From NCBI GenBank assembly GCA_024644595.1, contig JAHEHL010000002.1, forward strand, positions 289,774-353,773: 64,000 bases of DNA. Direction: 5' to 3'. A model generated the notes under the pieces. The model saw only the letters and a program-made list of their open reading frames with translations, had not been told where the DNA came from and searched no databases. The DNA is from Porticoccaceae bacterium (GTDB taxonomy: Bacteria; Pseudomonadota; Gammaproteobacteria; Pseudomonadales; Porticoccaceae). Below, piece by piece: positions 1-64,000 of the stretch (its first letter is position 1; each line of letters begins with the position of its first letter). The translations under genes and the position numbers were made by a program.

Positions 1-2
1 AT

Positions 3-992
3 CTTCTGGCAGCGGTCCAGGAAGCAGGCATCGAGTTTGACATGCATGATATTGACCGACTCTCGCGAGTGGTGCCACAACTGTGCAAAGTGGCGCCCAA
101 TACACCTGAATATCATATCGAAGATGTGCATCGCGCTGGCGGCATTATGGGCATCCTTGCCGAATTAAACCGGGCTGGGCTTATTCATGCTGATCTACCT
201 ACAGTGCATTCAAAAAGCCTACGCGAGGCGTTGGACAAATGGGATATTGTCAGTGGCCATGTCAGTGAAGAGGTGAAAACCTTTTATAAGGCTGGTCCAG
301 CCGGCATTCCCACTCAGACTGCCTTTAGCCAGAGCACGCGTTGGTCATCACTGGATGCTGATCGTGAGAGTGGGTGTATTCGCAATCTAGAAAATGCCTT
401 TAGCCTCGAAGGTGGCCTCGCAGTATTGACCGGCAATCTGGCCCCCGATGGCTGCGTTGTGAAAACCTCTGGCGTCGATGAGTCGATTCATGTGTTTGAA
501 GGCCCGGCGTTTATTACCGAGAGCCAGGATGAAGCCGTTGATGCAATCCTTAATGATCGCGTCAAGGCGGGTGATGTAGTGATTGTTCGCTATGAAGGGC
601 CTCGCGGTGGACCGGGAATGCAGGAAATGCTCTATCCCACCAGTTACATCAAATCGAAAAATCTTGGTAAGGCGTGTGCGCTGATTACCGATGGTCGGTT
701 TTCTGGCGGTACATCGGGGCTGTCTATCGGTCATGTGTCCCCCGAGGCCGGAGCTGGCGGCAATATCGGACTGGTGCGGCAGGGCGATAGGATCCGTATC
801 GATATCCCCAAACGTTCGATCGAGGTGCTAGTTTCCGATGAGGAGCTGGCGGTCCGCAGAGCGGCGCAGGACGCAATTGGCTGGCAGCCTGAGGCCGAGC
901 GTCCACGCCAGGTTTCAGCGGCCCTGAAAGCCTATGCCAAACTGGCAACCAGTGCTGATAAAGGTGCAGTCAGGGATCTTAGTCAACTGTAA
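3..992 (+). CDS. ilvD: Dihydroxy-acid dehydratase, C-terminal part (5' truncated by window edge)
   Basis: Frame open from the window start; [24 protein letters not shown] and [19 protein letters not shown] are IlvD/Edd signature segments. Confidence 0.93.
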
Positions 993-1035
993 AGGTGGCA
1001 ACCCTTAAACCATCGTTTGTCTGTAACGGCGACAT

Positions 1036-1071
1036 AAAAAAACCCGGATCCATCACGGTTCCGGGTTTTTT
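1036..1071. terminator. Rho-independent terminator, bidirectional
   Basis: AAAAAAACCCGGAtCCatcacgGttCCGGGTTTTTT hairpin between convergent ilvD and the TPR gene. Confidence 0.85.
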
Positions 1072-1112
1072 ATAACTAATCGTAAAACGATTACGACTGA
1101 TGTCTCAAATCG

Positions 1113-2480
1113 TTATCCTTTACTACAGCCCGGTACGGTCGCTCCCACATCGCGAAGCTTCTGCAAGCGATCACCTTCGGTGTCGGCATAGCGGATCCAT
1201 TGTCGCGGATAACGCTTGTTCTTTTCGTCCTTTGCCTCTTTGATCGACTTCTTGAAGGCTCCAACAGCATCCTTGTAACAGTGAAGATTAACCAACGCGT
1301 TACCCATCACCAGATAGTTGGACTCAGGACGCTTGACGCCTCCCTTCTTAGCTGCGCGAGTCGCTGCCTTGTAAGCTTCTTTGTCGCGTCCGAGATCGAG
1401 ATAGATACCCGCTAGCCGAGCCTGCAGGTTACCAGTGTCCGACTCTTTGGAGGCGTCCTCAAGGGCTTTTACCGCGTTGTCCAAATCTTTCGACTGATAC
1501 CAGGCCGTGCCAAGTACCTCAAGATTCTTCGCCGTGCGCTTGATAATGCCATCTTTCATGCCTTTATCAATGATCACTGCCGCGCGGTAGGGAACCTCTG
1601 CACCGAGATACATATAGGCCATACTCATCACCTGGCTCTCTTTATCGAGCTCATTGTTGAGGTACACCACTTCGGTCGCAACCAGACGATCCATTTCGCG
1701 CTCAAGTTCGCCGTACATGCCGCCAATCTGCCGCCAGTAAGTCCACTTGGGGTAGTGCTTAACCAATTTCTCAAGGATGTTAACTACTTTTTGGTAGTTA
1801 CCCTTCTCGTAGTAGAGAACCCGTTGCAAGCCCCACCAGCCCTCTTTAGGTAGTATGTCCTTGGACTCGACATCGGCGATGGCTTCTTCAACCAGACGTA
1901 AAGAATCATCTTTGCGCTCAAGCTGATAATAAATTTGCGCCAATAACATCTTCGCGTCTGCACCCACAATCAGGGAGGCTTCCATCCAGATTTCAAGTTG
2001 CTTTGCCGCGTTGAGGTAATCTTCCTGAACAGTATAAAGCTGCGCCAACGTGTAACGCGTGTCAAGCTTCAACTCAGGAGGTGTACCAACACCATTGACT
2101 ACCTGCATATAAGACCGGATAGCCGCATCATAGTCTTCCAACGAGTAGTACACATAGGCCGCAAACTTCCACACCTGCGTCTGCTCATAGTCACTCGCGC
2201 AGGTTTTCTCGCTAGCCTCAATTTCTTTCAACTTCTGCAGCGAGCCAGGCCAGTTTTCAGCTTCGATGTCGGGCTGTACATTTTCAAGAGCTTTGGCACA
2301 CTTAGCACCTACTGACTGGCGCTGGCGCGTTTTAACGTCTTTGTACTTAGGCTCTTCTTTTTCTTCTGCAGCTTTGGCTGATGCAGAAAAGATCGACTGC
2401 GGTTCAATCATCGAGACCATTAGCGGCAGGATAAAGGCAGCGCCGAACAGGGCTAGAAATTTAGTGCTTCTAGACATCAT
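1113..2480 (-). CDS. Secreted TPR-repeat protein of TonB2-type operon (start trimmed to MMSRSTKF)
   Basis: Signal peptide, repeated TPR-like helices, last gene of TonB/ExbBD operon. Confidence 0.8.
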   Translation of the reverse strand: MMSRSTKFLALFGAAFILPLMVSMIEPQSIFSASAKAAEEKEEPKYKDVKTRQRQSVGAKCAKALENVQPDIEAENWPGSLQKLKEIEASEKTCASDYEQTQVWKFAAYVYYSLEDYDAAIRSYMQVVNGVGTPPELKLDTRYTLAQLYTVQEDYLNAAKQLEIWMEASLIVGADAKMLLAQIYYQLERKDDSLRLVEEAIADVESKDILPKEGWWGLQRVLYYEKGNYQKVVNILEKLVKHYPKWTYWRQIGGMYGELEREMDRLVATEVVYLNNELDKESQVMSMAYMYLGAEVPYRAAVIIDKGMKDGIIKRTAKNLEVLGTAWYQSKDLDNAVKALEDASKESDTGNLQARLAGIYLDLGRDKEAYKAATRAAKKGGVKRPESNYLVMGNALVNLHCYKDAVGAFKKSIKEAKDEKNKRYPRQWIRYADTEGDRLQKLRDVGATVPGCSKG

Positions 2481-2487
2481 TGACTCC

Positions 2488-3096
2488 TTATTTTGCCATC
2501 TGGAACGAGAATTTATACAACACACCCGGTACTTCCTGACCCACGCCATCAATTACCCTCGGATTGTACTTGAGCTTTGACGCCGCCTTGAGCGCAGCGC
2601 GACCAAAGCCCCAGCCCTCGGGATATTCCTCGATCAGCACAGGATCTCGCGTACCACCTGTAGTGGTAATAATGACTTCGATCACCGCATAACCCTCTTT
2701 TCCGCGGGTTTGAGCACGGCGCGGGTACTGCGGTTGCGGCACATAGACCGGAATGTAGTCGGAGTCTCGTGCAAACCCGCCAGTACCACCAAGCTTGAGA
2801 TTGGCATTGGCAGCAGGAGCAGCCATGCTGATCGCATTTTCGGGAACTTCAAACTCGATGTTTTCTTCAGGAATTTCCGGTGGAGGTGTCTCCGGATCTT
2901 CAGGCTTTTCAACTTCGGACTGCTTGGCGTTCTCTGCAACCTGTCGGTCAACATGAACGAAGTCGCCGATTTTAATCGCCTCTTTTTCGTCTAACTCCTT
3001 GTTGCCCGAGTCAATCAACTTATACATCACGATGATTAACGCAAAGGTAATAAGAACACCAAGTGCAGCAGATATACCAACTCTGATAACAGCCAT
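2488..3096 (-). CDS. tonB: TonB family energy transducer
   Basis: N-terminal TM, P/E-rich linker (EKPEDPETPPPEIPEE), C-terminal YPRRAQTRGKEGYAVIEVIIT TonB domain. Confidence 0.88.
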   Translation of the reverse strand: MAVIRVGISAALGVLITFALIIVMYKLIDSGNKELDEKEAIKIGDFVHVDRQVAENAKQSEVEKPEDPETPPPEIPEENIEFEVPENAISMAAPAANANLKLGGTGGFARDSDYIPVYVPQPQYPRRAQTRGKEGYAVIEVIITTTGGTRDPVLIEEYPEGWGFGRAALKAASKLKYNPRVIDGVGQEVPGVLYKFSFQMAK

Positions 3097-3105
3097 ACTC
3101 TCAAC

Positions 3106-3510
3106 TCAGTCTTTTTCTACCGAAATTGCCACCGGACGAATACCGATATCTGTTGCGACATCGGCTACCTTGGCGACCATTTCAATATTTGATTCATTGT
3201 CGGCTTGGATAACCATGCCGCCCTTTGGGTTTTCGTTATACAGTCTTGAGAGATTAATTTTCAGCGCAGTCGTTTCAACGCGCTTTTTATCAATCCAGAT
3301 TTCATTGTTCTCGCTGACCGCTACCAAAATACCCACTTTTTTGTAGGAGTCTGCCGTGTCGGCGTCGACTTTGTTAATGTCGACACCGGGCAGTTTGATA
3401 AACGATGCTGTCACAATGAAAAAGATCAGCATAATAAAAACCACATCCAGCATAGGCGTGAGGTCAATAGCCTCACCCTGGGGTTGCGATCCACTTGTTC
3501 TATTGCGCAT
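3106..3510 (-). CDS. exbD: Biopolymer transporter ExbD
   Basis: IDLTPMLDVVFIMLIFFIVTASF motif. Confidence 0.93.
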   Translation of the reverse strand: MRNRTSGSQPQGEAIDLTPMLDVVFIMLIFFIVTASFIKLPGVDINKVDADTADSYKKVGILVAVSENNEIWIDKKRVETTALKINLSRLYNENPKGGMVIQADNESNIEMVAKVADVATDIGIRPVAISVEKD

Positions 3511-3550
3511 AGTTTTCTCTCACAGGTGCCGTGTCGTTAACAGGCGCCGG

Positions 3551-4075
3551 TTAGTGATCCATGGTCAGATGGTCTTCGAGCAGGTGCTTCTCTCGCTCTG
3601 CGGCGCGTTCGACATAGGTCATGCCGAATACACCTGAAAGCGCAGCAACCATTCCCGACATAGTCGGAACAGTCGCCTGAGATACACCACCCGCCATCGC
3701 CTTGGCGTCACCGCCGCCGGTAAATGCCATGACGTCAAACACAACGATCATTCCAGTAACCGTACCCAGCAGTCCAAACAGCGGGGCCAGAGCAACCAAG
3801 GTTTTGATCATCATAATGTTCTCATCGATCTTTACGCTCACTTCCGAGATCAGTTTTTCCCTGATCTGATGCGCGCGCTTGGATTTGCGCTCGGCGCGCG
3901 CCTCCCAGGCATCAAGAGCGTGTTGAACATCGAGACTGACGCTGGTTTTGAGATACCACATGCGCTCAAAGAGGAGAGTCCACATTACGAACAGCAGGAC
4001 GACAATGGCCCAAAGGACCATGCCGCCTGAATCCATAAACTTCCCAACTTCTGCGAGAGTATCAACAAACCACAT
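3551..4075 (-). CDS. exbB: MotA/TolQ/ExbB proton channel family protein (ExbB)
   Basis: LAPLFGLLGTVTGMIVVFDVMAFTGGGDAKAMAGGVSQA motif. Confidence 0.92.
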   Translation of the reverse strand: MWFVDTLAEVGKFMDSGGMVLWAIVVLLFVMWTLLFERMWYLKTSVSLDVQHALDAWEARAERKSKRAHQIREKLISEVSVKIDENIMMIKTLVALAPLFGLLGTVTGMIVVFDVMAFTGGGDAKAMAGGVSQATVPTMSGMVAALSGVFGMTYVERAAEREKHLLEDHLTMDH

Positions 4076-4076
4076 T

Positions 4077-5447
4077 TTAGCGACCCTCTACTGAACCAGC
4101 TACGATTCCGGCGCTCTGCTCTTCAAGAATATGCAGAACACGCTGCGCTTTCCCATTGACCAGTGTGTGCATCAATACAGTTGGAATTGCAACGACCAGA
4201 CCCAGTACAGTGGTGATCAGAGCCTGAGAAATACCGCCAGCCATAGCCTTAGGATCGCCCGCACCAAACAGCGTAATCATCTGGAAGGTGATAATCATAC
4301 CCGTCACCGTACCCAGCAGACCCAGTAGCGGAGCTACCATCGCAATAATCTTGAGCAGACTGAGACCGGACTCGATCGACGGACGCTCTTTGAGCACCGC
4401 TTCATGCAGCTTCAACTCGAGTGACTCAGCATCTAAACCAGGGTTGGCATGTGCAACAGCCAGAACGCGACCCAACGGATTGTCGAGGTTGGCAGATTCC
4501 GGATTCTTCAGCTGCGAAGACACTTTAGACGAAACGCCTTGCAGGAAGATAAAGCGCCAGATAGCCAGCAGGATAGCGACGACAAAAACGCCGGTAATCA
4601 CATAACCCACGAGGCCACCAAAGTGCCAGCGCTCAATCAGTGTTGGCGTGTTGATCAGTGCACGCAGCAAGCCACCACCCAGCGGACCGGTAGGATCCAG
4701 ACCAACTTTGGTAAAGCCGCTAGTCGCACTTTGCAAGTCTTCAGCTCCGCCATTATGGCCAGAAGGCTGACGCGCCAGCTCTGATACCAGACCATTTTCC
4801 GGGCTGTACTCGAGGTACATGCCATCGGCCAACAGGTTGTAAGTACCAACCCGAACTACTTCCATTTCTTCCTGGTTACCGTCGGCACGCAGCACAGTGC
4901 GATTGAACTTAACCACGCGACCACTCTCAATCATCTCGCGCTGCTGCTCATACCACAGTCTCTCGATATCAGTGATAGAGGGCAGGCGTGTGTCGCTGCT
5001 CATTTTTGCTATCAGTTCGTCGAGAAACTCAGTACGGCCAGGAATCTGAGCACTGACAACAGACTGAGTCAGGTTGGCTCGAATATCACCAGCGGCACCG
5101 GTCAGGTGTCCGAACAACTCTTTCAGAGAGCCGAGACGCTTGTCACGCTGCTCGCGCAGGGCGGCCAGCTTGAGGTCGTTGTCGCGAATATTTTGCTCCA
5201 ATCGATCCGAACGGCGCTCTTCAGAAGCCTTGGTGCTCTTGGCGCTAGCCAGCTGTGAAGCCTGCTGGCGCTGATCGGCCTTAAACTCGGCTTCACGTTG
5301 ACGATAATCACTGGTCTCGGAAATTGTTGAGTTCTGAATCATCTTCAGAAGCTCGTCGAGGCTTTTTGCGTCCTGTGCCAGAGCTGGCATGCTTACCGCA
5401 GCAGCAGCTATGAAAGCGGCACAAACTTTAACGAATTTCAGTTTCAT
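4077..5447 (-). CDS. TtpC-like MotA/TolQ/ExbB family protein with N-terminal periplasmic coiled coil
   Basis: Signal peptide, coiled-coil N-terminus, C-terminal MVAPLLGLLGTVTGMIITFQ ExbB motif. Confidence 0.88.
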   Translation of the reverse strand: MKLKFVKVCAAFIAAAAVSMPALAQDAKSLDELLKMIQNSTISETSDYRQREAEFKADQRQQASQLASAKSTKASEERRSDRLEQNIRDNDLKLAALREQRDKRLGSLKELFGHLTGAAGDIRANLTQSVVSAQIPGRTEFLDELIAKMSSDTRLPSITDIERLWYEQQREMIESGRVVKFNRTVLRADGNQEEMEVVRVGTYNLLADGMYLEYSPENGLVSELARQPSGHNGGAEDLQSATSGFTKVGLDPTGPLGGGLLRALINTPTLIERWHFGGLVGYVITGVFVVAILLAIWRFIFLQGVSSKVSSQLKNPESANLDNPLGRVLAVAHANPGLDAESLELKLHEAVLKERPSIESGLSLLKIIAMVAPLLGLLGTVTGMIITFQMITLFGAGDPKAMAGGISQALITTVLGLVVAIPTVLMHTLVNGKAQRVLHILEEQSAGIVAGSVEGR

Positions 5448-6226
5448 TGTGCTGTCTCCGGAGCGTTAATTGGCATTTCCAAGACATCCTGCGGCGCCAA
5501 CTTCTTGGCGATACGGATACCCTGGTCTACTGGCCGACGATAGTCTGAACCCAATGTTTCCCAAGAGCCAGTTGCCTTGTTCCAGGCACCTGTCTGTGAT
5601 TTATCTTTTGTTTGATACATCAAAGCAACACGGCCGATACGCAGCATATCCACTTCAACTTCCTCGCCGTCGCCATTGATGTCGACGAGATCGCGATACG
5701 TTTCTAGGGACAGGCTGTACTCAGATTCGATATCGTAGATTTCGAGAATCTGACGGAATTTTTCTGCCGCGGAGAATCTGGCGCTGTCGAGGTTGGAGAA
5801 CAGTTCCTCGATCGCTTCTTCACGCTGCTCTTTCTTGAACGGTACGTCCAGAGCAACAAACTCGCGCAGTCCCTTGAGCATATCTTCCATCAGCGGCGAG
5901 ATGCCTCGCTCAATAACGGTTGCGTTTTCAATGGACTCATTCAGTTCCGCCATCATTTGTTGCTGACTGGCGATTTGACGCTCGAGCTGTGAATTGTAAA
6001 CACGCAGGCTTTCAATTTGCTTGTTGACCTGCTTGAACTCTTGGAGCAGACCGTCAGTTTGGTCCGCAATGCGATCAACTTTTGTCTGCGCTGTTTTTGC
6101 CGCCTGAACCTTGCTGGCGCCGGCTTTTAGCACATCACTTACCTCTGTAGCCTGAACTGCAATAGCAGCTAAGCCACCGGCAAGTACGGCAAAAATCGCC
6201 AGTGCTTTTAGTGGTTGCTTTTTCAT
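5444..6226 (-). CDS. DUF3450 domain-containing periplasmic protein
   Basis: Signal peptide plus coiled coil; first gene of DUF3450-ttpC-exbB-exbD-tonB-TPR operon; 4-bp overlap with next gene. Confidence 0.85.
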   Translation of the reverse strand: MKKQPLKALAIFAVLAGGLAAIAVQATEVSDVLKAGASKVQAAKTAQTKVDRIADQTDGLLQEFKQVNKQIESLRVYNSQLERQIASQQQMMAELNESIENATVIERGISPLMEDMLKGLREFVALDVPFKKEQREEAIEELFSNLDSARFSAAEKFRQILEIYDIESEYSLSLETYRDLVDINGDGEEVEVDMLRIGRVALMYQTKDKSQTGAWNKATGSWETLGSDYRRPVDQGIRIAKKLAPQDVLEMPINAPETAQ

Positions 6227-6399
6227 AGTTCCCTCAACTTGGGTCTATCGGATTGGTGATCTTTTTAATGTCAGCTGAAGGAAAAACTGCAAATCCAACG
6301 ACTGACAAATTTTCTTGGGCTGTCTTTGTAGCAGGGAGTTCTGCAAGAATCAACGGCGCGCCAGAAATTGATTGCGGTTAAAGGTGGATAGATAGCTTA

Positions 6400-6416
6400 T
6401 GTTACCTAATGTAACA
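6400..6416. promoter_or_regulatory. Inverted repeat TGTTAC-N5-GTAACA
   Basis: Perfect 6+6 palindrome in the folA/DUF3450 intergenic region. Confidence 0.4.
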
Positions 6417-6422
6417 ATCAGC

Positions 6423-6443
6423 AACCGCTTAGGCGGTTTTTTT
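6423..6443 (+). terminator. Terminator-like hairpin overlapping the folA stop codon
   Basis: AACCGC-TTAG-GCGGTT followed by TTTTT on + strand. Confidence 0.45.
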
Positions 6444-6932
6444 CTCCAATACCAAAAAGCGATACGGGTGCGTGTCAGTCTGCTCCGGCAGGCGTTCACT
6501 GATTTGCTGCCACTGACTATGATCAAGAGGTGGAAAAAAAGCATCGCCCTCAACCTCAGCCTGCACTTCGGTGATATAGAGGCGGTCGGCAGCGGGCAGC
6601 GTTAACTGATAAATCTGTTCGCCACCAATCACCATGATCTCATCAGCCTCCGAGCGGGCACAGGCCAGCCGTCCAAGCGTCATTGCTTGCTGCAGGCTGC
6701 GTGCCACCTCGACGCCTTCGGCATGCCAACCTTGATCTCTGGTTACGACAATATTGGTTCGCCCCGGGAGTGGGCGGCCGATCGAGTCATAGGTCTTGCG
6801 CCCCATAATTAGCGGCTTGCCCATGGTGACTGATTTAAAATACTTGAGATCTTCGGGCAGATGCCAAGGCAACTGATTGTCTATACCGATGACGCCATTA
6901 CGGCTAACTGCGACAATTAGGGACGTTTTCAA
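6429..6932 (-). CDS. folA: Dihydrofolate reductase
   Basis: IVAVSRNGVIGIDNQLPWHLPEDLKYFK ... GRKTYDSIGRPLPGR. Confidence 0.96.
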   Translation of the reverse strand: MKTSLIVAVSRNGVIGIDNQLPWHLPEDLKYFKSVTMGKPLIMGRKTYDSIGRPLPGRTNIVVTRDQGWHAEGVEVARSLQQAMTLGRLACARSEADEIMVIGGEQIYQLTLPAADRLYITEVQAEVEGDAFFPPLDHSQWQQISERLPEQTDTHPYRFLVLEKKTA

Positions 6933-6951
6933 ATCAAGGCCTCCTTAGCCA

Positions 6952-7857
6952 TTAAACCGCCACCGGCGCTGAGATCGGACCGTGGCACTGGTAGTCAAGT
7001 AGCTCAAAGTCGTCATAGACAAAGTCAAACAGGCTGCTGACATTGGGATTGATGAAGAGTTTTGGCAGTGGGTAGGGTTCTCGGGAAAGCTGTTCTTCAA
7101 CCTGGCCCATATGGTTGCTATAGAGGTGCGCGTCACCAAAGGTGTGCACAAAGTCCCCCGGCTGCAACCCGGTAACCTGTGCAATCATAAGAGTCAGAAT
7201 GGCGTAGGAGGCGATATTGAATGGCACACCGAGAAACACATCGGCACTGCGCTGATAAAGCTGGCAGGAGAGTTTGCCGTCGATAACATAAAACTGAAAT
7301 AAGCTGTGGCAGGGCGGCAATCCGGATTTGACCATCACTGGAATATCCTTTGGATTCCAGGCTGAAACGATCAGGCGTCTTGAATCAGGATTAGATTTTA
7401 TATCCTCAACTACCTGTGCAAGCTGATCCACACCTTCAAAGTTGCGCCACTGATGTCCGTAGACTGGCCCGAGATCGCCATACTTTAAAGCGAACTGCTG
7501 ATCTTCTTTGATGCGCTCAATAAAAATCTGCATATTCGCCTTCCACTCCGGCGAATACATCGGAAACTGCTCCTCCTGACCGGTCTGTCGCAACCAACTC
7601 TGATAGGGCCAGTCATTCCAGATACCAACGCCATTTTCAACCAGATAACGGATATTGGTGTCACCACGAATAAACCACAGTAGTTCATGCAGGATCGATT
7701 TAAGATGCACTTTTTTGGTTGTCACAAGAGGAAAGCCCTGACCGAGATCAAAGCGCATCTGGTGACCAAAAATACTCTGGGTACCGGTGCCGGTACGGTC
7801 CTGCTTTTTTACACCGTGATCGCGTATATGCCTGACCAGCTCTAGATATTGCTTCAT
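6952..7857 (-). CDS. thyA: Thymidylate synthase
   Basis: [49 protein letters not shown]. Confidence 0.97.
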
Positions 7858-7879
7858 TAATTAACCTTCGTGGGTAAAT

Positions 7880-8722
7880 TTATGCCTTGCCGCCGGCCCG
7901 CGGGCGCAGTGCGGCTCGCAGAAACCACAAACCGAGCAGAATCATAGGAATACACAGTGCCTGGCCGCGAGTCATCCAGCCCAACCACTCAAACAACGGC
8001 GACTGATTGGCAAACTGCGGGTCTGGCTGGCGAACAAACTCAACAATGAATCGAAAAACACCGTAGAGCACCAAAAAGAGCCCTGAGATCTGACCAAACA
8101 GGCGCGGCTTTCTTGCGTACCAGTTAAGCAGCAAAAACAGCACCGCACCCTCGAGCAGCGCTTCATATAATTGTGAGGGATGGCGGGCGAGCTGCTGTGG
8201 GTCGGCGGGGAACAACATTGCCCAGGGCACGTCGCTGGGACGGCCCCAAAGCTCCTGACCAATAAAGTTACCAATGCGACCAAAGAACAGGCCGGTGGGC
8301 ACCAGCGGCACAACAAAGTCAGCCAGACTGAGAAACCCAATCTTATGCTTGCGGCCGTAAAGCAGCAGCGCCAACGCTACGCCAATTAAGCCACCATGGA
8401 AAGACATGCCGCCCTCCCAGATACGCAAAATCATCCCCGGGTCGTCGAGCCACTTGTCGGCACTGTAAAACAGCATATAGCCGAAGCGACCACCCAGAAT
8501 CACCCCCCAAGCACCAAAGACAATCAGGTCCTCGACCTGAGTTTTGTCAATCGGTGACCAGGGCCGCTGGCTGTTGCGCGAGGCCAGCAGCCAGGCGCAG
8601 GCAAAGGCGAGCAGATACATAATGCCGTACCAGTGAATCTGCAGCGGCCCAACCACTGTGTCGCTGAATTCAAATGGTCCAAGCGACAGTGCAATCGGAT
8701 CAATCTGTGGATAGTGCAGCAT
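7880..8722 (-). CDS. lgt: Prolipoprotein diacylglyceryl transferase
   Basis: HWYGIMYLLAF, GGMSFHGGLIG, GRIGNFIGQELWGR. Confidence 0.95.
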   Translation of the reverse strand: MLHYPQIDPIALSLGPFEFSDTVVGPLQIHWYGIMYLLAFACAWLLASRNSQRPWSPIDKTQVEDLIVFGAWGVILGGRFGYMLFYSADKWLDDPGMILRIWEGGMSFHGGLIGVALALLLYGRKHKIGFLSLADFVVPLVPTGLFFGRIGNFIGQELWGRPSDVPWAMLFPADPQQLARHPSQLYEALLEGAVLFLLLNWYARKPRLFGQISGLFLVLYGVFRFIVEFVRQPDPQFANQSPLFEWLGWMTRGQALCIPMILLGLWFLRAALRPRAGGKA

Positions 8723-8823
8723 CTGGTTTCCCGAGGGTTGTTAGAGCACAGATGATAACTTTTTATCTGTCCAGCCGTCACCCGGGGTAACCAATATATT
8801 TCTAAAAGGCTACACTGGCGACC

Positions 8824-9600
8824 ATGTGTCTTCTTGCGTTAGCCTTTCATCAGCGAACAAATACACCTTTAATCGTGTGTTCAAACCGCGACGAGTTTTA
8901 TCGGCGCCCGACCTTGCCGCTGCACTGGTGGCAGGATATGCCCGTGCTCGCAGGCAGAGATCAGGAAGCAGGTGGCACCTGGCTAGGGCTGTCTAAAAAT
9001 GGGCGCTTTGCTGCAGTGACCAATTTTCGGGAACTGTCGAACCCAGGCTTCCGTGAACCGAGACCGCTGTCGCGTGGCAATTTGGTGACCGATTTTCTCT
9101 GTTCGCAGCAGCCGGCTAAAGCGTGGGCCGAGTCAGTGATGCCAGCGCTGGATCTGTATGGCGGTTTTAACCTGCTATTTTATGATGGCAACGAGCTGTT
9201 CTATCTCAATAACTACAATCATCAATTACGCAGCCTGCCGCCGGGGGTCTATGCCCTGAGCAATCACCTGCTCGATAGTCCATGGCCAAAAGTAGATTAC
9301 GCCCGCAGCCAGCTCTCCGCTATCCTCAACCAACCGGATTCGAGTTGCAGGGATCATCAGCTTTTGGCCGAGTTACTAGGCTTGCTGTCGCGGCAAAAGG
9401 CCTATTCCGAACATCTGTTACCAGATACCGGCGTGCCTGCCGATTGGGAAAAGTTACTGTCATCACCGTTTATCGTTGCCGACGACTATGGCACTCGCGC
9501 TGCCACTGCGGTAGTGATGTCAGCGACTGGTACTACCAATATGGCCGAGCTGACCTATAGCAGCGGTGTTGCGGAATTCGAGAAAGTCATTAGCTTTTGA
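8824..9600 (+). CDS. NRDE family (TANGO2-like) protein
   Basis: MCLLALAFH...VCSNRDEFYRRPTLPLHWW..LAGRDQEAGGTWLGLSKNGRFAAVTNFR. Confidence 0.88.
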   Translation: MCLLALAFHQRTNTPLIVCSNRDEFYRRPTLPLHWWQDMPVLAGRDQEAGGTWLGLSKNGRFAAVTNFRELSNPGFREPRPLSRGNLVTDFLCSQQPAKAWAESVMPALDLYGGFNLLFYDGNELFYLNNYNHQLRSLPPGVYALSNHLLDSPWPKVDYARSQLSAILNQPDSSCRDHQLLAELLGLLSRQKAYSEHLLPDTGVPADWEKLLSSPFIVADDYGTRAATAVVMSATGTTNMAELTYSSGVAEFEKVISF

Positions 9601-11896
9601 GCGCCACAGATGGCCCTGCGGAAATCTCTACCGGGCGATAGAGCTTGGACAGCTCAGGTCGGCTCAGCGCGTCGGCAAGCAGCTGCGACACTGAGCCTGA
9701 ATCTGACATTCGCAGGGCTCGTTTGGCCAGATTGCCGGCCTCAATTTTAGACACCTGATTGAGCATCGATTTAACCTTTAACAGGCTATTGGCGCTCATC
9801 GATAGATGATCGTAACCGAGACCCAACAGCATCACCGCACTCAGCGGGTCACCCGCCATCTCGCCACATACACTGATCTGACAGTTAACAGACCGAGCCT
9901 GATCGCAGATACTCTTGAGCGCCCGCAGCACAGCCGGGTGCAGCGAATGATAGAGGCTGGCAACCCGCGGATTGTTGCGATCCACGGCAAGCAGATACTG
10001 GGTCAAGTCATTGGTGCCGACCGAGAGAAAATCGACCCTGCGCCCCAATTCCTTGACCTGATAGACCGCTGCCGGAACCTCAATCATTGCCCCCACTCGC
10101 GGTTTCTCAAGCATGTAACCCTCTTCCTGCTGAAGCTCTCGATAAGCCCTGTCAATCAACTCCAGCGCCCGATCGAGCTCGGGGACGCTGCTGATCATCG
10201 GCAGCATAATCCGCAAATTATTGAGCCCCTCACTGGCACGTAACATGGCGCGAATCTGAGCGAGAAAAATCTCAGGATGATCAAGAGAAATACGAATACC
10301 GCGCCAACCGAGAAAAGGATTCTCCTCTTCAATCGGAAAATAGGGCAGATCTTTGTCGCCGCCAATATCCAACGTGCGCATAGTCACAGGATTGGGAGCG
10401 AAGGCCTGCAACTGTTCGCGATAAATTTCGGTCTGCTCATCTTCGGTGGGAAAACTCGAACGCATCAGGAAAGGAATTTCGGTGCGATAAAGGCCGACAC
10501 CCTCAGCACTGCTTTTCAGCCGCAAGGCAATATCCTGACGCAGACCGGTATTGATCCAGAGAGCTATAGGCATGCCATCAGGGGTAACGCAGGGTACATC
10601 ACGGAGCTTTTCAAGGTCTCTGCTAAGCTGCTTTTCCTCGCGCTGACGTTGCAAGTACGCGCGCCTGGTGCTCCGGCTCGCGCTGCTGATAACATCGCCG
10701 CTAAAGCCATCAACAATTAATTCGTGGCCTTCAAGTTCGATCCAGGGAAGCTCCACCGCGCCCATGACTGTTGGCACGCCGAGGGCGCGACCGACAATTG
10801 CCATATGTGAATTGCTCGAACCCTTGATCGAGACAATACCCACCAAACGGTTAATCGGAATGTCTGCCAGCACCGACGCGGAGAGATCTTCGCCAACCAA
10901 GACAATGCGCCGCGGCAGCGACTGAGTATTTTTTTCATTGCGCTGCAGATAACCCAGCACACGGAGACCCAGATCATTGACGTCTGCCGCGCGCTCGCGC
11001 AGGTAGGGATCATCCATTTTTCTGAAGGTGCGCACATGCTTGAGAATCACCGAGCTCCAGGCACTCTGCGCAGCCTGACCATCGACAATCGCGGCGATCA
11101 CTTCACCCCCCAGAGAATGGTCATCGAGCATGCGAATATAAATATCGAACAGCGCTATTTCTTCCGAGCTGAGCTTGCCCTCCAGCCCTTCACCCAAGTT
11201 GCGCATATCGCGCTTCGCGGATTCCAGAGCAGTACGAAAAATTTCTATCTCACCCGCTGTATCAGTGGAAAAGCGCTCAGGTACCGAATTGAGATCGACG
11301 TTGGAGGAGACCATAACCACCCGCCCAATCCCGACACCAGGCGAACTGGGAATGCCGCGGAAAGTTGACTCGCGGCTTTTACCACGCCCAGCCGAGGCCA
11401 GTTTTCGCAGCGCACCGGTCGCCTCAGCATGAGCAATTGCCCCCGAGAGCTGGGCACAGACGGTGACGACAAAAGCCTCTTCCTCGCCCTCGAAACGCCT
11501 GCGCGTCTCCTGCTGTAACACCAAAACGCCGAGCACCTTGCGATGATGGATAATCGGCACCCCGAGAAAGGAGTGATAGGGGCTTTCGCCGGTCTCTTCA
11601 AAATAGGCAAAGTTCGGGTGCTTATCGGCATCTTCAAGATTGAGTGGCTCCTCACGCGCGGCAACCAGACCTACCAGTCCTTCGCGCATCGCAAGCCTTA
11701 CCTTGCCGATCGACTCCTGCCGCAGCCCTTCGGTGGCCATCAACACATAGCGTTGATCAGATTCGTCAAACAAATAGACAGAGCAGACACCTGCTTGCAT
11801 TGCCTCGCGCACTTCTCTGACAATGATGGTCAGCACCTCGCTGAGACTGCGGGCGCTATTGACTTCCTGAACGATATTGCGCAGAGACGCGAGCAT
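9590..11896 (-). CDS. ptsP: Phosphoenolpyruvate-protein phosphotransferase PtsP (GAF + EI domains, PTS-Ntr)
   Basis: N-terminal GAF, SNSHMAIVGRALGVP, TLDIGGDKDLPYF, SVGTNDLTQYLLAVDR. Confidence 0.95.
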   Translation of the reverse strand: MLASLRNIVQEVNSARSLSEVLTIIVREVREAMQAGVCSVYLFDESDQRYVLMATEGLRQESIGKVRLAMREGLVGLVAAREEPLNLEDADKHPNFAYFEETGESPYHSFLGVPIIHHRKVLGVLVLQQETRRRFEGEEEAFVVTVCAQLSGAIAHAEATGALRKLASAGRGKSRESTFRGIPSSPGVGIGRVVMVSSNVDLNSVPERFSTDTAGEIEIFRTALESAKRDMRNLGEGLEGKLSSEEIALFDIYIRMLDDHSLGGEVIAAIVDGQAAQSAWSSVILKHVRTFRKMDDPYLRERAADVNDLGLRVLGYLQRNEKNTQSLPRRIVLVGEDLSASVLADIPINRLVGIVSIKGSSNSHMAIVGRALGVPTVMGAVELPWIELEGHELIVDGFSGDVISSASRSTRRAYLQRQREEKQLSRDLEKLRDVPCVTPDGMPIALWINTGLRQDIALRLKSSAEGVGLYRTEIPFLMRSSFPTEDEQTEIYREQLQAFAPNPVTMRTLDIGGDKDLPYFPIEEENPFLGWRGIRISLDHPEIFLAQIRAMLRASEGLNNLRIMLPMISSVPELDRALELIDRAYRELQQEEGYMLEKPRVGAMIEVPAAVYQVKELGRRVDFLSVGTNDLTQYLLAVDRNNPRVASLYHSLHPAVLRALKSICDQARSVNCQISVCGEMAGDPLSAVMLLGLGYDHLSMSANSLLKVKSMLNQVSKIEAGNLAKRALRMSDSGSVSQLLADALSRPELSKLYRPVEISAGPSVALKS

Positions 11897-11898
11897 AA

Positions 11899-12402
11899 TC
11901 AGCTGCCTCGGGATCTGTCGGCATGCTGCAAACGAGCATTGGTCACCGAAAATTCCTGCAACGCATTACGATAAATATTGCGCTTAAATGAAATAACTGA
12001 ATTAACCGGATACCAGTAGTTGACCCACTTCCAGTCATCAAATTCAGGCGTACCGCTGGTGTCAAAACGAACCTGCTCGGGGTGGCAGGTCATCTGCAGA
12101 TAAAACCAGCGCTGCTTCTGCCCAATACACAGGGGCTTGGAGTGCTTGCGCTGCATATTCTCGGGAATGTGGTAGCGCAGCCAACGCTTGGAGCGCTGGA
12201 CAATTTTTACATCGTCTGCCTTGAGGCCGACTTCTTCATAGAGCTCGCGATAAAGGGCATCTTCAACACTTTCACCGCTATCAATACCGCCCTGGGGGAA
12301 CTGCCAGGCCTGTTGCCCCAACCGCTTAGCCCAGAATAGTTGTCCGCGGCCATCGCCTATAACGATTGCAACATTTGAGCGAAAACCATCCTTATCAACC
12401 AA
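11899..12402 (-). CDS. rppH: RNA pyrophosphohydrolase (Nudix)
   Basis: WQFPQGGIDSGESVEDALYRELYEEVGL Nudix box; start MVDKDGFRSNVAIVI. Confidence 0.95.
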   Translation of the reverse strand: MVDKDGFRSNVAIVIGDGRGQLFWAKRLGQQAWQFPQGGIDSGESVEDALYRELYEEVGLKADDVKIVQRSKRWLRYHIPENMQRKHSKPLCIGQKQRWFYLQMTCHPEQVRFDTSGTPEFDDWKWVNYWYPVNSVISFKRNIYRNALQEFSVTNARLQHADRSRGS

Positions 12403-12540
12403 TTCAATTACATCCTATTTTAGCTAGCATTAGAGCCGACCCATTGTTCCATAGTCTGTCTGCCCGGGCAATTTTCTCTTGAGACCGTCGAGCCCTGTGG
12501 TTATCCTCTGATCCCCTCTAAACAAATATGACGTAACTCT

Positions 12541-13197
12541 ATGGCGCTGGCTATTTTCGACCTCGACAACACCTTGATCGCTGGCGATAGTGACCACAGT
12601 TGGGGCGAGTTTCTGGTTACACAACAGCTCGTGGACAAAGCACATTTTCAACAGGTCAACGATCAATTTTATGCTGACTATGTAGCCGGCAATCTGGATA
12701 TTTATGCCTATCTGGAGTTCTCCCTGCAACCGCTGACCACTATGACAATGGCGGAACTGGCACTACTGCATGAACAGTTTATGCAGCGCGTAATCAAACC
12801 CATGCAGCTTCCCAAAGCACAGGCACTGCTGCAACAGCACCGCGATGCCGGCGACCGGCTCCTGATCATTACTTCCACTAATCGCTTTGTCGTTGAACCG
12901 ATCTGTCACAGTCTCGGGATCACCGAGATACTGGCCAGCGAAGCAGAAATCATTCACGGCCGCTACACCGGAAAAACGCTTGGTGTGCCCACTTATAAAG
13001 AGGGCAAAGTCACGCGATTGAACAGTTGGCTTGAAGAGCATCACGAATCTCTGGCGGGCAGTTGGTTTTATAGCGACTCGATCAACGACCTGCCGTTACT
13101 GCTAAAGGTTGAGCACCCGGTGGCGGTTGACCCCTGCCCGGCACTACGACAGGTGGCGGAACAGAAAAACTGGCCGATTATTTCACTGCGAGCTTAA
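12541..13197 (+). CDS. HAD-IB family hydrolase (phosphoserine-phosphatase-like)
   Basis: IFDLDNTLIAGDSDHSW, ITSTNRFVVEPI, YSDSINDLPLL. Confidence 0.85.
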   Translation: MALAIFDLDNTLIAGDSDHSWGEFLVTQQLVDKAHFQQVNDQFYADYVAGNLDIYAYLEFSLQPLTTMTMAELALLHEQFMQRVIKPMQLPKAQALLQQHRDAGDRLLIITSTNRFVVEPICHSLGITEILASEAEIIHGRYTGKTLGVPTYKEGKVTRLNSWLEEHHESLAGSWFYSDSINDLPLLLKVEHPVAVDPCPALRQVAEQKNWPIISLRA

Positions 13198-13235
13198 AGC
13201 GCATAGCGGGAGTGGATAATTACCCGCGTCAGCAC

Positions 13236-13267
13236 AAAAAAACCCCAGCTGCGAAGCCGGGGTTTTT
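13236..13267. terminator. Bidirectional rho-independent terminator
   Basis: AAAAACCCCaGCTgcgaAGCcGGGGTTTTT between convergent genes. Confidence 0.88.
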
Positions 13268-13308
13268 GCATTGTCTGCGAGACTATTCACCTTGAATCAC
13301 TTCAAGCT

Positions 13309-13695
13309 CTAATCTTCAACCGACGCCTCATAGGTCTCGGCGTCCATCAGGTCATCCAGACTTGCCATGTCGCTGGGTGCCACCCTGAACAGCCAGCCAT
13401 CAGCATAGGGAGAACTATTAACAGTCTCTGGTTCATCTTCCAACATGGGATTAATTTCTGTTACTTCTCCCGAAACCGGCGAGTAGATATCCGATGCGGC
13501 TTTTACCGACTCAATAACCGCCACTTCAGCGCCGGCGTCAACTCCGGCACCCACTTCAGGCAACTCGATGTAAACAATATCGCCAAGGGCATCTTGAGCA
13601 TGATCGGTAATACCGACAACCACAGTCCCATCACTTTCCAATCTCGCCCATTCATGGCTGCTGGCATACTTTAACTCTGCTGGAAACTCGCTCAT
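13309..13695 (-). CDS. gcvH: Glycine cleavage system protein H
   Basis: [40 protein letters not shown]...[18 protein letters not shown]; start trimmed to MSEFPAEL. Confidence 0.95.
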
Positions 13696-13920
13696 TACTT
13701 CTCTCCTGTTCATAGATTCAAGACCGACATCTAACCGATGAGCTGTCTGGTCATTCAGCTCGCAATTATTGTAGCTATTATTCGTGAGACCGGGCATTTT
13801 ACTGATGATGCGACGTAAAGATAAAGTTATTTTCAAGAACTAATGACCATCCACCCCAATTGTGTAAAATACTGCGCTTGATTCGACCGTCGCCTGTTTT
13901 AAATAACCAAGGAGCCCTTA

Positions 13921-14823
13921 ATGCCATCGGCAAAACACTCATCCCACCCATTAACTCTTGTCTTCAGCCTGCTACTCTGGGTTTTTGCCTCAGCCAGCAC
14001 TGCGGATCAGCTGACACTGACAAACGGCGATATGCTGCATGGAAAAATGGAAGCTCAGACAGACACTCATATAATCTGGCTGGCGGACAATTTTGGAAAG
14101 TTAAAGATTGATAAGCAGCGTGTTGCAACAATTAATGGGGCGTCGTTATCGGTGAGCATTACTCCGGTCTTTAAGAATACCTATAAAGGCAACCTCTCTT
14201 TTACTGGGGGATTCTCCAGCGGCAACATCAATCGCGAAGACTGGGATCTGGAAGCCGAAGTTGAATGGCGCGATGGCGATTTCCGCCACGGTGCAGACAT
14301 CAATTATGAAGACCACAGCATTGATGGCTCGCTGCCTGCGCAACAGTACGACCTGAACTATGGCCTCGACTGGTTTTTCCGCGACAAGTGGTACTGGAGT
14401 AACAAGGTAGCGTGGGGCGCTAATGACGATCGTTCGATTGACCAGTTTTATTCCGTGGGTAGTGCCATTGGTCGTCAGTTTTGGGATTCTAAAATCAGCG
14501 CTCTGTCAGCTGAGAGCGGTCTGCTATGGATCAGTGAAGACTTTCTCGATCAAACCTCGGACCGACGTCTGACGTGGAGCTGGGCGGCTGAGTATCGGCG
14601 CCTGATTAGCAATAATGTCGAGCTGTTTCACAGCCACGACATTCTTATCGCGCTGACCGATATAGATAACACTGAAATCAGTGCCGACTTGGGAATTAAG
14701 GTCCCGGTGGTAAAAAACCTCTTTACTGAACTCAAGATCGAATGGACTTACGACAACCAGCCCGCTCTGGGCACACGCTCGACCGACAGCCAATTGACGA
14801 TGGGCGTAAGCTATAGCTGGTAG
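13921..14823 (+). CDS. DUF481 domain-containing outer-membrane beta-barrel protein
   Basis: Signal peptide; YdiY-like layout (LTNGDMLHGKM..., alternating aromatic strands, terminal W). Confidence 0.75.
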   Translation: MPSAKHSSHPLTLVFSLLLWVFASASTADQLTLTNGDMLHGKMEAQTDTHIIWLADNFGKLKIDKQRVATINGASLSVSITPVFKNTYKGNLSFTGGFSSGNINREDWDLEAEVEWRDGDFRHGADINYEDHSIDGSLPAQQYDLNYGLDWFFRDKWYWSNKVAWGANDDRSIDQFYSVGSAIGRQFWDSKISALSAESGLLWISEDFLDQTSDRRLTWSWAAEYRRLISNNVELFHSHDILIALTDIDNTEISADLGIKVPVVKNLFTELKIEWTYDNQPALGTRSTDSQLTMGVSYSW

Positions 14824-14847
14824 CAAACGGACGCTCCGAGACCTGCC

Positions 14848-15840
14848 TCAGCGAATTAATTGCAGCGGCGGTTCATTTAGTGCCGCCAGCTGCTCGCGCA
14901 GCTCAAGAATATGATCACTCCAGTAGCGCGCCGAATTAAACCATGAAAAAGCGCGCGGGAATGCCGGGTCCGACCAGCGCCGCGCGATCCATGCGCTGTA
15001 GTTCATAATGCGCAGGGTGCGCAGCACTTCAATCAACTTTAACTCGCGCAAATCAAAATCATAAAATTCAGAGTAGCCCTCAATCAGCTCAGCAATTTGC
15101 ACGGTCTGCTCATTGCGGTCACCCGACAGCAACATCCACAAATCCTGGATCGCGGGCGCCATCCGTGCGTCGTCGAAGTCGACAAAGTGCGGGTTGTCAT
15201 CACGCCAGAGAATATTCCCAGAGTGGCAGTCACCATGAACACGGATGTGCTTGATCGCACCGTATTCGGCGAGGATCTGATCGATTTTTTTCAGAATATC
15301 TAATGCCAGCGAGTCATAGGCCAGGCGCAGCTCAGAAGGAATAAATGCCTCACTGATGAGCTGGTAAGACTGCCAGCCAAAACTCTGGCTATCCAGTACT
15401 GGGCGATGCTGAAAAGGGCGCACGGCACCAACGCCGTGAATACGTCCCATTAGCCGCCCGAGAATAAACAGGTTGTCTAGATTATCCAGCTCCGGCGCAT
15501 GACCGCCTTTGCGTTGGAAGAGCGCAAAGCTAAAACCGCCATATTGATGCAGGCTGTCACCGCTGGCACTACACCAGGGCGCCACGATCGGCAGCTCCTG
15601 CTCCACTAAATCAAAGCAAAACTCATGCTCTTCGATAATCTGTTCACGACTCCAGCGCTCGGGGCGATAGAACTTGGCAATCATTGGAGTCTGTTCTTCG
15701 ATACCAACCTGGTAAACACGATTCTCATAGCTGTTAAGGGCCAGAAGGCGTCCGTCGCTGATAAAACCGACACTCTCAACGGCATCAATCAACAGATCGG
15801 GGCTGAGACTATCAAAGGGATGTTTGTGATGTTCGGACAT
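14848..15840 (-). CDS. srkA: Stress response serine/threonine kinase SrkA (RdoA/YihE) family
   Basis: LNSYENRVYQVG, IRVHGDCHSGNILWRDDNPHFVDFDDARMAPAIQDLWML. Confidence 0.92.
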   Translation of the reverse strand: MSEHHKHPFDSLSPDLLIDAVESVGFISDGRLLALNSYENRVYQVGIEEQTPMIAKFYRPERWSREQIIEEHEFCFDLVEQELPIVAPWCSASGDSLHQYGGFSFALFQRKGGHAPELDNLDNLFILGRLMGRIHGVGAVRPFQHRPVLDSQSFGWQSYQLISEAFIPSELRLAYDSLALDILKKIDQILAEYGAIKHIRVHGDCHSGNILWRDDNPHFVDFDDARMAPAIQDLWMLLSGDRNEQTVQIAELIEGYSEFYDFDLRELKLIEVLRTLRIMNYSAWIARRWSDPAFPRAFSWFNSARYWSDHILELREQLAALNEPPLQLIR

Positions 15841-15884
15841 GAGGCAACCATTGGCTAAGTTGCGCAGAGTTTACACTGCTGAAG

Positions 15885-16301
15885 TCAGTCCCGAGAGATT
15901 TTCGAGCGCAAAACCTTTTGTTTTCCGCGCAGGGTCTTTTTATCCATGCGTTTACGCTGCGAGCTTTTGCTCGGCTTGGTTGCACGACGAACCTTGGGCG
16001 TCAAGGTAACCTGCTGTAGAAGCTGCGTGAGTCGGTCTAGCGCCTCAACCCGGTTGGCTTCCTGGCTGCGCGAAGTCTGCGCCTTGATAACAATCACGCC
16101 CTCTTTTGAAATACGCTGATCATTGCGCCGCAGCAGGCGCTGTTTAAGGGGCTCCGGGAGCGTTGAGGCGAGAATATCAAAGCGCAGATGAATTGCTGTC
16201 GATACTTTGTTGACGTTCTGCCCACCCGGCCCTTGGGCGCGCACCGCTGACAGCTCAATTTCGCTTTCGGGAATCGACACTGTGGCGGTAATCTGCAACA
16301 T
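15885..16301 (-). CDS. arfB: Alternative ribosome-rescue factor ArfB
   Basis: VRAQGPGGQNVNKVSTAIHLRFD (GGQ domain) and basic C-terminal tail. Confidence 0.92.
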   Translation of the reverse strand: MLQITATVSIPESEIELSAVRAQGPGGQNVNKVSTAIHLRFDILASTLPEPLKQRLLRRNDQRISKEGVIVIKAQTSRSQEANRVEALDRLTQLLQQVTLTPKVRRATKPSKSSQRKRMDKKTLRGKQKVLRSKISRD

Positions 16302-16303
16302 GT

Positions 16304-16534
16304 TTACTGCGTCGCTTCAACAAATTCAAAACGCGCGACCCGCTCGCCATTGCATTCGATTGTCTCAGCAAACATGGGCAAAGGTCTCACCCAGAGATTC
16401 TGCTGATCGCAATGGTCACCATAGAGTGCTTTGTAGACAACCAGCTGCTCTTCCGTCTCTGAGTGGCGGGCCACGCCAACCACTTCATAGAGATTCCCTT
16501 TGTAGTGTCGGTAAATGCCGTTTTGCAATCCCAT
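16304..16534 (-). CDS. DUF1653 domain-containing protein
   Basis: GIYRHYKGNLYEVVGVARHSETEEQLVVYKALYG; start trimmed to MGLQNG. Confidence 0.85.
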   Translation of the reverse strand: MGLQNGIYRHYKGNLYEVVGVARHSETEEQLVVYKALYGDHCDQQNLWVRPLPMFAETIECNGERVARFEFVEATQ

Positions 16535-16535
16535 G

Positions 16536-17207
16536 TCACTCCTTTGCAATGACGGAGGTCGAGACATCGACCGCATCGGACAACCTCAACTGCAAGCTAT
16601 CACCCGGATTGATCGGCCCCACTCCGGCAGGGGTACCAGTGAGCACAATATCGCCAGGTAACAAGGTAAAAAACTGACTGATATAAACCAGCAGCGGCAG
16701 CACTGGCGTCAGCATATCGCCACTGTTGCCATCCTGCTTGAGCTCACCGTTTTGGTACAGCTGAATTTGTTGGTTCTGAAAATCCGAAACTGCCTGCGGC
16801 GCAACAAAAGCAGATACTGGGCAGGCGCCATCAAATGCTTTTGCCTTTTCCCAGGGCAGACTTTTCTCTTTAAGCGTACTTTGCAGATCGCGCAAAGTTA
16901 GGTCCAGCGCGATACCGACCCCAACAATGGACTCCGCAGCCTGTGGCTCTGAACAACAACTCAAAGGCTGACCGATCAGGATCGCCATTTCGGTTTCAAA
17001 GTGGCAACTGCCCATCGTCGTGGGAATGGCGACTGGAGACTCGAGCCGAGCCAGAGCCGTACTCGGCTTGATAAACAGCACCGGCTCTGTGGGTACTGGA
17101 TTGTTCAGTTCTTTAGCATGCTCTGCATAATTACGTCCGACGCAGACAATTTTCCCCGGCGTGAAAGTCGAGCGCACTCCATCGATAATATGCGCGTAGT
17201 CAATCAT
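16536..17207 (-). CDS. Fumarylacetoacetate hydrolase family protein
   Basis: VGRNYAEHAKEL, FETEMAILIG, GDIVLTGTPAGVGPINPGD. Confidence 0.9.
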   Translation of the reverse strand: MIDYAHIIDGVRSTFTPGKIVCVGRNYAEHAKELNNPVPTEPVLFIKPSTALARLESPVAIPTTMGSCHFETEMAILIGQPLSCCSEPQAAESIVGVGIALDLTLRDLQSTLKEKSLPWEKAKAFDGACPVSAFVAPQAVSDFQNQQIQLYQNGELKQDGNSGDMLTPVLPLLVYISQFFTLLPGDIVLTGTPAGVGPINPGDSLQLRLSDAVDVSTSVIAKE

Positions 17208-17334
17208 TGGATTTTCCTATTGTTGTAATCAACACTTTATTAACGAAGGGTAGGAGTGTTTGGTAGCCACAGCTCTTAATAGTGGAATGTTTTGGCCGAC
17301 AGCGGCTAATTAGTAAATCAAATAATCAATTGGC

Positions 17335-17700
17335 TCAAAAAATAATCGGCCGGCCATCATTGAGCAGCAAGGCCCCACGGACCACCCGATAGATTCCCCA
17401 CAGCGTCAGAATACCCCACACAAGCCAGCCGAGCAGAAGCAGCCATGAGATAAAGCCGATCACCCACCACAACAAGCCATACCAAAATGTGTTCAGCTGC
17501 CAGCGGAAATGGCTTTCCACCCAGGTACCTCTAACACTTTCAATTTTTATGTAGTTGACCATCACCCCGGCGATCCATGCGAGGCCACCGGTCACAAAGC
17601 CAAAACCTTGCAAAATATACACAAGAAAGGCGAGGTTTTTCAGCTCAGCATCTGGGTTCTCGACAAAGTCGGCATCGCTTATATTGTCATTGGTCGTCAT
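17335..17700 (-). CDS. Small membrane protein (DUF4870-like)
   Basis: Three hydrophobic helices; HFRWQLNTFWYGL and GIYRVVRGALLLNDGRPI. Confidence 0.6.
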   Translation of the reverse strand: MTTNDNISDADFVENPDAELKNLAFLVYILQGFGFVTGGLAWIAGVMVNYIKIESVRGTWVESHFRWQLNTFWYGLLWWVIGFISWLLLLGWLVWGILTLWGIYRVVRGALLLNDGRPIIF

Positions 17701-17726
17701 CTTTTTCGCTCTTTCAGCCAGAATTA

Positions 17727-19118
17727 TCAGTCAAACAATTTTCCTGGGTTCATTACCTGGTCAGGGTCAATGGTTGATTTAATACCGCGCATGATAGCGA
17801 TTTCAGCGGCAGATCTGGAGTAGTGAAGATAATTTTTCTTCAACAATCCCACACCATGCTCTGCTGAGACACTGCCACCACAAGCTGCCAGCAATTGCCC
17901 TATTTCATTGCTGACATTAACACACTTCGCCTGAAACTGATCCAATGACAAACACTCAGGTTTGAGAATATTAAGGTGCAGATTCCCATCGCCAATATGG
18001 CCATACCAGACCACCTCAAAATCAGGATACTGCCGAGCCACCAACTGATCAATCTGGAAAATAAAGTCAGGCATGCGCGAGATCCGCACCGAGATATCAT
18101 TTTTATACGGCTGCCAGCGCCACAACGTCTCGGAAATATCCTCGCGCAACTTCCACAAATTTTGTGCCTGCGCCACACTGTGGCTGATCACACCGTCAAG
18201 CACCCAGCCCTGATCAACACAGTGCTGGAATAGCTGCATAGCCTTATCGACAACGGCCTGGTCTACAGGCTCAAATTCGAGCAGTGCGTAGAATGGTGCG
18301 ACTGCTTGAAATGGAGCAGCATGCCCGCGGTGAGCAATGACTTTTTCCAGTGCCGACTGTGAAAAAAATTCAAAGGCACTGAGTTCGAGACCAGCGGAAA
18401 AATGCTGCAGCACATCCACAATCACAGCAAACTCATTCACCGCCAACAGCATCACCGACGCCTGAAGGGTTGGCCGAGCCAGCTGAATAGTCGCCTCACA
18501 GATAATACCCAACGTTCCCTCCGAACCGATAAACAGATGGCGCAAGTCATAACCGGTGTTGTTCTTGGCCAGCCCCTTATTTAATTCGAGAATCTCCCCC
18601 GCACCGGTGACCACCTTGAGCCCGATCACCCAATCACGAGTCATACCGTATTTAATGACCCTGATACCACCGGCATTAGTCGCGATGTTGCCGCCAATCT
18701 GACTTGAGCCCGAGGAAGCGAAATCCACCCCATAAAGCAGCCCCTGTCGCCCGGCAAACTGCTGAAGTTGGGCGGTGACCACGCCAGCGCCCACCGTAAT
18801 GCTGCGATCCAAAGGATTAAATTCGAGAATTTTGTCGAAGCGATCCATGGCCACAACCAGCTCACCGTCTTTGGCCACGGCGCCGCCACTGAGGCCGGTG
18901 CGGCCACCAGACGGAACAATTGCCAGACCATGCTCTCTGGCCAACAACACAATAGCGCGGACTTCTTCCACCGTGGCCGGCAGCACAACCGCGCAGGGTG
19001 CCGCCTGCCACAGTGTTGTGCGATCAATGCCATAGCGCTGGAGGTCATCGCTGCCGAGTAACAGCCGCGTCTCGCCAACAATGGAGGTTAACTGATCTCT
19101 AATAAGGGCTGGTAACAT
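17727..19118 (-). CDS. FAD-binding oxidoreductase (GlcD / D-2-hydroxyglutarate dehydrogenase-like)
   Basis: VPSGGRTGLSGGAVA, GSSQIGGNIATNAGG, C-terminal SAEHGVGLLKK; start trimmed to MLPALIRD. Confidence 0.88.
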   Translation of the reverse strand: MLPALIRDQLTSIVGETRLLLGSDDLQRYGIDRTTLWQAAPCAVVLPATVEEVRAIVLLAREHGLAIVPSGGRTGLSGGAVAKDGELVVAMDRFDKILEFNPLDRSITVGAGVVTAQLQQFAGRQGLLYGVDFASSGSSQIGGNIATNAGGIRVIKYGMTRDWVIGLKVVTGAGEILELNKGLAKNNTGYDLRHLFIGSEGTLGIICEATIQLARPTLQASVMLLAVNEFAVIVDVLQHFSAGLELSAFEFFSQSALEKVIAHRGHAAPFQAVAPFYALLEFEPVDQAVVDKAMQLFQHCVDQGWVLDGVISHSVAQAQNLWKLREDISETLWRWQPYKNDISVRISRMPDFIFQIDQLVARQYPDFEVVWYGHIGDGNLHLNILKPECLSLDQFQAKCVNVSNEIGQLLAACGGSVSAEHGVGLLKKNYLHYSRSAAEIAIMRGIKSTIDPDQVMNPGKLFD

Positions 19119-19494
19119 AGCAAAGTCCTGAGTGGCAGCAGCGCTGCATAAACGGGTCGTAAAGCGCAGCATCACTTGCCGTTGCGAAGCGCGAAAATAG
19201 TAGCATGATATGGCTTTATTGGCGCCAAAGAGGGAAGCGCGCGCCCTCGCCAGTTGCCGCAATCATCTGCCACCACCACTCACCTCAGATCATCCGGCAA
19301 TAGTGAAATTACGCTATTTGGCTCTTTTGGAAGGCCTGTTTCGCTGAAAAGACGAAAATATGACCAAAAAATAGCCAAAATTCGGCTTTATTTGATTAAA
19401 CATCACGCAAAAATTAGCCAAAGATGAAAAAACCCAATACACTGCGCGGTCTGAATCGACGGTTTACACTTTTAGTGTCAGTTGAAACAGTAAT

Positions 19495-19549
19495 GCCCTT
19501 GTGCCACATCTGATCTTGCAAATCGCGAAATCAGTTTTGACGCAAGGGC
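19495..19549 (+). promoter_or_regulatory. Structured 5' leader hairpin of the cold-shock gene
   Basis: GCCCTTGTG (19495-19503) pairs with CGCAAGGGC (19541-19549); nested CTGAT/ATCAG. Confidence 0.55.
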
Positions 19550-19626
19550 GTAGGCTAGCCCCGTAACGAGGCTGGATATATTTTAAACGCCTTAAACGGT
19601 ATATTTTTTAATAAGTGAGGTTAGTT

Positions 19627-19836
19627 ATGTCGGAGAGAGTTTCTGGCACTGTAAAGTGGTTCAACGACAGTAAAGGTTTTGGTTTTATCGAGCAGGAAGG
19701 CGGCGGTGACGTATTTGTTCACCACAGTGCAATCCAGGCTGATGGTTTCAAATCTTTGAAAGAAGGCCAGTCAGTAACTATGGAAGTTACTCAAGGTCAA
19801 AAAGGCGCTCAAGCTGAGAACGTAGTTGCCGACTAA
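19627..19836 (+). CDS. CspA-family cold-shock protein
   Basis: [31 protein letters not shown]. Confidence 0.96.
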
Positions 19837-19876
19837 TTTCTGAATCTGCCGCAAGGCAATTTCAGTAATTTGCGAA

Positions 19877-19905
19877 AACCCCGACTGAATAGTCGGGGTT
19901 TTTTT
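19877..19905 (+). terminator. Rho-independent terminator of cold-shock gene
   Basis: CCCCGACT-gaat-AGTCGGGG + T7. Confidence 0.92.
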
Positions 19906-20009
19906 ATGCATCTTGTAAATCCATACGCATCAAAAGACGCTAAATACCATTTGCGCGGACAAAAAAAATCCCGCCTCTCGGCAGGATTCTTCTACGCACT
20001 AGAAGCCGC

Positions 20010-20177
20010 TTACTTAATCTTGGCTTCTTTGTAGATCACATGCTTGCGGATAGTGGGATCATACTTCTTGATCTCCATTTTCTCAGGCATATTGCGCTTG
20101 TTTTTATCTGTAGTGTAAAAGTGTCCAGTGCCAGCACTGGATACCAAACGAATCTTTTCTCTCGCTGATTTAGCCAT
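20010..20177 (-). CDS. rpmG: 50S ribosomal protein L33 (absent from the supplied ORF track because of its length)
   Basis: Manual translation: [55 protein letters not shown]. Confidence 0.96.
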
Positions 20178-20188
20178 CAGTAGTCTCC

Positions 20189-20425
20189 TTAGACCTTCTC
20201 GCCACGAGCCAGAAGCTCAGACAAAACTGTTTCAATACCTTTTTTGTCAATGATGCGCATACCTTTTGTCGATACACGAAGCTTAACAAAGCGTTTTTCA
20301 GCTTCAACCCAAAAACGGTGGGTATGAAGATTTGGCTCAAAACGTCGACGTGTTCTGTTTTTCGCGTGAGATACATTGTTTCCAGCCATTGGGCGCTTGC
20401 CTGTGACCTGACATACTCTGGACAT
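20189..20425 (-). CDS. rpmB: 50S ribosomal protein L28
   Basis: [34 protein letters not shown]. Confidence 0.96.
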
Positions 20426-20609
20426 TTCTACTGCCTCTGCTTGCAATTGTGGCGACCGGACCATTGTCCGCCCAACACGTGAATTCTGGATATCTAACCC
20501 CAGCCGCGGGACCCTCCCGCAAAGGGGCGCAATTTATACCAGAAAGGCTATAGTGAATCAAACGAATTTCCCTTATTAACCGCTATTAATCGATTTCCGC
20601 AGCCTTTGG

Positions 20610-21284
20610 CTATAATTTCCCCCGCTGGGCCAGAGAGACCACCTGGCCCCGGCCGATAATAAAGTGGTCGAGAAGACTGATATCGACCAGCTCGAGCGCC
20701 ACTTTTAAACGCCGAGTAATATCAATATCGGCCTGACTTGGCTCGGCCAGACCGGAGGGATGATTGTGAGCAACAATCACTGCCGTGGCATTTTTATTCA
20801 GCGCACGCACCACAACCTCACGCGGATGAACACTTGCTGAAGCGACAGTGCCATGAAACAGCTCATGGGTATCGATCAGCTGATGTTTACTGTCGAGTAA
20901 CAACAGCATAAACACCTCACGGCGATAGTCGCGCATCTGTACCGATAAATAGTCGCTAACCTGTTCCGGGCTGCTAAATACCGGCTGGCCTTCAAGTTGT
21001 TCCTGAAGATAGCGGCGAGTCAGTTCAACCGACGCCTTGAGCTGGACAAATTTCGCCGTACCAACGCCTTTGGCCTTGCAGAACGTGAGGTGGTCGGCAC
21101 TGATCAGCGCGCCCAAGCCACCAAACTCCTTGATCAAATCTCGCGCCAAATCAATTGCAGTGATCCCCGGCAGCCCGGTACGCAGAAAAATAGCCAGCAA
21201 TTCAGCATCGGAGAGCGCGGATGCACCCCTTAAAATCAGCTTCTCTCTCGGCCGTTCGCTCATAGGCCAGTGGGTTATAGCCAT
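20610..21284 (-). CDS. radC: DNA repair protein RadC (JAB/MPN domain)
   Basis: HPREVVVRALNKNATAVIVAHNHPSGLAEPSQAD. Confidence 0.95.
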   Translation of the reverse strand: MAITHWPMSERPREKLILRGASALSDAELLAIFLRTGLPGITAIDLARDLIKEFGGLGALISADHLTFCKAKGVGTAKFVQLKASVELTRRYLQEQLEGQPVFSSPEQVSDYLSVQMRDYRREVFMLLLLDSKHQLIDTHELFHGTVASASVHPREVVVRALNKNATAVIVAHNHPSGLAEPSQADIDITRRLKVALELVDISLLDHFIIGRGQVVSLAQRGKL

Positions 21285-21364
21285 AGTAAGTCCTTATTTA
21301 TTGCTACAGATGTCCTTCTCATAATGGTATCTTACAGCCTTTATTGGCGTTGTCCGGATGATTA

Positions 21365-22561
21365 ATGAGCACCCTTTCAAACAAACGAATAATAGTCGGC
21401 ATTAGCGGCGGCATTGCCGCGTATAAGAGCGCCGAAATTGTCCGACGCCTGCAAGACGCCGGCGCCGATGTGCGTGTGGTTATGACCCCCTCCGCTGAGC
21501 AATTTATTCGCCCGCTGACGCTGCAAGCGTTATCCAGCCATCCGGTTCACGCCGACCTGCTCGACCCCGAGGCGGAAGCCGGCATGGGCCATATTGAACT
21601 GGCGCGCTGGGCTGACTTGATTTTAATAGCGCCGGCTACCGCCGACTTTATTGCCAGCATGGTTCATGGCCGCGGTAACAGCCTGTTAAACGCAATTATC
21701 CTGGCAACACCAGCAATTGTCGCCGTGGCGCCAGCGATGAATCAGGGCATGTGGGCACACCCAGCAACCCTTGAAAATATGGCGTTACTGGAACAGCGTG
21801 GCGTGCGTATTTTTGGTCCCGACAGTGGTGTTCAAGCATGTGGCGATATTGGCCCAGGACGCATGCAACAGCCGCAGGAGATCGTCGATCAGGTCGCCAG
21901 CTGCTTCGCAGGTCAGAGCTTGAGCGGTAAAAAACTTGTGCTTACTGCGGGCCCAACTCGCGAAGCAATCGATCCGGTCCGCTATATCAGTAATCACAGT
22001 TCCGGAAAAATGGGCTATGCCTTGGCGCAGGCCGCAGTTGAAGCGGGCGCTCAGGTGACGCTAATCTCCGGTCCGGTGAATCTCATAGCGCCGGAGCGCT
22101 GTAATATAGTGTCGGTGATCTCGGCTGCTGACATGCTCGAGGCCACTATGCAAGCCTGCAGTGATGCTGATATTTTGATTGCCGCCGCAGCCGTGGCTGA
22201 CTACCGTCCCGTGACCGTGGCCGCACAGAAAATCAAGAAACATGATGATGCAATCAACCTCGAGCTGGAGAAAAATCCCGATATCGTCAGTGCAGCGGCA
22301 AGTGAATACAGCAATCTGTTTGTTGTCGGCTTCGCTGCTGAAACTCAGGATATCGAAAGCTATGCCCGGGACAAATTGCAGCGCAAAAACCTCGATGCGA
22401 TTGTTGCCAACGACGTGTCACGCAGCGACGTCGGTTTTAATAGTGATGACAATGAGGCCGCCTGGATTACCGCCACCAGCAGCAAGGTATTTGGCAAAAG
22501 GAGCAAAACCCAATTGGCTCGCGATATTATCAGCGCCATCGCTGATCAAATCGATGATTGA
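21365..22561 (+). CDS. coaBC: Bifunctional phosphopantothenoylcysteine decarboxylase / phosphopantothenate-cysteine ligase
   Basis: ISGGIAAYKSAEIVRRL, APAMNQGMW, TAGPTREAIDPVRYISNHSSGKMG. Confidence 0.96.
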   Translation: MSTLSNKRIIVGISGGIAAYKSAEIVRRLQDAGADVRVVMTPSAEQFIRPLTLQALSSHPVHADLLDPEAEAGMGHIELARWADLILIAPATADFIASMVHGRGNSLLNAIILATPAIVAVAPAMNQGMWAHPATLENMALLEQRGVRIFGPDSGVQACGDIGPGRMQQPQEIVDQVASCFAGQSLSGKKLVLTAGPTREAIDPVRYISNHSSGKMGYALAQAAVEAGAQVTLISGPVNLIAPERCNIVSVISAADMLEATMQACSDADILIAAAAVADYRPVTVAAQKIKKHDDAINLELEKNPDIVSAAASEYSNLFVVGFAAETQDIESYARDKLQRKNLDAIVANDVSRSDVGFNSDDNEAAWITATSSKVFGKRSKTQLARDIISAIADQIDD

Positions 22562-22608
22562 CGGGGCAGTAGTGCCCGCCATTTGCTACCAACGATGAGT
22601 TTTTTACA

Positions 22609-24954
<2,346 letters not shown>

Positions 24955-24955
<1 letters not shown>

Positions 24956-25542
24956 TGGCGAAAAAACCTGGCTCGCGCGCGCAGGAAATCCTCCAGGCTC
25001 TGGCTCGCATGCTTGAACATTCAGGTGGCGGACGTATTACCACTGCGGCACTGGCCGCAGAAGTGGGCGTATCCGAAGCCGCTCTATACAGACACTTCCC
25101 CAGCAAGACACGTATGTATGAAGGGTTGATCGACTTTATTGATGAGACCATTTTTGCTCGGGTGCGCGGCATTGTCAGTGACGAGCCAGACCCAATTAAT
25201 CAGTGCTACCGCATCCTCAGCCTAGTACTGGCGTTCTCAGAAAAGAATCCGGGTATTACGCGCATTCTTAATGGCGATGCACTGACCGGCGAGACTGAGC
25301 GACTGCATGATCGCGTAGCGCAGTTTTTTGATCGTTTGGAATCTCAGCTTAAGCAGATTTTGCGCGAAGCGGAAATTCGCGATGGTTTAAAGCTCCAGGT
25401 GCCAGTGGCCACTGCAGCCAATTTAATGCTCTGCAGCGCCGACGGAAAAATCAGTCAATTTGTGCGCAGTCAATTTAAGACTCCGCCCACTCAGAACTGG
25501 CAGGAACAGTGGCAGTTGTTGACCGCCGCCATGTTTGAGTAA
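24955..25542 (+). CDS. slmA: Nucleoid occlusion factor SlmA (TetR family)
   Basis: ILQALARMLEHSGGGRITTAALAAEVGVSEAALYRHFPSKTRMYEGLIDFIDE; start overlaps argB stop. Confidence 0.94.
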
Positions 25543-25567
25543 TCCCTATAGACAGGCTATTAGTGCG

Positions 25568-25650
25568 ACGCGGCTACCTCAGTGCGCATACTAATAGTGG
25601 TTTGGCTACGAACCGAGCGGTCGAAGGTTCTAATCCTTCCGAGCGCGCCA
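25568..25650 (+). pseudogene. Decayed tRNA-Arg(ACG)-like gene; 3' half recognisable, 5' half degenerate
   Basis: GGCTACGAACCGAGCGGTCGAAGGTTCTAATCCTTCCGAGCGCGCCA matches anticodon loop, T-arm and CCA end of tRNA-Arg(ACG); the expected GCGCTCG 5' acceptor is absent and the T-loop has TTCTAAT instead of TTCRAAT. Confidence 0.65.
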
Positions 25651-25655
25651 TATTA

Positions 25656-25687
25656 AAAATCCTGGTTCTTTGAGCTGGGATTTTTTT
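25656..25687 (+). terminator. Terminator-like hairpin directly after the tRNA remnant
   Basis: AAAATCC...GGATTTTTTT. Confidence 0.55.
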
Positions 25688-25765
25688 GTCTGGCATTCTG
25701 GTGATCCGAAGCCGGTGTTTGGCTGGTTGCCTGAGAGGAGCGGTGCGTTAGTGCTTAAAGGCGGC

Positions 25766-25982
25766 ATTACTTCCCGCTTGGAGGTATTGGAGTACGGTAC
25801 CAAAGCCGCAGGCCATTATGGTGATATTCGCGCAGACTTAGAGCGCAAGGGAACACACACCCATCGGCGTCAATGATCTCCATATAGCAGGTCATGCGAG
25901 AAGTGAAGGTTTGGCGCTGGTAACCAATAACCTTAAAGAGTTTGAGCGAGTTGAAGCACTGAGGCTGGAAAACTGGGTTTGA
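25766..25982 (+). pseudogene. VapC (PIN-domain) toxin remnant, frameshifted and N-terminally truncated
   Basis: ITSRLEVLEYGTKAAGHYGDIRADLERKGT | frameshift | PIGVNDLHIAGHARSEGLALVTNNLKEFERVEALRLENWV*; a 4-nt CACA excess in GGAACACACACCCATC shifts the frame. Confidence 0.8.
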
Positions 25983-26127
25983 CAGCTTGGTTGCAGTTGA
26001 GAATGCTAGATTTGTGCTAAATCACCAAGCGAGTCAACCCTAAGCCATTGATTAATCAACTACGGTATGAAAGGAGCAAGCGCCGTAAGTTGCTGATTTT
26101 AAATGTTAATGGATATTTAGTGTGAGA

Positions 26128-26778
26128 CTAGACGCCGTACAGCTCTCTGTAACCTTCAATCGCAGCAATCAAATCATCGTTCTCAGGCTTGGCTTTCAAA
26201 TAGTCGGTAATGTCGCCAATATCGACAATGCCCACCACTGGGATGGAAAAATCTCTCTCCACTTCCTGAATCGCCGATAGCTCAGATTTACCCTTTTCTT
26301 TGCGATCCAGACCAATCACCACACCAGCGGCTGTAGCACCAGCGCTGTCGACAATTTGCATCACTTCGCGAATCGCTGTACCTGCGGTTATCACATCATC
26401 AATAATTAATACGCGACCTTCGAGTGGTGCACCGACCATGCTGCCACCTTCGCCATGGTTCTTTGCCTCTTTGCGGTTAAAGCAGTAAGGCACATCGCGA
26501 TCGTAGTGATCGGCAAGGGCGATTGAGGTTGCTGCCGCCAGGGTAATGCCTTTATAGGCTGGACCAAATAACACATCAAATTCAATGCCTGACTCGATGA
26601 TGGCGGCGGCGTAGCTGCGCCCCAACTCAGCCAGTGCGCGACCTGTATAAAATTGGCCGGCATTAAAAAAGTATGGTGAAACGCGGCCAGACTTGAGGGT
26701 GAACTCGCCAAACTTGAGTGCACCACTGCGCAGGCCGTTGTCGATAAATAGGGTTTTGTAATTATTTTCAGTTGTCAT
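26128..26778 (-). CDS. pyrE: Orotate phosphoribosyltransferase
   Basis: [25 protein letters not shown] motif; [11 protein letters not shown]. Confidence 0.96.
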
Positions 26779-26834
26779 AGTATTTTTCGCTGCTGTTGAT
26801 TTTAGTCGTCCAACTACTCTTACTGGGCTCTCTA

Positions 26835-27554
26835 TTATTGAGCTAATGCCATCTTCTGCACGCGCACTAAATCAGCGATGCCCTGTTTGGCCAACGCTAA
26901 CATGGCGCTCAACTCCTCTTCGCTAAAAGGTGCGGCCTCGGCTGTTCCCTGAACTTCAATAAAGCCACCCTCGCTGTTCATCACCACATTCATATCGGTT
27001 TCAGCTTTTGAATCTTCGGGATAATCCAAGTCCAGTACTGGCGTACCCTTATAGATACCCACAGATACTGAGGCAATCATGGTTAACAGGGGATCATCGA
27101 GAATGGCTTTTTTACGTTGCAGGTGACGGATCGCGTCGACCATGGCGACACAGGCGCCAGTAATAGAAGCGGTACGAGTACCGCCATCGGCTTGGATAAC
27201 ATCACAGTCGATATTAATAGTGTGCTCGCCGAGCTTTTTCATATCCACGGCGGCTCTTAGAGAACGGCCAATCAAACGTTGAATCTCCTGGGTGCGGCCG
27301 CCTTGCTTGCCACGTGCCGCTTCGCGATCCATTCTCGAGCCAGTGGAACGAGGCAACATACCGTATTCAGCGGTTACCCAACCTTCGCCTTTACCGCGCA
27401 AAAATCGTGGTACGCCGGGCACCACGCTGGCGGTACAAATCACTTTGGTTTTACCAAATTCAATCAACACGGATCCCTCAGCATGGCAAGTGTAGTCACG
27501 GGTTATTTTTACCTGCCTGAGTTGTTCGGGGCGACGGCCGCTGGGTCGAGTCAT
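26835..27554 (-). CDS. rph: Ribonuclease PH
   Basis: [63 protein letters not shown]; start trimmed. Confidence 0.96.
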
Positions 27555-27673
27555 AATTTTTTCCTGGGTCGGATGCTGATGAAATAAAAGTGGCGCGAAG
27601 TGTAGCAAATCTACCAACCTGTTGACCGCCTTTGTTACCATGGCCCACCGTAAATTTTTCTACTGGAGATACC

Positions 27674-28537
27674 ATGGCTCGGAGTATGACCGCATTTGCC
27701 CGCTGCAGCACAGAGTTCAGCTGGGGTTCAGTAACCTGTGAACTGCGCTCAGTTAATCACCGCTTTCTCGAAACCGGCTTTCGCCTTCCCGACAGCCTGC
27801 GCCCAATTGAAATGCCTCTGCGGGAGATCGCTCGCAAAAAGCTCAGCCGCGGCAAAGTCGACTGTTCATTGCAACTGGCCTTCAATAATGCCGATGCCAG
27901 CCTCGAAGCGGATCTCGAATTAGCCAAGCGCATGATTGCCATGGCGGAGACCATCGGTGCTGAAATGCAGTCTCCAGCGCCTATTTCGCCATTAGAAATT
28001 ATGCGTTGGCCCGGCATTCTTCAGGAGCAGACGGTGGATGCTGAAGCCCTTCACCAGGCTGCCACCGAAACCTATAAAGCTACCGTCGAGCAACTTCTCG
28101 AAGGGCGCAAGCGCGAGGGGGACAAGCTCGCGGAGATGATCGAGCAGCGGCTGGCAGGCATTGAACAGCAGTTGGTTATTGTGCGCGACCATCTGCCCTC
28201 GATCCTCAGTGATCAGCGCAAGCGCCTCGAACAAAAGCTCAGCGACCTCAAGGAACAGCTTGACGCTGATCGCCTTGAGCAAGAGATGGTAATTATTGCC
28301 AATCGCACCGATGTAGACGAAGAGCTGGATCGTTTGGAAGCCCATATCAGCGAAATCCGTCGGGTATTAACTGGCAAAGAGTCCATAGGTCGACGTCTGG
28401 ATTTTTTGATGCAAGAACTCAATCGGGAAGCCAATACTCTGGGCTCAAAGTCCATAGCTGGCGTGACCACTCAGGCCTCGGTAGACCTCAAAGTGTTAAT
28501 CGAGCAGATGCGCGAACAGATTCAAAATATTGAATAA
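27674..28537 (+). CDS. yicC: YicC family endoribonuclease
   Basis: MARSMTAFARCSTEFSWGSVTCELRSVNHRFLE; LDFLMQELNREANTLGSKS. Confidence 0.93.
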   Translation: MARSMTAFARCSTEFSWGSVTCELRSVNHRFLETGFRLPDSLRPIEMPLREIARKKLSRGKVDCSLQLAFNNADASLEADLELAKRMIAMAETIGAEMQSPAPISPLEIMRWPGILQEQTVDAEALHQAATETYKATVEQLLEGRKREGDKLAEMIEQRLAGIEQQLVIVRDHLPSILSDQRKRLEQKLSDLKEQLDADRLEQEMVIIANRTDVDEELDRLEAHISEIRRVLTGKESIGRRLDFLMQELNREANTLGSKSIAGVTTQASVDLKVLIEQMREQIQNIE

Positions 28538-29441
28538 CCAACAACCCGCGACGGCTCGGCCTAAGTTCGTTTGCAGAGGCTACACAGGCCGGGTTTTATA
28601 CAGCCTACTGGCTATCGCCTTGATGATTACCAGCACTCAAAGCATGAGTTTTGGCATTGATGGGCATGTAATTACCGCACATATTGCGGAAAATCATCTC
28701 AGTGAAAATACTCGTCTCGAAATTGGACGCATTAGTGATGGCAAGAGTTTGACGGCACTCGCGCTGTGGCCCGATCAAATTCGCAGCGCAGCCCAATGGC
28801 GCCACTCCAAGCCGTGGCACTATATCAATATTGACGATGGCGAAATATTTCCCACATTGCGGCGCAGCAAAAGAGGCGATGTACTCAGCGCGCTGGAAAA
28901 TGCCTATCAAGAGCTCAAAAATGACAGCCTCAGCCTGAGCAAGCGCCGTCAAGCACTGGCTTTTTTTATTCACTTTGCAGGCGATATTCATCAGCCTTTA
29001 CATGTCGGCCGCTCCAGTGATCTTGGTGGCAACCGAGTGGATGTGCAATGGCTGAATAAAAAAGCCAAGCGCAATCTGCACTGGGTCTGGGACACTGGGT
29101 TGATTAAACACCAGCAATTGAGCGCAGCCAACTACAGCAAATCACTCGACGATACGACTCCGCAACAACGACACAATTGGCAGAGCGACAGGTTTTTAGC
29201 TTGGGCACAAGAATCAAAGGCGCTGCGCTCACAGGTCTATGAGTTTGGCTACAAAACTCAGCCCGGCACGGTTGCTATCACTGAACATTATGTTGCTCGC
29301 AACACGCCGTTGGTTGAGAAGCGCCTGCTGATGGCAGGCATTCGCATTGCTGGCTGTTTAAACAAGCTCTTTGATACACAGGATCAGGCCATGCTTAAGA
29401 CAAACAAAAACAGCTGTGCCACCGCCGAGAATCTGGAATAA
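28530..29441 (+). CDS. S1/P1-type zinc nuclease, secreted
   Basis: Signal-like N-terminus; FGIDGHVITAHIAE, WHYINIDDG, FFIHFAGDIHQPLHVGRSSDLGGNRVDVQW, NLHWVWDTGLI. Confidence 0.92.
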   Translation: MNNQQPATARPKFVCRGYTGRVLYSLLAIALMITSTQSMSFGIDGHVITAHIAENHLSENTRLEIGRISDGKSLTALALWPDQIRSAAQWRHSKPWHYINIDDGEIFPTLRRSKRGDVLSALENAYQELKNDSLSLSKRRQALAFFIHFAGDIHQPLHVGRSSDLGGNRVDVQWLNKKAKRNLHWVWDTGLIKHQQLSAANYSKSLDDTTPQQRHNWQSDRFLAWAQESKALRSQVYEFGYKTQPGTVAITEHYVARNTPLVEKRLLMAGIRIAGCLNKLFDTQDQAMLKTNKNSCATAENLE

Positions 29442-29458
29442 TTTCGCCGCTACTGTAA

Positions 29459-30112
<654 letters not shown>

Positions 30113-30169
30113 GCTCATGACCACAACTTTATTGTCGAAACCCGGCACTTTAGGTAAACTGGGCGACCG

Positions 30170-30186
30170 CGCAGCATCTGGCTGCG
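30170..30186 (+). promoter_or_regulatory. Leader hairpin upstream of rpoZ, behind a candidate sigma70 promoter
   Basis: CGCAGC-ATCTG-GCTGCG; upstream TTGTCG-N17-TAAACT. Confidence 0.35.
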
Positions 30187-30223
30187 TTAAAGTTTTTAAT
30201 TATTTACCCCGGCGGAATAAAAA

Positions 30224-30574
30224 ATGGCTCGCATTACTGTAGAAGATTGTTTGGATCATGTTGATAATCGTTTTGAACTGGTCATGGTTGGCTCCAAGCG
30301 CGCACGTCAAATTGCGACTGAAGGACGCCCAACTCTGGTCGCTGAAGAAAATGACAAGCCAACAGTAATCGCGTTGCGTGAAATCGCAGCCGGTTTAGTG
30401 ACCGCTGATATTCTCACCGAAGTGCGTCAGGATTATGAAATTGTTGATGCTGATGCTGAGGAAGACGGTGCATCAGTCGACGCAGCTGAAGCTGAGGTTG
30501 CAGAGACTACCGACATTGTCGAAGCCGACGCCTCCGAGACATCGGACGACACGTCCGAAGAGCCCGCAGCCTAA
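30224..30574 (+). CDS. rpoZ: RNA polymerase omega subunit with extended acidic C-terminus
   Basis: [55 protein letters not shown]. Confidence 0.96.
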
Positions 30575-30622
30575 GCAGGGTTTTAGTCACCAAGGTTTAA
30601 GCCTGATCAGGGAGAGAGCCAT

Positions 30623-32737
30623 TTGGCGCTGCGGTTACTGTTAGACAAACTCTCCTACTACCTCGAAGATAAAGAAGTCCGTCGTGTAGAGCGCGCCTAC
30701 CACTTTGCCGAAAAATGTCATGAAGGACAGATGCGGCAAAGTGGGGATGCCTATATCTCTCACCCCCTTGCGGTGGCCCATATTCTCGCCGATATGCACA
30801 TGGATCATGAAAGCCTGATGGCGGCCATGCTCCACGATGTGATCGAAGACACCGGCGTCACCAAAGGTCAAATCAGCCGTCGCTTCGGGCGCCCGGTTGC
30901 CGATCTGGTCGACGGGGTCAGCAAACTGACAGGCATCGAATTCCAATCTCGCGCTGAACAGCAAGCGGAAAGCTTTCAGAAAATGACCCTTGCTATGTCG
31001 CGGGATATTCGTGTGGTTCTGGTCAAACTCGCCGACCGTTTGCACAATATGCGCACCCTGGGTGTGCTGTCACCGGCCAAACGCCGTCGCATCGCTCGCG
31101 AGACCCTAGAGATTTATGCCCCGATTGCCCAGCGCCTCGGCATCAACGATGTCCGTCTCGAACTGGAAGATCTCGGTTTCGCCGCCATGTATCCGCTGCG
31201 CCACCGGCGCCTGCGCGAAGCAATGAAAGCGGCGAAGAAAAACCGCAAAGAAGTCGTCGTTGAAATTCATCAGGCAATCGAAGTACGGCTTGAGAAAGAG
31301 CGGCTCAATGCCAAAGTCAAAAGTCGGGAAAAGCATCTATGGAGCATCTACCGCAAAATGCGCGAGAAAAAACGCTCGTTTCGCGACATTATGGATGTCT
31401 TTGCCTTTCGCCTGATCGTTGACAGCGTCGATGATTGCTACCGCACCCTGGGAATCATTCACAATGTTTTCAAGCCGGTGCCCGGGGAATTCAAGGATTA
31501 CATCGCTATTCCTAAAGCCAATGGCTATCAGTCCCTTCACACCGTATTGGTAGGCATGCACGGCGTGGTAATCGAAGTGCAAATTCGCACCGCCGAAATG
31601 GAAGCCATGGCCAGCTACGGCATCGCGGCACATTGGGAATACAAAGCCGGTCAGAGTAATATTGACGTCAATCAACGTCGAGCTTCGCGCTGGGTGCAAG
31701 GACTGCTTGATATGCAACGCCAGGCTGGCGACTCCCTGGAATTCCTTGAACACGTCAAAGCCGACCTGTTTCCCGACGAGGTCTATGTCTTTACCCCCAA
31801 AGGCAAGATTGTCGAATTGCCCACTGGCGCAACGCCCATCGACTTTGCCTATTCGGTGCATACCGGACTCGGCAACAGCTGTATTGCCTGCCGTGTAGAC
31901 GGCCAGCTTACGCCGCTGTCGGAGCAGCTCGAAAGCGGCCAGCGGGTAGAAATTATCCGCGCTCAGGAGGCACAGCCAAACCCTAACTGGCTAAACTTCG
32001 TGGTCACGGCCAAGGCACGCAGTGCAATTCGTCACTACCTCAAACATCAACAACACGATGAATCTGTTGATCTCGGCAAGCGCTTGCTCGACCAGGCCCT
32101 GAGCCGTCTTGGCACTAGCTACAAGGAACTGAAAAAATCGCAGATTAAAAAGCTGCTTAAAGAGACCGGCGCGTCGACATTTGAATATATCCTGCAACAA
32201 ATCGGCCTCGGTAATCGAGTGCCCTTTGCGGTGGCCAATGTGCTGGTGCCCGAAAATAAACGCAGGCCGATTGAAGAGAACAAAAAATCGGCACTGCCCA
32301 TCGTTATTGACGCGTCGGATGGATTGCTTTTGCAGTACGCGCGCTGCTGCCGTCCGATCCCGGGAGATCCAATTTTAGGTCATGTCTCGCCGGGGAAAGG
32401 CCTGGTGATACATCTCGAGTCATGCCGCAATCTGATGGAGATTCGCAGCAACCCGGAAAAATGTATGCCGCTGACCTGGTCGAACAGCCCGCGCGGCGAG
32501 TTCCCAGTTGAGCTTAAAGTAGAGATCACACCGGAGCGCGGATTTATCGCTGCACTGGCGTCGCGGATGACCAGAGCCGACGCTACAATCGAACATATCA
32601 GCGTCGATGAAAAAGATGCCTTTACCAGCATTGTGCATGTTGTACTGACGGTGCGTAACCGCGTTCATCTGGCAGATATTCTTAGACGTGCCCGTGGCCT
32701 AAAACAGGTGCGGCGAATTTACCGAGTTAAAAACTGA
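30623..32737 (+). CDS. spoT: Bifunctional (p)ppGpp synthetase/hydrolase SpoT (TTG start)
   Basis: HD domain ([11 protein letters not shown]), synthetase ([13 protein letters not shown]), TGS and ACT regions. Confidence 0.95.
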
Positions 32738-32754
32738 CGACAACGGAGACTACC

Positions 32755-33138
32755 GTGACCAATAAAGCCGTAATTCATACCGACAATGCACCTGCCGCCA
32801 TTGGCACTTATTCGCAAGCAGTCAAAGTCAACAATACCGTTTATCTATCTGGGCAGATTCCCCTCGACCCGCAAACCATGGAACTGGTTGACGGGGACAT
32901 CAGCGTGCATATTCGCCGTGTTTTCGACAACCTCAGCGAAGTCTGCGCAGCCTCCGGTGGTGATCTGAGCGATATTGTGAAACTGAATATCTTCCTTACC
33001 GACCTGAACAACTTCGCCGCGGTTAACCAGACGATGGGCGAGTATTTTCAGCAGCCCTATCCGGCTCGCGCAGCGATCGGTGTCAATCAGTTGCCCAAGG
33101 GAGCAATGGTTGAAATGGATGGAATTATGGTTATCTAG
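32755..33138 (+). CDS. ridA: RidA family reactive intermediate/imine deaminase (GTG start)
   Basis: [48 protein letters not shown]. Confidence 0.94.
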
Positions 33139-33144
33139 AAAAAT

Positions 33145-33981
33145 TTATTGCTGATCAATTAACGCTCGGTAGCCGTCGCGGTAACTGGGGTAGAGAAATT
33201 GATAGCCGGTATCCAAGAGCCGCTGGTTGCTGCAGCGGCGAATCGCCTTCTGCTCTGAGTGCTCTTCCTGCAATGTCACACCGAGCTGTGCCGCCAGCCA
33301 TTTGCGCAACTGGTGCTGTGTAACAGGTTCTGAGTCGCTGGCAATATAGAGCCCATCAAGCTCGACGCCGTCGACAAATCGGCGCACCAAATGCGCCAGA
33401 ACAGCACCGCAGTCTTCACTATAAATCCGATTACTCCACTGCTTTGGCTCGGCAGGACGCCCTTTGCCGGCTCGAATCTGGTCGAGCATTCGAGTGCGCC
33501 CCGGACCATAGATTCCCGAAAAACGCACAATCGTGCTGGCACAGGGTAAGTTAGCAATGTGCTGCTCGGCCTCAAGTAACAATTTACCTGAAAAACTCTG
33601 CGGCTCCGTGACAGATTGCTCGTCGACCCACTCTCCGTTGTTGTCACCGTACACACTGGTACTCGAGACCCAAATCACAAGCTTCGGCACGGACTCGCTG
33701 AGGGTCATCGCCTCAGCCAGTGTTTTAGCACTATCGACATAGGCGCGACGGTAACCCTCTTCGCTAAAAGCGTCAGGAGTCAGCGAGGCGACGACGATAT
33801 CAAAACCCCGGCTGAGGACGTCCACCAGACGATCGCGATCCGCCATACTTCCCGCGAGTGGCTGGATAAAATCGGGCAGTGTCTGGGGGTTGCGTTTGAA
33901 GCCTGCACAAGTGAAATCTGCCACCAGGCGCGACGCCGCACGACAGCCAATATCACCGCAACCGGCAAATAGTATTTTCAA
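33145..33981 (-). CDS. SDR / NAD-dependent epimerase-like protein (YeeZ-like)
   Basis: KILFAGCGDIGCRAASRL; VWVSSTSVYGDNNGEWVDE-like segment; FSGIYGPGRTRML. Confidence 0.85.
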   Translation of the reverse strand: MKILFAGCGDIGCRAASRLVADFTCAGFKRNPQTLPDFIQPLAGSMADRDRLVDVLSRGFDIVVASLTPDAFSEEGYRRAYVDSAKTLAEAMTLSESVPKLVIWVSSTSVYGDNNGEWVDEQSVTEPQSFSGKLLLEAEQHIANLPCASTIVRFSGIYGPGRTRMLDQIRAGKGRPAEPKQWSNRIYSEDCGAVLAHLVRRFVDGVELDGLYIASDSEPVTQHQLRKWLAAQLGVTLQEEHSEQKAIRRCSNQRLLDTGYQFLYPSYRDGYRALIDQQ

Positions 33982-34041
33982 TCAATGTTTCCTGTGTAAT
34001 CAATTTTAGCTATTATTGTCCCTGGCTCAAGGGGCAGTGAT

Positions 34042-34965
34042 ATGACACTTACGGAACTCCGCTACGTCGTTACTCTGGCGCAGCTGCAACACTTTGGCAA
34101 GGCCGCCGAGCGCTGCAACGTCAATCAATCGACGCTCAGTATAGCGGTTAAGAAACTCGAAGGTGAGCTGGGCATTGAGCTTTTTGAGCGGTCTAAAAGC
34201 AGCGTCCGGCCAACGCCGATTGGCGAGCGGGTAATTACCCAATCCCAGCGCGTGCTCGAAGAAGCCGCGGCAATAAAAGATATCGCCATATCGGGTAAAG
34301 ACCAGCTCAACAGTCCGCTGCACGTCGGCGCGATTTTTACCGTTGGTCCCTATCTATTCCCCCACTTTATACCGCAGCTGCAAACGTCAGCGCCGCAGAT
34401 GCCGCTGATTATCGAGGAGAGCTACACCAGTACCTTGCGCAAGCGGTTGCGCAATGGCGAAGTCGATGTGATTATTGTTGCGCTGCCATTTAGTGAACCG
34501 GATGTGGTGGTGCAGCCACTCTATGACGAGCCCTTTGTTGTACTGCTGCCTCAGTCACACCCTTTGAGCGACAAAAAAGCCATTGAGCGCGGCGATCTAG
34601 ACAACGAGAATGTGCTGATGCTTGGCGAGGGGCACTGCTTTAGAGACCAGGTTATTGAAGCACTGCCAAATATCAACTGCGGCAAAAAGCCGTCGGCCTC
34701 AGTGCAAACCATGACCGAGGGTAGTTCGCTAGAGACGCTATGCTATATGGTTGCCTCCGGACTCGGAATTACAATTTTGCCAAAAACTGCAGCGATTGGC
34801 GCCGAAACTCGCCAAAAAGGTCTCGTTACACGGCCTTTTTCGGGTGTGGCTCCCAAGCGTACTACCGCGCTGGCATGGCGCGCCAGCTTCCCGCGTCATC
34901 GCGCTGTCGATGCATTGCGCAAATCCATATATGACAGCGACCTTCCTGGGATCACTCGCAACTAA
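34042..34965 (+). CDS. oxyR: LysR-type hydrogen peroxide-responsive regulator OxyR
   Basis: LysR HTH; cysteines in LMLGEGHCFRDQVIEALPNINCG at the OxyR redox-pair positions; upstream of recG. Confidence 0.9.
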   Translation: MTLTELRYVVTLAQLQHFGKAAERCNVNQSTLSIAVKKLEGELGIELFERSKSSVRPTPIGERVITQSQRVLEEAAAIKDIAISGKDQLNSPLHVGAIFTVGPYLFPHFIPQLQTSAPQMPLIIEESYTSTLRKRLRNGEVDVIIVALPFSEPDVVVQPLYDEPFVVLLPQSHPLSDKKAIERGDLDNENVLMLGEGHCFRDQVIEALPNINCGKKPSASVQTMTEGSSLETLCYMVASGLGITILPKTAAIGAETRQKGLVTRPFSGVAPKRTTALAWRASFPRHRAVDALRKSIYDSDLPGITRN

Positions 34966-37088
34966 TGGCCGGCGACGCGAAACACACGACACGGCAAGGC
35001 GCCCTGGATAAAACCGGCGTAGACAAGCTCCGCGGGGTTGGCCCTCTGCTCGCAGGAAAACTCCATAAACTGGGCTTGTATACCGTTCAGGATCTGCTCT
35101 TTCACTTACCCCTGCGCTACATTGATCGCACCAAGATAACATCAATCGGCGGCGTTCAACCACTCACCGAAGTTGTGATTGAAGGCGAGGTTCGCGCCAG
35201 CGACATTGTCTTTGGCCGCCGCCGCAGCTTGGTTTGTCGTGTGCAGGATCACAGCGGTTTAATCACGCTGCGCTTCTTTCACTTCAATCAGGCGCAGCAG
35301 CAGAGCTTGCAGGCTGGAACGCGTATTCGTTGTTTTGGCGAAGTGCGCCGTGGTAAGTCTGGCCTGGAGATGTACCACCCAGAATATCAACTGCTGAAGC
35401 AGACCGAGCCGCCAGCTCTCGCTGAGACACTGACGCCCATCTACCCGGCTACCGAAGGAGTCACTCAACAGCGTATCCGCGATCTCTGTGGCCAGGCGCT
35501 TAAACTACTGCAACGCCAGGGCCTTGATGACTGGTTACCGCCCGAATTGGGCGCCAGCAAATACTCGCTGACCGACGCGCTGCAGCTTTTACACAGCCCA
35601 CCTCCGGGGACGGCACTGCATTTGCTCGCAGAGGGTGAGCATCCGGCACAGCAACGGCTGGCCGTCGAGGAGTTAATCGCTCATCACCTGAGCTTGCTGC
35701 GACTGCGTCAGAAAATTCAACGTCAAGCTGCTCCGATGCTGGTGCCGAACCCCGGCGCCTCAGAGCGCTTTCTGGAACAATTGCCATTTACCCTGACCGC
35801 TGCTCAGCAGCGAGTAGTAAATGAGATCAGCGCCGATATCAGTCAGGCGATACCAATGTTGCGCTTGGTACAGGGCGATGTCGGGTCAGGTAAAACCGTC
35901 GTGGCGGCCCTGGCCGCGGTACAGGCCATTGCCAACGGTAAACAAGCGGCACTGATGGCACCAACAGAGATTCTCGCCGAGCAACATCGCGTCAGTTTTG
36001 AATCCTGGCTGGCGCCACTCGGGATTCGCATCGCTTGGCTAACCGGCAAGCTCAAAGGTAAAGGTCGCGAAGTCCAGTTGGCAGCTATTGCCGATGGCAG
36101 CGCGCAAATTGTTATCGGCACTCATGCGCTATTTCAGGAAGGCGTTGTGTTCAACAATCTCGGGCTGACCATTATCGACGAGCAGCATCGCTTTGGTGTT
36201 CACCAGCGACTGGCACTACGCAAAAAAGGGCTTGTGAGTCCCGACGCCCGTGATGCAGAAGACTCGACGCCACATCAACTTATCATGACCGCAACGCCAA
36301 TTCCCCGCACGCTAGCGATGAGCGCTTACGCGGATCTGGACTGCTCGGTCATCGATGAGCTTCCTCCAGGTCGCAAGCCAATTGAGACCGTAGTCTTGAA
36401 TGAGCTGAGGCGCAACGATGTTATCGAGCGTGTTCGCGCCTCCTGCAAAGAGGGCCGTCAGACCTACTGGGTCTGCACGTTGATTGAGGAGTCAGATGTG
36501 CTTGAGGCCCAGGCTGCCGAAGCCACAGCACAAGAATTGCAATTACTGCTCTCGGGGCTCTCCATAGGGCTAATTCACGGGCGTCTCAAGCCGAAGGAAA
36601 AAGTCCAGATTATGCAGGCATTCAAAACCGGCGAAATTAACCTGTTAGTGGCCACCACGGTTATTGAAGTCGGTGTCGATGTACCCAATGCCAGCCTAAT
36701 GATAATTGAAAATGCCGAGCGCCTCGGCCTATCCCAGCTTCACCAGCTGCGAGGTCGGGTCGGACGTGGCAGCCAGAGTAGTCATTGTGTATTGCTTTAC
36801 AGCGCACCGCTGTCGGCCAATGGCTCGGCGCGGCTGAAAATTATGCGCGAGACCAATGATGGTTTTAAGATTGCCGAGAAAGACCTCGAAATTCGCGGCC
36901 CGGGAGAGGTGCTCGGCACCCGCCAAACTGGCGATATGCATCTGCGCATTGCCGATCTGCAGCGCGATGCCTATCTCCTGCCAGAGGTGAAGCGCTTGGC
37001 GATCAGATTACTGCAGGATTTTCCAGTTGCTGTTGACCCGCTGGTCGCACGCTGGCTCGGACGTAGCGAACAATACGGGCAAGCATAA
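34965..37088 (+). CDS. recG: ATP-dependent DNA helicase RecG
   Basis: LRLVQGDVGSGKTVVAALAA, DEQHRFGVHQR, MTATPIPRTLAMSAY. Confidence 0.96.
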   Translation: MAGDAKHTTRQGALDKTGVDKLRGVGPLLAGKLHKLGLYTVQDLLFHLPLRYIDRTKITSIGGVQPLTEVVIEGEVRASDIVFGRRRSLVCRVQDHSGLITLRFFHFNQAQQQSLQAGTRIRCFGEVRRGKSGLEMYHPEYQLLKQTEPPALAETLTPIYPATEGVTQQRIRDLCGQALKLLQRQGLDDWLPPELGASKYSLTDALQLLHSPPPGTALHLLAEGEHPAQQRLAVEELIAHHLSLLRLRQKIQRQAAPMLVPNPGASERFLEQLPFTLTAAQQRVVNEISADISQAIPMLRLVQGDVGSGKTVVAALAAVQAIANGKQAALMAPTEILAEQHRVSFESWLAPLGIRIAWLTGKLKGKGREVQLAAIADGSAQIVIGTHALFQEGVVFNNLGLTIIDEQHRFGVHQRLALRKKGLVSPDARDAEDSTPHQLIMTATPIPRTLAMSAYADLDCSVIDELPPGRKPIETVVLNELRRNDVIERVRASCKEGRQTYWVCTLIEESDVLEAQAAEATAQELQLLLSGLSIGLIHGRLKPKEKVQIMQAFKTGEINLLVATTVIEVGVDVPNASLMIIENAERLGLSQLHQLRGRVGRGSQSSHCVLLYSAPLSANGSARLKIMRETNDGFKIAEKDLEIRGPGEVLGTRQTGDMHLRIADLQRDAYLLPEVKRLAIRLLQDFPVAVDPLVARWLGRSEQYGQA

Positions 37089-37135
37089 AAAAAGCAGGGT
37101 AGAATAGCGGTCATAAAAGTGTCACAAAGGAAGCG

Positions 37136-37819
37136 ATGATGGCGTTCAGCAACTCAATCTCAAATATCTTTGGCGTCTCGCCAATCAAACCCTTGCAAGA
37201 CCATATGGCACAGGTCATCAGCTCTGTCTCTAACCTGAAAACCTTTTTGGATGCCACATTTGAAGATGACTGGGAAAAGGCTTCCGCCATTTTCGATTCC
37301 ATATCGGCAGACGAGCAAAGTGCCGATGATCTGAAGAAGCAGTTTCGTATGCATATGCCAAAAAGCTTGTTTATGCCGGTCTCCAGAGGCGACTTGCTGA
37401 GTATTCTCACCCAGCAGGACAATCTCGCCAACCTTACCAAAGATATCTGCGGCATTATTCTCGGCCGTCAGATGGCGATTCCACAACCGCTGCATGCCGA
37501 CTTTATTGGTTTTGCCGAGTCTTCTGTTGAAACCTGCCGCAAGGCCCACGGCGCGATCGATGAGCTCGACGAGCTACTCGAGACTGGCTTTGCCGGAGCG
37601 GAAGTGAAGTTTGTGCAGAAACTAATCCGCGAACTAGCCGCTCAGGAACAAAAGGTCGACAAAAAAGAGCTCAAGCTACGCAAAAAACTGTTTAATCTTG
37701 AAGCCGATTTACCACCGGTCAACGTGATGTTTATGTACAACATTATTGATCAGATCGGCGCGCTCGCCGACACTGCGGAGCAAATTGGTAATCAAGTAGA
37801 GCTACTTCTGGCTAAGTAG
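37136..37819 (+). CDS. TIGR00153/DUF47 (PhoU-like) phosphate transport regulator
   Basis: MPKSLFMPVSRGDLLSILTQQDNLAN; adjacent to pit transporter. Confidence 0.9.
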   Translation: MMAFSNSISNIFGVSPIKPLQDHMAQVISSVSNLKTFLDATFEDDWEKASAIFDSISADEQSADDLKKQFRMHMPKSLFMPVSRGDLLSILTQQDNLANLTKDICGIILGRQMAIPQPLHADFIGFAESSVETCRKAHGAIDELDELLETGFAGAEVKFVQKLIRELAAQEQKVDKKELKLRKKLFNLEADLPPVNVMFMYNIIDQIGALADTAEQIGNQVELLLAK

Positions 37820-37863
37820 CCGGTCAAAAAGCATAAAAAGATAATTTTTTCGGAGCCGGCACA

Positions 37864-39144
37864 ATGGAATTCTTTACTGAATACGGGACTATCCTAATTT
37901 TACTGGCTGCTATGTGCGGCTTCTTTATGGCCTGGGGCGTGGGCGCAAATGATGTGGCCAATGCCATGGGTACCTCCGTGGGCTCAAAAGCACTAACCAT
38001 CAAACAGGCGATTTTGATTGCAATGGTTTTCGAGTTTGCCGGTGCCTATCTTGCAGGTGGCGAGGTGACCTCAACGATTCGCAAAGGGATTGTCGACTCC
38101 GCAATATTCGTAGATAGGCCCGAAGATCTGGTGTTTGGTATGTTATCAGCTCTGCTGGCGGCGGGTTTCTGGTTGTTGATTGCCAGTTTTATGGGCTGGC
38201 CGGTCTCGACCACGCACTCTATTGTCGGTGCCATTGTTGGCTTTGCTTCAGTGGGCGTCTCTGTCGATGCGGTGAGCTGGGGCAAGGTTGGCACGATTGT
38301 CGCCAGCTGGGTGGTCTCACCAGTCATTGCTGGAACGATCTCATTTCTGCTGTTCCGCAGTGTGCAGCATCTAATCCTTCTACAGGAGGACCCTTTTACG
38401 AAAGCCAAGCGCTATATTCCTATTTATATGTTTTTCGTTGGCTTTCTGATCGCTATGGTGACCTTGCTTAAAGGTCTTAAACATGTATTTAAAGACCATA
38501 ATATGTCGCTGACATTCTTCGAAAATGCCGCCATCGCGTCAGCGGTGGGCATACTGGTCGCTATGATTGGCAGCTATCTCCTCTCCCATGTGCATCGTGA
38601 TCTCAGCCTTGAAGAGGGAAATCGCTTCGCAAACGTTGAGCGTGTGTTTGCCGTGCTGATGATCTTTACCGCTTGCAGCATGGCATTTGCCCATGGTTCA
38701 AACGATGTGGCCAATGCGGTAGGCCCACTGGCCGCAGTGGTCAGCATTGTGACCTCAGAGGGCAACATCGCCGCCAAGGCCGCCATGCCCCCATGGATAC
38801 TGCTGCTGGGTGGCGGCGGCATCGTGGTCGGCCTGGCAACCTATGGCTTCAAAGTGATGGGCACCATCGGTCGCAAGATCACCGAACTAACCCCAAGCCG
38901 CGGCTTTGCAGCAGAATTGGGTGCCGCCGGCACAGTGGTTATCGCCTCGGGAACCGGACTGCCAATTTCAACCACGCACACTCTGGTCGGTGCCGTACTC
39001 GGTGTTGGCTTGGCGCGGGGTATCGGCGCGTTAAATCTCGGTGTGGTAGGCTCAATCTTCTTATCGTGGTTAGTGACACTGCCTGCCGGGGCCGGGTTAT
39101 CTATCCTGTTCTTCTTCGGTTTTAAAGCAGCCTTCGGACAGTAA
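37864..39144 (+). CDS. pitA: Inorganic phosphate transporter, Pit family
   Basis: WGVGANDVANAMGTSVGS and AHGSNDVANAVGPLAA duplicated Pit signatures. Confidence 0.93.
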   Translation: MEFFTEYGTILILLAAMCGFFMAWGVGANDVANAMGTSVGSKALTIKQAILIAMVFEFAGAYLAGGEVTSTIRKGIVDSAIFVDRPEDLVFGMLSALLAAGFWLLIASFMGWPVSTTHSIVGAIVGFASVGVSVDAVSWGKVGTIVASWVVSPVIAGTISFLLFRSVQHLILLQEDPFTKAKRYIPIYMFFVGFLIAMVTLLKGLKHVFKDHNMSLTFFENAAIASAVGILVAMIGSYLLSHVHRDLSLEEGNRFANVERVFAVLMIFTACSMAFAHGSNDVANAVGPLAAVVSIVTSEGNIAAKAAMPPWILLLGGGGIVVGLATYGFKVMGTIGRKITELTPSRGFAAELGAAGTVVIASGTGLPISTTHTLVGAVLGVGLARGIGALNLGVVGSIFLSWLVTLPAGAGLSILFFFGFKAAFGQ

Positions 39145-39181
39145 CTATTTCAGACTAACCGCTGCTGGCACTTAAAGGTTA

Positions 39182-39580
39182 TCAGCGGTCAGTCTGTTGC
39201 AGCAGCGCCATTGCTCGATCAGCCTCAGCTGAGGGGACAAAGATATGGTCGTGGAAATAAGCGGCGATTACGTTGGCGCTGATACCCTGCTCGGCAAGCC
39301 TGCCTGACACCGCGGCAGTCAACCCCACCGCGTCCAGACTCGAATAAACATTCAGTGTAATGTATTTAAAGCTGCCTTGATAAGCCATACCCGCGCTATC
39401 GGCAGTACTTTTTGGCAGCACCAAGGTCAGCCCCTCAGCCTCTACAAACGCTGCCAGCGGGCTAAGCTCGGCAAGGTCTCCGTACAGCCCCTCTGCAACA
39501 GTGCAAAAAACATAATCCTGCTGATCAAGGCTGGGAGACAAATTATTTAGCAGTGTTATCAGGTCAGTTTCGCCGGTCAT
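39182..39580 (-). CDS. ACT domain-containing protein
   Basis: YQGSFKYITLNVYSSLDAVGLTAAVSGRLAEQGISANVIAAYFHDHIFVP. Confidence 0.85.
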   Translation of the reverse strand: MTGETDLITLLNNLSPSLDQQDYVFCTVAEGLYGDLAELSPLAAFVEAEGLTLVLPKSTADSAGMAYQGSFKYITLNVYSSLDAVGLTAAVSGRLAEQGISANVIAAYFHDHIFVPSAEADRAMALLQQTDR

Positions 39581-39774
39581 TTATTGTTCTCATTTTGAGG
39601 TGCGGTATCAGACGGTTTGCAAAGAAACGCAAAAGGAATCGCAAACGGCCCAAACAATACCCCCATCCACCCCCAGAATCGAGTATTGCCTGCGCGGTGT
39701 TTTGCAATTTGATAGCACGCGATAACAGAAAGAATATTGATCACTAACAATGCATAAGCTGTAAGCATTACCAC
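39577..39774 (-). CDS. Small hypothetical membrane protein
   Basis: 65 aa, one or two hydrophobic segments, 4-bp overlap with downstream gene. Confidence 0.55.
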   Translation of the reverse strand: MVMLTAYALLVINILSVIACYQIAKHRAGNTRFWGWMGVLFGPFAIPFAFLCKPSDTAPQNENNK

Positions 39775-39832
39775 TCCTCGTTACAGGCGGGGCAAATGAA
39801 CCGGATAGGACCGGGAAAATCACACTCGCTCA

Positions 39833-40192
39833 CTAGACACCCATATCCGACCAGACTGCAAACTCATTACCACTGGGCTCAGTAAAATGAAATCGGCGTC
39901 CGCCCGGAAAGTTAAAGATCGGCTTGATAATGCTTCCGCCAAACGCTTTGATTTTGCTCAATGTACCCTCGAGATCTTTGCTGTAAAAGATAACAAGTGC
40001 TGCGCCATCGGCTGTTCTAGAGCGCAGGTTAGCTCTGAAGAAGCCGCCGTCGAGGCCCTGCCCTGAAAATGCTGTGTAGTCAGGGCCATAGTCGACAAAG
40101 GACCAATTGAAAGCCTGCTCAAAAAATGCCTTGGTTGCCGCCATGTCACAAGATGGGAGCTCAACATAATTTAACTTTTCATGTTCATTCAT
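39833..40192 (-). CDS. VOC family (glyoxalase-like) protein
   Basis: LNYVELPSCDMAATKAFFEQAFNWSFVDYG ... FHFTEPSGNEFAVWSD. Confidence 0.9.
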   Translation of the reverse strand: MNEHEKLNYVELPSCDMAATKAFFEQAFNWSFVDYGPDYTAFSGQGLDGGFFRANLRSRTADGAALVIFYSKDLEGTLSKIKAFGGSIIKPIFNFPGGRRFHFTEPSGNEFAVWSDMGV

Positions 40193-40287
40193 AAGCCGAC
40201 CTCTAAGGGGAGATTTGGAAAAGCGTAATCTAGATTAAATATGAGCGCAAAGCAGAAGCGATGGCTTATTGAATATAGATCAACAAA

Positions 40288-40575
40288 TTATCGTTGCTTG
40301 TACGCCCCTGAGGTCCAGGGATTGGGCTTGGTAGTTGCTGCTGGAGAGCTGGACTTTTCAAAGGTGACAATATAGAGCTCTTCCACCTTCTCCCGTGCCC
40401 ACTGAGTCTTGCGCAAGAACTTAAGACTCGACTTGATTGAGGGGTCGCTTTTGAAGCAGTTAATATTGATGCGCTCTGCGAGAGACACCCAGCCAAAGTG
40501 CTTCACCAATTCAGTAACAACTGTCTCAAGCGTAATGCCATGCAGAGGATTATTGGGTTGCGCGGGATCTCTCAT
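40288..40575 (-). CDS. VF530 family (DUF2132) DNA-binding protein
   Basis: [60 protein letters not shown]. Confidence 0.88.
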
Positions 40576-40599
40576 TATTAGCTCTAATCTCGCGATTGT

Positions 40600-40920
40600 T
40601 TAGGCGAAGTATGAACAGACATAGTTGGTGATCTGCTGCACCCTGACACCAAATTTCGCCGCAGCTGGAACCTCGAAAGACATCCCTCCACTAAACGCTT
40701 GCCACTCACCTGTACCGGGTAATAACACGTCCAATTTGCCAGAAGTGATTTCCATCAACTCGTTGACCTCGGTGCCAAATTCATACTCACCGGGCAGCAT
40801 CACACCCAATGTTTTCAGCGTACCGTCGGCAAACACAATAGCGCGACTGGTCACTTGACCATCGAAATAGACATTAGCTTCCTTACTCACACTGACATTG
40901 GCAAAATCGGTCATCTTCAT
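40600..40920 (-). CDS. ppnP: Pyrimidine/purine nucleoside phosphorylase PpnP (DUF1255)
   Basis: VYFDGQVTSRAIVFADGTLKTLGVMLPGEYEFGTEVNELMEITSGKL; start trimmed to MKMTDFAN. Confidence 0.9.
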   Translation of the reverse strand: MKMTDFANVSVSKEANVYFDGQVTSRAIVFADGTLKTLGVMLPGEYEFGTEVNELMEITSGKLDVLLPGTGEWQAFSGGMSFEVPAAAKFGVRVQQITNYVCSYFA

Positions 40921-41093
40921 TTCCTTTAAACAAATTAGCGTTACACAGAGCAGAAAGGCTTTCACTGCAGCACGGGAGCGTGATTATACCGATAGACAGA
41001 ACCCAATAACTATCCCGAAGCTATTAATGCAATACCTGACGAGGAAACTGAACGCTGGAAATCGACAATCCTAGGTTTTTGGATTGGAAAAAG

Positions 41094-41113
41094 AAGGGCG
41101 CCGAAGCGCCCTT
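41094..41113 (-). terminator. Rho-independent terminator of fba operon
   Basis: Minus strand AAGGGCGC-TTCG-GCGCCCTT followed by CTTTTT; UUCG tetraloop. Confidence 0.88.
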
Positions 41114-41136
41114 TCTACTAACCATTAACGGAACTA

Positions 41137-42201
41137 TCAGTTAATTTTCGCATCCAGTTCTCCACTTAAATAACGCTCAGTCATAGCATCGAGACTCAGC
41201 GCTTTAATCCTCTGGGCGTTGCCGGCGGTACCAAAGGCCTCGTAACGTGCCACAGCGATAGCTTGCATGGCGCTGGTGGTTTCCTTGAGATAGGCTCGCG
41301 GGTCAAAGGCCGCTGGATTATCGGCGAGGAAGCGTCGCACTGCGCCAGTGGATGCAAGACGCAAATCAGTGTCGATATTCACTTTGCGCACACCGTGCTT
41401 GATACCTTCACAGATTTGTTCGACCGGCACACCATAGGTTTCGGGGATTGCACCACCATATTGGTTGATCACTTTCAGCCATTCTTGTGGCACCGAGGAA
41501 GAACCGTGCATAACCAAGTGGGTGCCCGGAATGCGTCGGTTGATTTCCTTGATGCGGTCGATGGCGAGAATATCACCTGTGGGTGGGCGGCTGAATTTGT
41601 ACGCGCCGTGGGAGGTTCCGCAAGCAATAGCCAGCGCATCGACGCCGGTTTTAGCGACAAAGTCGGCTGCTTCTTCAGGGTCTGTAAGCATCTGGTCATG
41701 GGTCAACTTGCCTTCGGCGCCAACGCCATCTTCCTCTCCCGCCTCACCGGTTTCCAGTGAGCCGAGACAGCCGAGCTCACCTTCCACCGACACACCACAG
41801 GCATGGGCCATCTCAACCGCACGTTTGGTGACATCAACGTTGTACTCGTAACTAGCTGGCGTTTTGCCATCTTCCTCGAGCGAACCGTCCATCATCACGG
41901 AGCTAAAACCAAGCTGAATCGAGCGCTGACAAATAGCGGGGCTGGTACCGTGATCCTGGTGCATGCATACCGGGATATGCGGCCACTCTTCGATGGCGGC
42001 GAGAATCAGGTGGCGCAGGAAGGGAGCGCCGGCATATTTGCGTGCGCCGGCGGAAGCCTGAACGATAACCGGACTATCGGTCTGGTCCGCAGCCATCATA
42101 ATGGCGCGCATCTGTTCTAGGTTGTTGACGTTAAATGCGGGTACACCGTAATCGTGCTCAGCGGCGTGGTCCAGCAGTTGTCGTAAAGATATAAGTGCCA
42201 T
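41137..42201 (-). CDS. fba: Class II fructose-1,6-bisphosphate aldolase
   Basis: [48 protein letters not shown]. Confidence 0.95.
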
Positions 42202-42238
42202 GATGCTCTTCCTTCATCAATCTCGTTAATAAAATCGT

Positions 42239-43405
42239 TTAATCATTAGCCCGCTGCTGCAGAATGGTCACCGCGGGTAGCTCTTTACCCTCAACATATT
42301 CCAAAAATGCACCTCCTCCCGTTGATATATAGGAGACCTGGTTAGCGATGCCGTATTTGTCGACCGCAGCCAAGGTGTCGCCGCCCCCAGCAATGGAGAA
42401 TGCAGGACTCCTAGCAATTGCCAAAGACAGCGTCTTTGTGCCTTCGCCAAATTGGTCAAACTCAAAAACGCCGACCGGGCCATTCCAAATAATGGTGCCC
42501 ATGCCCAGCAGGAGTTTTGCCAGGGCGGCGGCGGAGTCGGGACCGATATCAAAAATCATATCGTCTTCGGCGACATCGTCCACTGATTTAACGATGGCTT
42601 CGGTCGTCTCGGAAAAAGCCTTGCCGACGACGACATCTGTAGGCAATGGGATGCTGACTTTTTGCATTAGCGCTTGTGCGGCGGGAATCAGAGCGGCCTC
42701 GTAGAGAGATTTGCCAACCGGCTTGCCGGCGGCCGCAAGAAAGGTGTTGGCAATGCCGCCACCAACGATAAGCTGATCAACTTTGGTCGACAACGTTTCC
42801 AGTACCATCAATTTTGTCGAGACTTTGGAGCCGCCAACAATTGCAGCGACTGGCGGTGTTGGTGCCGCAAGTGCTTTTTCCAGCGCATTCAGTTCATTGG
42901 CGAGCAAGGGTCCCGCACAGGCTAACGACGCAAATTTGGCCACACCATGAGTTGAAGCCTGCGCACGGTGGGCGGTGCCAAAAGCATCCATCACAAAAAT
43001 GTCACAGAGCTTGGCATAGGCTTTGGCGAGCGTGTCGTCGTTCTTTTTTTCGCCGGGATTAAAGCGCACATTTTCCAGCATCACCACATCGCCGTCGTTC
43101 ATCTCAATACCACTTTTCCAGCTCTGTTCGAGTCGAACCTTCTGACCGAGAAGTTCGCTGAGATAGTTGGCTACCGGCGCCAGACTGAACTCAGCGTTGT
43201 ACTCGCCTTCGTTGGGTCGACCCAGATGAGACATGAGGATAACTTTGGCACCCGCACTAATGGCGTGTTTAATGGTGGGAAGCGCGGCTTTGATGCGGGC
43301 GTCACTGGTAACTTGGCCATCCTTGACTGGGACATTGAGGTCTTCACGGATCAGTACTTTTTTGCTGGTTAAATCCAGCTCGGTCATTAATTTGACAGTC
43401 ATCAT
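42239..43405 (-). CDS. pgk: Phosphoglycerate kinase
   Basis: [43 protein letters not shown]. Confidence 0.96.
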
Positions 43406-43456
43406 AGCCCTTCTGTTTCGTGATTCTGTTTAGCCCTCACAAACTCGTCCATCTGT

Positions 43457-44485
43457 CTAAGGCCGGGAAGAGGTCTCTGAATTACACCAATGCAGTAATG
43501 TATCGAGCATCCTGTTGGCGTAACCCCATTCGTTGTCGAACCAAATCAATACTTTAACCAGCTTTCCCTGACTGACTCGGGTTTGGCTCGCATCGACAAT
43601 ACCGCTGCGCGGATCGTGGTTAAAGTCACAGGAAGCCAGCGGCTCCTCAGTATAGCCAAGCACACCTTCTAAAGAATGCAACGAAGCCTGTTCGAGGGCG
43701 GCGTTAATGGTAGCACTATTCACTTGTGTATTGACCATTACCGATAGATCGATCGCCGATACGTTGACCGTAGGCACGCGCATCGCCTGAGCCTGAAAAC
43801 GCCCGGTCAACTCAGGCAAGATGCGATCAATGCCCAGAGCCAGGCCGGTATCAACCGGAATAATCGATTGCATTGCGGCACGGGTCTTGCGCAGATCGGT
43901 GTTGTGATAGGCGTCGATAACCGGTTGGTCATTCATCGCCGAATGGATGGTGGTGATCACGCCACCCTCTATGCCGAACTTGTCGTGCAGTACCTTGATT
44001 ACTGGAACCACACAGTTAGTCGAGCAGGACGCGCTGGAAATAATCGTTTCATCACCGGTAAGGAGATGCTCGTTGATGCCGTACACAATAGTGGCATCAA
44101 CATTGGATTCTGCCGGCTGCGAAAATAACACTCGCCGAGCACCGCTGGTTAGGTGTTGCTCCGCGGTGGCGCGATCGGCAAAAGCACCGCTACACTCGAG
44201 CACAACATCGACATTAAGTTTAGCCCATAGCAGTTGGTCGAGATTCTGTTGATGAAGAATGGTGATGCTATCGCCATTGATACAGATCTTATCCTCAGAT
44301 GCCTCGACGATCCCCGGGAAACGCCCGTGGGTGGAATCATAGCGAGTCAGATGAGCAATCGTCTTGCTGTCGGCAAGTTCATTGATTGCCACCACCTGAA
44401 CGGTCTTGCGCGCCTCTGATTCATAGAGCGCGCGCAACACCGAGCGGCCAATACGGCCATAGCCATTAATGGCTATTCGCAACAT
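43457..44485 (-). CDS. epd: Erythrose-4-phosphate dehydrogenase (GAPDH family)
   Basis: [53 protein letters not shown]; between tkt and pgk. Confidence 0.9.
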
Positions 44486-46479
44486 TACCCCATTACCTCG
44501 AGAATATTGGCAACCACATTATCGACGGTGAAACCAAATTGTTTCATCAGCTCTTCGCCCGGCGCAGATTCGCCAAAGCTGGTCATGCCCACTACGCGGC
44601 CATCGAGGCCAACAAACTTGTACCAGTAATCAGCGTGTAGTGCTTCAACCGCAATCCGCGCTCTGATCGTGGGCGGCAACACCGCATCCCGATAGCTTGC
44701 GTCCTGAGCGGAGAAAATCTCGGCACAGGGCATCGACACAACACGCACCTCGGTACCCTGACCGGCCAGTTGTTCAGCGGCCGCCATTGCGAGTTCAACT
44801 TCCGAGCCGGTGGCAATCACAATCGCTTGAGGACTAGCACAATCACGCAGGATATAACCGCCACGCTGAATAGCGGCAACCTGATCTGCACTGCGCACCA
44901 TCGGGGCTAAGCCCTGACGACTAAATATCAAAGCGCTGGGGCCGTCACGACGTTCGATAGCACTTTTCCAACATACTGCTGACTCTACCGTGTCGCAGGG
45001 ACGCCAGGTGTTAAGGTTGGGTGTTGAGCGCAACGCACTTAACTGCTCGACAGGCTGATGCGTTGGGCCATCTTCGCCGAGACCAATTGAATCGTGGGTG
45101 TAGACAAATATGCTCTGCAAGCCCATCAGTGCCGACATGCGCACGGCATTGCGGGCATACTCCATAAACATCAGGAAGGTGGCGCCGTAATTCACAAAGC
45201 CGCCGTGAAGAGCAATACCGTTCATAATGGCGCTCATGCCGAACTCTCGAACGCCGTAATAAATGTAATTGCCGTCGGCATTATCACCGCTAATATCTTT
45301 GGAGCCGGACCAGATCGTCAGGTTGGAACCTGCCAAGTCAGCCGATCCGCCAAGCAGTTCCGGCAGCATCGGGCCATAGGCATTGAGGCAGTTCTGCGAC
45401 GCTTTGCGCGAGGCTACTTTTTCCATCTTTTCCTGACAGTCACGGATGTAGGCATCCGCTTGTGCGCTGAAGTCCTCTGGCAGATCGCCGCGGGTACGCC
45501 GCTCAAACTCTGCTGCCAGTTCGGGGTGAGCCGCGCGGTAGTCCTCAAGCTGGTTGGCCCAGCGGGTCTGTGCCGCGGCGCCTTTTTCGATGCCACTCCA
45601 ACCGGCGTAGACTTCGTCAGGAATTTCAAACGGCCCATGGTTCCAGCCGAGTTGCTTGCGGGTCAGCGCCACTTCGTCCACACCCAGTGCAGCACCGTGG
45701 CAATCTTCCTTGCCCTGTTTGTTTGGCGAACCAAATCCGATAATCGTTTTGCAGCAGATCAGGGTCGGCTTGCCCGTCTCAGTCTGCGCCTGATCAATGG
45801 CCGCTTTAATCGCATCGCTATCATGGCCATCGACATCGGCAATAACATGCCAGCCATAAGATGCAAAGCGCGCCGGCGTGTCATCGCTGAACCAGCCTTC
45901 GACTTCTCCATCAATTGAAATGCCATTGTCATCGTAGAATGCGATCAACTTGCCAAGCTTTAGAGTGCCCGCAAGCGAACAGACTTCGTGCGAAATACCT
46001 TCCATCAGACAGCCATCACCAAGAAAAGTATAGGTGTGATGATCGACAATATTGTGGCCCGGACGATTAAATTGTGCCGCGAGCACCTTCTCTGCCAGCG
46101 CCATACCGACAGCATTGCTGATGCCCTGACCCAGCGGACCGGTAGTCGTTTCAACGCCGGGCGCATAACCGTATTCCGGATGGCCGGGAGTCTTGGAATG
46201 CAGTTGACGGAAATTTTTAATTTCTGCCATCGGCAGGTCGTAACCAGTCAGATGCAGCAGTGAGTAGAGCAGCATGGAGCCATGCCCGTTAGAGAGCACA
46301 AAGCGGTCTCTGTTGGCCCAAGTTGGATCTGCTGGGTTGTGGCTGAGATAGTCATTCCAGAGAACCTCGGCAATATCTGCCATGCCCATCGGGGCACCTG
46401 GATGGCCACTATTAGCCTGTTGTACAGCGTCCATACTGAGGGCGCGAACAGCGTTTGCAAGCTCTCTACGTGAGGCCAT
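44485..46479 (-). CDS. tkt: Transketolase
   Basis: [55 protein letters not shown]. Confidence 0.96.
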
Positions 46480-46658
46480 TAATCATCACTCCTGGTAGCA
46501 AAAATTCAAGCGCGCATTGTCTCTTAGTCGGGGGGGGGCAGTAAACCGATATTCGTTATTTGGACGGCGGATTACCCTGCCTTTTTGGGCGGCGATGTAT
46601 TGGGCCATGCAAACCTGTGATATCCCAGCACGTGCAACTGTGCCCAGCCATTTCACCT

Positions 46659-46680
46659 TATATAAAAATATTTTGATATA
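46659..46680. promoter_or_regulatory. Candidate operator palindrome upstream of ArsR-methyltransferase regulator
   Basis: TATATAAAAAT|ATTTTGATATA, 22 bp, one mismatch from perfect dyad, 28 bp before the ATG. Confidence 0.5.
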
Positions 46681-46708
46681 GCAAAATCGCTGTGTTAAAG
46701 TCTCGCCC

Positions 46709-47713
46709 ATGAATAACCTCAGCCTTTTAGACAACCAGCCCAGAGCGGCCACTGATACCAGTGCAATTACTGCGCTGTGCAAAGCGGCGGGTGATCCTCT
46801 GCGGATGCAAGTTTTAAAGGTGCTGCAACAAAATGCGTATGGTGTTCTGGAACTCTGCCAGGTTTTTGATATCCGCCAATCAGCAATGAGCCACCACCTG
46901 AAAATTCTAGCTAATGCTGGCCTGGTGGCAACACGTCGCGAAGGCACCACGATTTTCTATCGCCGCAACGAAAGCCATCCAGATACCGATCTGCAGTCTC
47001 TGCAGCATGCATTGTTCCAGACGATTGATGATGCGGCACTTGATCCAGCCCTGCGCACACGTCTGGAATCGATCAATCGGGAGCGTTCAGCGGCGTCAGT
47101 GGCGTTCTTCAACCAAAACGCAGCGCGGTTTGAGGAAAATCAGGATTTAATCGCAAGCTGGGCAGACTATGGCGATAGCGTCGAGAGTTTTCTTGAGAGC
47201 AGCATCGCCAACCGCAACTCGGCGCTGGAGGTAGGCCCAGGTTATGGCCAGTTCCTGACCAAGCTATCGAGCACATTCGCCCACGTGACGGCGCTGGACA
47301 ACTCAGCAGAGATGCTTGAGCAGTGTCGCGGCAGGGCAACCCGTCAGGGTCTGCAAAATATTGCCTTTACGCTTGGCGATACCGGACTGGCGCTGCAGGA
47401 GCAGCTGCGCAGCGATTGCGTCTCATTAAATATGGTGCTCCACCACAACCCAACACCGGGCGATATTATCAATGACTGCGCGCAACTTTTAACTGATGGC
47501 GGTGTGCTTTTAATCACCGATCTATGCGCCCACGACCAGGATTGGGTTCAACAAGCCTGCGGTGACTTGTGGCTGGGCTTTGAACCACAGGAACTGACAC
47601 GCTGGGCAGAATCGGCCGGTTTAACCGAAGGCAACAGCCTCTATCTGGCGCAGCGCAATGGTTTTCGAATCCAACTCCGACAGTTTGTCAAAAGACTGCC
47701 CAATAAAAACTAA
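46709..47713 (+). CDS. ArsR-family regulator fused to SAM-dependent methyltransferase domain (SahR-like)
   Basis: wHTH (VLELCQVFDIRQSAMSHHLKILANAGLVATRREGTTIFYRR) plus methyltransferase (ALEVGPGYGQFLTKL); upstream of metK-ahcY-metF. Confidence 0.9.
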   Translation: MNNLSLLDNQPRAATDTSAITALCKAAGDPLRMQVLKVLQQNAYGVLELCQVFDIRQSAMSHHLKILANAGLVATRREGTTIFYRRNESHPDTDLQSLQHALFQTIDDAALDPALRTRLESINRERSAASVAFFNQNAARFEENQDLIASWADYGDSVESFLESSIANRNSALEVGPGYGQFLTKLSSTFAHVTALDNSAEMLEQCRGRATRQGLQNIAFTLGDTGLALQEQLRSDCVSLNMVLHHNPTPGDIINDCAQLLTDGGVLLITDLCAHDQDWVQQACGDLWLGFEPQELTRWAESAGLTEGNSLYLAQRNGFRIQLRQFVKRLPNKN

Positions 47714-47742
47714 CCGCAAGGTAGATTACAACGAGAAGGTTT

Positions 47743-48897
47743 ATGTCTAACTACAATATTTTCACCTCTGAATCAGTCTCTGAAGGCCATCCGGATAAAA
47801 TGGCTGATCAGATCTCTGATGCTGTTCTGGACGCCATTTTAAAAGACGACCCCCATTCCCGCGTTGCGGTTGAGACGATGGTCAAAACCGGTATGACTAT
47901 TATTGCCGGCGAAGTGCGCACCGCTACCTATGTTGATCTGGAGCAAATTGTTCGCGATGTGATTACCGGCATTGGCTACGACAGCTCAGAGGTTGGCTTT
48001 GACGGCAACTCCTGTGCAGTACTTAATGCGATCGGCAAACAGTCGAGCGACATTGCCCAGGGTGTCGACGAGGCAGAAAACAAGGATATTGGCGCCGGCG
48101 ATCAGGGCCTGATGTTTGGCTACGCCAGCAACGAAACCGACGTTTTAATGCCTGCACCCATTTATTACGCCCATCGCCTGATGGAGCGCCAGGCGCAGCT
48201 GCGTAAAAATGGCGTGCTATCATGGCTGCGCCCAGATGCCAAGAGCCAGGTCACACTGCGCTACGAAAATGGCAAACCTGTAGCCATCGATGCCGTCGTG
48301 TTGTCGACTCAGCACGCAGAAAATATCTCGCTCAGTGATCTGCAAGAAGCGGTGCGCGAAGAGATTATCGATCATGTGTTGCCCGAAGAGTGGCTCCATG
48401 CTGGCACCCAATACCATATTAACCCGACTGGTCAGTTTATTATTGGCGGGCCGATGGGCGACTGTGGTCTCACAGGCCGCAAGATTATTGTCGATACCTA
48501 TGGCGGCATGGCCCACCACGGTGGTGGCGCATTTTCCGGAAAAGACCCCACCAAAGTGGATCGCTCCGCGGCCTATGCCGGTCGCTATGTGGCAAAAAAT
48601 ATTGTCGCTGCGGGTCTGGCTGATCGCTGTGAAATTCAGGTTTCCTATGCCATTGGTGTTTCCGAGCCGACTTCAATCAGTATCAATACCTTTGGCACCG
48701 GCAAGCTTTCCGATGCTGCGATTGTCGATTTGATTCGCCAGCACTTTGATCTGCGCCCACGTGGTTTGATTGAGATGCTCGATTTGCGTCGGCCGATCTA
48801 CCAACCCACCGCATCCTACGGGCACTTTGGCCGCGAGCTGGAGGCCTTTACCTGGGAAAAAACTGACAAAGCTGCTGACTTGCAGAAAGCTCTTTAA
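47743..48897 (+). CDS. metK: S-adenosylmethionine synthase
   Basis: [58 protein letters not shown]. Confidence 0.97.
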
Positions 48898-48923
48898 AAC
48901 CGATAGCAAACAGGATTCTTATA

Positions 48924-50318
48924 ATGACCGCTTCAGTAAATTCAATTAACCGTGACGCCACTTTTAGCGACTACAAAGTAGCTGACATGTCTCTCGCCGA
49001 ATGGGGCAAAAAAGAGATCACCATCGCTGAGTCCGAAATGCCGGCACTGATGGCCCTGCGTGAAAAATATCGCAACGAGCAACCATTGGCTGGAGCGCGC
49101 ATTCTCGGCTGCATTCATATGACTATTCAAACCGCTGTTTTGATTGAAACACTCCAGGCTCTGGGTGCAGAGGTCCGCTGGACATCGTGCAATATTTTCT
49201 CGACCCAGGATCACGCTGCAGCCGCTGTAGCCGCCAATGGCACGCCTGTATTCGCCTGGAAAGGTGAGACTGAAGAAGAGTATGAATGGTGCCTGGAACA
49301 ACAGGTGTTAAAAGATGGCGTGCCCTGGAATGCCAATATGGTTCTCGATGATGGCGGTGACCTCACAGCCCTTCTGCATGAGCGGTACCCGCAGGTGTTG
49401 GACGCCGTGCATGGCATTACTGAGGAGACCACAACCGGTGTTCACAGACTTTACGAGATGCTTGAGCGCGGCGAGCTGAAAGTGCCGGCGATCAATGTTA
49501 ATGACTCTGTAACTAAATCAAAGTGTGACAATAAGTACGGCTGCCGCCACAGTCTTAACGATGCCATTAAGCGCGCAACTGACCATTTGCTGTCAGGTAA
49601 GAAAGCGGTGGTAATCGGCTATGGTGATGTCGGCAAAGGGTCCGCCCAGTCTCTGCGCCAGGAAGGCATGATTGTGAAGGTCACCGAATCAGACCCGATC
49701 TGCGCCATGCAGGCCTGCCTCGACGGCTTTGAAGTAGTTTCAACGTACAATAATGGTGATTCTACTCAAGGTGTCAATGCGGAATTGCTGGCCCATACCG
49801 ACCTGCTGGTGACCACAACCGGCAACTTTAATGTCTGTGGTGCCGACATTCTCGGCGCTCTCAAGAGCGGCTGCGTAGTCTGTAATATCGGCCACTTTGA
49901 CAATGAGATCGATACTGCTTACATGCGCAAAACCTGGCAGTGGGATGAAATTAAACCTCAGGTTCACAAGATCTATCGTGACAAAGCTAGCAATGACCAT
50001 CTATTGCTGTTGGCCGAAGGGCGACTGGTTAATCTCGGCAACGCAACGGGGCACCCGAGCCGTATTATGGATGGCTCTTTTGCCAATCAGGTACTGGCGC
50101 AAATCGATCTCTATAGCAAGCAGTATGCCGCACAGGATGATGCGACCAAAGCTGCTCTGCTAAAGGTAGAAGTGCTACCCAAGCATCTGGACGAAGAAGT
50201 GGCAGCGCATATGGTGCGCGGCTTTGGTGGTGTAATCACCAAGCTGACCCAGGCCCAGGCTGACTATATCAACGTGCCGGTTGAAGGTCCGTTTAAAGGC
50301 GATAGCTATAAGTACTAA
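48924..50318 (+). CDS. ahcY: Adenosylhomocysteinase
   Basis: [45 protein letters not shown]-terminal DSYKY. Confidence 0.97.
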
Positions 50319-50404
50319 GCGATTACCTGCTTGACACAGCGGCCCCCGCCTCGAGGGTCGCGCAGTCGCAAAGCGGAAAATCATTATTAAAGGAATAACA
50401 TGCA

Positions 50405-51265
50405 ATGAAAAGCGATAGCGCTGATCCAACCCCGCACCTTAGCTTTGAATTTTTTCCGCCCAAAACTGACCAGGGGAAAGCCAGCCTGGCGACCACTCGC
50501 CAGGCGCTGGGAAAATTTAATCCCGAGTTTTTCTCTGTCACCTATGGCGCCGGCGGCTCAACCCGCACAACGACTATGGATCAGGTTGCCGCCATTCAAT
50601 CAGATGGCTTTGCCGTCGCACCACACCTCTCATTTGGTGGCAGTGACAAGGCAGAGGTACTGGCGCTGCTCAATAGCTATAAAGCGTCTGGTGTAAAACA
50701 TCTGGTTGCTCTGCGCGGCGACCTGCCATCCGGCATCGGCGGTGCTGCACAACTGATTCATGCCAACCAGCTTGTCACATTTATTCGCGAAAATACCGGC
50801 GACCATTTTAATATCAATGTCGCCGCCTACCCGGAAATCCACCCCGAAGCCGAAAGCTACAGCAAAGATATTTACTGGCTTGGCGAAAAATTCAAGGCTG
50901 GCGCCAACCGCGCGATCACGCAGTATTTTTACAATGCCGACGCCTATTTTAAATTTGTCGACGAGTGCGCCAAAGCCGGAATCGTCGAGCCGATTATTCC
51001 AGGCATGATGCCGCTGACTAATTACAGCAATCTGATTCGTTTTTCCGACAGTTGTGGCGCCGATATTCCGCGCTGGTTGCGCTGGCAACTCAAGGAGCGC
51101 AGCGACAATATGGAAGACTTGGTCAGCTATGGCATCGATATCATTAGCGAACTGAGTCAGAAGCTGCTCGATGGCGGCGCTCCGGGGCTGCATTTTTACA
51201 CCATGAATCAATGGCAAGTTACTGGTACGCTATGCCGTAATCTCGGCTTTACAGAAAATAACTAA
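50405..51265 (+). CDS. metF: Methylenetetrahydrofolate reductase
   Basis: LSFEFFPPKTDQG, FSVTYGAGGSTR, LVALRGDLPSG. Confidence 0.95.
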   Translation: MKSDSADPTPHLSFEFFPPKTDQGKASLATTRQALGKFNPEFFSVTYGAGGSTRTTTMDQVAAIQSDGFAVAPHLSFGGSDKAEVLALLNSYKASGVKHLVALRGDLPSGIGGAAQLIHANQLVTFIRENTGDHFNINVAAYPEIHPEAESYSKDIYWLGEKFKAGANRAITQYFYNADAYFKFVDECAKAGIVEPIIPGMMPLTNYSNLIRFSDSCGADIPRWLRWQLKERSDNMEDLVSYGIDIISELSQKLLDGGAPGLHFYTMNQWQVTGTLCRNLGFTENN

Positions 51266-51274
51266 CACGTCGCT

Positions 51275-52012
51275 ATGCGCATTCCACGAATTTATATCGA
51301 CCAGCCCCTAAACAGCGGCGCCAACGTTATGCTCGACGGCAGCGCTGCGCGCCATATCGCCTCGGCATTGCGTATGACGCCCGGCCAGGAAATTGTTCTG
51401 TTCAACGGCCTGGGAGGAGAATACACCGCCGAGCTCAGCACGGTTGGCAAGTCTCAAGTGACGGCGCTGGTTGGCGACGGCCGAGAAGTTGATCGCGAAT
51501 CTGCGCTAAAACTGCATCTCGCGATTGGGGTCTCTCGCGGTGAACGCATGGACTGGATAGTGCAAAAAGCTACCGAGCTGGGGGTATCTGCTATTACCCC
51601 CCTATTTACTAAGCGCACCGAAGTGAAACTCAGTGGCGAACGCCTCGACAAGAAGATTCGCCACTGGCAACAGGTGGCCATCAGCGCCTGTGAGCAGTGC
51701 CATCGCAATCGACTGCCAACTATTCACAACCCACAAAGCCTTGATCATTGGCTGAGTGAAAACACAACAACAAGTAGTGAATTAAAATTGGTATTGCACC
51801 ACCGAACTGAAAAACGTTTGACACAGTATCAAGCGCCTGAAAGCGCCCTTATTTTAGTTGGTCCAGAGGGTGGCTTGAGTGAGAGTGAAATCAATAATGC
51901 CATGGCACAGGGTTTTAACGCCCTCGCGCTGGGCCCCAGAGTGATGCGTACCGAAACAGCGCCGCTTGCCGCGATCAGTATTCTGCAATCACTTTGGGGA
52001 GATATGGGCTGA
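51275..52012 (+). CDS. rsmE: 16S rRNA (uracil1498-N3)-methyltransferase
   Basis: HIASALRMTPGQEIVLFNG; LILVGPEGGLSESEI; LALGPRVMRTETAPLAAIS. Confidence 0.94.
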   Translation: MRIPRIYIDQPLNSGANVMLDGSAARHIASALRMTPGQEIVLFNGLGGEYTAELSTVGKSQVTALVGDGREVDRESALKLHLAIGVSRGERMDWIVQKATELGVSAITPLFTKRTEVKLSGERLDKKIRHWQQVAISACEQCHRNRLPTIHNPQSLDHWLSENTTTSSELKLVLHHRTEKRLTQYQAPESALILVGPEGGLSESEINNAMAQGFNALALGPRVMRTETAPLAAISILQSLWGDMG

Positions 52013-52022
52013 GGCACGCACG

Positions 52023-52934
52023 GTGAGATACCGTTTTTGCGTGTCATGGCTGACCGCAATTGCCCTTATCCTGGTTACATCATCAAAGCCAATTGACGCC
52101 GCCATTTTTGGTGATGGTAATCCGCACAATGGCATCGAGGATCAACGTCGAATCTCGACACGCATAGAAGCCCGTGCAATAGGAACAGTATTCTGTGATG
52201 GTGGCTTGCGAGGCACAGCCACCCATATTAATCCCGCGGCCGAGCCACAGCGGTCAGCCCCGACTCCAGCGCTTATCATCACTGCCGCACATATATTGTT
52301 TGATGAAGATAGCGGCGAAATGTACCAGTCATGCAGCTATCTGCCAAAAAACAATCGATTTGAAGCCATTCCTTTTGCCGCTGTTTCAGATCATCAGTTC
52401 AGGCCACTGGCAGCCAATAAAATACATCAATCCGAAGCGGATATCGTTTTTGTCGCACTGGCAAAACCGCCGCGACAACCGGCTCTGCAACTGGCTGAGC
52501 CGCGGTTATCTAACGCACAAGAAGTGGACCAGAAAGACCGTCAAAGCCAGCCGCTATATTTGATTGGCTATAACAGCTCGCTTGATCAGATCACTGAATC
52601 GGCGGGCTGCATAGCCTTTAATTCGACACAGTTTGCCAGCGAAAAATTACTCTTCCACGACTGTGATGCGCGTGCAGGCGCATCCGGCGGCGCAGTTCTC
52701 CAGGATCAGCTTGGCAGGACGGCCGGTAATGAAGCAAGGTTAGTGGCAGTTCATGGCGGGACACTGTTTATCACCGCAGCAAAGGCTGCTCACGCTCCGC
52801 CCGCAGAAACGGATGGCGCCAAGGTCGACCCGGAAGTCCGAATAAATCAGGCGCGGCGAATCGATCAGGCGCTGATTAAGCGTCTGCAACAGTTTGTTGC
52901 ATATCTTGCCAGGGATTTTCCAGATCAAAAGTAA
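52023..52934 (+). CDS. Secreted trypsin-like (S1 family) serine protease, putative
   Basis: Signal-like N-terminus; triad candidates IITAAHILF (His), EADIVFVAL (Asp), DCDARAGASGGAVL (Ser); GTG start inferred just after rsmE. Confidence 0.7.
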   Translation: MRYRFCVSWLTAIALILVTSSKPIDAAIFGDGNPHNGIEDQRRISTRIEARAIGTVFCDGGLRGTATHINPAAEPQRSAPTPALIITAAHILFDEDSGEMYQSCSYLPKNNRFEAIPFAAVSDHQFRPLAANKIHQSEADIVFVALAKPPRQPALQLAEPRLSNAQEVDQKDRQSQPLYLIGYNSSLDQITESAGCIAFNSTQFASEKLLFHDCDARAGASGGAVLQDQLGRTAGNEARLVAVHGGTLFITAAKAAHAPPAETDGAKVDPEVRINQARRIDQALIKRLQQFVAYLARDFPDQK

Positions 52935-54792
52935 TATCTCGAGCGAAACCTGGAACATGAATACCTTGAGCACTAATCACTACGCCCGCCTCGTCAATCA
53001 GCGGCTCGCCAAAACGATAGATCACGTTCAACTCACCAGCATCGGCCTCAACGGCATACTGTTTGGCCGCGGAACGGGTGGCCTCACGTCGATCGAGGTA
53101 AACGGGAAATTGGGTGCTGTAACGCACGGCTAGCATCTGCTCCACTTTCTCCGGAGACAACACCACAGCCGTGGCATTGTTGCCACCAAAACCTTTGGAG
53201 TTAATGAAGGCGACATGCATTTTTGTGTCGCTGACATCTAGATCTTGTAGAGGAAAATGCAGGCGCTCCTGGCAGACGTCCTCAGCGATCTGGGAAATCG
53301 TTTTAATACCGGGAATGGTTTGATATTTGAAGGTTCCCAGCGCTGATATCAATTGATCACCACTGGCGGTAGACAGTGAGTGGCCGACAAAAGATTTGGT
53401 TGCCGTCACCGGCCAATTGTGGATATCAAAAGCTTCAGCGATATTTTCGATCAGACACGACTCGGTAGTTCGGTTGGCTGGAGTGCTTGAACCATGAGCA
53501 TGCACAAAGCTGTGATGTTTAACGCTCTCTTCGCCAACAACAGCAATCGCTGAAGCGACCGCTTTAGAAAACGAAACATAGTTGCCCACGCCGGGTGCCG
53601 AAATCGACTTTTTCACACCGTCGGCATTAATGAACACCTCAGGTACCGCGCCGTGAATATCAGCGCCCAGCTCAACAGCCAGTGCGTCATCCATCAATAC
53701 AATATATTGCGTCGCTTCAGAGAGAGTGAAGCCACAGTTTTCGCCAAATGGTCGACTGGCACGACGCCAGTCCGGGGTATCAACTCCATCGAGCTTACAC
53801 AGATTTTCGTCACTGCCCAGGGCACTCATATTGGAAAAGCCCTCCGAGACTTCTGGCGTCACCGCCGCCTCGGCATTGCCCAAAATCGCTACTCGGCGCC
53901 GACCACTGCGGATATCACGCACGGCAGCCTGTAGCACGTAGAGAAAGCTGGCGCAGGCGCCTGTGATGGCTTCAGTATGACCAACACTACCAAGCACGTA
54001 CGCATTGATAAAGTCCGCGGGCATTGAATTAAGCCCCAAAGGTAACTGCTTAGCAGTCGTTCGGCCACCTTTCAGGCGCGCCTGCAAAAGACCGCCGAAG
54101 CCCTCTTCTGTCATCTGGCTTAATACATTAGATGAGTAAACGCCCACTTCGTCTGGAGACACTGAATCAGAGACCTTTTCCCAGGGAATACCAATTGAAT
54201 GCACAGCATCACTGGCACCTAAAAGTGCCAACTGTAAACTGCGAGGGTGAAAGCGACTATTGTAATGATTAGCTGGATCAAAGCCCGTGGGAAGCTGTCC
54301 GGCGGCCTTTGCCGCCAGCTCATAGTGTGACTCGACCAAGTAGTGGTTACTGGCCGACGCAGTAACTTCAACGGATCCATTTTCCAAATCTCTGATGGTC
54401 CAATTCTGTGGTGGAGCGGTCGGGAGATCTCTCTTTAGCATGGTAAACAGGATCGGCTGACTGGCGTCATCACTGAGGGAGATCTTCTTGTGGCCGGGCA
54501 CCTTGGCCGGATCAAACAGCTCAATCTTTCGTATCAACGTGCCATCCAATACGCTCTGACGAAAGCGTTGATCAACCTCGGTGGCGCTGAAGTGCGCACC
54601 CGCTGCATCGCAATAGCGCTCACCCGCTTTGCGCACCTGGCCCATCAAACAGGCAAGACTAACAACCGTGTCGAGCTGCTCTGAGGGCGGCAGAGACTCA
54701 AGAATCATACGCCGAAAAGCTTGATGTGAAGAGCTGCGTCCAGCAGCATTGTAGCCACCAAAACCGACGATAACTGGAAGTGCATTGGGCAT
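52876..54792 (-). CDS. fabY: FabY-like beta-ketoacyl-ACP synthase
   Basis: LPVIVGFGGYNAAGRSSSHQAFRRMILES; ITGACASFLY; VHAHGSSTPANRTTE; GFGGNNATAVVL; length close to PA5174-type FabY as recalled. Confidence 0.8.
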   Translation of the reverse strand: MPNALPVIVGFGGYNAAGRSSSHQAFRRMILESLPPSEQLDTVVSLACLMGQVRKAGERYCDAAGAHFSATEVDQRFRQSVLDGTLIRKIELFDPAKVPGHKKISLSDDASQPILFTMLKRDLPTAPPQNWTIRDLENGSVEVTASASNHYLVESHYELAAKAAGQLPTGFDPANHYNSRFHPRSLQLALLGASDAVHSIGIPWEKVSDSVSPDEVGVYSSNVLSQMTEEGFGGLLQARLKGGRTTAKQLPLGLNSMPADFINAYVLGSVGHTEAITGACASFLYVLQAAVRDIRSGRRRVAILGNAEAAVTPEVSEGFSNMSALGSDENLCKLDGVDTPDWRRASRPFGENCGFTLSEATQYIVLMDDALAVELGADIHGAVPEVFINADGVKKSISAPGVGNYVSFSKAVASAIAVVGEESVKHHSFVHAHGSSTPANRTTESCLIENIAEAFDIHNWPVTATKSFVGHSLSTASGDQLISALGTFKYQTIPGIKTISQIAEDVCQERLHFPLQDLDVSDTKMHVAFINSKGFGGNNATAVVLSPEKVEQMLAVRYSTQFPVYLDRREATRSAAKQYAVEADAGELNVIYRFGEPLIDEAGVVISAQGIHVPGFARDITFDLENPWQDMQQTVADA

Positions 54793-54867
54793 GGGATATC
54801 CTTAATGATCAGCGATTGACTGACTGCCAGTTTAAGCAGGATGCGTTAACATTTATTTTGTTATATG

Positions 54868-54895
54868 GCCACTTTATACTATTATTTAGCCAATT
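54868..54895. promoter_or_regulatory. Tandem direct repeat GCCACTT/GCCAATT spaced 21 bp
   Basis: GCCACTT at 54868, GCCAATT at 54889, in the fabY/AraC divergent region. Confidence 0.35.
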
Positions 54896-54910
54896 ATGCG
54901 ATGTGCGCCA

Positions 54911-55921
54911 ATGAAGACCTTCAATCTGACCCTTTTACTGTGTGACAACATGCTCGTCTCCAGTACCACGTTGGCAGCGGAGATATTTCAATTTGCCCAA
55001 GCTATGGCCCGCGCAGGCAGGCATGCTCAAAGCAAAATCGAGATCCGCTGGGTTAGCGCCGATGGCAAACCAGTGTTGACATCTGCAGGCTTCCAGCTCA
55101 CTCCGACCCACTCGATTAACGATAATTTCAACAGCGATCTGATCCATATTCCAGCGCTATGGCGCAACCCGCGGCCAGCAATAGCTAAAAATGAAGCCTA
55201 TATTCCCTGGCTGCAAAAGCAATATCAACTCAACTCCAGCTTTACCGCAGTCGGCACCGGCGTATGCTTTCTTGCTGAAGCTGGCTTACTCGACGACAAA
55301 CCTGCCACCACCCATTGGCACTATTTCGACCAGCTGCAACGCAGCTATCCAAAGCTGAAGCTTGCGCGCCAGCACTTCACTACCCAGGCCGGTAATATCT
55401 ATTGTGCCGCCAGCATCAATGCCATGGCCGAATTAATTATGCATCAGGTCGAACGGATTTTTGGACGTGTGATTGCGCGCCAAGCACAGCGAAATTTTTT
55501 CCATGAGATTCGTAATCTCACGGAACCGGTCAGTTTTAGCGACCAACAGAAAGTTCATAGTGACGAGGCGATTGTGCAGGCACAGATCTGGATGCAGGAT
55601 AATCTCAGCAAGCAACTATCCGTGCCAGAGCTGGCTGCGCAGCTTGGTATCACCACAAGGACTTTCAATCGGCGCTTTATGGCAGCTGTGGGCAAAACAC
55701 CTGGCGATTACCTGACCGAAGTACGCATGACGTTTGCGTGTGATTTATTGAAGAATAGTGATTTGTCAATTTTAGAGGTAGCTGGCTACAGCGGCTATAA
55801 CGATGCCAGTTGGTTTTCTACGCGCTTCAAGCAGTGGTCTGGGAATAGCCCGAAAGAGTATCGACACACTGTGCGTGGAAAGCTGTTCTCTACCGAGGTG
55901 AAAGAAAAGTCACCCCGGTAG
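54911..55921 (+). CDS. GlxA-type AraC family regulator (DJ-1/PfpI-like N-terminus + AraC HTH)
   Basis: C-terminal LAAQLGITTRTFNRRFMAAVGKTPGDYLTEVRM...VAGYSGYNDASWFSTRFKQWSGNSPKEYR. Confidence 0.9.
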   Translation: MKTFNLTLLLCDNMLVSSTTLAAEIFQFAQAMARAGRHAQSKIEIRWVSADGKPVLTSAGFQLTPTHSINDNFNSDLIHIPALWRNPRPAIAKNEAYIPWLQKQYQLNSSFTAVGTGVCFLAEAGLLDDKPATTHWHYFDQLQRSYPKLKLARQHFTTQAGNIYCAASINAMAELIMHQVERIFGRVIARQAQRNFFHEIRNLTEPVSFSDQQKVHSDEAIVQAQIWMQDNLSKQLSVPELAAQLGITTRTFNRRFMAAVGKTPGDYLTEVRMTFACDLLKNSDLSILEVAGYSGYNDASWFSTRFKQWSGNSPKEYRHTVRGKLFSTEVKEKSPR

Positions 55922-55933
55922 AGCGTCCCCGGA

Positions 55934-57103
55934 TTAGATAATTCTAACGCTCACAACGCCATCAACCCCGGCGATACTTGACTTGATACTGTCATCAATA
56001 TTGCCCTCGACATCGATAATGTTGTAGGCGATATCTTCGCGGCTCTTGTTAACCATATCGACAACGTTGAGGTTAGCGTCGGCAAGCACTGACAGCACAC
56101 TACCGAGAATCTTCGGGACATTTTTGTTGGTAAAGGTAATCCGCGTGCCGCCATTGCGTGACATTTTGATCTGCGGGTAGTTAACCGAGTTGCGAATATT
56201 GCCGTTCTCGAGGAAATCCATCAGCTGGTTGGCGGCCATCACCGCGCAGTTCTCTTCAGCCTCTTCAGTGCTGGCGCCGATATGAGGCATCAGCAGTACA
56301 TCGTTACGGCCGAGCAGATCAGGTGTCGGGAAGTCGGTGATATATCCGGCAACCGTTCCTTTATCGAGAGCCGCAATCATATCTTCAGTGCTGACAATCT
56401 CTTCGCGGGCAAAGTTAAGAATCTTGGCCGTGCTCTTCATACCCGCAAGAGTTTTGCTATTGATCAGGTGCTTGGTGGCTGGAATAGCGGGAACATGCAG
56501 GGTAATAAAGTCTGCACGGGCAAGCAATGCCTCAAGGTTCTCCATGCGCTCGACACTGCTGGACAGCTGCCAAGCGGCTTCAACCGAGATGGCTGGATCG
56601 TAACCAATGACATTCATGCCCAAATCCAGTGCGAGATTAGCAATCATTGAGCCAATCGCACCGAGGCCAACAACCCCAAGAGTTTTTCCCTGCACTTCTC
56701 CGCCAGCAAAACGCTTTTTCTCTTTCTCAAGAAGCTTGCCCATCTCGGCCGAATCGGTCATCTCAGTGAGACTTTGCACGTAGTTCATGCCGCCGTAGAT
56801 ATCGCGAGAACCCATTAACAGTGCTGCCACAATCAGTTCTTTTACAGCGTTGGCGTTAGCACCCGGCGTATTGAATACAACAATGCCCTTCTCGGTGTAA
56901 TCGGCCAAAGGAATATTGTTGACTCCTGCGCCAGCGCGAGCCACCGCAACCACCGACTCAGGCAATACTTCATCATGCAGCTTCTGACTGCGGAGCAAAA
57001 CACCATCGGCATCAGAAATATCGCCAGATACCTGATAAGTATCAGTGGGAAAGCGGCTCAGGCCTTTAGATGAAATGGCGTTGTAAGTACGAATTTTATA
57101 CAT
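55934..57103 (-). CDS. serA: D-3-phosphoglycerate dehydrogenase
   Basis: VARAGAGVNNIPLADYTEKGIVVFNTPGANANAVKELI; TLGVVGLGAIGSMIANLA; C-terminal ACT domain. Confidence 0.92.
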   Translation of the reverse strand: MYKIRTYNAISSKGLSRFPTDTYQVSGDISDADGVLLRSQKLHDEVLPESVVAVARAGAGVNNIPLADYTEKGIVVFNTPGANANAVKELIVAALLMGSRDIYGGMNYVQSLTEMTDSAEMGKLLEKEKKRFAGGEVQGKTLGVVGLGAIGSMIANLALDLGMNVIGYDPAISVEAAWQLSSSVERMENLEALLARADFITLHVPAIPATKHLINSKTLAGMKSTAKILNFAREEIVSTEDMIAALDKGTVAGYITDFPTPDLLGRNDVLLMPHIGASTEEAEENCAVMAANQLMDFLENGNIRNSVNYPQIKMSRNGGTRITFTNKNVPKILGSVLSVLADANLNVVDMVNKSREDIAYNIIDVEGNIDDSIKSSIAGVDGVVSVRII

Positions 57104-57159
57104 GATGTTTTAGGTTCCGGTTTTAAATCGTTAAACAATGTTTGCTACGTGAGTATGGT

Positions 57160-58275
57160 TTACCCAGAAACTTGCGTGTAGGCCCAATCGAGCCACGGCA
57201 GCAAAGCGTTTAGGTCAGATGCTTCAACAGTGGCACCGCACCAAATACGCAAGCCAGCCGGCGCGTCGCGATAGGCGCCGATATCGTAGGCAACCGCTTC
57301 CGTATCAAGCAACTTCACTGCCTGCTTAACCTGCTCGGGCTCAAGATCGAGTGTCAGGCAGACGCTAGTATTGGAGAGTTGGTCTTCTTCCTGAGCGAGA
57401 AAGTGCGCCCAGGGACGGCTGTCGACAAAGCCTTTAATCACGTCAAGATTGGCATTGGATTTGGCAATCGCTGCCGGCAGCCCGCCAATCGAGCGCACCC
57501 AATCGAGGGCATCAAGATAGTCCGCGACACAGAGCATTGACGGAGTATTGATGGTCTCGCCACGGAAAATACCTTCAATCAATTTGCCGCCCTTGGTCAT
57601 GCGGAAGATCTTTGGTATCGGCCAGTCCGGGGTGTGGCTCTCGAGACGCTCAACCGCACGCGGGCTGAGAATCAACATACCATGACCACCTTCGCCGCCG
57701 AGTACTTTTTGCCAACTGTAGGTCACCACATCGAGCTTCTCCCAGGGCATGTCCATGGCGAAAACTGCAGAAGTCGCGTCACAAATCGTCAGACCCCTGC
57801 GATCATCGCTGATCCAATCCGCATTGGGGACTTTGACGCCAGCAGTGGTGCCATTCCAAGTGAAAATAACGTCATGGTCTGGATTGGCCTGAGACATATC
57901 CGGTAATTGACCGTAGTCAGCGGTATAACTGTTCACATTGTCCAGCTTTAGCTGTTTAGTCACATCTGTGAGCCATCCGCTGCCGAATGATTCCCAGGCA
58001 AATACATCAACTGGCCGTGCTCCGAGCACCGACCACATAATCATTTCTACCGCGCCAGTATCTGAGGCCGGAACAACACCAACTCGATAACCTTCGGGCA
58101 AGCCCAAAATATCAGCGGTCTCGCTGCAGGCGCGACCCAATGCTAGCTTGCCAACACTGGAGCGATGCGAGCGGCCCAGAGTATCGACATGCAGGTTGGT
58201 AAGACTGTAACCCGGCCGTTTGGAGCAGGGGCCGGAGGAAAAATTGGGGTTGGCGGGTTTAATCGTCGGTTTCAT
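57160..58275 (-). CDS. serC: Phosphoserine transaminase, alphaproteobacterial-type (SerC_2)
   Basis: [59 protein letters not shown]. Confidence 0.9.
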
Positions 58276-58471
58276 TGCTTGCGATAGCTTCTCTTAATGG
58301 TTTCTCTTGATTGGGGGAACAGCTTTTCTCGTTTACAGAGGGTCGAAAGGTATAGAGCGAGCTCGCAGTGTAGTCTGAGCGAGACGCGCTATAAATCGCT
58401 TTTACACATGGCGACTATTTGTCCAGACAATACTGCCAGAGGAAAGCGGATGTTCAGACCGCAGGCTAAGC

Positions 58472-59113
58472 CTATTTAACCACTGTGCGCTCTTTAGCAA
58501 TAAGAAAGTCAGCAACGTTAAGCATGCCTTCAAAACCGCCTGCCATTCTTGAACTGATGCGGTATTTGCCGTTGACCACCATTTCCGGCGTGCCCTGAGT
58601 GCGATAACTGCGACCACGAGCCTTAGCCTGATTGACCATGCTGGTCATGCCAAAAGAGTTGTAGACCTGAGAAAACTTCGCACTGTCCACGCCAGCTGCG
58701 GCAAAAATAGGCACCAGATCTTTCTCAGACCGGACCGGCTGACGCTTGACGTGGATGGCCTCAAAAATCGGCATATGCACCTGATCGAGCACCTTCAACA
58801 TCACGGCACTGTAGTAGGCGCGAGCATAGACCTCCATTGCAGGCTGCCAGACCGCGGGTGTACGCTGCACATCAACATCATCGGCCAGTGACTCAAACCA
58901 TGGCTCCAGTACCGACTCAAAGTTATAACAGTGTCCACAGTGGTATGAGAAAACCTCATTGACTTCGACCTTTGACGGGTCAGCTGTTCTCACTGCCTGA
59001 GGTAATACTTCGTAGTGAATGCCGGCTTTAAATTTTTCCTCTTCAGCTGCACAGCCCCATGAGACAAACAGTAATGAGGTTAATAAAATGTAACTGGAAA
59101 GTTGTCGTAACAT
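58472..59113 (-). CDS. dsbA: Thiol:disulfide interchange protein DsbA
   Basis: Signal peptide; VNEVFSYHCGHCYNFE (CGHC active site); GTPEMVVNGKY. Confidence 0.92.
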   Translation of the reverse strand: MLRQLSSYILLTSLLFVSWGCAAEEEKFKAGIHYEVLPQAVRTADPSKVEVNEVFSYHCGHCYNFESVLEPWFESLADDVDVQRTPAVWQPAMEVYARAYYSAVMLKVLDQVHMPIFEAIHVKRQPVRSEKDLVPIFAAAGVDSAKFSQVYNSFGMTSMVNQAKARGRSYRTQGTPEMVVNGKYRISSRMAGGFEGMLNVADFLIAKERTVVK

Positions 59114-59213
59114 AATAAACTCCTGTACATCTGTTAATAGCGGTCAAAATCACGCCTATCGACCAGGTCGCGGTAACCGCTAGTGGTCCCCCGCATTACC
59201 TCAATGGACCAGA

Positions 59214-59855
59214 TCAGTTGAGTCCTGAAATATAGTTGGCCACCGCTTTAATTTCTTTATTGCTCAGGCGCTCTGCAACGCCCTGCATAATTTTCGCGTT
59301 GGCGCCGCTTGCGCGTTCGCCACTGCGGTATTTCAACAGCTGGCTTTCAATATAGTCAGCGTGCTGTCCACCTAGCGCCGGATAACCTGCAGGGCCATTG
59401 CCCGTGCCGGCAGGCGAATGACAACCGGTGCAGGATGGAACACCGGTTTTGAGATTGCCGCCGCGGTAAACATTTTCACCCAACTCCAGCACTTGAGAAG
59501 GTTCGCTGTAACCGATCAGAGTAATGTCCTGGGCACCGGCAATCTGACGTTGCTGACTATTGTAGTAAGCCGCCATATCGTGCAGATCCTGATCTGAAGA
59601 GGCGTCGAGCAGACCCGTCATTTCAACAATTGCGCGCTCACCGGACTGGATATTTTTCAACTGAGTGTAAAGATAGCTTTCACCCAGGCCAGCCAGCTTG
59701 GGAAATGATGCAACCATGCTGTTGCCATCACCACCATGACAGCCTGCGCAAACCGCTACCTTGGATTTTCCTGCCGCTGCATCACCGGATGCCAGAACCT
59801 GGTTAGCCGTAAATGCTGCTACCAGACAAATAATTGTTAAAAAGCTTTTTTTCAT
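59214..59855 (-). CDS. Dihaem cytochrome c4
   Basis: Two CxxCH motifs (CAGCH, CTGCH), signal peptide, duplicated cyt c layout. Confidence 0.93.
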
Positions 59856-59997
59856 GGTTAATCAACTCGTGCAATCCGCTAGAATGGGTTTCGTCGGTTC
59901 AGATGATGTCATCTGTCCCGTAGCCACGTCGGCTAAAGCGGGCGCATTATATACCAACATGCGCCAACTCTTACAGCGAGATAATGACCCTTTATTC

Positions 59998-60636
59998 ATG
60001 GATTCCCCTCATATTGATTATAAGCGCGTGACATTTCTCACCAGCGCACCCTCTCTGAAACAATGTCCTGACGATCTGGGCTGTGAAATTGCGTTTGCCG
60101 GACGTTCAAATGCTGGCAAATCGAGCGCCATTAATACGCTGACACGAACCAAAGGGCTGGCAAGAACAAGTAAAACCCCTGGCCGCACCCAGCTGATTAA
60201 CTTTTTTGAGCTGTCTAACGGTAAGCGCCTTGTCGATCTCCCCGGCTACGGCTATGCCAAAGTGCCTATCGCGATGAAGCGCGAATGGGACAAACATCTA
60301 GCCGAGTATCTGCAGATGAGACAGAGCCTTGCCGGCTTGGTTCTGCTTATGGATATTCGCCATCCACTGCAGGAGTTTGATCTGCAAATGCTCAACTGGG
60401 CAGCGCAAGCCGGTTTGCCCGTGCATATTTTGTTAACCAAATCAGACAAGCTCAAGCGCGGCCCTGCCCAGAGCGCTCTGCTTGGCGTCGAGCGCCATCT
60501 CCGCGATATGGATCCGGGTTGCACGCTGTTGAGCGCGCAGGTTTTTTCTTCGCTGAAAAAACAGGGGCTACCAGAACTCGAGTCGGTACTTGGGCATTGG
60601 ATGAGCGCAGACTTTGTCGAAACTGCCGGCGGATGA
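59998..60636 (+). CDS. engB: Ribosome biogenesis GTPase EngB/YsxC (an upstream ATG at 59959 is an alternative start)
   Basis: [54 protein letters not shown]. Confidence 0.94.
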
Positions 60637-60659
60637 CAAAAGACTAAAAATCAACAGAC

Positions 60660-60767
60660 AAAAAAATCCCCGGTCCAATGTGGACCGGGGTTCTGCGTTG
60701 CCTTGCTTGGGAGTTTCAGCGTTGCAGTTGCTTAGTTTGGGGGAGAGTAAGCAATCATGTCTTGCAC
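60660..60767 (-). ncRNA. Candidate small RNA in the polA-engB intergenic region (Spot 42/ErsA-position sRNA)
   Basis: Minus strand: ECF-like GAACTA-N15-TCTTA, about 105-nt transcript, 7-bp hairpin TTGCTTA/TAAGCAA with CTCTCCCCC loop, strong terminator CCCCGGTCCA/TGGACCGGGG + T7. Confidence 0.7.
60661..60690 (-). terminator. Rho-independent terminator (minus strand)
   Basis: CCCCGGTCCA-cat-TGGACCGGGG-ATTTTTTT on the minus strand; the plus strand lacks a T tract. Confidence 0.9.
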
Positions 60768-60771
60768 TTAG

Positions 60772-60797
60772 TAAGACAGGCTAAAACGAAATAGTTC
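60772..60797 (-). promoter_or_regulatory. Candidate RpoE/AlgU-type promoter of the sRNA
   Basis: GAACTA (60797-60792), 15-nt spacer, TCTTA (60776-60772). Confidence 0.45.
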
Positions 60798-60889
60798 ACA
60801 AAATAATTAAAAAAAGTGAAATTTATGCTAATTGTTCCGACGAGGGCCTGGTATAGGCCGTTTCACGCGGCACCTCGCTTGAAAACTGC

Positions 60890-63670
60890 CTAATGTGCCT
60901 CATCCCAGTTATCGCCCACACCCACGTCGACAACTAGCGGCACCAATAACTCAGCCGCACCCTGCATACGCTCACAGAGACCCTGCTTGACGATCTCAAG
61001 TTCAGGCTCGGGCACTTCCAACACCAACTCATCGTGCACCTGCATAATGATTTTGCTATGCAGATCGCTCTCTTGAAGCCAATTGTGCACATTAATCATC
61101 GCCAACTTGATAATATCTGCCGCCGTTCCCTGCATCGGCGCATTGATTGCAGTGCGTTCGGCGGCCTGGCGGCGCATACCGTTTCTCGAATTAATTTCGG
61201 GCAGATACAGGCGGCGGCCAAAGAAGGTTTCGACGAACCCGTTTTCCGCAGCGCTGTAGCGAATATTGTTCATATAGTTCTGCACCCCAGGGTAGCGGGT
61301 GAAATATAGCTCTATATATTCCGCGGCTTGCTTGCGGCCAATACCTAGCTGCCGCGCTAACCCAAATGCCGACATGCCATAAATAAGACCAAAGTTAATC
61401 GCTTTTGCACTGCGCCGCTGTTCACTGGTGACGTCTGCGGTGGCTACAGAAAAGACTTCCGCTGCCGTCGCGCGGTGAATATCTTCGCCGGCACTAAAGG
61501 CCGCCAGAAGGCTTGGGTCCTCGGAGAGGTGGGCCATTATGCGCAGCTCAATTTGCGAGTAATCCGCTGCCACCAGCTTACTTCCGGGCGCTGCGATAAA
61601 GGCTTGGCGCACGCGACGCCCCTCTGCTGTGCGGACTGGGATGTTCTGCAAATTGGGGTCTGAGGATGACAGCCGCCCGGTGGCGGTTCCAGCCTGATGA
61701 TATGACGTATGAATGCGACCGGTAACCGAGTTAATCATGGTCGGCAGCTTGTCAGTGTAGGTAGATTTGAGTTTCGCCAGGCCACGGTGTTCAAGCAGTA
61801 CTTTTGGCAGCGGGTAATCCAGCGCCAACTCTTGCAGCACTTCTTCCTTGGTAGAAGGAGCACCTTTGGCGGTCTTCTTCAGTACCGGGATAGCCAACTT
61901 TTCAAACAGTATTTCTCCGAGCTGTTTCGGCGAAGCGAGGTTAAACTGCTGTCCTGCAAGCTCCCAGGCTTGGGTTTCCAGCTCGGCAAGTCGTTCTGAC
62001 AGCTCCTGACTTTGTTGAAATAATAATGTGTCATCAACCAAAGCGCCGGTGCGCTCAATGCACGAAAGAACGGGTATCAGCGGCATTTCAATAGCAGAAA
62101 AGACCTTACTCAAGGCCGGCTGCGCTGACACTTTTGGCCACAGCACCTGATGTAATCGAAAGGTGATATCAGCATCTTCAGCGGCATAGGGGGCGGCCTG
62201 TTCCAGTGGTATCTGGTTAAAGGTCAGCTGTCCCGCCCCTTTGCCTGCGATATCGGTAAATTTCACAGTCTCTTCATTGAGATAATTGAGCGCTAAGCTA
62301 TCCATATCATGACGCGAGGCCACCGAGTCAACAACATAGGATTCAAGCATGGTGTCAAAGGCAACGCCACGCAGGCTAATGCCATGCTGGGCCAGCACAC
62401 TCATGTCATATTTCAAGTTTTGACCGATTTTTTTATACGCCGGATCTTCCAGATAAGGGGTCAGTGCATCAAGCACATGCTCGCGGTCAAGCTGCTCTGG
62501 AGCGCCCAGATAATCGTGAGCAAAAGGAATGTAGGCGGCCTCTCCAGGCGTCACTGACAGGGAGATCCCCACCAATTTAGCACTCATATAGTCGAGGCTG
62601 GTGGTCTCGGTATCAACAGCGACCAGCTCGGCGGCTTTTATCTTGTCGATCCAGGTGTTTAGATCTGAATCGGTTAAAACAACATGATAATCTCGGCTGA
62701 TCTCGGGATGTGGCTCTGGGCTAACCTCAGCATTTGTGTCTGCTGCTGCAGCGGTGGTTGTTTTGTTGACGGCTGCAGAATCGCTTGATGTATCACCGGA
62801 CTGGACCTCTTCGATCCACGTTTTAAACTCCAGATCCTTGAACAGCGCCAGCAGTTCCGATTGATCTGGCTCGCCATTGCGTAATTCGCTGAGGTGGACG
62901 GACATTTCAACATCAGTTTTGATGGTTGCCAAAGTATACGAGAGATAGGCGAGCTCTTTATTTTCGGCAAGTTTGGTGGACATGGTCTTGGCTCCGCGAA
63001 ATTCGAGGCCGGCGACGTCGTCCAGACGGTCATAGATCGCGTCCAGTCCACCAATGCCCTGCAGCAGCCCCAGCGCAGTCTTCTCGCCCACACCTGGAAC
63101 TCCTGGAATATTGTCAGATTTATCACCTAGCAGCGCGAGATAGTCGATAATCAACTCCGGCGGGATACCGAATTTTTCAATCACCCCTGCCCTGTCGAGC
63201 GTTACGTTGTTCATGGTATTGATCAAGGTAATGTGTTCATTGACCAGCTGGGCGATGTCTTTGTCACCGGTAGAAATAATCACCGGCTGTTGAGCTGCTG
63301 TGGCTTGCACTGCCAGCGTACCAATCACATCATCGGCCTCGACGCCGTCAATAATCAGCATCGGCAAACCCATAGCCCGAATAATCAGGTGGATCGGTTC
63401 AATCTGAACGCGCAAATCATCCGGCATCGGTGGACGATTCGCTTTGTAGGCAGTGTAAATCTCGTCGCGGAAGGTTTTTCCCTTCGCATCAAAGACCACC
63501 ACAACCGTGCTCTCGGGATAGTCCTTCTGCAGCCGACGAATCATATTGATCACACCTTTTACGGCACCGGTCGGCTTGCCTTTGCTATTAGTCAGGGGTG
63601 GCAAGGCGTGGAAGGCACGGTAGAGATAAGATGAGCCATCGACCAGAATCAGCGGGGTATCTGTGTTCAT
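60890..63670 (-). CDS. polA: DNA polymerase I
   Basis: [59 protein letters not shown]. Confidence 0.97.
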
Positions 63671-63768
63671 ATTTTCAACAATTGTTAGCTGTCAGAGGGA
63701 GTTCGCAGGATACACGATTTAGTCAATCCTGTTGATAATTGATCACCTCAGCGAGAAATTGAAACGCC

Positions 63769-64000
63769 TTAAAAGCAGCTTTTGAAGCGCATCGTCAATG
63801 TCGTCATAAACTGTGTATAGCTTTCGGCAGAGAGGGGCTGGTCAATGCCCTGAATATCCACTTCGATTAATTTTAACGAAAGCTCATGCGCAATTGCTCG
63901 AGCGTCTCGGTCGGCATATTGTGGCTCAACAAAAACGCAACTAGCCCTGAGCGCAGTGGCGTCCTTACGCAGCTGGTAAAGGCTTTTGGCGCCCTGACTG
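63769..64000 (-). CDS. znuA: Zinc ABC transporter substrate-binding protein ZnuA, C-terminal part (truncated by window edge)
   Basis: Manual minus-strand translation: QGAKSLYQLRKDATALRASCVFVEPQYADRDARAIAHELSLKLIEVDIQGIDQPLSAESYTQFMTTLTMRFKSCF*. Confidence 0.75.
   Translation of the reverse strand, partial: SQGAKSLYQLRKDATALRASCVFVEPQYADRDARAIAHELSLKLIEVDIQGIDQPLSAESYTQFMTTLTMRFKSCF

Follow-up and report, generated by a model that had tools for sequence, protein, structure and literature searches.

The short intergenic space between polA and engB/ysxC in the window (the whole 64,000-nucleotide stretch analysed here) raises the question of whether it carries just the end of the polA transcript or a small RNA (sRNA) gene of its own and, if the latter, what that RNA does. 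An earlier note on this DNA had placed an sRNA candidate between the two genes, a position that profile matches of PolA and EngB/YsxC confirm; the candidate gene occupies the minus strand at 60660-60800. The RNA, conserved and previously unannotated, is a probable repressor of an outer-membrane nutrient receptor, and RNAs like it are found at the same place in many gammaproteobacteria. We put at roughly 0.7 the probability that it is a sigma-E-induced sRNA that represses a TonB-dependent receptor (TBDR) through pairing of a C-rich loop with a G-rich ribosome-binding site (RBS), within a polA-adjacent group that includes ErsA and resembles sX13.

The genome from which the window comes amounts to 2.38 Mb in 10 contigs. 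The closest named record to a 319-aa PolA fragment was a Porticoccaceae MAG (83% identity), whose polA locus is similar to the region that follows polA in G033, one of the genomes in the window's genus. Our reading of this PolA-based placement is that the organism is SAR92-like.

Anatomy of the element

The features of the locus are as follows.

60890-63670, minus strand: polA, upstream and co-directional neighbour of the sRNA (NF004397, 1212.7 bits)
60792-60797, minus strand: -35 element GAACTA, sigma-E/RpoE-like; GAACT invariant in 28/28 aligned genus members
60772-60776, minus strand: -10 element TCTTA, 15 nt from the -35 (sequence match)
60660-60766, minus strand: predicted sRNA of about 107 nt, its 5' end placed by typical sigma-E spacing
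60748-60754, minus strand: hairpin 1, 5' arm TTGCTTA of a 7-bp stem
60739-60746, minus strand: loop seed UCUCCCCC, where mRNA is predicted to pair; all genus members share TCTC and two C, and the complement lies at the TBDR RBS
60728-60734, minus strand: hairpin 1, 3' arm TAAGCAA of the 7-bp stem
60697-60713, minus strand: single-stranded pyrimidine patch CUCCCAAGCAA..., the second conserved one, with almost no variation in the ACUC(U)CCAAG-type columns
60668-60690, minus strand: intrinsic terminator stem-loop of 10 bp (8 G-C), with two-sided changes in the genus
60660-60666, minus strand: terminator U-tract of 7 T, with one A between stem and T run
59761-60636, plus strand: engB/ysxC, convergent neighbour with its stop at 60636 (TIGR03598, 238.8 bits); the true start probably lies downstream of the listed TTG

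The promoter GAACTA-N15-TCTTA described earlier is present at 60797-60772 on the minus strand, and its assignment to the RpoE/AlgU type holds at the level of sequence, with GAACT...GTC in all 28 aligned copies; the GTC (60777-60775, minus) is unchanged throughout. This promoter scores 9/12 against the E. coli-type sigma-E consensus, for which the survey threshold was 10, and many members of the genus have a complete GGAACTT...GTCTAA promoter. A sigma-70 promoter scan found none. The window's genome encodes one RpoE above the NCBI cut-off (307 bits vs 236) and an hfq gene, and the sRNA looks switched on by envelope stress, a sigma-E dependence suggested by its promoter. Upstream of rpoE in the same genome is a GAACTA-N16-TCTGT sequence (L093), possibly an autoregulatory sigma-E promoter.

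Within the predicted transcript, the perfect 7-bp stem and C-rich loop were found as had been claimed (60754-60748 / 60734-60728), the stem enclosing CTCTCCCCCAAAC and the hairpin loop reading CUCUCCCCCAAAC. An A/C-rich stretch with the second pyrimidine patch lies between hairpin 1 and the terminator, and this patch may be a second pairing site or an Hfq site. The 10-bp GC-rich terminator with seven Ts is likewise in place, ending at about 60660. The predicted fold of the RNA (-31.5 kcal/mol) is more stable than those of shuffled sequences (z -3.0).

A loose scan for a promoter, a terminator and a C4 run gave 7 combinations in 128 kb of window strand, the element among them, and taken alone within the window the element is statistically unremarkable; its significance comes from conservation, not from window statistics. 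The chance occurrence of such combinations would suit another explanation, that the element is only the terminator or 3' end of the polA transcript, with promoter and loop there by accident. The terminator is strong and co-directional with polA, and no earlier polA terminator is obvious, both as this explanation would expect.

Conservation in the genus

The genus set comprised 35 genomes (that of the window and 34 relatives), of which 31 were readable downstream of polA. In 29/31 readable loci (28 aligned copies and G007), the promoter, UCUCCCCC (or UCUCUUCCCC) and the terminator persist while the flanks diverge, so the conservation in close relatives on which the candidate had been staked is borne out. 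The invariant alignment columns are the promoter GAACT and GTC, GCAA near the 5' end, and TCTC and CC in the loop. In the terminator, 9/11 predicted pairs have changes on both sides in the genus alignment, a pattern of compensatory change. A recognisable element is absent in two of the 31 readable loci (G027 and G033), and the sRNA is lost or degenerate at L034, L039 and L237 (G027, G033 and G430).

The retention of the promoter in nearly all readable loci is hard to reconcile with a mere polA 3' end, and so is the arrangement of some loci. In six genomes (G003, G007, G015, G020, G024 and G028, at L031, L075, L033, L038, L035 and L029) a gene on the opposite strand separates polA from the sRNA; we call it GFA-like by appearance, not by family search. 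In G016 (L036/L009) a different gene intervenes. Promoter, loop and terminator remain together in all of these loci, which argues that they form an independent transcription unit, distinct from the polA 3' end. Together with the strand asymmetry across the order (see below), this makes the polA-terminator explanation very improbable, and an sRNA gene with its own promoter is the reading followed here.

The sequence of the stem around the C-run is clade-specific (TTGCTTA/TAAGCAA; CATATTCT/AGAGTATG; ATCTC/GAGAT; AATTCTC/GAGAATT), yet the C-run usually stays in the loop, as it does in 23/28 minimum-energy folds of the genus. Of the C-runs with at least 4 C, 61% fall in hairpin loops in the genus, as do 69% of those from other families, compared with 14-15% in shuffled sequences. 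A different minimum-energy fold, in which CUCU pairs with a 5' AGGG in place of the 7-bp stem, is predicted for several close relatives. This competing fold would hide part of the CUCU and counts against the preferred explanation.

The element had also been described as containing no open reading frame. One 8-codon ORF does lie inside it, encoding MIAYSPPN across the loop, but relatives do not keep it. A coding or dual-function RNA could account for the ATG...TAA frame, which runs across the loop in the window and in a number of its close relatives. Other clades (G005, G016 and G017) retain neither the start codon nor the frame, however, and no Shine-Dalgarno sequence precedes the ORF. The ORF was rejected as not conserved, and we give a coding function hardly any credence.

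Covariance searches show how far this conservation reaches. The genus covariance model matches the window at 60660-60771 with 88 bits, the window sequence itself belonging to the model, and it finds the sRNA in other genera of the family at 31 to 54 bits. Beyond the family, matches are marginal, with a best score of 20 bits (L088). In another genus of the family (g23), two tandem sRNA copies are present at L104 and L106 (G256 and G113), each preceded by a GGAACT -35-like sequence, and L102 carries a second related copy.

A TonB-dependent receptor as candidate target

The conserved loop had been suggested to pair with GGGGAG-type ribosome-binding sites, and a complement of the loop is indeed present at the RBS of one recurrent TBDR gene. 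The search used the pattern GGGGGAGA-N2-10-ATG in six genus genomes, with no gene chosen beforehand, and returned 3 to 7 sites per genome. With the sRNA's own antisense set aside, one gene recurred in 6/6 genomes; its protein has a TonB-dependent receptor plug domain and a signal-peptide-like start, and in the window's genome it lies at C4:519499. Across the genus, GGGGAGA precedes the ATG in 26/27 TBDR leaders, and leader positions -10 to -4 are 93-100% conserved, compared with about 48% upstream. The leader can itself fold into a hairpin, AUCUC-GGGG-GAGAU, with UUCUC...GAGAA as the form of another clade. A later, narrower pattern search, which misses the commonest leader form, hit a single site per genome in 8 genomes and gave no site with the reversed control; its sites match the receptor starts of the leader comparison.

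The calculations of RNA accessibility and interaction energy are rough. Full-length duplex energies are dominated by long gapped pairings and so failed to set the receptor leader apart from other genes; the energy of a contiguous seed was adopted in their place. The uninterrupted seed reaches -20 kcal/mol, a value equalled by 29/20000 random 60-mers. The clade-4 pairing that had been predicted (UCUCUUCCCC loop with GGGGAAGAGA leader) was not found, the leader of G005 being AAGGAGAGA; in this genome loop and leader have both changed, and a 7-bp match with a G-U pair remains. The clade-3 sRNA (AAUCUCCCCCGAGAU) is a poorer fit to its own leader than to those of clades 1 and 2. Co-evolution of loop and leader is thus unsupported beyond a retained 7- to 8-bp core, with no detailed co-variation. 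In G029 and G013 (L408 and L409), a paralogous second TonB-dependent receptor has GGGGAG ahead of its start codon, which would make it a possible second target.

These data are compatible with a simple circuit. Upon envelope stress, RpoE (sigma-E) would transcribe an independent, trans-acting sRNA that displays CUCUCCCCC in a hairpin loop and is ended by its own terminator. The C-loop would pair with G-rich ribosome-binding sites, with the TBDR mRNA as the best-supported target, whose leader UAUCUCGGGGGAGAUCUAUG is predicted to keep the 8-nt complement within a small hairpin of its own. Pairing of loop and leader would block ribosome loading, and less receptor would be made. The computed support consists of the promoter-like sequence, conservation, the loop, the terminator, recurrence across order and class, and conserved target complementarity; from it we infer transcription, sigma-E dependence, binding, repression and use of Hfq.

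A sigma-E sRNA would be expected to act on outer-membrane proteins, and the TBDR was the sole recurrent gene in an unbiased six-genome search; both points weigh against the main competing view, which accepts a genuine sigma-E-dependent sRNA but places its main function in other mRNAs and ascribes the G-rich TBDR leader to something else, such as a strong or structured RBS or another regulator. That view draws on the second conserved pyrimidine patch and on G033 and G430, which keep GGGGAGA in the TBDR leader and have no recognisable sRNA, so that another constraint may act there or the loss of the sRNA may be recent. It would also agree with ErsA and sX13, each of which has several targets (PMC8545128; PMC3771888). 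We regard it as unlikely, though the strongest of the alternatives. A sponge that titrates Hfq or an Rsm/Crc-type protein in place of base pairing could explain the A/C-rich single-stranded stretches on both sides of the C-loop; no repeated GGA or AAnAAnAA motifs were seen, the loop sequence is conserved and its complement recurs at one RBS, and a sponge is scarcely to be expected here. Repression of the TBDR by the C-loop is the reading carried forward. It would give the SAR92-like Porticoccaceae, which are marine and little studied, a concrete envelope-stress circuit with a testable target among receptors of the nutrient-uptake type.

Recurrence downstream of polA and comparison with known RNAs

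The group as defined here comprises RNAs downstream of polA with a sigma-E-like promoter, a C-run of at least 4 in a hairpin loop and an intrinsic terminator; the window RNA has all of these features, its promoter (9/12) falling one below the survey threshold. Using the E. coli-type sigma-E consensus, 126 polA-downstream regions of 700 nt from 37 families of the order were surveyed. A sigma-E score of at least 11 was reached in 31/126 sense regions, against 1 antisense and 1.5 shuffled. A score of at least 10 with a terminator was found in 52 sense and 3 antisense regions, and adding a C-run of at least 4 left 48 sense regions (19 families) and 0 antisense; the count expected for promoter, terminator and C4 from unrelated loci is about 0.8. 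Among 69 further gammaproteobacterial regions, one per family, 19 sense and 2 antisense were positive. Named records with the signature include Pseudomonas (ErsA), Microbulbifer and Methylococcales, and it was not found in the Vibrio, Shewanella, Enterobacterales or betaproteobacterial records tested.

The positional group with sigma-E-like promoter and C-loops is therefore order-wide and occurs across the class. Sequence similarity fades outside the family, so homology at these ranks rests on place, promoter and architecture. Rfam misses such RNAs, as their sequence turns over while place, promoter and loop persist. At gathering and relaxed thresholds it gave no family for the window RNA; ylbH and anti-hemB were rejected as identities, the matches resting mainly on the terminator. 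Among the surveyed loci, Rfam named only ErsA within the window's order, sX13 in Stenotrophomonas, and anti-hemB once (L318, 550-639, minus strand; 57.8 bits, cut-off 49.5). The anti-hemB RNA of Burkholderia is possibly another member of this polA-downstream group. ErsA exceeds the Rfam cut-off in the window's order only in family f21 (Pseudomonas-type matches). In another family of the order, G220 carries a tandem pair of RF01719-like RNAs (L057/L069) spaced by about 200 nt, which score 40.1 and 34.8 bits, below the cut-off.

Spot 42 (spf) is a CRP-regulated RNA of carbon metabolism that shares the polA-adjacent position. The view that the window RNA is not recognisably Spot 42 was upheld, with no match to RF00021 in the window at E up to 10, and the Vibrio polA-downstream regions tested, in contrast to the window RNA, lack the sigma-E/C-loop signature. 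The proposal that the window holds a lineage-specific member of a polA-engB positional group, outside Rfam's ErsA and Spot 42, is supported by its retention across the genus. The enterobacterial sigma-E sRNAs MicA, RybB and MicL follow the same logic as proposed here from a different locus, and they pair through their 5' ends or other single-stranded regions, not through a C-rich loop. Salmonella sigma-E sRNAs are described as lowering outer-membrane protein synthesis (PMC1804206). The alpha-r7 sRNAs of alphaproteobacteria are reported, like the window RNA, to lie near polA, and to have C-rich apical loops (PMC3771888).

The closest parallels are ErsA and sX13. ErsA (Rfam RF01719, Pseudomon-1) has the same polA-engB place, a sigma-E/AlgU-type promoter, C-rich hairpin loops and a terminator; it is controlled by AlgU and, with Hfq, represses the oprD porin mRNA at its translation initiation region (PMC7264166). 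Its reported targets also include algC. The window RNA likewise lies between polA and engB, co-directional with polA, and matches the RF01719 model over its full length on the correct strand, at 15.6 bits (E = 1) and below the cut-off of 50. The C-runs of ErsA lie in a middle hairpin and inside the terminator stem-loop, whereas that of the window RNA is in the first hairpin and its terminator loop has 3 nt. By analogy, the window RNA would work like ErsA while standing outside RF01719 by score. sX13 (RF02232, Xanthomonadaceae) is also encoded just downstream of polA with C-rich loops, and its apical loops pair with G-rich motifs near start codons (PMC3771888). It has three stable stem-loops, is reported to be Hfq-independent and has no sequence similarity to the window RNA, which has one C-rich hairpin loop and a single-stranded patch in place of three C-rich apical loops. 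RF02232 had no match in the window, with the Stenotrophomonas locus L315 scoring 121 bits as a control; no sigma-E-like promoter was found at this one sX13 locus inspected, and sX13 has not been described as having such a promoter.

In 2013 the sX13 authors raised the question of whether comparable C-loop RNAs occur at other polA loci (PMC3771888), and the survey answers that they do, widely. It also links ErsA and sX13, which no paper among those searched mentions together. A broader reading, which we hold tentatively and at somewhat less than even odds, is that the polA-downstream site of Gammaproteobacteria houses one ancient, fast-diverging sigma-E C-loop sRNA gene; ErsA and the Porticoccaceae RNA, and perhaps sX13 as well, would be local forms of this gene. 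Its constant role would be to lower outer-membrane protein under envelope stress by pairing with G-rich ribosome-binding sites, and the Porticoccaceae contact would be a kissing of C-loop and G-loop at the TBDR RBS. On these analogies, the window RNA is best described as joining the place and promoter type of ErsA to an sX13-like mode of C-loop pairing.
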